This document shows positions 1 through 47,226 of a stretch of DNA of 47,226 nucleotides, piece after piece. The stretch is from Candidatus Thorarchaeota archaeon (lineage in GTDB: Archaea > Asgardarchaeota > Thorarchaeia > Thorarchaeales > Thorarchaeaceae): the NCBI GenBank assembly GCA_004524565.1, contig SDNZ01000001.1, positions 76,455 to 123,680 on the forward strand, in the 5' to 3' direction. The notes below the pieces were generated by a model that did not search any database, was not told the DNA's origin, and was given only the letters and a program-made list of their open reading frames with translations. The stretch's first letter is position 1. Each line of letters opens with the position of its first letter. The translations under genes were made by a program, and so were the position numbers.

Positions 1-1631
1 GATCTATAGGTATAGGTCACACTCGTTGGGCAACTCATGGAATACCATCCATGTTGAATTCACACCCTCATTTTGATTGTAATGATGAAATTTCTGTTGT
101 TCATAATGGTGTTATTGATAACTTTTTGGAGCTTAGAAAGGAACTCAGTGCAAAGGGCCACAAGTTGAAATCAGAAACTGATACTGAAATAATTCCTCAT
201 ATGATTGAAGATTATATGAAAGATGGTTTAGATTTATTTGATGCTGTTAAAGAGGTAACAAAACGAATTGAGGGGACATATGCGATAGTTGTAATGAGTA
301 CCAAAGAAGAAGAGAATAAGATTGTGTGTACTCGAGATGGAAATCCACTGGTCATCGGTAGAAAGAAAGATGTTTCGTATGTATCCTCGGACATTCCAGC
401 ATTTCTACCCATGACGAATGATATGATTCTCCTTCTTGATGGGGAGATTGCATGTCTGACTAGTGATGAAGTGAGAATTGAAAGTTTGCTAGACGGGAGT
501 AAGATACATCGTGATAGTATTGAAATTAGCTGGACTGCTGATCAAGCGCAGAAAAGCGGTTATCCACATTTTATGCTAAAAGAGATACACGAACAACCAG
601 AAGCCATTAGGAACACACTGCACCTCAGAGAGGATGTGATTAAACAGGCTGCGGAAATCATTCACTCATCTGATAGGGTATTTATGTTGGCTATGGGTAC
701 TTCTGGGCATTCTGCTATAGCTGGACGACACATGTTTGCATCAATTGCAGGTATCCTTCCAACGTTTGAACTTGCTAGTGATTTTGCAGATACTGTATAT
801 GGCGCCTTGACAGATAGAGACTGTATCATCGCAATAACACAATCAGGAGAAACAACAGATACAATTACTGCAGTAAAATTTGCAAAGGAAAAAGGAGCGA
901 AAATTGTCGCGATAACAAATGTGGTAGGCAGCTCGATTACACGTCTTGCAGATCATACGATTTTGACCCAAGCAGGACCAGAGATTGGAGTGGCAGCTAC
1001 AAAGACCTTCATGGTTCAGCTTACTTCTCTGGCTTTGGTTGCCTTGGCTCTTGGGGAACTCACAGGTTTCACAGACATAGGTAATATTGAAACAAAACGT
1101 AAGTGTTTGGAGAAGATACCTGAAATAGTATCTGATACAATCTCGAGAAATGAAGAGTTAGCAAGACGGCTTGCAGGTGAACTCTATGCAAAAACAAGTC
1201 TTCTTTTCTTGGGTAGAGGTATATCAATAGCTACTGCAGAAGAAGCGGCATTGAAGTTGAAAGAGATATCTTACAATCATGCAGAAGCATACTCTGCAGG
1301 TGAATCAAAACATGGACCAATTGCACTGGTTGAAGATGGTTTTCCGGTAATCTTTGTCGCACCAAACGATGAAACTCGAAGTAGGATGATTGGAAACATT
1401 ATGGAAATGAAGGCAAGAGGAGCTTCTGTTATTTCTGTTATCATCAAAGATGACAAAGAGATAGAAAGCCTTTCAAAATTCGTGTTCATAATACCAGAAG
1501 ATATTGAACCAGAGTTCTCAACAATGGTTTTCATTGTACCTCTTCAGCTCTTTAGTTATTATATGGCATTGAGAAAGGGGTATGATCCAGACATGCCTCG
1601 TAATCTTGCAAAGTCAGTTACCGTTCTTTGA
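1..1631 (+). CDS. glmS: Glutamine--fructose-6-phosphate aminotransferase (isomerizing), 5'-truncated
   Basis: Makes glucosamine-6-phosphate from fructose-6-phosphate and glutamine, the entry to amino-sugar synthesis; cytosolic. The gene enters from outside the window. The open frame runs from base 3, upstream of the ATG at 51, and encodes 'GIGHTRWATHGIPS', the conserved glutaminase motif, so the catalytic Cys1 and roughly the first 60 residues are missing. Two SIS sugar-isomerase domains follow ('AMGTSGHSAIAGRH', 'ITQSGETTDTI'; the second around 'LGRGISIATAEEAALKLKE'). The tail 'MPRNLAKSVTVL' is the family's characteristic C-terminus. Residues seen match the family in length and order. The ATG at 51 is internal and is not the start. 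Confidence 0.96.
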   Translation, partial: SIGIGHTRWATHGIPSMLNSHPHFDCNDEISVVHNGVIDNFLELRKELSAKGHKLKSETDTEIIPHMIEDYMKDGLDLFDAVKEVTKRIEGTYAIVVMSTKEEENKIVCTRDGNPLVIGRKKDVSYVSSDIPAFLPMTNDMILLLDGEIACLTSDEVRIESLLDGSKIHRDSIEISWTADQAQKSGYPHFMLKEIHEQPEAIRNTLHLREDVIKQAAEIIHSSDRVFMLAMGTSGHSAIAGRHMFASIAGILPTFELASDFADTVYGALTDRDCIIAITQSGETTDTITAVKFAKEKGAKIVAITNVVGSSITRLADHTILTQAGPEIGVAATKTFMVQLTSLALVALALGELTGFTDIGNIETKRKCLEKIPEIVSDTISRNEELARRLAGELYAKTSLLFLGRGISIATAEEAALKLKEISYNHAEAYSAGESKHGPIALVEDGFPVIFVAPNDETRSRMIGNIMEMKARGASVISVIIKDDKEIESLSKFVFIIPEDIEPEFSTMVFIVPLQLFSYYMALRKGYDPDMPRNLAKSVTVL

Positions 1632-1680
1632 GGACTTTATATCATCAATTGGTACCAAACAATTGTATGAGGATAAGGTA

Positions 1681-1929
1681 ATGTTCTTCCAGATTCTAAG
1701 CCCACTTGTAGACTTTGCAAACCTAATTGCAGGATATTTTGCTGAGATTTGGGACTTTCTAATCTTTATTGGGAATATTTCGTCATTCGTTATTGTTCTA
1801 ATAGGTGCAATTCTTTGGTTCACTGAGGTAAATCAAAAGAGAGGAAAGGGTCTCGTTTTTAGTGGGATACTCCTAGCTATCACTGTTCAATACTTTGTAT
1901 TCTTCCCACCAAGCTTTGTATTGGTATAA
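1681..1929 (+). CDS. Small two-helix membrane protein, unknown function
   Basis: The ORF track starts at 1582 inside glmS, but the ATG at 1681, preceded by the purine-rich 'gaggataag', is a better start and gives 82 residues. The protein has two hydrophobic stretches, roughly residues 19-42 ('DFLIFIGNISSFVIVLIGAI') and 57-79 ('LVFSGILLAITVQYFVFF'), joined by a basic loop 'NQKRGKG'. This is a helical hairpin in the membrane. I do not recognise the family. It lies 50 bases behind glmS in the same direction and may be cotranscribed. Confidence 0.6.
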   Translation: MFFQILSPLVDFANLIAGYFAEIWDFLIFIGNISSFVIVLIGAILWFTEVNQKRGKGLVFSGILLAITVQYFVFFPPSFVLV

Positions 1930-1942
1930 GCGGTGTACATAA

Positions 1943-3157
1943 TCAAAGTAATTGTTCTGATATGGTTGTTAGAGTATCAGCAAGTCTATCGATGTCATCA
2001 ATAGTATTGTAAACATGAGTTGATACTTGTACGAGACCACCATCGGTTATTGATTGGATTATTGGATGTGCACAGATGTATCCGCTTCTAACTGCGATAT
2101 GTGACTCGTCAAGAAATAGAGCAATATCATGGCATCCCATTTCATTCGAGTTTCCTAGGTTGAAACCAAAAATAGTAGACATTTCATTCGGGTTTCCGTA
2201 TAATGTCAAACTTGGTACCTCCACTAACCGTTTTTTCATATAATTTGATATATTTTTGATATGCGAAGTGAGACCTCTTTCATGAAGATTCGAGAGGTAC
2301 TTAATTGATGACCCAAGTCCTGCTATTGCTGGGATGTTAATGTACCCTGATTCAAATTTATGAGGTTGGAAAGCTGTTTCATATGTTTTATCCTGTATTA
2401 TAGATACAGAAGTTCCTCCTAGTATACCAGGTGTATGATCATTACCTAATTCTGGTGTAATCCATTGGATAGCCAATCCTGGAGGACCCATGAGACCGAT
2501 ATTTGCTGAAAAAACAAGAATATCACTGCCCAGATTGACGGGAGAGTTTTGTGTCAGTCCTACCGATCTTGTTGCATCTGTGAGTAATATTGCATCATGG
2601 CTATGAATGATATCTGCCGCTTTGGATATTGGGTTTACAGTCCCTATCCCAGGAATGGTATGACCAATAGCAACAATTCCAGTTTTGTCATTTATAGAGT
2701 GTTCTAGAAACTCCAATGATATAGTTCCATCATCTTCAAGTGGAATTATATCGACGTCAAGATTCAAAATTTCAGCGGCTCTTAGTAATGAGATATAAAC
2801 TGAATTGTCTTCATTTTGAGAGATAATGATTTTATCTTTCTTCTTGTGTTTCCAATCAAATCCAAAAGCCAGAGACGCTACTGCAGAAGGAATTGATTTC
2901 TGAAAAGATAATGAAGAAGGTTCGCCTTTCAGGAAAGCTGCAAGGGTTTCACGAACATCCTTAACGATACTACCACCTTTTACAGCAAGACTATGTGCTC
3001 CACGACGAGCAGAGGCAATAACTGTATCAAGAAAAATGGTAGTTGCTTCAACGGCAATCTTGGGTACAAGTGTCGTACTTGCTGAATCAAAGTATATGAA
3101 ATCACTATCAAGCTTAAAAATTTCAAAGTCTTTCTTGACATCTAAATTGCCGGCCAT
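1943..3157 (-). CDS. Class-V aminotransferase / SufS-like protein lacking the PLP lysine
   Basis: The overall fold is that of group II cysteine desulfurases (about 400 aa): N-terminal 'YFDSASTTLVP' matches the family's 'YLDNAATS', and the C-terminal loop 'AVRSGYICAHP' keeps the active-site Arg and Cys. Two key positions are altered. The PLP-lysine motif (family 'SGHK..GP.G') reads 'SANIGLMGPPG', with no Lys or His, and the PLP-stacking His of 'EHHAN' is replaced in 'QNEDNS'. The codons on the minus strand confirm this. The Asp that contacts the pyridine nitrogen ('TDATRSVG') remains. It may be a non-catalytic homologue or use different chemistry. ATG start; divergent from the nucleotidyltransferase gene. 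Confidence 0.85.
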   Translation of the reverse strand: MAGNLDVKKDFEIFKLDSDFIYFDSASTTLVPKIAVEATTIFLDTVIASARRGAHSLAVKGGSIVKDVRETLAAFLKGEPSSLSFQKSIPSAVASLAFGFDWKHKKKDKIIISQNEDNSVYISLLRAAEILNLDVDIIPLEDDGTISLEFLEHSINDKTGIVAIGHTIPGIGTVNPISKAADIIHSHDAILLTDATRSVGLTQNSPVNLGSDILVFSANIGLMGPPGLAIQWITPELGNDHTPGILGGTSVSIIQDKTYETAFQPHKFESGYINIPAIAGLGSSIKYLSNLHERGLTSHIKNISNYMKKRLVEVPSLTLYGNPNEMSTIFGFNLGNSNEMGCHDIALFLDESHIAVRSGYICAHPIIQSITDGGLVQVSTHVYNTIDDIDRLADTLTTISEQLL

Positions 3158-3220
3158 TATATTGGCTAGGCTGAAAGAACTGCTTTAATACCATATCGTA
3201 TTTTTGTTGTATGATTAAAA

Positions 3221-4207
3221 GTGTTGGAGAAACTAGTAGAAGGATATTTTATTACAACGGTGGATAATCTCATATTTGAGGTAAAGGGAGTGGTTCATCC
3301 AATTGACCGGATTATAGCTTATGTAAGATATGTACCAATTATCGTTTCCTCAGAATCAATCCCACGATATCAGAAAATCTATGATTTGTCTGAACGAGAG
3401 AGATACCTCAAAGACAATTTCTCAGAGTATTTATGGTTCAGTAAAACTCATGAGAGAGTTTTACAGACCGTCCCATTTGAGAAAGTGAAACGAGTTCATG
3501 ATCCCGTGAAACACATGGTTCAAATTCGAAAGAATTCTAGTGCTCTTTCAATATCTACTTCTAGACTAGTAGATTTGTTAATCAGTCATACAGGAATAAA
3601 CAAGACTGACATAGGTGTCACTGGATCGCAGCTTATTGGTATAGCAAATGAAACGTCAGATATCGACTTGATTGTATTTGGTGAATCTGCTTGCTATGAA
3701 TTCTATAGAAGATTAAGTGAATCTTATGATGAGATTCCTGGATTAAAACATTACAAGGGAGAGCTTCTCAACAGTCATGTCGATTTTAGGTGGAGAGAGT
3801 TGACTAACTACAAGACCATTCTTCGTGAGATTGAGAGTAAGAAAATTCTCCAAGGAGTATTTGAGAATAATGAATTCTTCATTAGACTGGTTAAACGTCA
3901 TGAAGATATCAAAGAGAGTTATGGACAGATAATATCTAAAAATTGGAAAGTAGGAGAAGTAGAATGTCAGATAACTGATCATCAAGACTCGATTTTCACT
4001 CCATGTGCATATCAGGTAGAATCCTCTGAACATCCTGAACTCAAACAAATAATTAGCTACAGAGGGCGATTCACAGAACATGTTTCAAAAGGCCAATTTG
4101 TGAATGTGAGAGGTATACTCGAGAGGGTGGTTAATACAAGTTCAGGAGAACAATATCAACAACTAGTTTTGGGCGAGAATTCATCAGACTATATGATCCC
4201 AAAATGA
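3221..4207 (+). CDS. Predicted archaeal nucleotidyltransferase (COG1665-like)
   Basis: A 328-residue protein with a minimal nucleotidyltransferase signature near residue 133, 'GVTGSQLIGIANETSDIDL': the GS pair followed by D-x-D that binds metal and NTP in the polymerase-beta superfamily. A further acidic residue in 'NSHVDFRW' could be the third carboxylate. The N-terminal ~110 residues are a separate, unassigned module. The C-terminus ('GRFTEHVSKGQFVNVRGILE') looks like a small beta-domain. It begins with GTG; no in-frame ATG lies nearby. The substrate cannot be read from the sequence. The match to the archaeal COG1665 group is from memory of the motif and length. Confidence 0.75.
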   Translation: MLEKLVEGYFITTVDNLIFEVKGVVHPIDRIIAYVRYVPIIVSSESIPRYQKIYDLSERERYLKDNFSEYLWFSKTHERVLQTVPFEKVKRVHDPVKHMVQIRKNSSALSISTSRLVDLLISHTGINKTDIGVTGSQLIGIANETSDIDLIVFGESACYEFYRRLSESYDEIPGLKHYKGELLNSHVDFRWRELTNYKTILREIESKKILQGVFENNEFFIRLVKRHEDIKESYGQIISKNWKVGEVECQITDHQDSIFTPCAYQVESSEHPELKQIISYRGRFTEHVSKGQFVNVRGILERVVNTSSGEQYQQLVLGENSSDYMIPK

Positions 4208-4352
4208 ATTCACAGTGTATTCATAAACACAGGTTCACAGAATTTTCGTGTGAATGGCGCCATAATTGTGAACACTTTCTACGAAACAGGCTTTTGCGTG
4301 CTTATTGAAGAACAATCGGCTTTGATATATCTTCTTATACTTGTGAATAGAC

Positions 4353-4376
4353 ACACCCCTTCGTTTCCATTGGAAC
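4353..4376 (-). other. ORB-like origin recognition box
   Basis: Read on the minus strand the site is 'TCCAATGGAAACGAAGGGGT' plus flanking bases. It has a TTCCA/TGGAA dyad, then AAACGAA, then a G-string. This matches the layout of archaeal origin recognition boxes bound by Orc1/Cdc6 (consensus recalled as TTCCAGTGGAAACGAAGGGGT). Related boxes lie at 8521-8543 and 8669-8690. No orc1/cdc6 gene is in the window. Confidence 0.55.
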
Positions 4377-4480
4377 TAAGTAATCGGACATATGAAACGT
4401 TTAAGGAATCATTCACAATGCATATAGAATAGTGAATGGTGAACAGAATGGAGAAATACCTTATTTTTAGAAATAGAGGT

Positions 4481-4487
4481 TTTATAA
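4481..4487 (+). promoter_or_regulatory. Candidate TATA box upstream of structured leader or sRNA
   Basis: The sequence 'TTTATAA', preceded by a purine-rich segment, lies about 26 bases before the GC-rich stem-loop that starts near 4513. That is the usual archaeal TATA-to-start spacing. Weak evidence alone; the agreement with the hairpin start is what makes it worth marking. Confidence 0.4.
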
Positions 4488-4509
4488 CGCTTTTTTACTC
4501 ATATTAGAC

Positions 4510-4580
4510 GCGTACAGGACGTGAGCACACGAGATACGAAGCGGACGAGTCCTATATGGGTGAAAACGTCCTATGTAGCT
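4510..4580 (+). ncRNA. Candidate structured RNA or leader stem-loop
   Basis: A GC-richer island in an A+T-rich spacer. 'TACAGGACGT' (4513-4522) pairs with 'ACGTCCTATGTA' (4566-4577), giving ten base pairs with a two-base bulge and enclosing 43 bases that include a possible 'GGAC..GTCC' inner stem. It could be a small RNA or the 5' leader of the winged-helix gene starting at 4682. I do not recognise a known RNA family (no convincing C/D or H/ACA boxes). Confidence 0.35.
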
Positions 4581-4629
4581 CTTATCCACGTATATTCAAT
4601 TCACATACTCACACTTATTTGGTTGTCAA

Positions 4630-4656
4630 TACTATCTTGTTGTGAATAAGATAGTA
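4630..4656 (+). promoter_or_regulatory. 9-bp inverted repeat upstream of winged-helix gene
   Basis: 'TACTATCTT' and 'AAGATAGTA' form a perfect 9-bp inverted repeat around a 9-base loop that itself contains a TGTGAAT copy. It ends about 25 bases before the ATG at 4682. It could be an operator, perhaps autoregulatory for the downstream DNA-binding protein, or a leader hairpin. Confidence 0.45.
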
Positions 4657-4681
4657 GATAGAACCCTCGAAGGTGAAAGAT

Positions 4682-5311
4682 ATGAACGATGGAGATCGAA
4701 CAAATTATGTCTATGAATTCACGTATAGTTCAGCTCCAGGACTTCGTGAGATCTTTCAATGCAAGTATGTTAGTCCAGTTGAGGCACTTAACAGGTTCAA
4801 AAAGATATTATCACTGACAGAGTCGCCTTTTGATTTTAAAATCCTAGTATCAGATGAAACAATGGGTGAAGAATCTAGTTTCCAAGTCAAGGGTGGCAGT
4901 ATCGAAGAAATGTTTGCCAAATTCAAAGTATTCCTCGAAACAAGTACTGGCTGTGTCTTTGTTGAAAGTGTCAGTGAAATTCCAGAAACGGGTTTCAATG
5001 AAACCAGATTAGAATCCATGAGTAACTATGATAAGATGCAGGTGATTATCTATGCATCTTTCAAACATGGAAAATTTTCTTCTCTTGATGTTGCTGAAAT
5101 TTACGAAGATACTTTCAGTGAAAATCTTCCTAAAAGCACAGCTTCAACTTATCTCGCACGAATGTGGGATAATAGTAAGGGACATCTTGAGCGGTATGGA
5201 AATAGATCAGGGTATACCTATCGCCTCAAAACTGAGGTGAAAGAAGTTTTAAGAGAAACAGAGAGAGCAGAAGAGCTCCTGGCAGCTATCCAGATGCGAG
5301 TTCGAGAATAG
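4682..5311 (+). CDS. Winged-helix domain protein, unknown function
   Basis: The track begins at GTG 4673, but ATG 4682 has 'aaggtga' at ribosome-binding distance and gives 209 residues. The N-terminal ~110 residues are an unassigned alpha/beta module ('YVYEFTYSSAPGLREIFQC'). Residues ~120-190 resemble a winged helix: 'QVIIYASFKHGKFSSLDVAE', a recognition-helix candidate 'LPKSTASTYLARM' and a wing-like 'ERYGNRSGYTYRL'. A charged helix closes the protein. It is probably a DNA-binding regulator. The inverted repeat and TGTGAAT sites directly upstream are natural candidate targets, but that is inference. Its 3' end converges with the saccharopine dehydrogenase gene. Confidence 0.7.
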   Translation: MNDGDRTNYVYEFTYSSAPGLREIFQCKYVSPVEALNRFKKILSLTESPFDFKILVSDETMGEESSFQVKGGSIEEMFAKFKVFLETSTGCVFVESVSEIPETGFNETRLESMSNYDKMQVIIYASFKHGKFSSLDVAEIYEDTFSENLPKSTASTYLARMWDNSKGHLERYGNRSGYTYRLKTEVKEVLRETERAEELLAAIQMRVRE

Positions 5312-5352
5312 CTTGAAACCCTTCTGCAGTGATTTTATTTGTATTATTAGTA

Positions 5353-6669
5353 TTACAAATCAAAAGTATGCTCTTCAAGAGAGATACCTAGTGTAGCTAA
5401 TTCTGCTAAAATTGGCTCGTAGATTTCGGGAATGATAGGACGATATACACCTGTGAGATTGATTCGACCTTCGAGTATCATTCTACTTGCAATAGCAACT
5501 GGAAGCGCAACTGTTCTTGACATGGAACTGTCTCCATTTGGAATTCCATAATCAATCATTGTTGATGTTATCTTCTGTTTCTTGTCTGGATACTCAGCAA
5601 TGAACTCGTGGTGCATAACGAGCATATCACGCTCTCCTGGTTCGTAGTTCATTTTCTCCTCAAAGAGTGCACATAGTGCATCAAGTCTTGTGTTAACCTT
5701 TGGATCGATTGTTCTATCATCAAATAGTCCAAGCCAATCTAATCGTAAGATAACCTCGCTGTCTAAATCGATTTTACAGAATTTGGCAACTGCTTCTTTA
5801 ACATCACCATTTTCAGCTGACGACAGCTCTTTCATCAAACCTGCATAGGTAGTGCCACCCAGAAACCGTTCTTCGATGTCTAGAAGACCAAGATCTGCTA
5901 TCTTGTCAAGGGTTTCACACCATCCTGTGTTCCTAAAAGTTCCTCTCAGCATTGTTTTGGTTTCTTGTATATTGTAAATATCGATGTAGGACATGCTATC
6001 TCGGTTTGGATAACCTTCGAATGTACCCATACCGGGAACTTCCATAGGTTCACAATTTTGAAAAAGATCAGCTCCTTGGATCTTGACCTCTTTTCCATCA
6101 CGCAGAAAGTGTGCGTCATTTCGTCCTGCAAGTAATACTCCTCGAGGGCTCCATGAAAGCTTGTATCCATACGGATTGTTGTTTGCCTCTGGTGCAGGAA
6201 GACCACCTGTGAAAGATGTGAAGCTAACGATTTTGCCATTGTTATTGTGCACATGGTCAATTATTTGCATCGCACTCATGTGATCGATACCAGGATCGAC
6301 CCCACACTCATTCAATAGTAAGACACCTGCTTTCTTTGCATGATCCTCTAATGTCTTCATCTCATCTGAAATGTATGAGGTAGTGCAGAACATCTTCTTG
6401 TGTCTGATTGCGACCTTTGCAGCCTTTACATGGTATGTGTAAGGAAGAAGTGAGCAAACAAGATCAACTTTAGCGGTCAAATCTTCAAGAAGACTATCGT
6501 CTGTGGTTATATTGAAAGCAACAGCTTCAGCATTTTCACACCCTTCTATCAGGTTTTCAGCCTTACTTTTTGTTCTACTGGCAACCACTACGTGGATGCC
6601 GTGTTCGCTAAGATAGTGAATAAACGGACGAGCTACAAGCCCTGCGCCTAAACATAGCACTTTCTTCAT
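5353..6669 (-). CDS. Saccharopine dehydrogenase (glutamate-forming type, LYS9/SDH-like)
   Basis: Interconverts saccharopine and glutamate plus aminoadipate semialdehyde. The N-terminus has a Rossmann nucleotide-binding motif 'LGAGLVARPFIHYL' (residues 6-19), followed by conserved family blocks 'NECGVDPGIDHM' and 'SFTGGLPAPEANNNPYGYK'. Length, 438 aa, is normal. It is the second gene of a leftward operon; its ATG is 13 bases past the stop of the lysine-ketoglutarate reductase gene. LKR followed by SDH is the same order as in the fused eukaryotic AASS enzyme that degrades lysine. Synthesis of lysine cannot be excluded from sequence, but no other lysine-synthesis gene is nearby. Confidence 0.92.
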   Translation of the reverse strand: MKKVLCLGAGLVARPFIHYLSEHGIHVVVASRTKSKAENLIEGCENAEAVAFNITTDDSLLEDLTAKVDLVCSLLPYTYHVKAAKVAIRHKKMFCTTSYISDEMKTLEDHAKKAGVLLLNECGVDPGIDHMSAMQIIDHVHNNNGKIVSFTSFTGGLPAPEANNNPYGYKLSWSPRGVLLAGRNDAHFLRDGKEVKIQGADLFQNCEPMEVPGMGTFEGYPNRDSMSYIDIYNIQETKTMLRGTFRNTGWCETLDKIADLGLLDIEERFLGGTTYAGLMKELSSAENGDVKEAVAKFCKIDLDSEVILRLDWLGLFDDRTIDPKVNTRLDALCALFEEKMNYEPGERDMLVMHHEFIAEYPDKKQKITSTMIDYGIPNGDSSMSRTVALPVAIASRMILEGRINLTGVYRPIIPEIYEPILAELATLGISLEEHTFDL

Positions 6670-6682
6670 TGTTTTTGTCTCC

Positions 6683-7999
6683 CTAGTTCAGATATTGATT
6701 GAGATATTCAAAATTCTTTGTTAGTTTTCCGCGGTATACGATAATTGCATCTTTGATTTCCCTGGGTAAGTCTAAGTCTTCAAAAGATGCCTTGAAATCT
6801 GCCTTTGCAAGTGCAGGTATGAATTCAAGTAAGGTTTCACCGAATGATGTTGATGCTTCACGTGGAAGTTCACAGGGTAGATTATCAACAGCCATGATTA
6901 CGGGGCCATCTCCTTTTACACCAAGTTCGATTCGATCTTCCTTGATTAGGTAGACAAATGCAGGTTTAGCAGGTGTTGTACAGTCAAGTGTAAACTCGAT
7001 AGCACCACCAATATCACAAGATATGTCCCCTATTACACGCAATTTTCGAGATTTTTCTTTCCAGTGTTCACGGATGAAATCCTTTGTTATTAATCGAGGA
7101 TACTTATTCGTCCAATAGATACAGTTCATAATGATTGTAAGATACTGAACATAATTATGAAACACACCACGGTAATCTGCATTTCCTAATTTGTAATAGT
7201 CTTGTAATTCGAATTTCTTTGTTGACTCTCTGGGTTCTACCATATCTTCTTCTTTGAAGACACACTTGTATAGCAAGTTCCTCTTGGGTTCTAGATGTCG
7301 GAGATCTTCTGGTTGAACTGTTTCGTGAGGAAGCAAGTCAAAGATTAGTTGTGCTCCTCGAGATACGTTACCATATCCTGCAAATCCAACGACAAATGGC
7401 GTAAGCTCTTCAGGAAGTCCTTGTTCGTGGATTCGTTTTCCGAGTGACTTGAATTCTTCTTTCACAGCTTCTAAGCCCTTGAGTTCCAGAGTTGTCCGCA
7501 TACCAGCGAAAGGATTTGGTTTGATACCTTCCATTTCCAAACGTTCTCCAAGAACATGAAATGTATCTGAGATACCAGCCATTCCAGCCCAGTTGCCAAA
7601 GAAAATCATTCGCCGTCCCTTATCATCTACTACCCGTTCGTAGTCAATCAATGTAGATCCGGTATTCATAATATGCTGGAGCATAGGCATGTTGTATTTC
7701 TGGCCTTTGATTGTGTGGCTGAAGAAGATATAGGCTACGTCTTTTTCAAAGAAGTCGATTGGCATCTCTTTGATACCGAGAACTACTGGTACGCCACTTC
7801 CTTTAAGTGGAGTAGCTGTTGCGCCAACTTCTTCGAATTCTTTTTCTTCGAATGCACGCTGAGAACTCGGTTCGATAACAAATTCAATACCATGCTTTTC
7901 GACAAGAGATTTAACTTGATCAGGTATGAGTGCAACTCTTGTTTCAAACGCTTTTTCTTCCTTCCGCAAACCAATCCTATTCAACAAATTTTCCTCCAC
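6683..7999 (-). CDS. Lysine-ketoglutarate reductase / saccharopine dehydrogenase (lysine-forming), LYS1/LKR-like
   Basis: Couples lysine with 2-oxoglutarate to saccharopine, or the reverse. The N-terminus 'IGLRKEEKAFETRVALIP' is the alanine-dehydrogenase/transhydrogenase-type domain found in LKR and LYS1. Later blocks such as 'FGNWAGMAGISDTFHVLG', 'VGFAGYGNVSRGAQ' (nucleotide-binding glycines) and 'IGDISCDIGGAIEFT' fit the family. Length 438 aa. GTG start with 'ctaggacgtggagg' around it; the GGAGG overlaps the start, so translation could also begin slightly downstream. First gene of the LKR-SDH pair, transcribed away from the candidate origin. Confidence 0.9.
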   Translation of the reverse strand: MEENLLNRIGLRKEEKAFETRVALIPDQVKSLVEKHGIEFVIEPSSQRAFEEKEFEEVGATATPLKGSGVPVVLGIKEMPIDFFEKDVAYIFFSHTIKGQKYNMPMLQHIMNTGSTLIDYERVVDDKGRRMIFFGNWAGMAGISDTFHVLGERLEMEGIKPNPFAGMRTTLELKGLEAVKEEFKSLGKRIHEQGLPEELTPFVVGFAGYGNVSRGAQLIFDLLPHETVQPEDLRHLEPKRNLLYKCVFKEEDMVEPRESTKKFELQDYYKLGNADYRGVFHNYVQYLTIIMNCIYWTNKYPRLITKDFIREHWKEKSRKLRVIGDISCDIGGAIEFTLDCTTPAKPAFVYLIKEDRIELGVKGDGPVIMAVDNLPCELPREASTSFGETLLEFIPALAKADFKASFEDLDLPREIKDAIIVYRGKLTKNFEYLNQYLN

Positions 8000-8108
8000 G
8001 TCCTAGGTTAGGAGTTATGTGTGCTAGGAGCGAGGGCCAAGACACCGACGCTTTAACTTTTCCGTGTCGGCCACAAACGTATTTCTTGTATTACACAAGT
8101 TGAAAATC

Positions 8109-8122
8109 AGAACATGTGTTCT
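8109..8122. promoter_or_regulatory. Palindrome AGAACATGTGTTCT (copy 1)
   Basis: Imperfect copy, with an off-centre core, of the AGAACACGTGTTCT palindrome found three more times up to 8766. It sits 20 bases upstream of the ATG at 8143, where binding would block or guide initiation, and is also in the upstream region of the divergent LKR-SDH operon. Confidence 0.55.
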
Positions 8123-8142
8123 TTGATTCGTGTGTTAGTACC

Positions 8143-8430
8143 ATGGCTTCGTATCTGTACCTTTATGATTGTAAGGAAGCTAGACGAAGTAATGCAAGGC
8201 GCGTGGCTTTTACCAAGGAGCTCTATGGGTATATTTACACTTGGAAAACGAAATCCGGAATCAAAGAAAAAAGAAAACCAGGTCTCTTAGACGAATGTGT
8301 GGGATCTGAAGCTGTCGCGGATTCAGCAATTCTAGTACCAGAAGAATCACGAGTATTATTCGATAGCTTATTCTCGACATATCGGGATATACTGAGTCTT
8401 AGGGTGTATGAAATTGTTCAGGAAACCTAG
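8143..8430 (+). CDS. Small conserved-looking hypothetical protein
   Basis: The track starts at 8116, but ATG 8143 ('MASYLYLYDCKEARRSN') excludes the palindrome from the gene and gives 95 residues. The protein is soluble and mixed alpha/beta, with basic patches ('ARRSNARRVAFTKELYGY', 'WKTKSGIKEKRKPGLL') and a regular C-terminal helix 'VLFDSLFSTYRDILSL'. I do not recognise the family and see no clear helix-turn-helix. It lies between two copies of the AGAACACGTGTTCT-type palindrome, so it is probably subject to, or part of, that regulation. Confidence 0.65.
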   Translation: MASYLYLYDCKEARRSNARRVAFTKELYGYIYTWKTKSGIKEKRKPGLLDECVGSEAVADSAILVPEESRVLFDSLFSTYRDILSLRVYEIVQET

Positions 8431-8454
8431 TATGTGATAATCCTGATATTCTTG

Positions 8455-8466
8455 GAACACGTGTTC
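8455..8466. promoter_or_regulatory. Palindrome GAACACGTGTTC (copy 2)
   Basis: Perfect 12-bp palindrome 25 bases past the stop of the small hypothetical gene. Same core as the copies at 8699-8716 and 8753-8766. Confidence 0.55.
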
Positions 8467-8520
8467 TAGTTACTATCATTCTAGCAGGAATCTGGATAAG
8501 GTCTGTGCATTACCTGGATA

Positions 8521-8690
8521 ACACCCCTTCATTTCCACTGCAGAAATAAAAATGGAGTGATTTTAAGCGATCAATATAGAATAAATAAAAATGGAGATAA
8601 ATGCAAGCTGCAAAAACCCCTATTTATACTTACCGAAATCGAATCTAATAGATAGGTGATTGAATTTTTCTAGTGGAAATGGAGGGGTCT
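8521..8690. other. Candidate replication origin: inverted ORB-like boxes around A+T-rich DNA
   Basis: Left box, minus strand 8521-8543: 'CAGTGGAAATGAAGGGGTGT'. Right box, plus strand 8669-8690: 'TAGTGGAAATGGAGGGGTCT'. Both share TGGAAAyG(A/G)AGGGGT with the box at 4353-4376 and resemble Orc1/Cdc6 origin boxes. They are inverted, with G-strings pointing outward, and flank about 125 A+T-rich bases (for example 'ATCAATATAGAATAAATAAA') that could unwind. Two copies of 'AAATAAAAATGGAG' (8544 and 8583) lie inside. Genes on both sides are transcribed outward. No initiator gene is present in the window, so this remains a candidate. Confidence 0.5.
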
Positions 8691-8698
8691 TATAGGTC

Positions 8699-8716
8699 TT
8701 AGAACACGTGTTCTAA
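8699..8716. promoter_or_regulatory. Perfect 18-bp palindrome TTAGAACACGTGTTCTAA (copy 3)
   Basis: The longest and most perfect copy of the series. It lies about 130 bases upstream of the iorA start and directly beside the right ORB-like box, so it could act on iorAB transcription, on the origin, or both. The core CACGTG is the same in copies 2 to 4. Confidence 0.65.
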
Positions 8717-8718
8717 CA

Positions 8719-8734
8719 GTAATACACGTATTAC
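8719..8734. promoter_or_regulatory. Inverted repeat GTAATAC-AC-GTATTAC
   Basis: Two 7-bp half sites with a two-base spacer, between palindrome copies 3 and 4 upstream of iorA. The same design recurs near 11361, 14334, 18181 and (reversed) 20681. Confidence 0.5.
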
Positions 8735-8752
8735 CTTAATAAAGTATAGATA

Positions 8753-8766
8753 AGAACACGTGTTCT
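8753..8766. promoter_or_regulatory. Perfect 14-bp palindrome AGAACACGTGTTCT (copy 4)
   Basis: The copy nearest to iorA, 80 bases before its TTG start. It follows 'TTAATAAAGTATAGAT', which contains a possible weak TATA element, so it lies about where transcription would start. That position suits repression. Confidence 0.6.
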
Positions 8767-8846
8767 AATTTATTTCCATTACCACAAGACTATTACACAA
8801 CTCAATAATGCTCGTCGACATACGTTTGAACGTGGAGGATCTGTGA

Positions 8847-10739
8847 TTGGCTAAACCTCAAGAACTACTTGAAGACTCTCCAGGGAAGAAGGTACTATTA
8901 CTTGCAAATGAAGCTATTGCACGTGGAGTACTAGAAGCTGGAGTTAGGTTGGTTGCACTTTATCCTGGTACACCCAGTAGTGAGATTGGGAACAATCTTA
9001 CATTCATGGCACCAAAGATACCTAATTTTTACTTTGAATTTAGTACGAATGAAAAAGTTGCTCTCGAAGTAGCTGGAGCAGCGGCTGTTGCTGGAGTTAG
9101 ATCAATGATGGTCTGTAAAGGACCAGGTCTCAATGTGGCTGCAGATCCATTCTTCTCACTTGCATACGTTGGAGTACGAGCAGGCATGGTTATCGTTGTA
9201 GCTGATGATCCAAGTATGTGGAGTTCACAGAATGAAAACGATAGTCGGTACTATGCATTGATGGGTAATATGCCTTTGATGGAACCAAGCGATCCTATAG
9301 AAGCTAAATCAATGCTGCTTGAAGCATACGCATTCTCAGAACAATTTGAGCTACCAGTCCTCTTCCGAACTACAACCCGAGTCAATCATACTAGAGCACC
9401 AGTTGAATTCGGACCAATCTCTTCACGCCCTGATAAAATTGAGTTTGAAAAAGAACCATTCCGGTTTGTACCAATTCCAGCTGTGGCTAGAGTTAGGCAT
9501 CCGTGGTTACTTGGACAGATAGAGAAAGCTCGTGAGTTTTCAGAAACCAGCCTTTTGAACTTCACTGAGGGTGAAGGAGACCTAGGTATCATTACTAGCG
9601 GGGTATCGTATAATTATGTGAAAGAAGCTCTTTTGGAGATGAATATCTCTGCAGAAATTTTGAAACTTGGAATCACCCATCCTCTACCTGAGAAAAAAAT
9701 GATAGAGTTTCTGAAGCGTCACAAGAAAGTCGTTGTAGTTGAAGAACTTGAACCATTCCTTGAAACACATGCTCGCCGCCTAGCTCAGCTTGAAAAAATC
9801 ACGGTTGATATTCTTGGTAAAGAGCAAGGTTTCTTTTCTCGTGTTGGAGAATATAGTCCAAGGATTGTTATAGAAGCTCTATGTAAAATTAATACTTGTA
9901 ATACACCTATTAATTGGGCAGATATTGATGCGAGATCAAAAACGGAACTTGATTTACCACCAAGACCCCCATTATTATGTGCAGGCTGTCCGCATCGTGC
10001 ATCTTACTATGCTATTCGGACAGCAACACGAGGGAAAGCAATCTATCCAACAGACATTGGATGCTATACTCTAAGTATTGCACCACCTCTAGAAACCGCA
10101 GACATTCTCTTTGATATGGGATCATCAATCACAACAGCATGTGGACTTGCTGAGGTTACTGATCAGGATATTGTTGCATCAATTGGTGACAGTACCTTTT
10201 TTGCATCAGGTCTTCCAGGTATAGTAAACGCAGTATACAATCAACATAGAATATGTTTGGTGGTCCTGGATAATAGAACCACAGCAATGACTGGCCATCA
10301 ACCGCATCCTGGAACAGGAATTACTGGAATGAGAAAAGAGGTTCCACCACTGGACATCGAAGAGGTTTGCAAAGGTCTCGGAGTTGAGTATGTGAAGACC
10401 ATCAACCCATTCGATTCTATTGCAGGTCTAGTTGGTGAAGTAAGAGAGATGGTAAAATGGGCAAGGGAGAATCATAAGCCTGCAGTCCTGATTAGTAAAG
10501 AACCCTGTGCATTGCTAAAAGCAGCAGATCGTCGTCGTGCAGGCGAAACGCCACCCAAATATTACGTTGATGCGGAAGAATGTACTGCATGCAAACGCTG
10601 TCTTAACCGGTTATCCTGTCCAGCAATGTATATGGATCCTGAAACGGAGAAAGCTGTGATAGATGAAACTCAGTGTAATCTATGTGGGACGTGTGTTGCA
10701 GTATGTCCACAAGGAGCAATAAAGAGGGAGGCGGAATAA
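8847..10739 (+). CDS. iorA: Indolepyruvate:ferredoxin oxidoreductase, alpha subunit
   Basis: Oxidatively decarboxylates aryl-2-keto acids from tryptophan, tyrosine and phenylalanine to aryl-acetyl-CoA with reduction of ferredoxin. The thiamine-diphosphate site is clear: 'IGDSTFFASGLPG' to 'LDNRTTAMTGHQPHPGTG' (about residues 447-490). The N-terminal part has the pyrimidine-type domain ('LYPGTPSSEIGN'). The C-terminus carries two [4Fe-4S] motifs, CxxCxxCx4CP (a slightly longer first cluster) and CNLCGTCVAVCP. Length 630 aa is normal. The start is TTG with 'GGAGGAT' upstream; the nearby GTG runs into a stop. iorB begins immediately after the stop. Confidence 0.96.
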   Translation: MAKPQELLEDSPGKKVLLLANEAIARGVLEAGVRLVALYPGTPSSEIGNNLTFMAPKIPNFYFEFSTNEKVALEVAGAAAVAGVRSMMVCKGPGLNVAADPFFSLAYVGVRAGMVIVVADDPSMWSSQNENDSRYYALMGNMPLMEPSDPIEAKSMLLEAYAFSEQFELPVLFRTTTRVNHTRAPVEFGPISSRPDKIEFEKEPFRFVPIPAVARVRHPWLLGQIEKAREFSETSLLNFTEGEGDLGIITSGVSYNYVKEALLEMNISAEILKLGITHPLPEKKMIEFLKRHKKVVVVEELEPFLETHARRLAQLEKITVDILGKEQGFFSRVGEYSPRIVIEALCKINTCNTPINWADIDARSKTELDLPPRPPLLCAGCPHRASYYAIRTATRGKAIYPTDIGCYTLSIAPPLETADILFDMGSSITTACGLAEVTDQDIVASIGDSTFFASGLPGIVNAVYNQHRICLVVLDNRTTAMTGHQPHPGTGITGMRKEVPPLDIEEVCKGLGVEYVKTINPFDSIAGLVGEVREMVKWARENHKPAVLISKEPCALLKAADRRRAGETPPKYYVDAEECTACKRCLNRLSCPAMYMDPETEKAVIDETQCNLCGTCVAVCPQGAIKREAE

Positions 10740-11354
10740 ATGGCAAGTAATACTAGTAATACAATAAACATAGCTATTGCTGGAGTAGGTGGACAAGGAG
10801 TTCTCACACTTGCAGAGATTCTTGCTAAGGCTGCATTAGCTGAAGGATTGAATGTACGAGTTGGGGAAATCCATGGAATGGCTCAGAGGGGTGGTCATGT
10901 AGTCTGCACAGTTAGGATTGGTGATGATGCAAGTGGTCCAGTCATCGATGCAGGTGCAGCTGATCTTCTTGTAGGCTTTGAACCTGTTGAAACATTACGA
11001 GAGATCCATCTAGTGAAGAAGGGTGGATATGTACTGATGAGCTCACATATTCAATATCCTGTAGCTGTTTCTATGGGAAAAGCTAAATATCCTGATCACA
11101 AGGATATCATAGATTCGATAAAGAAATTCACAGACAAAATCATCGAAATTGATGCACACAAAATTGCTATTGAAGCTGGAAGTCCCAGATCTCTAAACAT
11201 GGTAATGTTTGGTGGAATAATCGGAACCAATCTTATTCCCATTAGTAAAGAATCAGCACTGAAAGTAATCAGTGAAGCCTTCCCAAAGAAGTTTGAAAAA
11301 ATCAATAGCATGGCAGCTGAAATTGGGTTAGAGCAAGTAAAGAAGCAGATATAA
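10740..11354 (+). CDS. iorB: Indolepyruvate:ferredoxin oxidoreductase, beta subunit
   Basis: Gamma-type domain of 2-oxoacid:ferredoxin oxidoreductases, partner of IorA in the cytosolic complex. The N-terminus 'IAIAGVGGQGVLTLAEILAK' is the conserved nucleotide/CoA-binding block, and 'GEIHGMAQRGGHVVCTVRIG' is diagnostic for the subunit. 204 aa, typical length. ATG abuts the iorA TAA with no gap, so translation is probably coupled. Its 3' end converges with hypF, with only about 20 bases between the two stops. Confidence 0.95.
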   Translation: MASNTSNTINIAIAGVGGQGVLTLAEILAKAALAEGLNVRVGEIHGMAQRGGHVVCTVRIGDDASGPVIDAGAADLLVGFEPVETLREIHLVKKGGYVLMSSHIQYPVAVSMGKAKYPDHKDIIDSIKKFTDKIIEIDAHKIAIEAGSPRSLNMVMFGGIIGTNLIPISKESALKVISEAFPKKFEKINSMAAEIGLEQVKKQI

Positions 11355-11360
11355 TACATG

Positions 11361-11376
11361 TAATATTTGTATTACT
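11361..11376. repeat. Inverted repeat GTAATAT-TT-GTATTAC at convergent 3' ends
   Basis: Same half-site design as 8719-8734 but placed between the convergent stops of iorB and hypF, overlapping the hypF stop. A promoter role is unlikely here; a two-way termination or boundary role is possible. Confidence 0.4.
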
Positions 11377-13732
11377 ATCTCTCATCAGTCAATTTGGCTG
11401 CTGCTGTTGCTACTTGTCCTACAGATATTCCTCCATCACCAGGTGGCACAAGTGAATGAAGAACAGGGACAAGGTTGTTATTCCGGATGTGATTAGCAAT
11501 AGATCTTGTTAGTATCTTATTGACTGCTACTCCTCCCGAAAATCCAATATGAAGTATATCTTCATCTCGAGCTATCTCACATGCAATCTCAGCTAACCCT
11601 TGACCGATTGATTGTTGAGCTGCATATGCTAACTCCGAACGATTCAAACCTTTCTCCTTTAGTTCAATTACCTGTAATAGTAGATGTGTTGTGTCAAGAA
11701 CCTGTCCATAAATAGATTTGACATACTCTCTCTCGAGCTGAATGTCAGATTTTCTAGCGATAGCCTCCAATTTCATTGGGCATTCACCATCATAGGAATT
11801 TTTAGAACAAATACCCAAAGCGACAGCGACTGCATCAAGAACTCTACCAGTACTTGAGCTCTTTACAGTGTTAATTTTTTTATTACTTATCTTTACAAGG
11901 ATATCCAACATATCTGTAGTAATCTTCTGATTAGGTGATACTTCTGCTGTATCCAAGATTTCGAGAATCTTTTCTTTCTCCAATTCCTTACCTACAATGC
12001 CTAAGAAAGCTCTGGATGAATAAACTGCAGATAAATCTCCTCCAGCATATTCCTGTGCTTTCAATCCACCCTTACGCACGTAATCCCAGAGATCTCCTAC
12101 AAGAATCTCTCCTCCCCATCCAGTACTATCTTCTCCGTACCCATACCCATCTGCTGTAATACAAACAATACGATTTTCAATTGGTATTAACCCATCAACA
12201 ATCAAAGAAGAAAGATGTGCATGGTGATGTTGCACCCTAAAGAGAGGAATATCATTCTCAGAAGCAATTCGTTCAGCAAGTTCAGTACTTAGAAACTCAG
12301 GATGCAAATCGCAAGATACCCCATCTAGTTTTGAAATACCCAAGAGATGTTTCATATGCTCAATAGCTTCTGTGAGAAACTCTATGTTTTCCACCTGATC
12401 TGTATCACCAATGTACTGTGTCATATACACTCGACCGGATTTTGCAAGAGCTCCTGTTACTTTCTCTTCTGGACCAACAGCTAACACCTTAAGTGATTTC
12501 CATGGTCCATTGAAAACGAGAGGTTCAGGTACATACCCTCTTGCTCGTCTGATGAAGACTGGATTATCCTCCTCTGTTAATTTTACCACAGAGTCATCCG
12601 CACGTTGGTGAATTCTTCTATCATGAAGTAAGAAGTAATCTGCAATATCACCAAGCTCACTCATGATTGTGTCTGGATCAATATACATAGGCATCCCTGT
12701 AGGATTGGCACTGGTCATAACTAAAGCAGGTTCTTTAGAATACTTGAAGAGAATGTGATGCATTGGTGCATAAGGCAACATTACACCAATACTATCCAGA
12801 CCTGGAGCAATCAAATCGAGCACAGAATCTTGTATTAATGGTAATACACCAGAATTTAATTTCCTTGAAGCCAACACAATTGGCCTTCTCCAAGAAGTGA
12901 GAATCCGTTTCTCAAGCCTATTGATATCGACCAGCTTTTTGAGTGCATCAAGATCTCTTACCATCAATGCAAATGGTCTTTGGAATCTCTTCTTTCTTTC
13001 TCGTAGAATCTTTATTGGTTCTGTATCACTTGTTTTTGTTGCAATGTGAGTTCCTGCAATTCCTTGAAGGACAGCAATAGCACCATCATCAATTAGTCCA
13101 GCAATGGTTTCTATTGGATTGTTATCTGCGAAACTTTGTGCATCTCGATCTACTAGACGATATCTTGGCCCACATGTATCACATGCAGTTGTCTGTGCAT
13201 GATAACGTCTATCCAGTGGGTCTGTATAACCTGTATTACAAGTATCACAAAGTGGAAAATCAATCATTGTAGTATTCGGCCTATCATATGGGAGATCTGT
13301 AATGGTAGAATATCTAGGTCCACATGCCGCGCATGATGTAAATCCATATTGATGCCAGCGTGACTCAGAATCAAACAAATCCCTCACACAATCATTGCAT
13401 ATTGCAATATCAGGAGGAAGTACAGGAATTGCATCATCATTTCGTACTACAGATGATTTACGTATCAGAAAATCTGTAAACTTATTCTCTGCAGGTACCC
13501 ATTCAATATCCAATGTATCTATCCGTGAGATAGAGGGTAAATCATTCTTGATACGACTGATTAATTCATGGACTTGCTTCTCTGTACTTTCAACTACTAT
13601 CTCAACACCAGCATCTCCAAGATTGAGTACATATCCCATCAATGATAGGGACTTGGCAACACGATAAACAAAAGGTCTGAATCCAACTCCTTGGACAATC
13701 CCTGTTATACGGATTACCGCTTTTCTCTTCAC
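11375..13732 (-). CDS. hypF: Carbamoyltransferase HypF, [NiFe]-hydrogenase maturation
   Basis: Transfers a carbamoyl group from carbamoyl phosphate toward HypE for the cyanide ligands of the NiFe centre. Domains in order: acylphosphatase ('GIVQGVGFRPFVYRVA', residues 11-26), two CxxC zinc-finger pairs ('CNDC..CAAC', 'CDTC..CDTC', about 105-190), a YrdC-like domain (about 205-385) and a Kae1/TobZ-like C-terminal domain with 'QHHHAHLSSL', 'GFSGGVAVNK' and 'PPGDGGISVGQ'. 785 aa, full length. GTG start behind 'aaggtt'. No other hyp gene is adjacent, but a hydrogenase maturation protease lies at 40090-40587. It implies a [NiFe]-hydrogenase elsewhere in the genome. Confidence 0.96.
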   Translation of the reverse strand: MKRKAVIRITGIVQGVGFRPFVYRVAKSLSLMGYVLNLGDAGVEIVVESTEKQVHELISRIKNDLPSISRIDTLDIEWVPAENKFTDFLIRKSSVVRNDDAIPVLPPDIAICNDCVRDLFDSESRWHQYGFTSCAACGPRYSTITDLPYDRPNTTMIDFPLCDTCNTGYTDPLDRRYHAQTTACDTCGPRYRLVDRDAQSFADNNPIETIAGLIDDGAIAVLQGIAGTHIATKTSDTEPIKILRERKKRFQRPFALMVRDLDALKKLVDINRLEKRILTSWRRPIVLASRKLNSGVLPLIQDSVLDLIAPGLDSIGVMLPYAPMHHILFKYSKEPALVMTSANPTGMPMYIDPDTIMSELGDIADYFLLHDRRIHQRADDSVVKLTEEDNPVFIRRARGYVPEPLVFNGPWKSLKVLAVGPEEKVTGALAKSGRVYMTQYIGDTDQVENIEFLTEAIEHMKHLLGISKLDGVSCDLHPEFLSTELAERIASENDIPLFRVQHHHAHLSSLIVDGLIPIENRIVCITADGYGYGEDSTGWGGEILVGDLWDYVRKGGLKAQEYAGGDLSAVYSSRAFLGIVGKELEKEKILEILDTAEVSPNQKITTDMLDILVKISNKKINTVKSSSTGRVLDAVAVALGICSKNSYDGECPMKLEAIARKSDIQLEREYVKSIYGQVLDTTHLLLQVIELKEKGLNRSELAYAAQQSIGQGLAEIACEIARDEDILHIGFSGGVAVNKILTRSIANHIRNNNLVPVLHSLVPPGDGGISVGQVATAAAKLTDER

Positions 13733-13821
13733 AACCTTGGCTCCTTCTGGCTGCGGTGAAACATTATGAATATTAATCCAGTGACGTGGCTGTAGGTTAT
13801 TAAAATACAGGCTCGATTAAT

Positions 13822-13839
13822 TGTATTACCAATATTACA
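13822..13839. repeat. TGTATTAC-CA-ATATTACA element upstream of hypF
   Basis: Two TATTAC half sites in the same orientation with a short spacer, about 90 bases before the hypF start. It belongs to the GTAATAC/GTATTAC set seen from 5.3 to 20.7 kb, but here the halves are direct rather than inverted. Confidence 0.3.
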
Positions 13840-13900
13840 TTCCATTTCTTCTTTGTATAGGTCCTCTTAAGGCTAAGTAAGAATAAATCACTGAACAGGC

Positions 13901-14314
13901 TTGACGAATAGTACACATACCCAATCAATAGTCCGAGAACCAGAGGCGACCGCATCAATCTTGGCATCGATCCCTGATTGCCTTAAGGATACACTCCTTA
14001 GTTCATCTACACCAGAAGGCAAAGGAAGAAAATCTGTCTTGATATCTAGCAACAATCTTGCCAATCGTTTCATTCTTTCACGATGGGGAATTCGACCATC
14101 CCAAAGGAGAAGGTACAAGAATATCTTTACGTCTATTCGAAAGCACTGTAGAATTTTATTCAACCACTATCTCTTACGAGGAAGAATTGAATGGATTGAT
14201 ATCTCTGGAAAACATCTCTTTGGCGTGTACAAATTTGATGAGGTTCGTGGAAATCTTATCCTAGGTTTTGTTGTTATGACCCCAGAATCCGAATGGACCC
14301 TATCAAATCGATGA
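13901..14314 (+). CDS. Hypothetical protein (uncertain)
   Basis: The longest frame in this interval, 137 residues from a TTG. Its C-terminal part ('IEWIDISGKHLFGVYKFDE', 'NLILGFVVMTPESEWTL') reads like a folded beta-rich protein, and the N-terminal half is polar. A shorter frame at 14058 and a minus-strand frame at 13888 compete for the same bases. I recognise no domain and see no strong ribosome binding site, so the gene or its start may be wrong. Confidence 0.35.
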   Translation: MTNSTHTQSIVREPEATASILASIPDCLKDTLLSSSTPEGKGRKSVLISSNNLANRFILSRWGIRPSQRRRYKNIFTSIRKHCRILFNHYLLRGRIEWIDISGKHLFGVYKFDEVRGNLILGFVVMTPESEWTLSNR

Positions 14315-14333
14315 GATTCCTATGATCTGAATT

Positions 14334-14349
14334 GTAATACACGTATCAT
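14334..14349. promoter_or_regulatory. Inverted repeat GTAATAC-AC-GTATCAT
   Basis: Imperfect copy of the GTAATAC-N2-GTATTAC element, about 155 bases before the start at 14504, in a spacer otherwise without recognisable features. Confidence 0.35.
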
Positions 14350-14503
14350 AGTTGAACATTTATTACCATGAGATGTCCGTATACAAATGTGTATCCGCAC
14401 AGATGGACTGAGTAAAACAAAGAATAAACCTATTCTATGGCATCTAAACGTGGTTCTAACCCATTCATAGAAAAAAGTATCATAATTTGATGGAGACCAT
14501 ACT

Positions 14504-15052
14504 ATGAAAGAGAAATCTAAAGACCAACCTAATAAAAAGGACATCAAGAATCTCACAGCTGGAACAAAACAGGTATTGAAAGAACCAATACTAAAAAAAC
14601 TCCAAGAGGGTTCAACCCTGAGCCTTGCTCAGCTAGAAACGCTCCTAATTGATCTTGTAGTTGAGGATAATTATGGCACTCACATCACATATGAAGATAA
14701 GGCATCATATCGCTCAAGGAGTGGAAGCAGATCTCGGGGAGTATCAAGAGGAGCTTTCAATAGAACTCTAACTCAAGCAAGAACAAATGTTACACGATGT
14801 CTATACACAATGTTACTTCTTGCATATCTAGGTTTATTTGATTCCACAGTGTTTAGACCATTTGAAGTAGTAGCCACACGAATTGGAGACTATAGAAGAA
14901 TTCGAGATATCCTAGCTGGAAAGACAGAACTGGCTCAAGAAGATCTTGAGAGTGTTGCAGTAACAGAAAAAACAATCATGTCATTTCTAGAAGACCTTTC
15001 ATCTGCATTGGTATTGAAATCCGAGCTCTCACGAAAAAAGCCTGACGAATAA
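14504..15052 (+). CDS. Hypothetical helical protein
   Basis: 182 residues, ATG start. The N-terminal 20 residues are charged and probably disordered ('MKEKSKDQPNKKD'). A Ser/Arg-rich stretch follows at ~66-80 ('YRSRSGSRSRGVSRG'), then a hydrophobic helix 'CLYTMLLLAYLGLFD' and amphipathic helices to the end. No family is recognised. The basic Ser/Arg segment could bind nucleic acid. First of a rightward run with the small gene at 15072 and the HEAT protein at 15469. Confidence 0.7.
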   Translation: MKEKSKDQPNKKDIKNLTAGTKQVLKEPILKKLQEGSTLSLAQLETLLIDLVVEDNYGTHITYEDKASYRSRSGSRSRGVSRGAFNRTLTQARTNVTRCLYTMLLLAYLGLFDSTVFRPFEVVATRIGDYRRIRDILAGKTELAQEDLESVAVTEKTIMSFLEDLSSALVLKSELSRKKPDE

Positions 15053-15071
15053 TGAACTTTCACTCAGGTAT

Positions 15072-15281
15072 TTGAGAAAAAAGAAATGGCTCGAGCGTGT
15101 CGCACAAAGAAGCAGGACCGAAACATGGAATCGTTCGTTACCAATGCTTCAAGCGGCCATAAGCCATCTTGGAGGTTTTGAGGAGATAGAGATGACAATG
15201 AAGGTGCTTGAATCGTTAGCACGATCGCGACCCTATAGTATCAGCCTATCTTCAAGTGTTACGACACACTCATATTTGTAG
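15072..15281 (+). CDS. Small hypothetical protein
   Basis: 69 residues from a TTG 19 bases behind the previous stop, with 'ctcaggta' as a weak ribosome site. It starts basic ('LRKKKWLERVAQRSRTETW') and continues as a helix ('MLQAAISHLGGFEEIEMTM'). Close spacing and direction suggest translation coupled to the gene before it, but the frame is short and its C-terminus is low in information. Confidence 0.4.
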   Translation: MRKKKWLERVAQRSRTETWNRSLPMLQAAISHLGGFEEIEMTMKVLESLARSRPYSISLSSSVTTHSYL

Positions 15282-15363
15282 TAGTATCAATTGTACATAG
15301 TTCTAATCTTAGAACGGGAATTTTTGCATATTTTTTGGCGCGAAAGCCATAATCCTAATAATT

Positions 15364-15370
15364 GTAATAC
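15364..15370 (+). promoter_or_regulatory. GTAATAC half site upstream of HEAT protein gene
   Basis: Single 'TTGTAATACAAG' element about 100 bases before the start of the HEAT-repeat gene. The 170-base spacer here holds nothing else I can name. Confidence 0.25.
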
Positions 15371-15468
15371 AAGAAATACAATAAAAGGAAGACACAGATT
15401 AAAGATATCACTTTCAAATTTAGGAAATAGATAGTACAAATAATCAATCAATCGTGAGAGGGTCCTCA

Positions 15469-16713
15469 TTGGCTAAAGACAATAATCGTGAATCCATACT
15501 TCAGGCAGTCAAAGAACGTGTCAGACAATCCGAAGAACTGCAACTCACTCAGATGATAGTCACTGCTATGGGAGAAAGAAGGAACCGGGACTTGAGTGAT
15601 ATTATATCCCAAATAGAACAAGATAGAGGATGGGCTGTTGCACTAATGCACCTCTCTCGAGCTAATCAAATTCCTTATACTCTCCCAATTGGTGCAGGTC
15701 CCAATCATATGTTGATTGAAGAACTGAAATACCGCGAAATGATTTTCACTTTGCTAGAATGCAATGGGCTTGAACCAGTCCCTATTACAACGGAAGAAAT
15801 TCTCTCAGAATTGAAGAACGAAGATTCTTTGATTGACGCTTCACAGTTACTTCGTACTGATTGTGAGTCATTGGCTTCCAAACAGATTGAATCAGGTGAC
15901 ACTCTATTCTTTGATCTGACTAATGCTGATAGTTCTATATCTGCAAACATAGGATACCTTCTTGAAAAAATACAAAGTGATGAACTTGCCAATCTAATCC
16001 TCGAAAAACAAGATGACACAATCAACATTCTCCCTCTCTGGTACCTAGAGAAGGGAAGACAAACGTTATCACAATTAGGAATAAAAGGAACATCGATAGA
16101 TTCAGAAAGGTTTGAAATCGTAATATCTGTAATACAGCAAAATTTACCAACTACTGAATCAACCGAGCTACACGTCACAGACAAGCAATTGAATTATCCA
16201 TCAAATCCACATTATCAAAAACTACTCACCTCAATTATTAATCATGATATAGAAAGTCTAAGTTCACAATCCAGTAGGCACTCATTCCATTCACTGAAAT
16301 TCATGCTCGAAAATACCTTGGATATCTATGAGAATTCCCAATCAAGTTCTGCCTTTTGGAATATCCTATCCTGCGTGAATGCTCATGTCCGAGTCAGAAC
16401 TCCAGAATCTGTAATGCTACTTGAAAATCTTGCTCACTCTAAAGACACTCGAGTTGCAACAGCTGCCATAACAGGCTTAGGTAATTTCTACAATGAGGCA
16501 TCTGTGTCTGCTCTTGTAGATCTTCTTTGCCGTGCAAAAAATAACGAAGTAGTGAATACTGCAATACGTGCTATCAAGAATGTTAGTAAGAGATGTCTTG
16601 AAACCAAGTACATTGTGAGGAACGCCACCGAATCAAAGTTGTGCACAAACATCGGACATTTGAAACGATTATACAAGGATATTTGGAAGGAAGTAGACGA
16701 TTATTACTTGTAA
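15469..16713 (+). CDS. HEAT-repeat protein
   Basis: The track begins at GTG 15454, but TTG 15469 has 'GAGAGGG' at the right distance and begins 'LAKDNNRES', the same TTGGCTAAA start seen in iorA. The 414 residues are mainly helical. A recognisable HEAT pair lies near the C-terminus: 'LLENLAHSKDTRVATAAITG' followed by 'ALVDLLCRAKNNEVVNTAIR'. The middle section is divergent and polar. HEAT proteins are scaffolds, so no catalytic role is expected. The partner is not evident from context. Confidence 0.75.
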   Translation: MAKDNNRESILQAVKERVRQSEELQLTQMIVTAMGERRNRDLSDIISQIEQDRGWAVALMHLSRANQIPYTLPIGAGPNHMLIEELKYREMIFTLLECNGLEPVPITTEEILSELKNEDSLIDASQLLRTDCESLASKQIESGDTLFFDLTNADSSISANIGYLLEKIQSDELANLILEKQDDTINILPLWYLEKGRQTLSQLGIKGTSIDSERFEIVISVIQQNLPTTESTELHVTDKQLNYPSNPHYQKLLTSIINHDIESLSSQSSRHSFHSLKFMLENTLDIYENSQSSSAFWNILSCVNAHVRVRTPESVMLLENLAHSKDTRVATAAITGLGNFYNEASVSALVDLLCRAKNNEVVNTAIRAIKNVSKRCLETKYIVRNATESKLCTNIGHLKRLYKDIWKEVDDYYL

Positions 16714-16758
16714 TACAAATAATAGCATCATTCGACGACAGACATAAATCGAACTCAT

Positions 16759-18177
16759 ATGTGGCGTGGAACTATGACAGATTCAGATGCTGAATTATTC
16801 AAAGACATGGACCCATTTTTCAATCCCAAACGCATCGCTCTAGTTGGAGCTTCTGCAGACTATAGGAAACTGGGTAACTCGATATTGATGAATTTACTAG
16901 CATCTGAAATTGATGTATATCCAATTACCCATAGTAGGGATCATGTGCTTGGTATCAAAGCATATCCTAATCTTGCATCAATACCTGAGCCAGTTGATTT
17001 AGTGATTGTTGCAGTGGGGGCAAAATACTGTGCATCCCTAATGCCTGAGATTAAGAAAGCTGGGTCGAGAAATGCAGTAATAATATCAGGCGGATTTAGT
17101 GAAACTGGTGCTGATGGGGTCCAGATTGAGAATGACTTAGTCAAGGCTGCAAAAGAATCAGGTATCAGAATAATTGGTCCAAACTGTGTAGGCGTATCAA
17201 ACAGTAGATTATTCAATGGAACTTTCACAATGATGCCTGAACGCGGCAACATTGCCTTTGTTTCACAGAGCGGAGCTCTTGGTGGTATGACTATTTACAA
17301 TACAAGAACTAAGAGAATTGGAATGAGCAAATTTGCAAGCGTTGGAAATTCTGCTGATGTAGGTATTGTAGAGATGTTGGACTACTTTAGACAAGACTCC
17401 AAGTCAACTGTGATTGCTGCATATATTGAAGGTGTGAGCCACGGTCGTCAGCTATTCGAATCATTACAGCGAGCTGCACGAGAGAAACCAGTCGTTGTAC
17501 TGAAAGGTGGTAGAAGCGAAGCCGGTGGACGTGCAACACAATCACATACTGGGTCTCTTGCTGGATCTGCCAGAATATTTGATGGAATGATTCATCAAGC
17601 TGGTTGCGTCACTGCTCCAACACTTGATACTCTATTTGAAGTCTGTAAATTGTTCGATTATCAACCCCTTCCAAGGGGTCGCAAAATTGGTATTATTAGT
17701 AATACAGGTGGGGCTGGTGTATTAGCTACAGATGCAGCTTCAGATATAGGATTGGAAATCGCAACCTTTGAACAAGAAACGAGGGATGAACTCAGTCAGG
17801 TTCTTCCGCCTATAGCATCTGTAAGAAATCCAATTGATGTTGTAGCTAGTGGAGGACGAAGGGAATACCGAATTGCCACAGAACTTCTCTTAAAAGATCC
17901 TAATGTAGACATGCTACTTGTGATATGTGCAGTTCCAACATTTGCAGGTATGACTCAGACAGAACATGCCGCTGGAACCTTAGAAGGAGTACGTATAGCA
18001 GCCATAGACAAACCAGTCGTAGGAGTATGGCTGGCGGGTGATGTTGGAAAACCTGGAAAAGATCTTCTAGAAATGAATAGAATTCCTTGTTTTGATGATC
18101 CTTCTCTTGCAGCACTTTGCATGATGCGCGTGGCTGAGTATGCAGAAGCCCATCAGAATCCTAATGGGCCCCATTAG
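16759..18177 (+). CDS. acdA: ADP-forming acetate/acyl-CoA ligase, alpha subunit
   Basis: Converts acyl-CoA, ADP and phosphate to acid, CoA and ATP, the ATP-yielding last step of archaeal amino-acid fermentation. It shows the CoA-binding domain ('PKRIALVGASADYRKLGN'), 'VSQSGALGG', and the phosphohistidine block 'SHTGSLAGS' (about residue 259). Length 472 aa is right for a separate alpha subunit. The ATP-grasp beta subunit is not in the window. IorAB, 5 kb upstream, makes the aryl-acetyl-CoA such enzymes use. Start is ATG 16759 or ATG 16774; neither has a clear ribosome site. It converges with the gene at 18210. Confidence 0.93.
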   Translation: MWRGTMTDSDAELFKDMDPFFNPKRIALVGASADYRKLGNSILMNLLASEIDVYPITHSRDHVLGIKAYPNLASIPEPVDLVIVAVGAKYCASLMPEIKKAGSRNAVIISGGFSETGADGVQIENDLVKAAKESGIRIIGPNCVGVSNSRLFNGTFTMMPERGNIAFVSQSGALGGMTIYNTRTKRIGMSKFASVGNSADVGIVEMLDYFRQDSKSTVIAAYIEGVSHGRQLFESLQRAAREKPVVVLKGGRSEAGGRATQSHTGSLAGSARIFDGMIHQAGCVTAPTLDTLFEVCKLFDYQPLPRGRKIGIISNTGGAGVLATDAASDIGLEIATFEQETRDELSQVLPPIASVRNPIDVVASGGRREYRIATELLLKDPNVDMLLVICAVPTFAGMTQTEHAAGTLEGVRIAAIDKPVVGVWLAGDVGKPGKDLLEMNRIPCFDDPSLAALCMMRVAEYAEAHQNPNGPH

Positions 18178-18180
18178 CAA

Positions 18181-18198
18181 TGTAATACGAATATTACA
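18181..18198. repeat. Inverted repeat TGTAATAC-GA-ATATTACA at convergent 3' ends
   Basis: Near-perfect dyad between the convergent stops of acdA and the gene at 18210. Matches the elements at 11361 and 20681 in sequence and in position between converging genes. Confidence 0.45.
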
Positions 18199-18209
18199 CG
18201 TATAATTAT

Positions 18210-18521
18210 TTATTCAAGATACTCATCAGCTATCTGTGGAAATTCCTTAGCAATTGCTTCACGAAGCTGGTGTTCAACCCACAAACTTAGGTTGATTGCC
18301 TTAGTTTTCCTGATAGCTTGAAGACAAGTTCGAAGATCTGTAGGAATTGAAAATGAAACAATTGGACTCTTCCGTTCTTTGTTAGGTACTGCTGAAAGGA
18401 TTTCACTGGTCGTAGTCTTAGTAGGCTCTTGTGGTTTTCTTTCAACGGTTGTTGTTTCACCATCGCTAGCTTCATCGTCTTTATCTGCTTCTTCTCGTCT
18501 GTATTTTCCAAGTAGACTCAT
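18210..18521 (-). CDS. Small protein with ribbon-helix-helix-like C-terminus
   Basis: The track start lies inside the upstream gene. The ATG giving 'MSLLGKYRREEADKD' has 'GGGAGG' at proper spacing and begins just after the upstream stop, giving 103 residues. The N-terminal half is acidic and Thr-rich, likely disordered. The C-terminal half, 'PIVSFSIPTDLRTCLQAIRK' then 'INLSLWVEHQLREAI', has the strand-helix-helix pattern of ribbon-helix-helix proteins. Its coupling to the AAA ATPase gene suggests the two proteins act together, for example as an ATPase with a DNA-binding partner. That role is inferred. Confidence 0.65.
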   Translation of the reverse strand: MSLLGKYRREEADKDDEASDGETTTVERKPQEPTKTTTSEILSAVPNKERKSPIVSFSIPTDLRTCLQAIRKTKAINLSLWVEHQLREAIAKEFPQIADEYLE

Positions 18522-18522
18522 A

Positions 18523-19503
18523 TTATTGAACCTCCCTGAGTATTGTTGCATATGCTTGAGAAACAAGCGATGCAATCTCTTTATCCACTGTGGGGTCTCC
18601 GTTCTTCCTAAAATTCTCAGCAGCCACTTGTTGGCAACCTCGTGCTAACATTCTGATGTCGCGAGGATTACCTCTTGCTGCTGTATTGATTACATTGATT
18701 GATTCATCGCTGAATGGGTATACGTTAAATGAATCTGTATCAAAGCTATCAATTCTTCCCTGAGCATAAGCAATTCTTCGTCCTATGAATTCCTTTGCTT
18801 TTGCATTGTTGAGAGCTGGTACATCAAGAGGTTCTGTACGATCTGCAATCTGTGGTAGGAACGATAACATAGCGTTCCAATATATCATGGTTCCAGACAT
18901 GACCAAAGTGACAATTGGTTCATCTAGAGATTGTGCTTTACCATATGTTTCTACCATCTCTTCAGTTGGCAAGTCTGCAAGAAAACGTAATTTATGAAAT
19001 GCTGCTTCTTGATTATCTGCCACATCCTCAATGAAGAGCGCTGTGCGACTTTTCTCCTCAATATATCTCCGAAGACTCTCTTTTGCTACGGCATCGATGA
19101 TTTGGCTGGACTCCCAGGATCTTTTGTATTTCACTCTCAACGAATCAGCAATAGCTGCAGCCATCTGCTTCTCGTAGAGACCTGTCATCCCTACATATCC
19201 AGTGACAAATTTGTTTCCTTTTCTATCTGCTAATGTTGGCAAGTCTCTCAGTGCCAAAAGCATCAGTGTACTCTTCCCCGATCCCACAGGACCGCGAATG
19301 AAGACATGTCTCTCATTTGTGATAATTAAATCAACAATGGAATCTAAGAAGTCACTATCTTCAATATACAACCGACTGTCTGGCATTTTGAAACCACGAA
19401 ATGGCGAAAATCTGGCACCAATCCTTTCTTCCCATGCTCGAAGGACTTCCTTTCGAGTGTTGAAGTGACGAATCAATGCACTCTCGTGGATAGCAATTGT
19501 CAT
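18523..19503 (-). CDS. AAA ATPase
   Basis: 326 residues with Walker A 'GPVGSGKST' (about residue 71), a Walker B-like 'ALFIEDVAD', and a C-terminal 'AARGNPRDIRMLARG' resembling the sensor-2/lid segment of Orc/Cdc6-type or MoxR/TniB-type AAA proteins. The N-terminal ~50 residues are family-specific ('FSPFRGFKMPDSRLYIEDSD'). No winged-helix domain follows, so it is not a full Orc1/Cdc6. It forms a two-gene leftward operon with the ribbon-helix-helix-like protein. The actual process served (segregation, repair, transposition control) cannot be told from the sequence. Confidence 0.8.
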   Translation of the reverse strand: MTIAIHESALIRHFNTRKEVLRAWEERIGARFSPFRGFKMPDSRLYIEDSDFLDSIVDLIITNERHVFIRGPVGSGKSTLMLLALRDLPTLADRKGNKFVTGYVGMTGLYEKQMAAAIADSLRVKYKRSWESSQIIDAVAKESLRRYIEEKSRTALFIEDVADNQEAAFHKLRFLADLPTEEMVETYGKAQSLDEPIVTLVMSGTMIYWNAMLSFLPQIADRTEPLDVPALNNAKAKEFIGRRIAYAQGRIDSFDTDSFNVYPFSDESINVINTAARGNPRDIRMLARGCQQVAAENFRKNGDPTVDKEIASLVSQAYATILREVQ

Positions 19504-19551
19504 TTTGTGGACCTCTATTTTCTAGATTATTTTGTATCACAAGTACTTATT

Positions 19552-19558
19552 GTAATAC
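19552..19558. promoter_or_regulatory. GTAATAC half site upstream of AAA ATPase gene
   Basis: 'TTGTAATACAG' about 50 bases upstream of the leftward ATPase start, with 'AACAATTACAA' facing it 20 bases away. The divergent spacer 19504-19714 has no other recognisable feature. Confidence 0.25.
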
Positions 19559-19714
19559 AGTTTTTCAGTAAACAATTACAATATAAAAAGTGTGGTGAAA
19601 CTTCCCAAATTTACTGGTACAAGCACTAAGAATACACAACCTTTTTGAATAGAATGAAATGGCTTGTAGCTTGACCTGTATAATGGTCATGAACCCTCTT
19701 GGGAGCTATCGGAT

Positions 19715-19993
19715 ATGGATGTTATACGGATTAAACATATCATGAACTCACTGATGATCCTGTCATTCTTGATTTTCGGTGGCTTAGCTGCAATCGTTTT
19801 AATTACTGATGCACCTCTGACAAATGGAACTGTAGCTCTACCCTTTGCTTTCCTCTTCATTTCAATTGCTACATTAATAATCACAGGTCAAATTGATGAG
19901 AATCCAAAATTGGTACAGAAATATATGAGGGACTGGCTTATCATTTGCACTATTGGTATAGTTATTAGTGCGTTAGCTTTTACATTCTACTAA
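19715..19993 (+). CDS. Small three-helix membrane protein, unknown function
   Basis: 92 residues from ATG. Three hydrophobic segments: 'LMILSFLIFGGLAAIVLI', 'VALPFAFLFISIATLIIT' and 'WLIICTIGIVISALAFTFY'. The loop 'DENPKLVQKYMRDW' is charged. No family is recognised. It is 45 bases upstream of atpD in the same direction, so the two may share a transcript, though a functional link is not shown. Confidence 0.65.
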   Translation: MDVIRIKHIMNSLMILSFLIFGGLAAIVLITDAPLTNGTVALPFAFLFISIATLIITGQIDENPKLVQKYMRDWLIICTIGIVISALAFTFY

Positions 19994-20038
19994 GACCAAA
20001 AAATACTTCTCATAACAGGTCTGTTGAAGTGATTAGCC

Positions 20039-20674
20039 ATGAGTAAAATCCTTCCAGGCACAAAGACGACTAGAATGGAGCTCCTCGCACTCAAAAATAG
20101 AATGAAGCTCGCTGAGAGAGGTCATGACCTTCTTCGAGAAAAGCGGGACTCATTGATAATGGAATTCTTCAACATTATTGCTGAAATCAAAGAAGCTCGC
20201 GAAAAAGTAGACAAATCTTTAGCTGAAGCATTCTCTGCACTGACCCAAGCGAAAATGATTATGGGTCCCGCTAGAGTTATTGAATTTGCTTATGCTAGCA
20301 AATTCGAAGCAGACCTAAAAATCTCAACAAGATCAATGATGGGTGTTAGAGTTCCAGTCCTATCTGTTGAACAGCGAAGTTCCGAACTTCCCTACTCACT
20401 TTCTGATTCTAGTACAAAATTTGATGAGATGGGAGAGAAGTTTAAAGAAGCTCTAAAGGCTATAGTTCAATTGGCTGAAATCGAATCAACTGTGAAACGA
20501 TTGGCATTAGAGATTGAAAGAACAAAAAGACGCGTTTCAGCTCTTGAATCAGTTGTCATACCAAGACTTGATGCAACTGTACGTTTTGTTAAGCTTGCAC
20601 TAGAAGAACGAGATCGGGAAGATTTTGTTCGATTGAAGATGGTACGCGACTGGATTACTGCAGAGGAAGAGTAG
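20039..20674 (+). CDS. atpD: A-type ATP synthase subunit D
   Basis: Central-stalk subunit of the archaeal A1Ao ATP synthase, linking the A3B3 head to the membrane ring. The N-terminal block 'TRMELLALKNRMKLAERGHD' followed by 'LLREKRDSLIMEF' is the family signature. The long antiparallel coiled coil is visible as heptad-rich N- and C-terminal helices ('IERTKRRVSALESVVIPRLD'). 211 aa, usual length. No other ATPase subunit gene is next to it, which is unusual because archaeal A-ATPase genes are normally clustered. Confidence 0.93.
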   Translation: MSKILPGTKTTRMELLALKNRMKLAERGHDLLREKRDSLIMEFFNIIAEIKEAREKVDKSLAEAFSALTQAKMIMGPARVIEFAYASKFEADLKISTRSMMGVRVPVLSVEQRSSELPYSLSDSSTKFDEMGEKFKEALKAIVQLAEIESTVKRLALEIERTKRRVSALESVVIPRLDATVRFVKLALEERDREDFVRLKMVRDWITAEEE

Positions 20675-20680
20675 AACTAC

Positions 20681-20698
20681 TGTATTAACAGTAATACA
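20681..20698. repeat. Inverted repeat TGTATTA-ACAG-TAATACA at convergent 3' ends
   Basis: Perfect 7-bp arms with a four-base centre, in the 34-base spacer between the convergent atpD and NAC genes. It would form a small stem in RNA from either strand. Confidence 0.45.
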
Positions 20699-20708
20699 AT
20701 AAATATTC

Positions 20709-21101
20709 TTATCTTCTCAATTTTAAGATAGCTGCTGCTAAATCCCCTTCGGTTTCCTTCAAAGCTTGCTTAGCAGTTTCAAGATCAACACCCGTCTGGC
20801 TCGCGACAAGTGCAGCATCTTCCATTGGAATCTCAATCTCTGGAGCTAAAGCTTCCTCAACAATACGGGTTTCTGAAGTCGGTGATGTTCCTGACAGAAC
20901 GCGTTCTGTCTTTGAGCCTCCTACTTGATATGTTTCTGCTCCAGATTGTTTGATTGCTGTAACTTGGGGATTTGAGATTACCCACTCCTTGTCTGCAAAA
21001 CGGATGATTACCTCTTTCACACCTTCTAAATCCTTCTGCTCTATCCCCATCTTCTTCATCATTCGAGCCATTTGTTTCGGAGACATTCCTCTGAATCCCA
21101 T
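20709..21101 (-). CDS. nac: Nascent polypeptide-associated complex protein (archaeal NAC)
   Basis: Ribosome-associated chaperone, homodimeric in archaea. The N-terminus 'GMSPKQMARMMKKMGIEQKD' and the NAC core 'EVIIRFADKEWVISNPQVT' are diagnostic. The C-terminal ~45 residues form a UBA-like domain ('DAALVASQTGVDLETAKQAL'). 130 aa, slightly longer than many archaeal NACs because of a linker with 'SGTSPTSETR'. Leftward. The 109-base spacer between its start and the taw2 stop holds nothing I recognise. Confidence 0.95.
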   Translation of the reverse strand: MGFRGMSPKQMARMMKKMGIEQKDLEGVKEVIIRFADKEWVISNPQVTAIKQSGAETYQVGGSKTERVLSGTSPTSETRIVEEALAPEIEIPMEDAALVASQTGVDLETAKQALKETEGDLAAAILKLRR

Positions 21102-21210
21102 AGAATCACACTCTATTGTTTAACTTACATGATGGAATATTCTAATGTGTCCATCACTATTGCTACATCTATCCAATCACGTTCTGATAAAATGGTTACG
21201 CTTTGAGGAA

Positions 21211-22038
21211 TCAGAGTAAGCCTAAGTTAATATCGAAAACAACGTGGTCAACACCTGGAGAATAATTTTTAATCTTACGAACTTGTATTTGAGATTCGAA
21301 TCCTTTTCTAGAACAAATCTCCCCTATCCGTGAAGTCGTATCTTCTAAGATATCTCTCTGAATAGCTATATGCATATGGATTATACCACCTTCTTGAGTC
21401 AGAGTATCTAACGCATGAGGGAGATACAGATCAGTATTGTGCAAATATCCCATGATGATACGGTTAGCATAATTGATAGGGTGTACCTTTCGACAATCGC
21501 CCAACAAAGCAGTTACTCTATTTTCAAGTTTGTTAATCCGAATATTATCAAGAAGAAACTGATATGCATCATCATTGATTTCAATTGCTGTGACTAAAGC
21601 ATCTGTAGACTTTGCAATTTGCAAAGCAAATTGTCCTACACATGAGAACATGTCCACAACTATTTCACCAGATTTGATTTGCTTTACAATATTTATCCTC
21701 TCTCTCTTGTTTCCACCTGAGAATGTTATCCTAATCGGGTCCAGTCTGAATTGAACACCATTTTCAATATGTGTAGTAACTGTATTACAATCTCCCGCGA
21801 CTACCTCAAAGTCAGGGTGACGTTTCTCTCCACTAGTGGGTCCGGTTCTGATTGCTACTGATTTAATCCGGTCATCAAAAGACAGAGTTGCATCACCAAT
21901 GATGGATGCATACTCTTGGAGAGAAGAATTTAGATGTACTAGGGCAACATGTCCTACGATATGAAAACCTGATGGAAGTTGTATATCCTCAGGTAATCGA
22001 TTCTTCAGTTGTGTTTTGAGGAAATCTCGGTACCTCAT
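21211..22038 (-). CDS. taw2: Trm5/TYW2-family tRNA-modifying enzyme, Taw2-like
   Basis: Rossmann SAM-binding domain with 'VVDMFSCVGQFALQIAK' (family 'DMFAGVGPF') around residue 128 and 'VTAIEINDDAYQFLLDNIRI'. The motif that separates the subfamilies reads 'IIMGYLHNTD', the MGY.H/G.T form of TYW2/Taw2, rather than the NLP form of Trm5 methyltransferases. Taw2 transfers the 3-amino-3-carboxypropyl group from SAM in wyosine synthesis at G37 of tRNA-Phe. 275 aa with a short N-terminal domain. 31 bases downstream of pan. Specificity is inferred from this one motif. Confidence 0.82.
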   Translation of the reverse strand: MRYRDFLKTQLKNRLPEDIQLPSGFHIVGHVALVHLNSSLQEYASIIGDATLSFDDRIKSVAIRTGPTSGEKRHPDFEVVAGDCNTVTTHIENGVQFRLDPIRITFSGGNKRERINIVKQIKSGEIVVDMFSCVGQFALQIAKSTDALVTAIEINDDAYQFLLDNIRINKLENRVTALLGDCRKVHPINYANRIIMGYLHNTDLYLPHALDTLTQEGGIIHMHIAIQRDILEDTTSRIGEICSRKGFESQIQVRKIKNYSPGVDHVVFDINLGLL

Positions 22039-22069
22039 AATGTATCACAATATCTTATACAAGTGATAA

Positions 22070-23272
22070 CTAACAATACATTCCATCGGGGACTTCACTA
22101 AGTCCGCTACCTCTTTCTTGCACTTTTGTTATTGCCATCTTGAAGTCTTCTTCAGTGACACACACTCGTTTATCTCTAATTGCGAACATACCCGCTTCAG
22201 TACAAATACTTTTGATGTCTGCTCCAGTTCTATCTTGGGTAGCAGCAAGAAGGCGACCGAAATCAATTTCGCCATCTATATTCATCCCACGAGTATGAAT
22301 TTTGAAAATCTCTTGTCTACTATCCTCATCTGGAAGTGGAAAATTAATAATCCTATCAAATCTACCAGGTCTCAATAAAGCAGGATCCAAGATATCTGGA
22401 CGGTTTGTCGCACCTAGAACTGCTACTTGGCCCCTAGTTTCGAAACCATCTAGCTCACTCAAAAGTTGCATGAGTGTTCTCTGTACTTCTCTATCACCTG
22501 ATGTTGCAATATCAAGTCTATGAGACCCTACGGCATCTAGCTCATCAACAAATATGATTGCTGGAGCTTTTTCTTTTGCAAGCATAAAAATTTCTCTAAC
22601 TAATCTTGCTCCTTCACCAATGAATTTCTGCACTAGTTCAGATCCAATCACTCGAATAAAGGTAGCATTTGTTTCATGTGCGACTGCACGAGCACACAAG
22701 GTCTTACCGGTACCTGGAAGGCCTGTCAGTAGTACACCCTTTGGGGGTTCAATTCCGACCTGTTCGAATAACTCCGGTTCTAACAATGGAAGTTCCACTG
22801 TTTCTCTAATTTCCTGTAATTGTTGTCTGAGACCGCCAATATCTGAATAGGAAACTTCTGGTGCTTCTTCAATTTCCATCGCTCTGATAATAGGATCTCT
22901 CGAAGGTGGAAGCTCTTGAGTAATTGCGAATGACCTTTGGTTTAGAGCTACAAGTGCACCTGGTAGTAGACTGTCTTTTTGTATTGATGATGCTACATGT
23001 ACAACAAAATTTGGTCCAGTTGAGCTCTTTACAATAGCTCTACCATCTTCTAACATTTCAATGATAGTTGCAGTTATGAGAGGAGATTGGCGGAGCTTCT
23101 CCAATTCTGTTCTAAGAGTCTGAGTTTCTTTCTCAAGTCGACTACGTTCAGCTTGTAATATTTGTTTTTCAGTTTCTAGTGCACGAAGGCGTCGTTCTAA
23201 GTGCCTAGTGTTCTGTGTGTATGCTGAATCATCGATGCTACCTTCGTTCTTTGTGTCCGTAGTCCCTGGCAA
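22070..23272 (-). CDS. pan: Proteasome-activating nucleotidase PAN
   Basis: Hexameric AAA+ unfoldase feeding the 20S proteasome. An N-terminal coiled coil ('[20 protein letters not shown]') is followed by an OB domain (about residues 70-125) and the ATPase: Walker A 'GLPGTGKT', Walker B '[11 protein letters not shown]', and '[20 protein letters not shown]' with the arginine finger. The C-terminus ends Met-Tyr-Cys, a hydrophobic-Tyr-X motif that docks in the proteasome alpha ring. 400 aa. TTG start with 'gaggtg' upstream. Divergent from the MBF1 gene. Confidence 0.96.
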
Positions 23273-23420
23273 GAATTGGCACCTCGGAAGTTAGTTCTCT
23301 GTTAACGATTTAAGGCTTGCTTTGGTGGTCGTTTCTTTCAATCATATATTTTCAATTGTACACTCGGTAATCTTTATCAACACCCACTCAGAATCCAATA
23401 ATAGAAAGAGGGAATTTGCT

Positions 23421-24008
23421 TTGCCTAGTTGTGAATTGTGTGGCAGAAGCATGAAAGGTCGCGGCAGAAATGTCGTAATCGAAGGAGCATCAATGCTTGT
23501 CTGCCCTGAATGTGGTTCGAAATTCGGACAATCAACCAGTGAATCGACTAAACCAGCCACTCAACCAAGACATCGAACATCTTGGACCGAACCTCCTGAA
23601 AGAAAAACAACTCCACGAACTCATCAACCATCTCGGGTATCGAAACCAATACCCAGTCCTAAACCTAGGAGGTCCACAGGTATACGTCTTGATGAACTGG
23701 AACTCATTGAAGACTATGCAAAAATCATTCGATCAGCTCGTCAAAAGAAGAATATGAGTCAAGATGAACTAGCTCAACGAGTTGGCGAGAGCATCTCAAC
23801 ACTGAAATCCATAGAGTCGGGCCGACAAAAACCAACTGAGAAGACTATCAGGGGTCTCGAACGTGAACTGGAAATATCGTTGTTAGAACCTCTTGGAACA
23901 GCTCCAATAAAAATAGGTAAGACCCAACCCGGTACCGCAGGACCCACACTTGGTGACAGAGTTGTCGTCAAAAAGAAGATGTCTCAGAAAGCACGTCGTG
24001 ATGATTAA
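23421..24008 (+). CDS. mbf1: Multiprotein bridging factor 1 homologue (archaeal MBF1)
   Basis: The track starts at 23322, but TTG 23421 ('LPSCELCGRSMKGRG') has 'AGAGGGA' upstream and begins at the conserved zinc ribbon, giving 195 residues. The zinc ribbon pairs are CELC and CPEC. A Pro/Arg/Thr-rich linker follows (about 45-95), then an HTH_3 Cro/C1-type domain ('AKIIRSARQKKNMSQDELAQ', 'STLKSIESGRQKPTEKT') and a basic tail. Archaeal MBF1 is a ribosome- and transcription-associated factor. Divergent from pan. Confidence 0.92.
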   Translation: MPSCELCGRSMKGRGRNVVIEGASMLVCPECGSKFGQSTSESTKPATQPRHRTSWTEPPERKTTPRTHQPSRVSKPIPSPKPRRSTGIRLDELELIEDYAKIIRSARQKKNMSQDELAQRVGESISTLKSIESGRQKPTEKTIRGLERELEISLLEPLGTAPIKIGKTQPGTAGPTLGDRVVVKKKMSQKARRDD

Positions 24009-24073
24009 ACTTTGATAATTCAGGTTATAATACTAGAATTATTGTTTGATTTCAGTTCGTGTCATTAATAGGC

Positions 24074-24081
24074 CTTATATA
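24074..24081 (+). promoter_or_regulatory. Candidate TATA box for the tfe operon
   Basis: 'CTTATATA' within 'GGCCTTATATAGAG', about 107 bases before the TFE start; a second A+T element 'CTATATACTAG' follows 18 bases later. It is the best TATA match in the 24009-24187 spacer. Transcription start is not determined. Confidence 0.4.
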
Positions 24082-24187
24082 GAGTGCAGTACTATATACT
24101 AGTATAACATTCCAACTGCGGACATTTTGGCTGTGATATAGATATCAGTCGACTGGCCACCTATTACACTTTGGGTGATTTCATCAA

Positions 24188-24709
24188 ATGGTACACACTA
24201 ACTTCAATCATGATCTCTTTCGTCTTGTAGTTGAAGAGATAGCAGGTAAAGAAGGCGTTGACGTTTCTACAGTTCTAGTAAATGCAGAAGAAACAACTGA
24301 CGAAGAAATTGCCACTAAGACTGATCTCAAGCTGAATATTGTTCGCAGGATTCTATACAAACTTCATGATAATCATCTTGCATCTTACCGCAGAATTCGT
24401 GATGTAAATACAGGATGGTTTCTTTACTATTGGAAAATTGACCCAAAGAAAGCTCAGGCTCTGGTTAACCGGAAGAAACGAATGGTGCTAAATCTTCTTG
24501 AGCAGAGGCTCGAACATGAAAGCAATAACGATCTATACTCTTGTGTGAATCGTGACTCTTCACCAGTTCCATTTGAAGAAGCTATGAATTTGTCATTTAG
24601 ATGTCCTACCTGTAATGGACAGCTTGAGTTTGTTGATAATGCAAAAGCTATCTCATTTCTCAGAAAACGTGTAGAAGAACTCAAAGCTGATTTAGAAGCA
24701 TTATCATAG
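24188..24709 (+). CDS. tfe: Transcription initiation factor E alpha subunit (TFE)
   Basis: Helps RNA polymerase open promoters. The N-terminal extended winged helix is clear: 'TDEEIATKTDLKLNIVRRIL' and 'SYRRIRDVNTGWFLYYWKID'. The C-terminal zinc ribbon is altered. The family CPxC knuckle reads 'CVNR', so one of the four zinc-binding Cys is missing, while the second knuckle 'CPTC' is kept. The end is helical ('FLRKRVEELKADLEAL'). 173 aa, normal length. First gene of TFE-DUF2110-TlyA, a neighbourhood seen in other archaea. Confidence 0.93.
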   Translation: MVHTNFNHDLFRLVVEEIAGKEGVDVSTVLVNAEETTDEEIATKTDLKLNIVRRILYKLHDNHLASYRRIRDVNTGWFLYYWKIDPKKAQALVNRKKRMVLNLLEQRLEHESNNDLYSCVNRDSSPVPFEEAMNLSFRCPTCNGQLEFVDNAKAISFLRKRVEELKADLEALS

Positions 24710-24788
24710 GCATAATGATTCTGATACATTACACCTCTTTCAAAAGGTACTTAGCAACCTGCATAAAGCAAATGAAAGAGGATTCTTA

Positions 24789-25553
24789 TTGAAGTCAGTA
24801 ACTCTCTTTTCAAGAGCATATGGAAAAAAACGGAAACACCTCCTTGACTTGGTCAAATCTGAGGTAACTTCGATGATAGACGAGTTGGATGTTCGTTTGG
24901 CGCGTTTTGGTACCGATAAGAGAGGACACCTTTCACTGGGTTTTGACGGACAAGATTCAGAATTTGTTATTAATTTCCTTGTAAAGAAGTATGGCAAAGC
25001 AATACGTCTTGAGAATGTGAAAGAAGGAGCAATTCTTCCAGGGTCTTTCTTAGAAGTAGGAAAAGTTGGTTTCGGACTCTATGTTGATATTGCGGCTTTG
25101 AGCAATAAAAGCGTGGATGTCTTAATTCCACTTCATCGTATCCGGAACCAATTTAGTATCAAGAAACCTCTGCGGACTATTGCAAATTCACTGGTTTTTG
25201 TTGATAATCTTCCAGTTAGTGTGAAAATAACTGATGTTGATTACAGAGAAAACAAGATAGAAGGAGAACTAGCACAAAGTACCTTGACCCGATTTGAAGA
25301 ATGGGTACACGACGATCATGAACGACTTCTGGTGTTTGGTGCTAATCAGGAAATGATTGAAATCGCTTTGAGAAAAACGAAACATTTGGAAGATATCTAT
25401 GAGTTTGAAGAGCTTGGAGCATTCGAGTACTCACTACGTTGTAAAAGAAGTACTCGCGCATCAGGTATTGTAGCAGCAATTGGACCAAAGATGAGAGACA
25501 TCCCTATGCATCTATTCATTCCAACGGAGATTGAGGCGAAACTGAATGCCTAG
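24789..25553 (+). CDS. DUF2110 family archaeal protein
   Basis: 254 residues, often encoded directly behind TFE in archaea, which supports the assignment. TTG start with 'AAGAGGA' upstream. Central residues ~75-170 ('GSFLEVGKVGFGLYVDIA') resemble a small beta-barrel. Its C-terminus overlaps the next gene by eight bases. The biochemical role is unknown; conservation with TFE suggests an informational process. Confidence 0.82.
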   Translation: MKSVTLFSRAYGKKRKHLLDLVKSEVTSMIDELDVRLARFGTDKRGHLSLGFDGQDSEFVINFLVKKYGKAIRLENVKEGAILPGSFLEVGKVGFGLYVDIAALSNKSVDVLIPLHRIRNQFSIKKPLRTIANSLVFVDNLPVSVKITDVDYRENKIEGELAQSTLTRFEEWVHDDHERLLVFGANQEMIEIALRKTKHLEDIYEFEELGAFEYSLRCKRSTRASGIVAAIGPKMRDIPMHLFIPTEIEAKLNA

Positions 25554-26220
25554 GCTTGATGTCTGGTTAGTTGAAAATGGTCATTTTTCTTCCCGTCAAG
25601 TTGCTAAGAGGGCTATCAAAGAAGGAATGGTTTTGGTCAATGGAAGACAATGCAAACCCTCCAAACAGGTAAGCGGAAAAGAAGACATCAAGGTTTCATC
25701 AGAATTTAAGGATAAACCAATGGGCTATCACAAACTCAAAGAAATTGATAATTTGCTACAAGGAAATCTAGTAACTCTTCCATGCATTGCTCTTGATATT
25801 GGTAGTTCAGCAGGTGGTTTTCTTGAATATCTCAACGACAAAGGTGCGACCGCAATTGGAATCGAGGTTGCCCGGAGGTTTTCAGAGCATCTTACCAAAT
25901 TAGTTGATTCTCATTCTAGAATTTCAGTAATCTTTGATGATGCATTTACTATTAATCCCACAGTCATAGTCGACGAAGGTGGTCTCGATCTTCTTCTTGT
26001 TGATGTTACTACAGAAATAGATGGCACTTTGAAACTAATCTCACGATTTTCTTCACTACTGAAGAAAGGTGGTCGTCTAGTTGCAGCCTTCAAGACGGGT
26101 AGCCCTGATATTGTATTACAGTTATTAGAGTCAGTAACGAATACTGGCTTCGAAGATGTACAAAGTTTCTATCTTGATGATAGTCGTCAAGAAGTGCATA
26201 TCATTGGATGTTACAGGTAA
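25546..26220 (+). CDS. TlyA-family S4-domain RNA methyltransferase
   Basis: An S4 RNA-binding domain at residues 1-60 ('MPRLDVWLVENGHFSSRQVA', 'GMVLVNGRQCKPSKQV') is fused to a FtsJ-like Rossmann methyltransferase ('CIALDIGSSAGGFLEYL', SAM-binding motif I). Bacterial TlyA proteins have this architecture and 2'-O-methylate rRNA; the archaeal target is not known to me. 224 aa, somewhat shorter than bacterial TlyA (~270). ATG overlaps the DUF2110 stop, so translation is probably coupled. Confidence 0.88.
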   Translation: MPRLDVWLVENGHFSSRQVAKRAIKEGMVLVNGRQCKPSKQVSGKEDIKVSSEFKDKPMGYHKLKEIDNLLQGNLVTLPCIALDIGSSAGGFLEYLNDKGATAIGIEVARRFSEHLTKLVDSHSRISVIFDDAFTINPTVIVDEGGLDLLLVDVTTEIDGTLKLISRFSSLLKKGGRLVAAFKTGSPDIVLQLLESVTNTGFEDVQSFYLDDSRQEVHIIGCYR

Positions 26221-26225
26221 GCAAC

Positions 26226-26232
26226 TTTTTAT
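26226..26232 (+). promoter_or_regulatory. Candidate TATA element of the tRNA-Val/tRNA-Leu unit
   Basis: 'TTTTTATT' is centred about 28 bases before the first base of tRNA-Val, the usual archaeal spacing for an unprocessed or short-leader tRNA transcript. Confidence 0.35.
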
Positions 26233-26256
26233 TGGATTATCTAGAGCCTGAACTTA

Positions 26257-26366
26257 GGGCCGCTAGTCTAGCCCGGCTATGATGTCTCGCTTACACCGAG
26301 AATCCAGATGAGCTTCAAGCTCCTTGGAATCGAAGGTCGCTGGTTCAAATCCGGCGCGGCCCACCA
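26257..26366 (+). tRNA. tRNA-Val(TAC) with noncanonical intron
   Basis: Acceptor stem GGGCCGC/GCGGCCC (26257-26263 and 26356-26362), discriminator A and encoded CCA. Anticodon arm TCTCG-CTTACAC-CGAGA is perfect and uninterrupted; anticodon TAC at 26292-26294. T-arm GCTGG-TTCAAAT-CCGGC. Between the anticodon stem and the T-stem are 37 bases where about five are expected, so roughly 32 bases (26302-26333) must be removed. The gene lies five bases before tRNA-Leu and is probably cotranscribed with it. Confidence 0.88.
26302..26333 (+). other. tRNA-Val intron in the variable region (about position 43/44)
   Basis: 32 bases containing a GAGCT-TCA-AGCTC hairpin and an outer TCCA/TGGA helix. Removing it leaves a five-base variable loop AGGTC. 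Ends can slide by one or two bases (GA at both borders). The flanking bulges are less regular than a canonical bulge-helix-bulge. Confidence 0.7.
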
Positions 26367-26411
26367 TCTTTGCGGAAGTAGCCAAGCCAGGTCAAAGGCG
26401 GCGGACTTAAG

Positions 26412-26445
26412 ATCACATGAAATTACGGGGTCATGTCGAGAAGCT
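26412..26445 (+). other. tRNA-Leu intron 1, canonical position 37/38
   Basis: 34 bases with a strong inner stem ACATGA/TCATGT. CTT of the anticodon loop pairs with AAG at the intron's 3' end, and the 3' bulge CTA precedes the anticodon stem. The end can slide by one A. Confidence 0.85.
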
Positions 26446-26476
26446 ATCCGCTCTCGTAGGAGTCCGTGGGTTCGAA

Positions 26477-26507
26477 TGAGTTCAGAGATTTTCTCTAACT
26501 CCGAATG
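26477..26507 (+). other. tRNA-Leu intron 2 in the T-loop (59/60)
   Basis: A textbook helix-bulge-helix-bulge-helix: T-stem GTGGG/CCCAC outside, a 4-bp helix TTCG/CGAA, three-base bulges AAT and TGG, and inner stem GAGTT/AACTC. Cutting between the second and third bulge bases removes 31 bases and leaves loop TTCGAAG. Confidence 0.85.
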
Positions 26508-26583
26508 GCCCACCTTCCGCACCAATAATTTCAATGAGACCATACACCAATCTCTAAAACAGATATAGGATGCCATCGCCATC

Positions 26584-27147
26584 ATGCAACTTGAAGCACT
26601 AATCGAATCCATCGGCTTAATCTTGCTGATGGAGTTAGGTGACAAAACCATGCTCACCACTATGTGTTTGAGCGCTCAATATCGCCGACCCAAACTAGTA
26701 CTTCTTGCAACTATGACTGCTCTTGCTGTTTCCTCGATTATTGCAGTCATCATTGGCTTCATTTTGTCAGCTACATTACCGGTGGAAATCATAACGTATG
26801 TATCTGGGTTCTTGTTCCTGATTCTAGGTTTTGTTGCACTGGTCAACTCAAATTCAGAAACTGTGGATACGTGTGAAAATCCTGGCACACTTTTTGGAAT
26901 GTTCACTCTTGTGCTAGTTTCCGAGCTTGGAGATAAGAGTCAGATAGCCACCCTTGCTCTTGCCGCTCAATCTCTTTTCCCAATTATGATTTTTATTGGA
27001 GCTATTATCGGATTCTTCATTGTAAACTCAATTGGAGCATATGCTGGTACTAGTATTGCAGAACGAATCCCGATTAAAACTGTAAAACGTGTAGTCGGAA
27101 TCATCTTCATTCTATTTGGAATTCTGGTCATCTTCGGAATTCTGTAG
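26584..27147 (+). CDS. UPF0016 / GDT1-TMEM165 family membrane transporter
   Basis: Six hydrophobic helices in two homologous halves, each carrying the family's E-x-G-D-K motif: 'LLMELGDKTM' near residue 17 and 'LVSELGDKSQ' near residue 113. These acidic motifs form the cation site. Characterised relatives move Mn2+ or Ca2+ across the membrane. 187 aa, the usual size. ATG start, beginning 60 bases after tRNA-Leu. Confidence 0.92.
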   Translation: MQLEALIESIGLILLMELGDKTMLTTMCLSAQYRRPKLVLLATMTALAVSSIIAVIIGFILSATLPVEIITYVSGFLFLILGFVALVNSNSETVDTCENPGTLFGMFTLVLVSELGDKSQIATLALAAQSLFPIMIFIGAIIGFFIVNSIGAYAGTSIAERIPIKTVKRVVGIIFILFGILVIFGIL

Positions 27148-27171
27148 AATCAACTATATGACGAAGACTTT

Positions 27172-28566
27172 ATGACAGAGCTTTCATCTTTGATTCATAA
27201 TTCGAAGGTGAGGAATTTATTGAGTCTGGATGATTCGGGATATAGCGGATTGGTTCTGGAGAAGTTATCTCGTTCAAAAATACAGGTAGGTGATACAATT
27301 CGTATCACGAAGGATGGAGAAGAATTCACTGGAGTTCTCATGCCCCGAAGTCAGGTTGGGAGTGATGCTGCTCATATCATTATCAAACTTGATAGTGGTT
27401 ACAATATTGGACTTCGGTTGAATCAAGAATCTACCATCCGTCGAATCAAAGGTGGCACGCGAAAACGAACTACAAAGGTTGAGGATTCTATGGAGAAAAA
27501 GAACTTGCCCAGAGTTTCTATCCTGAGTACAGGGGGTACTATTGCAAGTAAAGTCGATTATCGTACAGGTGCGGTAAATCCAGCACTTTCTGCACAAGAT
27601 CTTTACGACACTGTTCCTGAACTTGAAAATTACGCTAATGTTCATGCAAAAGTGATTATGAGTGTACTATCTGAGAACATTGCACCAAGTGATTGGGGGA
27701 ACATAGCTCGTAAAGTTGCCTCTGAGATACAAGCAGGAACTGATGGAGTCGTAATTGCTCATGGTACTGACACTCTTGGATTCACTTCTGCGGCTCTATC
27801 CTTTGCACTTCAAAATATCCCCGTTCCTGTTGTTCTTGTAGGGTCTCAAAGGTCGTCTGACCGTCCATCATCAGATGCAGCAATGAATCTCATTGGTGCT
27901 GTAAACTTGGCAACAAAAGCAGACGCTGCTGAAGTTATGGTCTTAATGCATGGAGAATCTGGCGATAGTTTTCTCCATGCTCATAGAGGAACAAAAGTCC
28001 GCAAATTGCACACCAGCAGAAGAGATGCTTTTCAATCTGTTAACGAATACCCATTATTTAGGGTAGATGAAGATTCAGTAACGGAATTACACCCTCCCTT
28101 ACTACGCAGAAACCTCGAACGAAAAATCAAGTTGAAAGCCAAATTTGAAGAAAAAGTTGCCCTTTTGAAAACATTTCCGGGAATTGAAGGAACTTTGGTG
28201 GAAAATCTCATTCAAACAGATTACAAAGGAATTGTAATCGAAGGAACCGGTCTTGGACATGCTCCAGATAGTTTACAACCATCAATCAAGAAAGCTATCG
28301 ATGCAGGAGTGGTTGTTGCCATGACCAGCCAGTGCATCTTTGGAAGGACTGACATGGATGTGTATCGCTCAGGAGTGGAACTTCTTGATATTGGAGTTGT
28401 TTCTTGTGAGGATATGTTACCTGAAACAGCTCTAGTCAAGCTCATGTGGTCTTTAGCAAATAGTAAGGATATAGAGAATGCAAAAAATCTTCTTCTAACA
28501 CCTCTTGCAGGTGAAATTGATATGCGCAGCGAAGAATCTGACTATAAAATTCTAGGGGAGACCTGA
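27172..28566 (+). CDS. gatD: Glu-tRNA(Gln) amidotransferase subunit D
   Basis: Asparaginase-like glutaminase subunit of the archaeal GatDE enzyme that converts Glu-tRNA(Gln) to Gln-tRNA(Gln). The N-terminal ~90 residues form the GatD-specific small domain ('VGDTIRITKDGEEFTGVLMP'). The amidohydrolase has the catalytic Thr motifs 'ILSTGGTIASKVDYRTGAV' and 'IAHGTDTLGFTSAALSF', and 'GSQRSSDRPSSDAAMNL'. 464 aa, full length. ATG start. gatE follows after one base. Confidence 0.96.
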   Translation: MTELSSLIHNSKVRNLLSLDDSGYSGLVLEKLSRSKIQVGDTIRITKDGEEFTGVLMPRSQVGSDAAHIIIKLDSGYNIGLRLNQESTIRRIKGGTRKRTTKVEDSMEKKNLPRVSILSTGGTIASKVDYRTGAVNPALSAQDLYDTVPELENYANVHAKVIMSVLSENIAPSDWGNIARKVASEIQAGTDGVVIAHGTDTLGFTSAALSFALQNIPVPVVLVGSQRSSDRPSSDAAMNLIGAVNLATKADAAEVMVLMHGESGDSFLHAHRGTKVRKLHTSRRDAFQSVNEYPLFRVDEDSVTELHPPLLRRNLERKIKLKAKFEEKVALLKTFPGIEGTLVENLIQTDYKGIVIEGTGLGHAPDSLQPSIKKAIDAGVVVAMTSQCIFGRTDMDVYRSGVELLDIGVVSCEDMLPETALVKLMWSLANSKDIENAKNLLLTPLAGEIDMRSEESDYKILGET

Positions 28567-28567
28567 A

Positions 28568-30484
28568 TTGTCAGATACTGATAGATATTCTAAACTTGGT
28601 TTGATGGTAGGTCTCGAACTTCATCAACAACTGAATACCCAAAGGAAATTATTCTGTCATTGTCCAACAGTTATTCGTGATGAAACACCAGATGGTACAT
28701 TCATTCGAAGGCTTCGTCCTACTCAGAGCGAGATGGGTGAAATTGATCCCGCAGCTCTTTTTGAATTTCAGAAAAAGAAACGATTCTGTTACGAGTACTA
28801 CAATGATACAACTTGCTTGGTCGAAGCTGATGAAGAACCCCCACATAATTTGTGTGAAGATTCGGTTGATATCTGTCTAACAATGGCCAGATTTTTACAA
28901 TCTAATCCTGTTGATGAAATTCATCCAATGAGAAAGATTGTGATAGACGGTTCTAATACTACTGGCTTTCAACGTACTACAATCATTGCTAATGGTGGAA
29001 GAGCAATTGTTGATGGGAAGCCAATCGGCATTCAAACAATCTGTTTAGAAGAAGATGCAGCTCGAAAAATTGCTGATGATGACAACAACAACATGAGGAT
29101 ATACAGACTTGACCGTCTGGGAATCCCCTTGATTGAGGTTGCAACTAACCCAGACATTAGATCACCAGAAGAAGCACAAGAAGTCGCTCTTGCAATTGGG
29201 TTACTCCTAAGATCAACTGGAAGAGTGAAACGAGGTCAAGGAACAATTCGCCAAGATGTCAATGTATCAATCAAAGATGGTGCGATAATAGAAATCAAAG
29301 GTTTGCAGCAACTTGACATGTTAGCTAAAACAGTTGAATACGAGGCACTTAGACAAGAGAAACTCCTCGAAATCCGTGATATTTTGAGAGACCACGGAAT
29401 AACTGAAGAAAAAATCAAAAACAAAATTACTGAAGTTTCAGATGTATTCTCAAAAAGTGAGTCAAAAGTTATCAGCAAATCTCTAAAACTAGGGGGTTCA
29501 GTTTATGCCGTTAAACTCCCTGGGTTTGCAGGACTTCTTGGAATAGAAGTTCAGCCAGAGAGACGTTTTGGAACCGAGATCTCAGACTATGCAAAATTCT
29601 GGGGTGGGGTTGGAGGAATCTTTCATTCAGACGAATTACCAAAGTATGGGATATCCGATACCGATGTTTCTGAGATTCGGAAAATTTTGAAGGCTAACGA
29701 GAAAGATGCAGTGGTTCTTGTTGCATCATCTGAGAATAAATGTAGGGACGCATTGAATGCTGTACTCAATCGTGCACGTGAGGCAATTCGAGGAGTCCCT
29801 GCTGAAACTAGAACACCTCTCCCAGAAGGTACATCCAAATTTGCACGACCGCGACCGGGATCTTCACGTATGTATCCAGAAACTGATGTGAGACCTGTAA
29901 AGGTTACAGAAAGGCGTCTTGAAAGAATCAGGAAGAATATGCCTGAAACTATTGAGAAAAAGGAGAAACGTTTCATCAAAGAATACAACTTGAGCACAGA
30001 TTTAGCCTCTCAAATTACTCGCTCTATGAATCTTGGTACTTTTGAACAAATTATCAAAGAAACCAAGGTTTCTCCGACGTTAGTAGCTGCAACTCTGGAG
30101 AATACAGTCGTAAGCCTTCATAGGGACCAAATCCCCACAGAGAATCTGCAAGAATTCCACTTCATTGACATCTTCAAATTAGTCGAGAAAAATGAACTTT
30201 CCTCTCAAGCTATTCCTGATGTTCTAACGTACCTTGCCAAAAATCCAAGCCTAAGTGTCAACGAAGCATTAGCAGCTACTGGGCTCAGCATGGTAAGTAA
30301 TGAAGAAGTTGCAAAGATTGTTCGAAAAATTGTCCAAGATAGAGAGGATTTTATTCGAGAACAGGGAGTACGATCACTTGGGGGTCTTATGGGAGCAGTG
30401 ATGAAAGAACTGGGCGGAAAAGTTGATGGAAAGACTGTCAAGCAAATCCTCACAGATGAGATTAACAAACTCCTCAAAACATAG
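28568..30484 (+). CDS. gatE: Glu-tRNA(Gln) amidotransferase subunit E
   Basis: Kinase/tRNA-binding subunit of GatDE. 'MVGLELHQQLNTQRKLFCHC' at the start and 'ITTRRE'-type catalytic cradle blocks such as 'DGSNTTGFQRTTIIANGG' are present, followed by the AspRS-like insertion ('GGSVYAVKLPGFAGLLG') and a C-terminal YqeY tail ending 'GKVDGKTVKQILTDEINKLL'. 638 aa, full length. TTG start with 'ggggag' upstream, one base behind the gatD stop. GatDE suggests Gln-tRNA is made by the indirect route. Confidence 0.96.
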   Translation: MSDTDRYSKLGLMVGLELHQQLNTQRKLFCHCPTVIRDETPDGTFIRRLRPTQSEMGEIDPAALFEFQKKKRFCYEYYNDTTCLVEADEEPPHNLCEDSVDICLTMARFLQSNPVDEIHPMRKIVIDGSNTTGFQRTTIIANGGRAIVDGKPIGIQTICLEEDAARKIADDDNNNMRIYRLDRLGIPLIEVATNPDIRSPEEAQEVALAIGLLLRSTGRVKRGQGTIRQDVNVSIKDGAIIEIKGLQQLDMLAKTVEYEALRQEKLLEIRDILRDHGITEEKIKNKITEVSDVFSKSESKVISKSLKLGGSVYAVKLPGFAGLLGIEVQPERRFGTEISDYAKFWGGVGGIFHSDELPKYGISDTDVSEIRKILKANEKDAVVLVASSENKCRDALNAVLNRAREAIRGVPAETRTPLPEGTSKFARPRPGSSRMYPETDVRPVKVTERRLERIRKNMPETIEKKEKRFIKEYNLSTDLASQITRSMNLGTFEQIIKETKVSPTLVAATLENTVVSLHRDQIPTENLQEFHFIDIFKLVEKNELSSQAIPDVLTYLAKNPSLSVNEALAATGLSMVSNEEVAKIVRKIVQDREDFIREQGVRSLGGLMGAVMKELGGKVDGKTVKQILTDEINKLLKT

Positions 30485-30591
30485 ACTTCACGGTAAGGTT
30501 AATTAGAGGAATTTTGTGTGCTCCGTTGCCAGACTTCAATATGAGTAAAAACAGCCGCAGTGGCCTAGCCTGGCAGGGCGCGAGACTCATA

Positions 30592-30650
30592 ATCTTCTTG
30601 GGTTTCCCAAGACAAGATCGGGGTCATTGAGATCGCGTCTCAGATGAGGC
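30592..30650 (+). other. tRNA-CAT intron 1, position 37/38
   Basis: 59 bases with internal hairpins CTTGGG/CCCAAG and TGAGA/TCTCA. The exon's CTCA pairs with TGAG near the intron's 3' end, with bulges TAA and GCA, a canonical bulge-helix-bulge cut after A37. Confidence 0.85.
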
Positions 30651-30672
30651 ATCTCGAAGTCGCGGGCTCGAA

Positions 30673-30702
30673 CCTTCATCACACTTCGTGATGATGATAG
30701 CC
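30673..30702 (+). other. tRNA-CAT intron 2 in the T-loop (59/60)
   Basis: 30 bases with inner stem CATCAC/GTGATG. Placed by analogy with tRNA-Leu; removal leaves loop CTCGAAT between GCGGG and CCCGT. The flanking 4-bp helix is weaker than in tRNA-Leu and the ends could slide by one or two bases. Confidence 0.75.
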
Positions 30703-30720
30703 TCCCGTCTGCGGCACCAC

Positions 30721-30727
30721 TTTTTTT
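30721..30727 (+). terminator. Oligo-T terminator after the CAT tRNA
   Basis: Seven T residues begin one base after the encoded CCA and its following C, the simple T-tract form of archaeal termination. Confidence 0.6.
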
Positions 30728-30799
30728 CTATGCTAAATTGAAAAACTAAAATAAAAAGAAGGATTTGCCTCGAGAAAATCCCGAGGACTTTATTTTGGA

Positions 30800-31360
30800 T
30801 TAGATTTCAGCATCACAGTTTATACATGTGGTAACTCCTTGTTCATTTTTTGCTCCACAATAAGGGCAAACTACAAGGATTTTCTCGTGTTCGATAACCT
30901 TTACCTGAGTGCTACCACTGTTATCATCAACAATTCTCGTGATGAACCAGATTGCAACCACGAAGAACCCAATCACCACTAAAATGGGAAGCACCAGAGA
31001 AAGAGTTGCATCCAAACTAATTGTTATTGAGGGAGCTAAGAAAATCAACCAAAAGATTGCAAGAATTATGATTACAGCTAGACATCCTCCAGAGCTCATT
31101 GGTCTTGCTCTGTATCTTCTTGGGTATCCTACACCAATACTCACCCCACCATAAGGTCTTCTCTGGCGTGGTCGACGAATCCTATAACGTTGTCTTTGAA
31201 ATGGTTGTGGGGTAGGTTCCCGTATAGTTCTGGGTTGTGATCCCGCTTTTGAACCCAAGCCACCAACACGACTTGTTGTCCCTCGCTGTGTAGCCTTTGA
31301 GCCCAAACCACCAACATGACTTGGCGGCCTTTTTCGACGACCTCTTCTTATTCTAGCCAA
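30800..31360 (-). CDS. Membrane protein with basic N-terminus and C-terminal zinc ribbon
   Basis: 186 residues from TTG. The first ~90 residues are very basic and low complexity with two copies of 'VGGLGSKA' (residues ~16-23 and 32-39) and an Arg/Pro/Gln-rich stretch. Two membrane helices follow ('CLAVIIILAIFWLIFLAP' and 'LVLPILVVIGFFVVAIWF'), then a CPYC...CINC zinc ribbon ('VCPYCGAKNEQGVTTCINC'). The zinc ribbon and basic N-terminus both face the same, probably cytosolic, side. Family and function unknown. Confidence 0.72.
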   Translation of the reverse strand: MARIRRGRRKRPPSHVGGLGSKATQRGTTSRVGGLGSKAGSQPRTIREPTPQPFQRQRYRIRRPRQRRPYGGVSIGVGYPRRYRARPMSSGGCLAVIIILAIFWLIFLAPSITISLDATLSLVLPILVVIGFFVVAIWFITRIVDDNSGSTQVKVIEHEKILVVCPYCGAKNEQGVTTCINCDAEI

Positions 31361-31480
31361 AGTAAATCACTGAAACCCGAAGTCCGAGGTGGGTCTTTTA
31401 ATTATTCTTACTCTGCAATAGGAAATTTGAATTTTCAAATCCTATGACGGAGTTATTAGGAATAATCAATACTGAATTCT

Positions 31481-31690
31481 ATGACAGAAGAGAAATGGAA
31501 GATAGTAGGTGGTAGTGTGTATAGACTCGCCGAGGTCTTTGAGGGGATGCTTGAAGCAGTAGCGCATGCAAGAGAATTGAAAGAAGAACATCATGTATTC
31601 CTTTCAAAAACAAAAAATGGTCATTGGGCTGTCTATTGGAGATCTAAAGAACCTACTATTGAATGCGAATCAAAATACTATAGTGTATAG
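31481..31690 (+). CDS. Small paralogous protein, copy 1
   Basis: 69 residues from ATG: 'MTEEKWKIVGGSVYRLAEVF' ... 'TKNGHWAVYWRSKEPTIE'. It aligns end to end with the 66-residue product of 35763-35963 (shared pattern E-K-W, G-x-V, L-x-x-x-F, L-K-E, H, K-N-G-x-W-x-V-Y-W-R). The two are therefore a real small protein family. The predicted form is a strand pair, a helix, and a terminal strand pair. Function unknown. Confidence 0.72.
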   Translation: MTEEKWKIVGGSVYRLAEVFEGMLEAVAHARELKEEHHVFLSKTKNGHWAVYWRSKEPTIECESKYYSV

Positions 31691-31734
31691 AATGTTCTAT
31701 TGGTGCTTAATAGCAATGGGCCATACTTAGCTCC

Positions 31735-32046
31735 ATGATATCTGATTCACTTCATCCGGAAACAGCGAATGATGACAGCAAAGTTAGAATCGAATCCTTG
31801 GGTCGAGTTGTTAATGAACAGAATCGGGACCAATTTGAACGAATATTGCGAGAAAGAACGTGGTCCGGTGCAATTGATATTACTAACTGGACTCTTGATG
31901 CAGTGAAAGCACTTGTTATAGTCTGCGCAGACAAAAATCTATCCACCACAATAAAACATGGTTCTCGATATTTCATGCCAATACGGTTTCCAAAAAGACG
32001 GATGTTAGAATCCTTTGCTGAAGCTATTATTGAAGGGAAGTTTTGA
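31735..32046 (+). CDS. Small hypothetical protein
   Basis: 103 residues from ATG. Mixed alpha/beta: 'VRIESLGRVVNEQNRDQFER', 'WSGAIDITNWTLDAVKALVI', 'TTIKHGSRYFMPIRFPKRRM'. No domain recognised. Located between the small paralogous gene and pgk, all rightward and closely spaced, so probably on the same transcript. Confidence 0.6.
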   Translation: MISDSLHPETANDDSKVRIESLGRVVNEQNRDQFERILRERTWSGAIDITNWTLDAVKALVIVCADKNLSTTIKHGSRYFMPIRFPKRRMLESFAEAIIEGKF

Positions 32047-32113
32047 AACTATTCTCACTTTCCAGCAAGCTCTATATTGGAGTCTTGTTCTATCCAGAAC
32101 TCGGTGAAGAGAG

Positions 32114-33319
32114 GTGCAACTCACTTTCAAAACACTTGATGATGTAGATTACATTGGAAAACGTATTCTGATTCGTGTTGACATGAACTGTTCTGTTGAC
32201 CCCAAAACAAAAACAATTACTGACAGTTCACGAATCGAAGCTATACGAAAGACGTTAGAGGAACTTTCTCAAAGCAAGGTAGTGCTTATGGCTCATCAGG
32301 GGAGTCCAGGAAGTGATGATTTCATCTCATTGGAACAGCACACAAAGATACTGAGAAAACTGGGATTTAATGCAACATTTGTTGATGACATCTTTGGTGA
32401 TAAAGCAAAGGAAGCAATAAGCAAAGTCAAGGATGGAGAGATTCTTGTTCTCCAAAATGTTCGATACTTTGAAGGCGAGCTCAAAAAAGCGCCTCCAGAG
32501 GAGGTTGCAAAAGAAGCAATTGTACAGGAACTTTATCCTCTCTTTGACCTGTTTGTCAATGATGCATTTGGAGCAGCACATCGTTCTCAAGCATCAATAG
32601 TTGGATTTACTACAGTACTTCCATCGGTCGCTGGACGGTTAGTAGAGAAAGAGATTCGCACATTGACAGAAGCTACAGATACAGAAAGACATCCTTGGAC
32701 GCTGGTTCTTGGTGGAAGTAAGGTTGAAGATAAAGTGGTGATTTTGGGCAAACTCTTAGCAACGGGTCGAGTTGATCATGCTGTATTAGGTGGACTTGTT
32801 GGAACATTATTTCTTATTGCTGATGGTAAAATCCCTGACAAATATTCCGCGCCAATCAAGGGATTTGAGAATGCAGTGAGCTCTGCACGCGAGCTAATTG
32901 TAAAATATAGCGACACCATATTACTTCCAGAAGATGCCGCAGTCGAACATGAAGGTAATAGAGTTGATTGCGAGTTTTCCGATATGAACGGCGATCCGTT
33001 TCTCGATATTGGACCTCGAACTGCAGTAAAATACGCCGAACTTATCAAAAAATCTGCTGTTGTTTTTGCTAATGGTCCGATGGGTTATTTCGAGAAGGAA
33101 GTGTTTGCTTCAGGAACTGAAGTGGCGCTCCAAGCGATTGCAGATTGCAAGGGTGTAACAGTAGTTGGAGGAGGTCATATGGGCGCTATGGCAAACAAAA
33201 TGCAACTAGAATCAGAAATTACACATATTAGTACAGGTGGAGGAGCCACTATCAATTTCCTTACAGGGAAGAAATTAGACCTTGTTCTTGCCCTTGAAGA
33301 AGCCGCAAAAAGGATGTGA
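32114..33319 (+). CDS. pgk: Phosphoglycerate kinase
   Basis: Converts 1,3-bisphosphoglycerate and ADP to 3-phosphoglycerate and ATP in glycolysis and gluconeogenesis. 'KRILIRVDMNCSVD' near the N-terminus, 'NDAFGAAHRSQASIVGF' (substrate loop), 'LGGSKVEDKVVIL', 'VFANGPMGYFE' and the nucleotide-binding 'STGGGATINFLTG' are all present. 401 aa, usual for archaea. GTG start behind 'GAAGAGAG'. Confidence 0.96.
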   Translation: MQLTFKTLDDVDYIGKRILIRVDMNCSVDPKTKTITDSSRIEAIRKTLEELSQSKVVLMAHQGSPGSDDFISLEQHTKILRKLGFNATFVDDIFGDKAKEAISKVKDGEILVLQNVRYFEGELKKAPPEEVAKEAIVQELYPLFDLFVNDAFGAAHRSQASIVGFTTVLPSVAGRLVEKEIRTLTEATDTERHPWTLVLGGSKVEDKVVILGKLLATGRVDHAVLGGLVGTLFLIADGKIPDKYSAPIKGFENAVSSARELIVKYSDTILLPEDAAVEHEGNRVDCEFSDMNGDPFLDIGPRTAVKYAELIKKSAVVFANGPMGYFEKEVFASGTEVALQAIADCKGVTVVGGGHMGAMANKMQLESEITHISTGGGATINFLTGKKLDLVLALEEAAKRM

Positions 33320-33325
33320 AATAAT

Positions 33326-33661
33326 TTGCAAATCCTTCAGGACATCATTATTTGGTTTAGTCAAGAACCGATAGTATGGATAACTGCAATGTACCTAGTT
33401 ATCATCAATTTTCTGGCACTTGTGACAATGTGGTGGGACAAAAGAAGAGCCATAAATGACGGGTGGAGAGTCAGTGAGGCAACCCTACTTGTCATGGGAT
33501 TCATTGGTGGAGCAATAGGTTTGATTTTTGGGATGTTTGTATTCCGTCACAAGACAAGAAAGCGGGTTTTCCAAATTATCACTATAATTGGATTGGTAGT
33601 ATCAATCATTCTCTATTGGATTGAATTCAGAGCAATATTATGGCACTTGTACTTCATATGA
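33326..33661 (+). CDS. DUF1294 family membrane protein
   Basis: 111 residues, TTG start, six bases after the pgk stop. Family signature 'MWWDKRRAINDGWRVSEATL' then 'MGFIGGAIGLIFGMFVFRHK'. Three membrane helices, with the charged DKRRA loop and 'RHKTRKRVFQ' facing the cytosol. Function of the family is unknown. Pairing with pgk is positional only. Confidence 0.85.
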   Translation: MQILQDIIIWFSQEPIVWITAMYLVIINFLALVTMWWDKRRAINDGWRVSEATLLVMGFIGGAIGLIFGMFVFRHKTRKRVFQIITIIGLVVSIILYWIEFRAILWHLYFI

Positions 33662-33682
33662 TAAATCAAATTAGAAAAAGAA

Positions 33683-33758
33683 TGGAGCCCCAGGCGCGAA
33701 TTGAACGCGCGACCTGCTGATTACAAGTCAGCCGCTATAGCCTCTAAGCCACTGGGGC
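33683..33758 (-). tRNA. tRNA-Thr(TGT), no intron
   Basis: Complete 76-base cloverleaf with encoded CCA: acceptor GCCCCAG/CTGGGGC, anticodon arm GCTGA-CTTGTAA-TCAGC with TGT at plus-strand 33723-33725, T-arm GCGCG-TTCAATT-CGCGC. Discriminator T fits archaeal tRNA-Thr. Confidence 0.95.
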
Positions 33759-33787
33759 AGTTCTAAAACTGCGTGGGAGCATTATTG

Positions 33788-33795
33788 TTTTAAAA
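33788..33795 (-). promoter_or_regulatory. Candidate TATA box of tRNA-Thr
   Basis: 'CTTTTAAA' on the minus strand, 30-37 bases upstream of the first tRNA base, normal archaeal spacing. Confidence 0.4.
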
Positions 33796-33827
33796 GCTGC
33801 CCCTGTAGACCTAACTTTTCTTCTTTA

Positions 33828-34370
33828 TCACTTGTCATGGTACACATTATCGATAATGATTGCATACGCAAGTAACATCAATCTTGGCGCATTCGGATCA
33901 ACGACATGAATTACATAGCGGTCCTTGAAGTTGAACATAGGAGCAAATACATCTCTCCACTTGTCCCCTTTCTTGATCTCAGCATAGACCTTTTTCTTAT
34001 CCTTGGGATGTGTTATCGTAAAGTTCCACTTTGTGATACCACCTTGAGCCTTGTAAATCATATTATCCTCAGGATCATACATGTCAACTGATCCTCTTAT
34101 TGCTACCACAGGTTTCTTACCACGACCTATGAGTTCTCCATCTGGAGTTTTTACGTCATAGATAGGACGGACACCCAGTAATTTCTTGTTAATTATACAA
34201 AGCAGAGATTCATCGGGATTCATTAGTTGAATTTCAGCTCGCATCGAGATGAGTTTCCTTTTCATTATCCCGATTTTTTCACCTTGTGGATTGAAAATGT
34301 CACCACCACCAAATTTCCATGCTTTTTCATGTAGTACATAATGTTCAATTGAAGGGTCTAGTAAATCCAT
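33828..34370 (-). CDS. LURP-one-related (tubby C-terminal-like) protein
   Basis: 180 residues from ATG. 'EHYVLHEKAWKFGGGDIFNP' near the start and repeating beta-strand units of the form G-x-x-I/V...: 'GEKIGIMKRKLISMRAEIQL', 'LLGVRPIYDVKTPDGELIG', 'IYKAQGGITKWNFTITHP'. These are typical of the LURP-one/YxjI family, a 12-stranded barrel around a helix; the C-terminal hydrophobic helix is 'LMLLAYAIIID'. Relatives include phospholipid scramblases. Role here unknown. Confidence 0.82.
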   Translation of the reverse strand: MDLLDPSIEHYVLHEKAWKFGGGDIFNPQGEKIGIMKRKLISMRAEIQLMNPDESLLCIINKKLLGVRPIYDVKTPDGELIGRGKKPVVAIRGSVDMYDPEDNMIYKAQGGITKWNFTITHPKDKKKVYAEIKKGDKWRDVFAPMFNFKDRYVIHVVDPNAPRLMLLAYAIIIDNVYHDK

Positions 34371-34650
34371 AATACTTCACCTAACAAGAATTCGTAGTAA
34401 TTTATGTTCAAATTAAGAAAACTGGGATGGAATTTTAGGGATTTTACAAGCCTTGGAAAGCAAAAATCACCTTTAGGGGTGTTAATCAAGGACATGTTTA
34501 TGAGTGATGGTGCGCAAATAGTCAGTAAGGACAGAGTCCTTTATTGATTAAACCGTATCACACGTGTGTCTTACAAACTCTAATGCTTACGAGAAAAGTA
34601 AAATAGCATACAGAAGTGCGTTAGAATGACGTAACAGTAGGTGAAAGCAA
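34371..34650. other. Divergent spacer with one hairpin; nothing else recognised
   Basis: 280 bases between the LURP-like and Gly/Pro-repeat genes. AAGGAC-AGA-GTCCTT at 34527-34541 is a perfect 6-bp inverted repeat, and CACACGTGTG occurs near 34560. Upstream 'CACCTTTAGGGGTGTT' is a weak dyad. I cannot assign a role to any of them. Confidence 0.4.
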
Positions 34651-35670
34651 TTGCAATCAGATTATTCGAACTTCATGGAATCCATTGTTGATCTATTTAG
34701 ACCTATAGCTCAGTTCTTCCAAAGTCTTGGGCTTCCATTTGGTGAAATAGCATGGATCTTTATCTTCACAATTACACCACTACTGTTGATAATTATCCTA
34801 CTGGTAGTTCGTGGTCGACGCAGAGGTGGAGTTGATTTAGATGAAGGTGTTAAGAAGATAATTGCTTCAACTGGTGACGTTTCAACCGGTATGGCTGGTG
34901 TCAAGAAAGTCAAGTACATCAGAACACCTGCAGAAGCCTTGGTCTTTCTCAAGATTGAAGAAAATGCAATCCAACAAGCATTAGCTGCTGTAGACTATTA
35001 TGCACAGCAGGGTGAAATGGATGAATCACTGAAGACTAAATTCATTCAGACCTATCAAGACCGTTTGGATGCAGTTCGCAGTGCAATTGCTAAAGATGAA
35101 GAATTCAAAGAGATTGTCGACACCTCTTCCGCGGTAGACCGCGCTCGTTCTGATTATCTTCAGAAACTTGCAGCAATGTCAGGAACCGCCGTAGAAACTG
35201 ATGATGATGACAAAGCTGGCCCATCAAGTGTAGGAATGCCAGATGCAACCACTACAACTGCTCCAAGTGGAGGAGTCCCAAGTGGTGGTCCTCCCGGTGG
35301 TGGCGCACCCAGTGGTGGTCCTCCAGGCGGCGGTGCACCTAGCGGTGGTCCTCCCGGTGGTGGCGCACCCAGTGGTGGTCCTCCAGGCGGCGGTGCACCT
35401 AGCGGTGGTCCTCCAGGCGGCGGTGCACCTAGCGGTGGTCCTCCCGGTGGTGGAGCACCTAGTGGCGGAAGTCTTCCCGGTGGCGGCCCTCCAGGCGGTG
35501 GTGCACCCAGCGGTGGTCCTCCCGGTGGTGGAGCCCCAGGTGGCGGAAGTCCTCCCGGTGGTGGAGCACCTGGTGGTGAGGCACCAAAAACAACTGGTGG
35601 CAAAAGTTCACTCCAGTCCGAGATGCTTCAAGAGATGGAACGTCTTAAGGCGCTCATGGGTGGAGATTAG
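34651..35670 (+). CDS. Single-pass membrane protein with Gly/Pro-rich repeat tail
   Basis: 339 residues from TTG behind 'AGGTGAAA'. A membrane helix (residues ~30-52, 'FIFTITPLLLIIILLVV') is followed by 'RGRRRGG', a helical domain (~60-180, 'PAEALVFLKIEENAIQQALA') and ~100 residues of 'SGGPPGGGAP' decapeptide repeats, ending in an amphipathic helix 'LQSEMLQEMERLKALMGGD'. The positive-inside rule puts the helical domain and repeats in the cytosol. The repeat tail should be disordered. No known family; a scaffold or condensate-forming role is possible but speculative. Confidence 0.75.
   Translation: MQSDYSNFMESIVDLFRPIAQFFQSLGLPFGEIAWIFIFTITPLLLIIILLVVRGRRRGGVDLDEGVKKIIASTGDVSTGMAGVKKVKYIRTPAEALVFLKIEENAIQQALAAVDYYAQQGEMDESLKTKFIQTYQDRLDAVRSAIAKDEEFKEIVDTSSAVDRARSDYLQKLAAMSGTAVETDDDDKAGPSSVGMPDATTTTAPSGGVPSGGPPGGGAPSGGPPGGGAPSGGPPGGGAPSGGPPGGGAPSGGPPGGGAPSGGPPGGGAPSGGSLPGGGPPGGGAPSGGPPGGGAPGGGSPPGGGAPGGEAPKTTGGKSSLQSEMLQEMERLKALMGGD
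35281..35580 (+). repeat. In-frame 30-bp tandem repeat coding for SGGPPGGGAP
   Basis: Six near-identical 30-bp units followed by variant units. 35281-35340 and 35341-35400 differ at only one base, showing recent duplication of a two-unit block. GC-rich compared with the surroundings. Protein-coding, not a CRISPR array. Confidence 0.85.
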
Positions 35671-35762
35671 TAGTATACCTGCCAATCCTGTACAATTTCA
35701 CTATCTGGAATGGAACAAGTTTCCCATTCCACTGTTATTAAGGAATCTACATACGGTATAGT

Positions 35763-35963
35763 ATGAATCCTGAAAAGTGGCTCCTGATAGATGGCAAAGT
35801 ACACAAACTTGTCGACATCTTCGACAATGAAAAAGAAGCCAATATTTTTGCTCTTGTTTTGAAAGAGAATTGTCACACAATAATTTACCAGATGAAAAAT
35901 GGAAAGTGGGGTGTTTATTGGAGACCTCGTACTGGCATTTTATGTCCGTATGGTGTTGTATAG
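35763..35963 (+). CDS. Small paralogous protein, copy 2
   Basis: 66 residues from ATG: 'MNPEKWLLIDGKVHKLVDIF' ... 'QMKNGKWGVYWRPRTGIL'. Homologous along its length with the 69-residue product of 31481-31690. The core is strongly kept (EKW, KNG-W-VYWR); the C-termini differ. A stem-loop follows at its stop codon. Confidence 0.72.
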   Translation: MNPEKWLLIDGKVHKLVDIFDNEKEANIFALVLKENCHTIIYQMKNGKWGVYWRPRTGILCPYGVV

Positions 35964-35987
35964 ATCTACAGAAAATCAAGTAGATCT
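35962..35987 (+). terminator. Inverted repeat AGATCTAC/GTAGATCT after copy 2
   Basis: Perfect 8-bp arms with a ten-base loop, beginning at the stop codon of the small gene. Could end its transcript or protect the 3' end. No T-tract follows, so a terminator role is uncertain. Confidence 0.4.
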
Positions 35988-36024
35988 CAAATCGATATCT
36001 CGAAAGCTTTTTGGCGGATTTGTT

Positions 36025-36039
36025 CCAGTCCTTGACTGG
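36025..36039 (+). promoter_or_regulatory. Hairpin overlapping the rpiA ribosome binding site
   Basis: CCAGTC-CTT-GACTGG, a perfect 6-bp stem with a three-base loop. The 3' arm includes the TGG of 'TGGAG', the only ribosome-site candidate for the TTG at 36051. It may lower or regulate translation. Confidence 0.4.
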
Positions 36040-36050
36040 AGTTTATCAAG

Positions 36051-36734
36051 TTGTCTAATATCAAGTTGAATGCAGCTAAGAGTGCCATTGGATTAATTCC
36101 GGAGAAAGGACCAATAGGTCTTGGGAGTGGTTCTACTGTCGCTATCTTTGCAAAAGAGTTAGGCCGAAGAGTAGAATCTGGTAAGGCGGATGTTTCAGTT
36201 GTTCCAAGCTCCTATCAAGCATATCAACTTGCAATTGAATTTAATATTCCACTTACCAATCTTGACAAAAATCCTGAGCTTCTTCTTACTGTTGATGGTG
36301 CCGATGAAGTGGATAAGTACCTGAATCTCACAAAAGGTGGAGGTGGAGCACTCTTTCAGGAAAAAGTAGTAGCCTCAGCTTCAAAGAAGCTAGTTATTAT
36401 TGTTGATGAATCAAAACTTGTAGAGAAATTGGCATCCAGATTTCTAATACCAATAGAGGTTCTCCCTTTCTCTTTAGGAGTGGTTAAAAGAACTATCACA
36501 AAGATGGGTATTGAACCCATAGTACGCGAAGCTCAGAAGAAGATGGGTCCTATTGTAACAGACAATGGAAACTTCATTTTAGACCTGAAATTTGCCAAGC
36601 CAATTGATAATCCTGCACAAGTTGCAATTGATCTGAAAATGATACCTGGTGTTGTAGAAACAGGACTGTTTATTGGCATGACTGATGAGGTTCATGTAGG
36701 GACTGAAGAAGGTGCTTACATCTTGAAGAAATGA
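36051..36734 (+). CDS. rpiA: Ribose-5-phosphate isomerase A
   Basis: Interconverts ribose-5-phosphate and ribulose-5-phosphate for nucleotide synthesis. 'IGLGSGSTVAIFAKELG' (phosphate loop), 'TVDGADEVDK' (catalytic acidic residues) and 'KGGGGALFQEKVVASASK' (catalytic Glu and Lys) are all intact. 227 aa, full length. TTG start with 'TGGAG' upstream; that site lies in a hairpin. Converges with the DUF4037 gene. Confidence 0.95.
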   Translation: MSNIKLNAAKSAIGLIPEKGPIGLGSGSTVAIFAKELGRRVESGKADVSVVPSSYQAYQLAIEFNIPLTNLDKNPELLLTVDGADEVDKYLNLTKGGGGALFQEKVVASASKKLVIIVDESKLVEKLASRFLIPIEVLPFSLGVVKRTITKMGIEPIVREAQKKMGPIVTDNGNFILDLKFAKPIDNPAQVAIDLKMIPGVVETGLFIGMTDEVHVGTEEGAYILKK

Positions 36735-36737
36735 CTA

Positions 36738-37844
36738 TTACTGGTACATCGACCAGAATCTTCTAAATCTGTTAGTGTAACCCAGAACATCTGTGGAATC
36801 AACATATTGGTCAATTCCGCCAAGGTAAGCAGGCAGTATCTTTACTTCATCATCTTTGATTTCATTTTGTATTGCCTCTGCATAATCACCTGCCTGTATA
36901 ATCATGAATGGTCGATTGCGAAATTGGGTTGCCTTTGCTTGCAATGGTTTAGTGATTCCAAGATTGTTATGCATTTTTGCAACATATTCATAGGCTTCAA
37001 TCAGGTACCTCTCTCTCTCTTGCCAAGTATCTGCATCCATTATCTGAATGAAAATCGGTGTGAGATTCTTAGCACACTTGAGTTTTGAGAATGCAGTTCC
37101 AAACCATTTGATATAAGGCGCATACTGTTTTTCCATGAGAAAACAGAGTTTCATTAAATCGTGTACCAAACGGGTTCCCACAATACGCGAACCCAGCTCA
37201 TCACCAACTTGACCGCATCGACCCATGAATGCGACTTCTTGTGATATACGCCGCCATTGACTTGCTAACAGATAGAGCCACAAATCATGTGGGTAGTATT
37301 GAAGTCGTTTAATAATAGGTTCTATTGCCTTCAACCCATCGTGAAAAATACGCCCGCTCACAATACTCTGGATAATTTGTTCAGGGATTGTCAACCAGTC
37401 TACGATACGAAGTCCTTCATTAGGAATAAGGCCAAAGTATTCTGTGAAAAACTCACTAACTGTATTGATTACAATTCCATGATTCACAGGTCCACTTTCA
37501 ATAGGGCTCATTGCTAATGCTCCACTACCAGTTTGCTTGAAATTGGTAGGAAATCCCCGTATCTCATACGGTAAATGGTCACGAAGTTTGGTATCAAGAT
37601 CTTCTTTTACAGAGCCATAATCCCCATCTTTTAAGAAAATCTGCAACTTGGGCCCCCAATCATGATCCATTGACTGTTTTGTATCATATCCCAATACATC
37701 TGAACCATGTCCTATTCGAGCGGCAGAATAGACAAGTTCTGGGAAGTGCTTATCCATGAAAGGCTTCACGGCCTCTTCATAGAATGCCTCACTCAGGTCC
37801 AACCCGGGTAAGAATTCATAGAGCGGGTGATCTTCATCACTCAT
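36738..37844 (-). CDS. DUF4037 nucleotidyltransferase-like protein
   Basis: 368 residues from ATG. Nucleotidyltransferase-type motif near residue 45: 'ARIGHGSDVLGYDTKQSMDH' followed by DW, combining G-S with spaced acidic residues. The C-terminal ~170 residues are helical ('YYPHDLWLYLLASQWRRISQ'), as in DUF4037 proteins that resemble aminoglycoside or HEPN-associated nucleotidyltransferases. Substrate unknown. Confidence 0.82.
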   Translation of the reverse strand: MSDEDHPLYEFLPGLDLSEAFYEEAVKPFMDKHFPELVYSAARIGHGSDVLGYDTKQSMDHDWGPKLQIFLKDGDYGSVKEDLDTKLRDHLPYEIRGFPTNFKQTGSGALAMSPIESGPVNHGIVINTVSEFFTEYFGLIPNEGLRIVDWLTIPEQIIQSIVSGRIFHDGLKAIEPIIKRLQYYPHDLWLYLLASQWRRISQEVAFMGRCGQVGDELGSRIVGTRLVHDLMKLCFLMEKQYAPYIKWFGTAFSKLKCAKNLTPIFIQIMDADTWQERERYLIEAYEYVAKMHNNLGITKPLQAKATQFRNRPFMIIQAGDYAEAIQNEIKDDEVKILPAYLGGIDQYVDSTDVLGYTNRFRRFWSMYQ

Positions 37845-37947
37845 TCATTTATCTCCATTTTTAGAATGTCATTGTGGAATTTGGATTTTCCGACTTAGTA
37901 CTGGGAAGTGGCGGGCCCGCCCGGATTCGAACCGGGGATTACTAACT

Positions 37948-37972
37948 TACTCCAGACTAGATGACTAGCCTC
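37948..37972 (-). other. tRNA-Arg(CCT) intron at 37/38
   Basis: 25 bases in a perfect bulge-helix-bulge: 4-bp helix CTCC/GGAG, bulges TAG and TAA, inner stem around CTAG-TCAT-CTAG. Cut positions fall exactly after A37 and before A38. Confidence 0.85.
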
Positions 37973-37989
37973 TAGGAGGCTAGTGCCCT

Positions 37990-38019
37990 ATCAACCTTCA
38001 TTGAGATACGAACTCAATG
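37990..38019 (-). other. tRNA-Arg(CCT) intron in the D-loop (about 20/21)
   Basis: 30 bases with inner stem TCATTGAG/CTCAATGA (8 bp). Exon GCCT pairs with AGGT near the intron's 3' end (one G-U). A repeated GAT at both borders lets the ends slide by up to three bases. Confidence 0.82.
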
Positions 38020-38096
38020 ATCCAGGCTAGGCCACGGGCCCATGGATTTGAGCGAGTGAAGTGTGCGTTGTTAAAGTTTTTGCAGAGTCCTTAATC

Positions 38097-39359
38097 TTAC
38101 TGTGCAATCTTTGCTGTGACTTTTGCTCCTTCTTCCATAGCATCAACAAGCATGCTACCCTGACGAGTCTTGATACGTATTGCACTTTCCCCATTTCGGC
38201 CAACAACTGTCGTAAAGAGGTAAATATCACCAGCAAATATCTCAATTCTTTGTTTAGCATACTTTCCTCCGGAATAGATTGTGACCTTTTTCTTGTTGTA
38301 GCTAATAGAAATTGGTACACTTTCTCCAGGCACCCCTCTTCCCCTAGGACGGCCATCTCTACCTCCCTCGGAAGCCATACCACCTCTTACCGGTAAAACA
38401 ACTTTTTCACCGCCAAAAGTAAACATCTCATATTCTAGTACACCATGTTCGAACTCTCGAACTTCTACAACTGGTCGTGCTAGGTCTCTTTGAGTACCTC
38501 CCATTCCTGTGGGCAGTTTTACTTTCAATGACAGAGCTGAAACCTTTGCTACTCGTCCATCTTCAATGTGAACTACTGTATCTACTGTACTAGGAACCTG
38601 TCCCAGTTCAACACGACCACCAAGTAGTAACCTTTGAAGTGAATCAATAGCAGAACCTGCATGAACAACTCCAACCATCCCGACCCCTGCAGAACGGAGG
38701 TCTGCATAGGCCCGGAAATCAGAATTCTTACGTAACTCATCATAGATAACAAAGTCAGGACGTACGAGAAGAAGAATATCTGCAGCCTTCTCCATACTAC
38801 CATCAAGAGGAGAGTATTGTACTATCGATTCCTCTACCTGTAGGTCTCTAGGTTGTTCAAGTGTTTTGACAACATTGCCCTTACTACTGTAAAATTCTGC
38901 TAAAGCTGCTGCGAAAGTACTCTTACCAGATCCAGGTGATCCTGAAACCAATATTCCCTCAGCACGCGACTCGAGCCGGTTCATCAGTTTTGTACTGAGT
39001 TCATAGTCATCTAAATTCAATTTTACTATGGGCCTAATTGCAGAAATTTCCATTTTATCAGCAAACGGCCGTCTTGCTATAGCAATTCTCAAGTTTCTAA
39101 GTTGGACAACTGCAGCACCTTCTTCCTCAATCTCAATGAACGAATCATTATCGTATTTTGCTGTTTCAAGTATTGCTTCCGCTAGGATGTCTAGTTCCTC
39201 ATATGTAAGAATTCTATCTGAGAGTTCAACTAGCTCCCAGTTTCCTGGTTCACCCCTCTTGGCTCTTGGAGGATTCCTTTCAACCAAGTGAACACTCATT
39301 GTCTTTTCATCAAAGAATGCTTCGAGCGTCAGTATCTCATCATCATAATCATCATTCAT
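38097..39359 (-). CDS. KH-domain ATPase related to archaeal PIN-ATPases, PIN domain absent
   Basis: 420 residues. The PilT/VirB11-type ATPase core has Walker A 'GSPGSGKST' (about residue 140), 'RPDFVIYDELRKNSDF' (Walker B) and 'AGVGMVGVVHAGSAIDSLQR'. The C-terminal ~75 residues match the KH-like tail of archaeal PIN-ATPases (COG1855; recalled as ~600 aa). The N-terminal PIN nuclease domain of that family is missing and replaced by a short acidic segment. ATG overlaps the stop of the EndA-like gene (ATGA), so the two are translationally coupled; an RNA-related role is likely. Confidence 0.82.
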   Translation of the reverse strand: MNDDYDDEILTLEAFFDEKTMSVHLVERNPPRAKRGEPGNWELVELSDRILTYEELDILAEAILETAKYDNDSFIEIEEEGAAVVQLRNLRIAIARRPFADKMEISAIRPIVKLNLDDYELSTKLMNRLESRAEGILVSGSPGSGKSTFAAALAEFYSSKGNVVKTLEQPRDLQVEESIVQYSPLDGSMEKAADILLLVRPDFVIYDELRKNSDFRAYADLRSAGVGMVGVVHAGSAIDSLQRLLLGGRVELGQVPSTVDTVVHIEDGRVAKVSALSLKVKLPTGMGGTQRDLARPVVEVREFEHGVLEYEMFTFGGEKVVLPVRGGMASEGGRDGRPRGRGVPGESVPISISYNKKKVTIYSGGKYAKQRIEIFAGDIYLFTTVVGRNGESAIRIKTRQGSMLVDAMEEGAKVTAKIAQ

Positions 39360-39994
39360 TGTTCATCACCACTACGGTCACGTAAGGTTGATTGTGCTAC
39401 CTTGTAGAAATTCACTTCACCGTTTTGATCAACAAGAGCGAAAACTAGGTCCTTTCTGGAACCTGCAGCAGTCTTAGTGACCAAATCCAAATCACTTAGA
39501 GATATTGGTACGCCCTCTTTAAGAACATACACAAGTTCCTTTGCATTAGCTGCTCCCGGTTTGTCCCCTCGAGCATAAACACGGAAACCTATTCCGCTTC
39601 CAAATCCCTTTCGTACTGCATAACCTCTACTTCTGAGGTCTCTAAACACAAGATATCGAATCCATAAGTCTGGATCTTCTTCTAACAGACTATTTACAAT
39701 ATAATCTGAACCTACATGTTCTCCAGAAGGAGTCGATGCAATTGCCCTCTTTCGTTCGATTAGATGAAGAAGCTCAACGGGCTCTAACTCAAGTTTATTT
39801 CCGTCTATACGAGTACCATAGAATCCCTGCTGGGACAATCTATCAGCATCTTCACTAGCAACAAGACCTTTTCCATTCTCAAAGACAACATTAGCAGGGT
39901 CCTCTTCAGGTTCTTGAAATTCTTCTTCAATCTCATCTTCCTGCTCTTCTTCAAGTTCCTCTTGTTCAAGAGAATCGCTATTATCCTTCGACAA
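39356..39994 (-). CDS. endA: tRNA-splicing endonuclease (EndA-like), catalytic His replaced
   Basis: Family that cuts bulge-helix-bulge introns from pre-tRNA. The C-terminal nuclease domain is clear: 'YLVFRDLRSRGYAVRKGFGS' then 'GFRVYARGD' and 'GSRKDLVFALVDQNGEVNFY'. Of the catalytic Tyr-His-Lys triad, Tyr ('FRVY') and Lys ('SRKDLVFA') are present, but the His of 'EHSxYLV' is Asn in 'GAANAKELVYVL', ten residues after the Tyr as in the family. An acidic 45-residue extension precedes the N-domain. It may be the structural subunit of a heteromeric enzyme, or active without His. TTG start; operon with the KH ATPase. Confidence 0.88.
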   Translation of the reverse strand: MSKDNSDSLEQEELEEEQEDEIEEEFQEPEEDPANVVFENGKGLVASEDADRLSQQGFYGTRIDGNKLELEPVELLHLIERKRAIASTPSGEHVGSDYIVNSLLEEDPDLWIRYLVFRDLRSRGYAVRKGFGSGIGFRVYARGDKPGAANAKELVYVLKEGVPISLSDLDLVTKTAAGSRKDLVFALVDQNGEVNFYKVAQSTLRDRSGDEQ

Positions 39995-40089
39995 CTCGTA
40001 CTCGCCTAATCAATCTAGCCCAGAGTCTATTGTGAAAAACCCTTCGCCATGCCACAAGAACTAAAGCCAATATAGACTGAGCCACTATT

Positions 40090-40587
40090 GTGACCGACCA
40101 AGATTTTGTACTTGCTCTGAAGGAGTTCATTGCAGATGCAAAGAAGATTGCAATTCTTGGCATTGGCAATGATTTGCGTACTGATGATGGGATTGGGCTC
40201 TATATTGTGAACTCGATCAAGTTTGATAATCCCAATGTTATGATTGAGAATGTAGGATCAGTACCCGAGGGATTTGCACGTCCTTTAGCAGAGTTTGGTG
40301 CCAAACGGGTTATAATGATTGATGCAGCTGATATGAGGAAAACACCCGGTCATATCGAACTTATCACAAAAGATAGAATTGGTGGAATCAGTATCAGCAC
40401 ACATAGTATGCCTCTGTCATTCCTAATGATGTATCTTGAACAAGAAACCGGAGGAGAAACAATACTTCTTGGTATTCAACCTCAAAGTATCCAGTTTGGT
40501 GAAGGTCTTACTCCTGAAATACAAGAGGTTGCAGAGGATATAATTGCCAGTTTTGAAAGTCTATTAGATGAACATTACAAGGATTGA
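40090..40587 (+). CDS. Hydrogenase maturation protease (HycI/HyaD family)
   Basis: Removes the C-terminal tail of the [NiFe]-hydrogenase large subunit after metal insertion. 'ILGIGNDLRTDDGIGLYIVN' carries the Ni-binding Asp/Glu region (family GNxLxxDDGxG), 'IMIDAADMRKTPGHIELI' the second acidic site, and 'STHSMPLSFLMMYLE' the conserved His. 165 aa, usual length. GTG start. Divergent from the endA operon; shares no operon with hypF, 26 kb away. Confidence 0.93.
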   Translation: MTDQDFVLALKEFIADAKKIAILGIGNDLRTDDGIGLYIVNSIKFDNPNVMIENVGSVPEGFARPLAEFGAKRVIMIDAADMRKTPGHIELITKDRIGGISISTHSMPLSFLMMYLEQETGGETILLGIQPQSIQFGEGLTPEIQEVAEDIIASFESLLDEHYKD

Positions 40588-40592
40588 GAGCG

Positions 40593-41633
40593 ATGTACCG
40601 AACAATTGAATGGCTTGACGACTCATCACAGGTCCGTCTTGTGGATCAGACCAAGCTTCCTTTGATTTTAGAGCATATTGTAACAGATAGTCATGAACGG
40701 ATAGCCAAATCTATCAAGATTATGGAGATTCGTGGTGCACCTGCAATTGGAGCAGCTGCTGGAATGGGTATGGCCCTTGCAGCAATTGAGAGTAAGGCAA
40801 GAACGAAAGGAGATTTGCTAGAATATCTGGAAAAAGCAGCTCACACTCTTAACACTAGACCTACTGCTGTTAATCTGACATGGGCAACAACACGAATGCT
40901 GGAAGTTGCAAAGAATACTGATGGAAGCGCAGATGAGATTATCAAAAGGCTCATCGATGAAGGAAAAGAAATTGCTGAGGAAGACGTTCGAATGAGCAGG
41001 GCTATGGGCGAACAAGCTCTCTCACTCATAAAGCCCGGCTACACAATCCAGACAATCTGTAATGCGGGCTCTCTTGCCACAGTCCATCTTGGTACAGTTG
41101 GTGCAGTTGTTAGAGTAGCTCATGAGAATTACAATGGAAACATCAAAGTGTATGCTGCTGAAACCAGACCCCGGCAACAAGGAGCCCGTCTGACAACCTA
41201 CGAATTCATGGAAGATAACATAGATACAACTCTAATCACAGATGGGATGATTGGTACAGTTTTCAGAGAGGGCAGAGTAGATTGCTGCGTTGTTGGAGCT
41301 GATAGAATCCTTCGAACTGGTCATGTAATCAACAAAATCGGAACATATACCATGGCAATCACTGCAAAGTATCACAATATCCCATTCTATTCTGTCGCTC
41401 CGGTATCAACAATAGATATGGTAACTAATCCTGAAGATGTTGTTATTGAGGAACGTGATCCAGATGAAATTCGTATGATTAATGGTGAATATGTTACTCC
41501 CCCTGATGCTAAAGTATACAATCCTGCTTTTGACATGACCCCTCCTGAGTTGATTGATGCCATAATCACCGATAGAGGTGTTGTCAAGAATCCGACTGAA
41601 GAAAAGATGAGAAAGATCTTCGAAAATACGTGA
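40593..41633 (+). CDS. MtnA-family sugar-phosphate isomerase (S-methyl-5-thioribose-1-phosphate or ribose-1,5-bisphosphate isomerase)
   Basis: The ATG at 40593 ('MYRTIEWLDDSSQVRLVDQ') is preferred over TTG 40584 because it matches family N-termini; the upstream gene's stop overlaps. Motifs 'MEIRGAPAIGAAAGMG', 'LNTRPTAVNLTWATTRML', 'YAAETRPRQQGARLTTYE', 'VGADRI' and 'NKIGTYTMAITAKYHNIPFY' place it in the aIF2B/MtnA family. MtnA acts in methionine salvage; a close archaeal relative isomerises ribose-1,5-bisphosphate in nucleotide breakdown. The motif usually read as CNTG/CNAGALAT is 'CNAGSLAT'. Sequence alone does not settle the substrate. Confidence 0.88.
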   Translation: MYRTIEWLDDSSQVRLVDQTKLPLILEHIVTDSHERIAKSIKIMEIRGAPAIGAAAGMGMALAAIESKARTKGDLLEYLEKAAHTLNTRPTAVNLTWATTRMLEVAKNTDGSADEIIKRLIDEGKEIAEEDVRMSRAMGEQALSLIKPGYTIQTICNAGSLATVHLGTVGAVVRVAHENYNGNIKVYAAETRPRQQGARLTTYEFMEDNIDTTLITDGMIGTVFREGRVDCCVVGADRILRTGHVINKIGTYTMAITAKYHNIPFYSVAPVSTIDMVTNPEDVVIEERDPDEIRMINGEYVTPPDAKVYNPAFDMTPPELIDAIITDRGVVKNPTEEKMRKIFENT

Positions 41634-41645
41634 AACTAGGAAGTT

Positions 41646-42491
41646 GTGGTATTGATCGAAGTCGCACTCACCTGTCAACTATCAGATGGGACCACTATCA
41701 AGAAATCAGTTGGTACAAAACCCACACAAGTATCACTGACGAGAAACAGTCTGAAAGATATCGATCTTACTCCCTTGCGTTCATGTCTGGAATTGAACGT
41801 GTTGGATCTTGCCCATAATCAATTGAATAAGGTCGATTTGAGCCAGCTTGGGCTGGAGTGTGGGGTGGAACGGCTATCCCTTTCCTACAACCCCCTGCAG
41901 AAAATTGACTTGGAGCCATTAAAGGACTGGAAGAAACTTGAGATTCTACGATTAACAGGGTGCGAATTGGATTCAATTGATCTAGAGTTTCTATCAGAGT
42001 TGAAACATCTAAAACAACTGTCTCTTTCATTCAACAATCTAATAGAATTGGATATGTGGCCACTTGCATCCTGTCCTGAACTGGAAATTCTCACAGTAAA
42101 TAGGAATAGGTTTACGAGTCTTGATTTATCACCACTAGCCCATTGTGCTAGTTTGAAAACATTGAACCTGGGTGACAATGACTATCAGACCATCGACCTA
42201 TCCCCACTTGCAAAGTGTACGAATCTCTACTCCTTGGTCCTGAACAAGACCCCCTTAGACACCATTGACCTTACTCCCTTTGAATCATTAAAGAATCTGC
42301 AAGGACTAGATATGAGTCGAAATAGTTTCAGAACAGTGGATTTACGTCCTTTGCTGCTTTGTAATGATATGTATGAGGTAAACCTTGAAGATAATCCTCT
42401 GGAATCCTTGATTGTGCCAAAGGGATTCGAATGTGCCGCCTTGAAATTGAATGTGGATTCTGAAATTGAAATGGTAGAAAGAGATGGATAA
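41646..42491 (+). CDS. Leucine-rich-repeat protein
   Basis: 281 residues, GTG start with 'AGGAAG' upstream. About nine tandem units of 22-24 residues with the pattern L-x-x-L-x-L-x-x-N-x-(L/F)-x-x-(I/V)-D-L-x-P-L, for example 'LNVLDLAHNQLNKVDLSQLG' and 'LKQLSLSFNNLIELDMWPLA'. The 'IDLxPL' ending in each unit is distinctive. No signal peptide or membrane helix, so it is a cytosolic binding scaffold. Partner unknown. Short spacer to the isomerase gene upstream. Confidence 0.9.
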   Translation: MVLIEVALTCQLSDGTTIKKSVGTKPTQVSLTRNSLKDIDLTPLRSCLELNVLDLAHNQLNKVDLSQLGLECGVERLSLSYNPLQKIDLEPLKDWKKLEILRLTGCELDSIDLEFLSELKHLKQLSLSFNNLIELDMWPLASCPELEILTVNRNRFTSLDLSPLAHCASLKTLNLGDNDYQTIDLSPLAKCTNLYSLVLNKTPLDTIDLTPFESLKNLQGLDMSRNSFRTVDLRPLLLCNDMYEVNLEDNPLESLIVPKGFECAALKLNVDSEIEMVERDG

Positions 42492-42556
42492 GACAAGAAA
42501 TGTGACGGGCGGAAGTTTTAGTACGAGTTATGCGAATATATCAGTGGGTTCTCTAG

Positions 42557-42790
42557 TTGAGGCAAAGCATTATCGGGTTAACGTTGATGACTAGCAGTTT
42601 TCTGGTTTGGTTCCTTGCGATTTCCCTTCTTTTTGACTACATTGTGAATGTATTACACCCAGACCAAGCTTTTGGAGAACCAATATGGGTGATTGCCCCT
42701 ATTGGCTTCTTCCTAATCTCGATACCAACAGGACTCGTGTTTTTCGCTGGGTTTGTAGCTATCTTTTGGGAGATGTCATCAAAAGAATAA
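42557..42790 (+). CDS. Small two-helix membrane protein
   Basis: 77 residues from TTG, or 67 from ATG 42587 in the same frame. Helices 'SSFLVWFLAISLLFDYIV' and 'VIAPIGFFLISIPTGLVFFAGF'. No family recognised. Ends five bases before the 3' end of the leftward tRNA-Arg(TCG). Confidence 0.55.
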   Translation: MRQSIIGLTLMTSSFLVWFLAISLLFDYIVNVLHPDQAFGEPIWVIAPIGFFLISIPTGLVFFAGFVAIFWEMSSKE

Positions 42791-42794
42791 CAAG

Positions 42795-42872
42795 TGGCGG
42801 GCGCGTCAGGATTCGAACCTGAGACCTCCAACTTCGAAGGCTGGCGCCTTATCCAGGCTAGACTACGCGCCC
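42795..42872 (-). tRNA. tRNA-Arg(TCG), no intron
   Basis: Complete 78-base cloverleaf with encoded CCA: acceptor GGGCGCG/CGCGCCC, anticodon arm CCAGC-CTTCGAA-GTTGG with TCG anticodon, T-arm TCAGG-TTCGAAT-CCTGA, discriminator G. Confidence 0.95.
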
Positions 42873-42915
42873 TTAAACTCGCCTTAGATGTTTAACACTT
42901 AAGGACTTCTATCTG

Positions 42916-43134
42916 CTACTTCTTCCCAAGCTTTTTGCTCCAGACTTCAATGAAGTTTTCGAGAGATCTATCGTATGTTTTCTCATCTTCTTCCGGAAAG
43001 AGACAACCTGGCAGTTCTTGATGTTTCCAATGGTATTGTAAGCAATCACAACAGTATCCATTTCTTGAACATCCTGGGTACGTGCAAGTACATCGTTCCT
43101 TGTTTTTCTGAACATTACATATTCTGCCAGTCAT
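42916..43134 (-). CDS. DUF6485-like cysteine-rich protein
   Basis: 72 residues from ATG with eight Cys in the first half: 'CNVQKNKERCTCTYPGCSRN' then 'GYCCDCLQYHWKHQELPGC'. The pattern C...C-x-C...C-x-R-x-G-x-CC-x-C-x-x-x-H...LPxC-x-FP and the tail 'TYDRSLENFIE' fit the DUF6485 family of presumed metal- or Fe-S-binding proteins. Function not known. Confidence 0.8.
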   Translation of the reverse strand: MTGRICNVQKNKERCTCTYPGCSRNGYCCDCLQYHWKHQELPGCLFPEEDEKTYDRSLENFIEVWSKKLGKK

Positions 43135-43216
43135 AGGACTTCACAAATCAGTTTAAGCCCCATGGGTTAAAACCTGTTTGGTCAGGTCGGCAGGCTAATA
43201 GAGACCATAGTATACC

Positions 43217-44014
43217 ATGAACTTCGCAATGGATCCAATCAACTGGTTCAAAGAAATTCCTACTGGAATTGATGGGACACCATTACCACAGGAGCGAATC
43301 GATACCTTAGAAGGGATTCTGCTCGAAAGATATGGTAAAGATGTAATCATTGCATCTATTTCTCGATTGAAAAGCAAGAAGAATACTGTAATTTCTTTGA
43401 AAATCTCTTCAACAGGTGTCAAAATACACACTGTTGTCGCAAAGATGTTCATTGCAAATCGGTTCCGGAACGAACTCTTCATCCTGAAGACAAGCTGGGC
43501 ACAAGGTCTTGCTGTTCCTCGGGTACTTGAGGCACGAGATGGTGTAATTCTCATGGAATATATCCCAGGAGAACCGTTTGTTGATAGAATCAATCGCACC
43601 TTTGAGCCTCACCTCATAGACCGGCTGGCAGAGTGGTATTACAATTATCATAGAGTACATGGACAGATCAAAGGCGACCCCCGATTGAGGAACTTCATCA
43701 TCCATGATGACCAGATTTTTGGGGTTGACTTTGAGGAATCGCGGGAAGACCTCTGGATGGTTGACATAGCAGGTGTGTGTGCCAGCTTATTGGATACAGA
43801 TCCAATCTTTGACCCACGAAAACGGACACTTTCCTGGAGATTTTTAGAAAAATACCTCTCATCTTATCCAATATCACCACGAAATGAAACCACGTGTTCT
43901 GATTTCATCTCAGCCTTAGCTGATACCCTGAAACAGACTGCAGAATGGAGAAAGGATAGTAGAATTCTGGAACTCTCCGAGAAAATTAGAGATGAAGGAC
44001 TACCAACCGATTAA
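43217..44014 (+). CDS. Protein-kinase-fold phosphotransferase-like protein
   Basis: 265 residues from ATG. The core resembles Bud32/APH-type kinases: 'TVVAKMF' (ATP-site Lys candidate), 'ARDGVILMEYIPGEPFVDRI' (hinge), 'GDPRLRNFIIHDDQIFGVDF' (catalytic loop with Asp and Asn, then the metal-binding DF). The C-terminal region is helical. The usual HGD of the catalytic loop is KGD. It is too different from Bud32 to call it that. Substrate unknown. Confidence 0.72.
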   Translation: MNFAMDPINWFKEIPTGIDGTPLPQERIDTLEGILLERYGKDVIIASISRLKSKKNTVISLKISSTGVKIHTVVAKMFIANRFRNELFILKTSWAQGLAVPRVLEARDGVILMEYIPGEPFVDRINRTFEPHLIDRLAEWYYNYHRVHGQIKGDPRLRNFIIHDDQIFGVDFEESREDLWMVDIAGVCASLLDTDPIFDPRKRTLSWRFLEKYLSSYPISPRNETTCSDFISALADTLKQTAEWRKDSRILELSEKIRDEGLPTD

Positions 44015-44121
44015 TACTACCATACTCACTGTTGCTCCCTAAGGTTCTTAACAAGGTTCACCTCACACCGAAGTATATGACCATGCATATCGATTAGGTA
44101 TGATGGAGAGTATGGTGAACC

Positions 44122-45384
44122 ATGGATCGACGAAAAATTGCACTGGTACTATCGGTCATCACGATAATAGTTCTAAGTTCTACAGCTGTAGTTCTCTTTC
44201 TTGGAACATCCGATGATGGTACTATCAATTTCTACGTTTTTGGTGATTCTCAGGGATATCAGGGAGGAGTAGAACAGATAGTAACTACTGCTAATCTCTA
44301 TAGACCTGATTTCTTATTTCATTGTGGAGACCTTACCCCATTTGGACAAGAAAACCAGTATCAAGCAATAAAGACAGTTCTAGAACAGTCTCTTGTACCT
44401 GTATATACAACAATTGGCAACCACGATATCAAAAATGGTGGTGGGGAGTTATACGACCAGTACTTTGGGAGTTCAACCTACTCTTTCGACCTTGGCCCAG
44501 CTCATTTTACGGTGTTCAATACTTCTTCAGGTGACATTGCACCTCAAGAACTTGCATGGCTTGAGCAAGATCTGACATTGGCAAATGCAGAATTTCTATT
44601 CGTCTTCACTCATATTCCTCCCTTTGACCCACGAATTGGAGAAAATCATTCACTCATCAATTCAACAACAAGTATACAGTTGGTGTCACTTTTTGAAGAC
44701 TATGACGTTGATGTGGTCTTCACAGGTCATATCCATATGTACAATGAGACCGTAGTCAACGGAGTTAGATATATCATAACTGGTGGTGCAGGAGCTAGTC
44801 TTTACGCGGATGAAGATAATGGTGGAATATATCACTACATGAATGTCACACTCAATGAAGATGGTCTTACTATCGAACCGGTCCTTCTTGATACGCCTTC
44901 ACTTCCAAGAAATGTAGTAGCAGTTCGAGGTCTTATTGAAGACGTGACACTATCCCTTGATGACCTTCTCTTGATGAATATAGTAACTGGATATTCATCA
45001 TTCCAAAACCAATATGACAACTGGAGAGGTCACGGGACCTATAGAGGGATTGCAATATCGGAACTAGTGGAACTGGTGGGTGGAATGAATATTGGTGACA
45101 GACTTATCATAACATCATTTGATGGGTATTCCCAAGAATTCAGTTATTCAAACGTCTATCCCAACGCAACATGGGCTGAGATCCAGGGTCCAATGGTTCT
45201 TGCTTATGCCTACAATGACACTTCAGTTCTTGATTGGGCGGATGGAATGCGGCTTGTTATGATACCCCCTGATGGACAATATAGTAACTCTGACGCAGAT
45301 CAGACCTCAGAATCTGGTGATGTGATATCTGCAGGAGCGCGTTGGGTTAGATTCGTGTCATTAGTTGAGGTGATTTCGCTATGA
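44122..45384 (+). CDS. Exported metallophosphoesterase with C-terminal SUOX-fold-like domain
   Basis: 420 residues. An N-terminal anchor helix (7-28, 'IALVLSVITIIVLSSTAVVL') puts the rest outside the cell. The calcineurin-like phosphoesterase (~35-255) has all metal motifs: 'YVFGDSQ', 'FLFHCGDLTPFG', 'TTIGNHDI', 'THIPPFDP' and 'VFTGHIHMYNE'. The C-terminal ~155 residues ('VAVRGLIEDVTLSLDDLLLM' ... 'DRLIITSFDGYSQEFSYSNV' ... 'RWVRFVSLVEV') resemble the molybdopterin-oxidoreductase (sulfite oxidase) fold but may not bind cofactor. The same domain recurs in the next gene, which overlaps this one by four bases. Confidence 0.85.
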   Translation: MDRRKIALVLSVITIIVLSSTAVVLFLGTSDDGTINFYVFGDSQGYQGGVEQIVTTANLYRPDFLFHCGDLTPFGQENQYQAIKTVLEQSLVPVYTTIGNHDIKNGGGELYDQYFGSSTYSFDLGPAHFTVFNTSSGDIAPQELAWLEQDLTLANAEFLFVFTHIPPFDPRIGENHSLINSTTSIQLVSLFEDYDVDVVFTGHIHMYNETVVNGVRYIITGGAGASLYADEDNGGIYHYMNVTLNEDGLTIEPVLLDTPSLPRNVVAVRGLIEDVTLSLDDLLLMNIVTGYSSFQNQYDNWRGHGTYRGIAISELVELVGGMNIGDRLIITSFDGYSQEFSYSNVYPNATWAEIQGPMVLAYAYNDTSVLDWADGMRLVMIPPDGQYSNSDADQTSESGDVISAGARWVRFVSLVEVISL

Positions 45385-46454
45385 CCACCCGACATATCAT
45401 TACTCGCGTTTTGTCCACAAGAGATATTGTCACTATAGCCATTCTAGCTTCTTTGGGAGGAGCACTTAGTACATTCGTAGGTTACCTTGGAAATCTTGTC
45501 AATCTTGCTTTAGGTGTACCCTTCGGAGCCGGTCAATTCATGGCTGGGCTGCATGTTTTCTGGCTTGTGCTAATGCGAGTTATTGTACCAAAACGTGGGA
45601 TAGGTACAGCAGGCGGTTTACTCAAAGGTATGGTAGAGATGTTCACGGGAAGTACACACGGAATAGTGATAGTTGTAGTATCATTAGCCCAAGGGTTTGT
45701 CGTGGATATTGGTGCTTCAGCAGCAGGCAATAATGAAAATCCTAAGGATAGTTCGCGAATTACATGGTGGCTTGGAGCTGGTGCTGCTTCCGCAGTGAAT
45801 GTTATTGTATTACAATTGTTTTACTTCACAGGTGCACCGTTTCTGTATATTTTCGTGATTTCTATCCTATCTTTCTGCTCAGGCATCATCTTTGCAGGAT
45901 ATTTTGCTTGGGAAACATTGGAATTCTTGAATGATGCAGGTACAATTTCAGGATTTCAAAGCTCAAAACCAGTTCTTCCAAATAAATCGCCAAGATCAAT
46001 TGCATACCGAAACTTACCTGCAATTGTCTTTGTCCTTTTTCTTACAGTGGGGTCTCTTTACTATACAACCAATGTTGCCAACGTATTTGCAGATCCATAT
46101 TCTTGTGAGGTGAAAGGCCTTGTAGACAACCCTTTCTCATTCTCACTGGAAGATTTTCCAGATTCTGAGGTCACCATCGAAGCAGAACTCATTGGAGCTT
46201 ACACTCACATCCCGCCTGCAAATTATACAGGTCTGTTACTCAGTACAATACTACAACAAGCAAATGTACGAACTGGAGCTGTCGGTCTTCAAATTATTGC
46301 AAGGGATGGATATTCTATATCTCTCGATATCAATGCTGTTATGATTGACTCAGAATTACTTCTTTCCACAAGCAATGATGGTCTCTGGCTGATTGCTGGA
46401 AATTATGATGGCTCAATGTGGGTCCGTCAAGTGATTTTACTAGAAGTGTACTAG
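45381..46454 (+). CDS. ECF transporter S-component-like membrane protein with extracytoplasmic C-terminal domain
   Basis: 357 residues. Residues ~17-185 contain five or six hydrophobic helices with the layout of ECF S-components, most like the YkoE/thiamine-precursor group ('IAILASLGGALSTFVGYLGN', 'GTAGGLLKGMVEMFTGS'). Another helix (~215-235) leads to an outside domain of ~115 residues ('EVKGLVDNPFSFSLEDFP', 'IIARDGYSISLDINAV', 'MWVRQVILLEVY') that matches the C-terminal domain of the preceding phosphoesterase. ATG overlaps that gene's stop; the ATPase gene follows after nine bases. Confidence 0.78.
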   Translation: MTTRHIITRVLSTRDIVTIAILASLGGALSTFVGYLGNLVNLALGVPFGAGQFMAGLHVFWLVLMRVIVPKRGIGTAGGLLKGMVEMFTGSTHGIVIVVVSLAQGFVVDIGASAAGNNENPKDSSRITWWLGAGAASAVNVIVLQLFYFTGAPFLYIFVISILSFCSGIIFAGYFAWETLEFLNDAGTISGFQSSKPVLPNKSPRSIAYRNLPAIVFVLFLTVGSLYYTTNVANVFADPYSCEVKGLVDNPFSFSLEDFPDSEVTIEAELIGAYTHIPPANYTGLLLSTILQQANVRTGAVGLQIIARDGYSISLDINAVMIDSELLLSTSNDGLWLIAGNYDGSMWVRQVILLEVY

Positions 46455-46463
46455 GCGAAAACA

Positions 46464-47226
46464 ATGCTAGAATCTCTGGACATATCCTTCTCATATGATG
46501 GAAAAACACAGATTCTAAGGTCTGCCAATCTGCAAATCAATCCAGGGGAAGTTGTTGTGCTTACAGGACCAACAGGTTCTGGAAAATCTACCTTGGCCAA
46601 GTGTCTATCTGGATTCATACCAAGAAGTATCACAGGAGAATTCAATGGTGAAATAAAAATAGACGGTGAAAATACAAGTGACTATTCAATTGCCGAGATA
46701 TCAAAATTGGTCTCTCTTGTACAGCAAGATCCTGATAGTCAAATCTGTACATTGAAGGTAATTGATGAGGTAGCTTTTGGACCCGAAAATTATGAATTTT
46801 CACCAGAAACTATCAAAAAAATCGCAGAATCTTCTCTTTTTGCTGTGGATACATTTCATCTTCATAATCGTAATACACACACCCTTTCAGGAGGAGAAAA
46901 ACAGAAACTTGCAATAGCTTCCATGCTGTCATGTCAACCAAAATATCTCATTCTTGATGAGCCATCGGCCAGTCTAGATCCAAAAGGAGTCTTATCGCTT
47001 AGAAAAATTCTTGCAGGGTTGAAAAACAAAAATGTAGGTGTGCTTTGTATCGAACATAATCTTGATGCGATTCGACCTGTAGCTGACCGTATTCTTTCAA
47101 TATCCGACGGTACAATAATCGATTGGACTCCTCCTACTGAACAACTTATTACACCCACAAAACAAACAATGGTTCCTGATACTCCATTACTCACCTTGGA
47201 AAGAGTCAATTTTTCCTATGGGTCAA
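46464..47226 (+). CDS. ECF-type ABC transporter ATPase, 3'-truncated, probably a double ATPase
   Basis: Not in the ORF track because it runs off the window. From ATG 46464: Walker A 'GPTGSGKSTL', Q-loop 'SLVQQDPDSQICTLKV', signature 'LSGGEKQKLAIA', Walker B 'YLILDEPSASLD', H-loop 'CIEHNLD'. The Q-loop followed by ...DEVAFGPEN is typical of ECF/CbiO ATPases. After ~240 residues a new start of an ABC domain appears ('LLTLERVNFSYGS'), so this is likely a fused two-ATPase protein like YkoD. It energises the S-component encoded just upstream; the EcfT subunit is not seen and may follow. Confidence 0.9.
   Translation, partial: MLESLDISFSYDGKTQILRSANLQINPGEVVVLTGPTGSGKSTLAKCLSGFIPRSITGEFNGEIKIDGENTSDYSIAEISKLVSLVQQDPDSQICTLKVIDEVAFGPENYEFSPETIKKIAESSLFAVDTFHLHNRNTHTLSGGEKQKLAIASMLSCQPKYLILDEPSASLDPKGVLSLRKILAGLKNKNVGVLCIEHNLDAIRPVADRILSISDGTIIDWTPPTEQLITPTKQTMVPDTPLLTLERVNFSYGS

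Follow-up and report, generated by a model that had tools for sequence, protein, structure and literature searches.

A probable ORB-type chromosomal replication origin in a Thorarchaeal Asgard archaeon, with its initiator gene unlinked

Introduction

It is established for Sulfolobus and Aeropyrum that Orc1-1 binds ORBs, distorts the DNA and helps to melt it, and loads MCM (PMC4010727). Sulfolobus oriC3 has no ORBs, and WhiP replaces Orc1 there. WhiP has been described as a distant homologue of Cdt1, in a review that also regards archaea as being without a clear Cdt1 homologue and describes archaeal origins as typically linked to their own initiator gene (PMC5333045). In the oriC1-type origins of Pyrococcus, Sulfolobus (oriC1) and haloarchaea (oriC1), inverted ORBs with a TGGAAA core and a G-string lie around an A+T-rich segment, and the origin adjoins orc1/cdc6 (PMC4010727, PMC4164010). 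Adjacency is typical but not required, as several of the origins mapped in Halobacterium lie away from cdc6 (PMC4010727). In Methanomassiliicoccales, paired and often inverted ORBs flank orc1/cdc6.1 (PMC4153887). The sole proposal of an Asgard origin that we found in the open-access literature is skew-based; it was made for the closed chromosome of Candidatus Odinarchaeum LCB_4 and chosen from a local skew minimum (PMC9246712). No ORB-based or mapped Asgard origin was found in the open-access full texts searched.

Here we analyse a 47,226-nt stretch of DNA, hereafter the window, from a Candidatus Thorarchaeota archaeon. It covers positions 76455-123680 of contig C27 (124 kb) in a 3.13 Mb draft genome of 218 contigs (G000). 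Feature coordinates are those of the window unless the contig is named. The candidate origin in this window shares with oriC1-type origins the inverted TGGAAA/G-string ORBs around an A+T-rich segment, and its genome encodes an ortholog of the structurally characterised, ORB-binding Orc1-1. Its ORBs are also nearly identical in sequence to those of Methanomassiliicoccales. Unlike these systems, its initiator gene lies 64 kb away; it also differs from oriC1-type origins in its neighbouring genes and in a third ORB ~4.2 kb off, at the promoter of a gene for a winged-helix protein (WH212). The linkage of such a gene to the origin recalls Sulfolobus oriC3 and WhiP.

Results

A sequence-only reading of this DNA had pointed to boxes sharing TGGAAAyGrAGGGGT, two of them inverted and a third to their left. 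We located all three as exact matches to TGGAAAYGRAGGGGT, at 4355-4369 (- strand), 8523-8537 (-) and 8674-8688 (+). As a reference we used the common archaeal ORB of Ori-Finder 2, TCCA[CG]T[TG]GAAA[TC][GA]AAGGGGT (PMC4164010). The left arm of the inverted pair (8523-8543, - strand, core 8523-8537; the 21-mer CTGCAGTGGAAATGAAGGGGT), which is conserved in the family, differs from this reference at one position, as does the third, distal ORB (4355-4375, - strand; TTCCAATGGAAACGAAGGGGT); the right arm (8668-8688, + strand, core 8674-8688; TTCTAGTGGAAATGGAGGGGT) differs at two. The G-string was seen in all three boxes, so the resemblance to Orc1/Cdc6 boxes that had been claimed for both the TGGAAA core and the G-string holds. 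No further match to the common ORB was found in the 47 kb window, even with four mismatches allowed. The three exact boxes all lie inside 4.3 kb, against an expectation, by simple arithmetic, of ~0.02 exact matches per genome. A scan for more ORBs had been suggested as a check; at one mismatch or fewer to TGGAAAYGRAGGGGT, the 3.13 Mb draft genome has only the three window boxes, all at this site.

The boxes at 8523 and 8674 form an inverted repeat in which the TGGAAA cores point inward, toward one another, and the G-strings outward. The segment between them (8538-8673) is 70.6% A+T, compared with 59.3% in the window as a whole. Ranked by low duplex stability, the weakest 60-bp stretch of this segment is among the top 0.05% of the 124 kb contig. 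The pair therefore flanks an A+T-rich segment, as had been read from the sequence, and this easily unwound segment is a probable duplex unwinding element. The same segment contains a TATA-like CTATTTATACTTA that is conserved in an alignment of the genus and is probably the iorA promoter. Two flanking genes, an LKR-like gene (6683-7999, -) and iorA (8847-10739, +), point away from the pair. The earlier claim of outward-facing genes on either side is correct for these two, but not for the conserved small gene o104 (8143-8430, +), which lies between the LKR-like gene and the left box and points inward. Both o104 and the winged-helix gene just downstream of the third box had been overlooked.

Other short elements accompany the boxes. 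A GAACACGTGTTC palindrome conserved in the genus lies to the left of the pair (8455-8466), and two more lie to the right (8702-8713 and 8754-8765); these are three of only seven exact copies in the genome. One of the two GAACACGTGTTC copies in a Jordarchaeal-type genome (G021) lies ~0.5 kb from its ORB pair. Around the third ORB, alignment of 21 family members identified conserved TTCACA / TGTGAAT elements (4209-4440), one of which is TGTGAATGGCGCC at 4249-4261. These may be sites for WH212 or for another origin or regulatory factor. The pattern TTCACA(N13)GTGAAT was rejected as an origin-specific dyad, since it also occurs elsewhere in the genome.

We compared relatives to assess the conservation of this arrangement within the Thorarchaeal family. 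A first search recovered exact boxes from 12 of 18 further genomes of the family, and from none of the 10 genomes belonging to other families. When the 21-mer was allowed up to three mismatches, boxes turned up in the majority of family genomes and also in several families besides; the reversed control pattern of the 21-mer gave 0-1 matches per genome. In every family member whose stretch was retrieved, the boxes occupied the syntenic place; pair and third box together keep this position in more than 20 members. The pair is spaced by 140-150 bp in 25 family members (20-mer start to start), and the third box lies ~4.1-4.4 kb from it in most, or 5.6 kb in G004; the exception is G029, where the segment is rearranged. 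The family alignment showed that box cores and G-strings are retained while the surrounding DNA diverges, and the pair, its spacing and the third box are conserved over more than ten Thorarchaeal genera. Almost all family relatives with this locus bear the title Candidatus Thorarchaeota; one is titled Lokiarchaeota and two just archaeon. The contig titled Candidatus Lokiarchaeota (L192) has a Thorarchaeal-type locus and gene order, suggesting that its title is probably wrong. A second copy of the third box in G007 (L037, contig C11), on a 4.9 kb contig, perhaps represents strain variation or contamination.

The search for orc1/cdc6 outside the window, another check that had been suggested, found two genes on the same contig: orc1-1 (C27:19473-20588; 410 bits to TIGR02928), 64 kb from the pair, and orc1-2 (C27:41693-42784; 299 bits to the Orc1/Cdc6 model), 42 kb from it. 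No ORB at two or fewer mismatches was found near either gene. Orc1-1 is closest to the ORB-bound structures 2v1u of A. pernix (E 2.5e-98) and 2qby_A of S. solfataricus (E 5e-97); an initiator matching the boxes is thus encoded in the genome. Its C-terminal winged helix is near-invariant between Asgard families, and therefore the same box specificity is expected. The orc1-1 promoter (C27:19370-19473, and in relatives) carries TTCCASTGGAA dyads without the G-string, at 0-1 mismatch in 9/11 genomes, which are probably autoregulatory or miniORB-like.

We then looked at how the boxes are placed in other Asgard families, where an initiator gene does adjoin them. Homologues of WH212 and o104, found by tblastn, adjoin the ORB pair and orc1-1 there. 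The gene order in Odinarchaeia is o104, ORB pair, WH, orc1-1, and in Jordarchaeia it is HypF, o182, AAA326, ORB pair, o104, ORB, WH, orc1-1; HypF, o182 and AAA326 also neighbour the Thorarchaeal pair. In further families the ORB pair and WH occur with orc1-1 and one more ORB, and the order varies. An outward ORB pair lies within a few kb of orc1-1 in these other families, and most of those examined have an ORB beside the WH gene or upstream of it. LKR, SDH and iorA were undetected at the orc1-1-linked ORB loci of other families, indicating that the boxes travel with origin genes and not with metabolic genes. AAA326 (18523-19503), an AAA ATPase that fits no clear family, is found close to the ORB pair at Odinarchaeal and Jordarchaeal loci too, and may be a further origin-linked gene. 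It was rejected as an initiator, having only weak AAA matches and being missed by the Orc1/Cdc6 model.

Outward-facing ORB pairs 140-420 bp apart around an A+T-rich segment were found in families f1, f3, f4, f6, f9, f11, f12 and f17. Outward pairs occur in f5 and f16 as well (10028-/10209+ in L050 and 6408-/6592+ in L202), although automatic pair choice took an inward pair in both, and in one of two f12 genomes. The A+T excess between paired ORBs is kept in all families examined, and the random ORB rate at three or fewer mismatches is 0.016 per 10 kb. There was no clear ORB pair at L204 or at the f13 loci L213-L216; the outward-pair architecture is widespread among Asgard families, though perhaps not universal.

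The distance between the WH gene and the initiator gene sets the Thorarchaeal lineage apart. Where one contig carries both the WH gene and the best orc1, the two are separated by 0.15-5.3 kb (median 0.75 kb) in all 33 non-Thorarchaeal genomes, by 54-152 kb in 11 Thorarchaeal genomes, and by 1.03 Mb in G050. The WH gene would thus have stayed at the origin even where orc1-1 has left, as in Thorarchaeia. Because the pair and the WH and o104 homologues sit beside orc1-1 elsewhere, the Thorarchaeal site is orthologous to a canonical archaeal oriC. This synteny of WH212 and o104 with the ORB pair and orc1-1 is the decisive evidence for reading the site as an origin.

WH212 (4673-5311, +) encodes the winged-helix protein at the third ORB, and its profile matches 79 of the 148 genomes sampled from the phylum. 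A Pfam scan of 21 members assigned it to no Pfam family, and the Cdt1 model was not among the matches listed. The predicted structure has a mean pLDDT of 77.5, with the wing domain at about 90. Its best fold match in the PDB is the Cdt1 C-terminal domain 3a4c (E 3.5e-3, TM 0.48 by target), and yeast Cdt1 and the Cdt1 chains of OCCM complexes were also among the fold matches; PadR, MarR and BlaI winged helices score almost equal to 3a4c. In 12 Asgard genomes searched with the Cdt1 C-terminal domain family PF16679, the WH gene went unmatched at E<=10; together with the Pfam scan, this rules out an identification as Cdt1 by sequence. Kinship with Cdt1, as suggested by the predicted model, may be taken as a non-specific lead only. 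Identity with the MCM C-terminal wing was also rejected: a single member matched PF21100 (E 3.7e-4) without reaching the curated cut-off, and in G000 the strongest match lies at another place. WH212 might be an ancestral Asgard licensing factor, a relative or functional equivalent of Cdt1 (or WhiP) that loads MCM with Orc1-1 at the origin, but we consider this unlikely.

The second origin-linked gene, o104, encodes a small protein; Thorarchaeal, Odinarchaeal and Jordarchaeal genomes have it next to the ORB pair. It had no sequence match in Pfam or the PDB, and was therefore rejected as a member of a known family. Structure prediction gave it, at high confidence (pLDDT 93.7), a ferredoxin-like fold; the fold matches are weak, with Cas2-like proteins among them. 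Elsewhere in the window, the ORF at 34651-35670 has a long array of GGGAPSGGPPG-type repeats in its C-terminal half.

Strand composition was assessed as GC, AT, purine and keto skew in a 62% sample of G050 (2.58 Mb), the only single-contig relative examined. Block shuffling gave P about 0.02 for the range of its cumulative GC skew, a weak signal dominated by gene orientation. Of the two coarse GC-skew extremes, the minimum (about 0.66-0.68 Mb) falls closer to orc1-1 (0.78 Mb) and the maximum (1.66 Mb) closer to the ORB pair (1.81 Mb). After correction for gene strand, this sample showed no consistent skew switch at the ORB pair or at orc1-1. On contig C27, cumulative GC skew reaches its local minimum at 19,288, a short way upstream of orc1-1.

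Discussion

We conclude that this interval is very probably the oriC at which a Thorarchaeal Asgard archaeon begins to replicate its chromosome, and that it is the ortholog of the oriC in other Asgard archaea. The observed motif, its genome-wide uniqueness, the geometry and low duplex stability of the pair, its conservation in the family, and its orthology by synteny with orc1-1-linked ORB pairs all support the candidate replication origin that the sequence-only reading had put forward. With high, though not complete, confidence we regard the site as an ORB-type origin of unusual arrangement, in which the initiator gene is unlinked and a distal ORB accompanies a winged-helix gene; it is classed as a variant because the initiator gene is not adjacent. 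Three observations count against an oriC. The initiator gene is 64 kb off here and 1.03 Mb off in G050, unlike most mapped archaeal origins; the weak GC skew of G050 has no consistent switch at the site once gene strand is corrected for; and the segment between the boxes also carries the likely iorA promoter.

We infer from known ORB-type origins how such a site would be bound, melted, loaded with MCM and fired. Orc1-1, encoded 64 kb away on the same contig, would bind the two outward-facing ORBs, with its winged helix on the TGGAAA side and its AAA+ domain on the G-string side. Bound Orc1-1 would distort, and help to melt, the A+T-rich segment between them, and would then recruit MCM, with two forks leaving in opposite directions. 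The third ORB, 4.2 kb away at the WH promoter, would be a second Orc1-1 site; it may be part of a compound origin, act as a titration site, or couple WH expression to the level of Orc1-1. WH212 and o104 may also have roles at the origin.

The same boxes could be Orc1-type operators for iorAB, the LKR/SDH operon, o104 and the WH gene, with replication starting elsewhere. The conserved TATA-like element between the boxes, the position of the third ORB, which most families have at the WH promoter, and the resemblance of the GAACACGTGTTC palindromes around the pair to regulator sites all fit such a role, and haloarchaeal Orc1-2 is a known transcription regulator that is not an initiator (PMC9738581). 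However, Odinarchaeal, Jordarchaeal and other Asgard families have the outward pair next to orc1-1 without LKR/SDH or iorA, and the boxes are missing from all other promoters of the genome. Moreover, about a dozen families have two boxes 140-420 bp apart with an A+T-rich segment between them, which is the geometry of an origin and not of an operator. Operators in place of an origin are thus decidedly improbable. Mere chance similarity, with boxes unrelated to replication that were picked for their ORB-like look, has nothing in its favour beyond the first selection by eye; their uniqueness in the genome, their conserved position throughout the family and their orthology with orc1-1-linked ORB pairs have refuted it already, and we give it practically no weight.

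It is quite unlikely, too, that the functional Thorarchaeial origin moved with orc1-1 to the promoter of that gene, leaving the window pair as a relic or as an accessory or dormant origin. The G-string-less TTCCASTGGAA dyads at the orc1-1 promoter do recall miniORBs, but they fit autoregulation of orc1-1 equally well, and full ORBs with a G-string are missing there. The local cumulative GC-skew minimum at 19,288 would also suit a moved origin, yet skew at the scale of this contig follows gene orientation and is not significant after correction. A relic would be expected to decay, whereas pair, spacing and third box have been kept in more than ten Thorarchaeal genera. We therefore favour an origin that stayed in place at the ORB pair.

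Together, motif, geometry and gene neighbourhood locate a probable oriC in about a dozen Asgard families, and from these positions origin use can be checked with existing metagenome coverage and the few Asgard cultures. The Thorarchaeal lineage would offer a case in which origin and initiator gene have been separated and the origin has stayed intact. Asgard archaea are relatives of the ancestors of eukaryotes. In these archaea, the closest to eukaryotes, two uncharacterised origin-linked proteins can now be named, of which one is the winged-helix protein encoded at an ORB.

These positions can also be set against the skew-based proposal for Odinarchaeum. In a closed Odinarchaeal-type genome of 1.418 Mb (G020), the ORB pair and orc1-1 lie at 622.6-625.5 kb (C1:622652-625481, L048), that is, at ~623 kb. 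If this genome is the LCB_4 record, rotated so as to begin at the skew-based origin (PMC9246712), then the skew and ORB predictions disagree.
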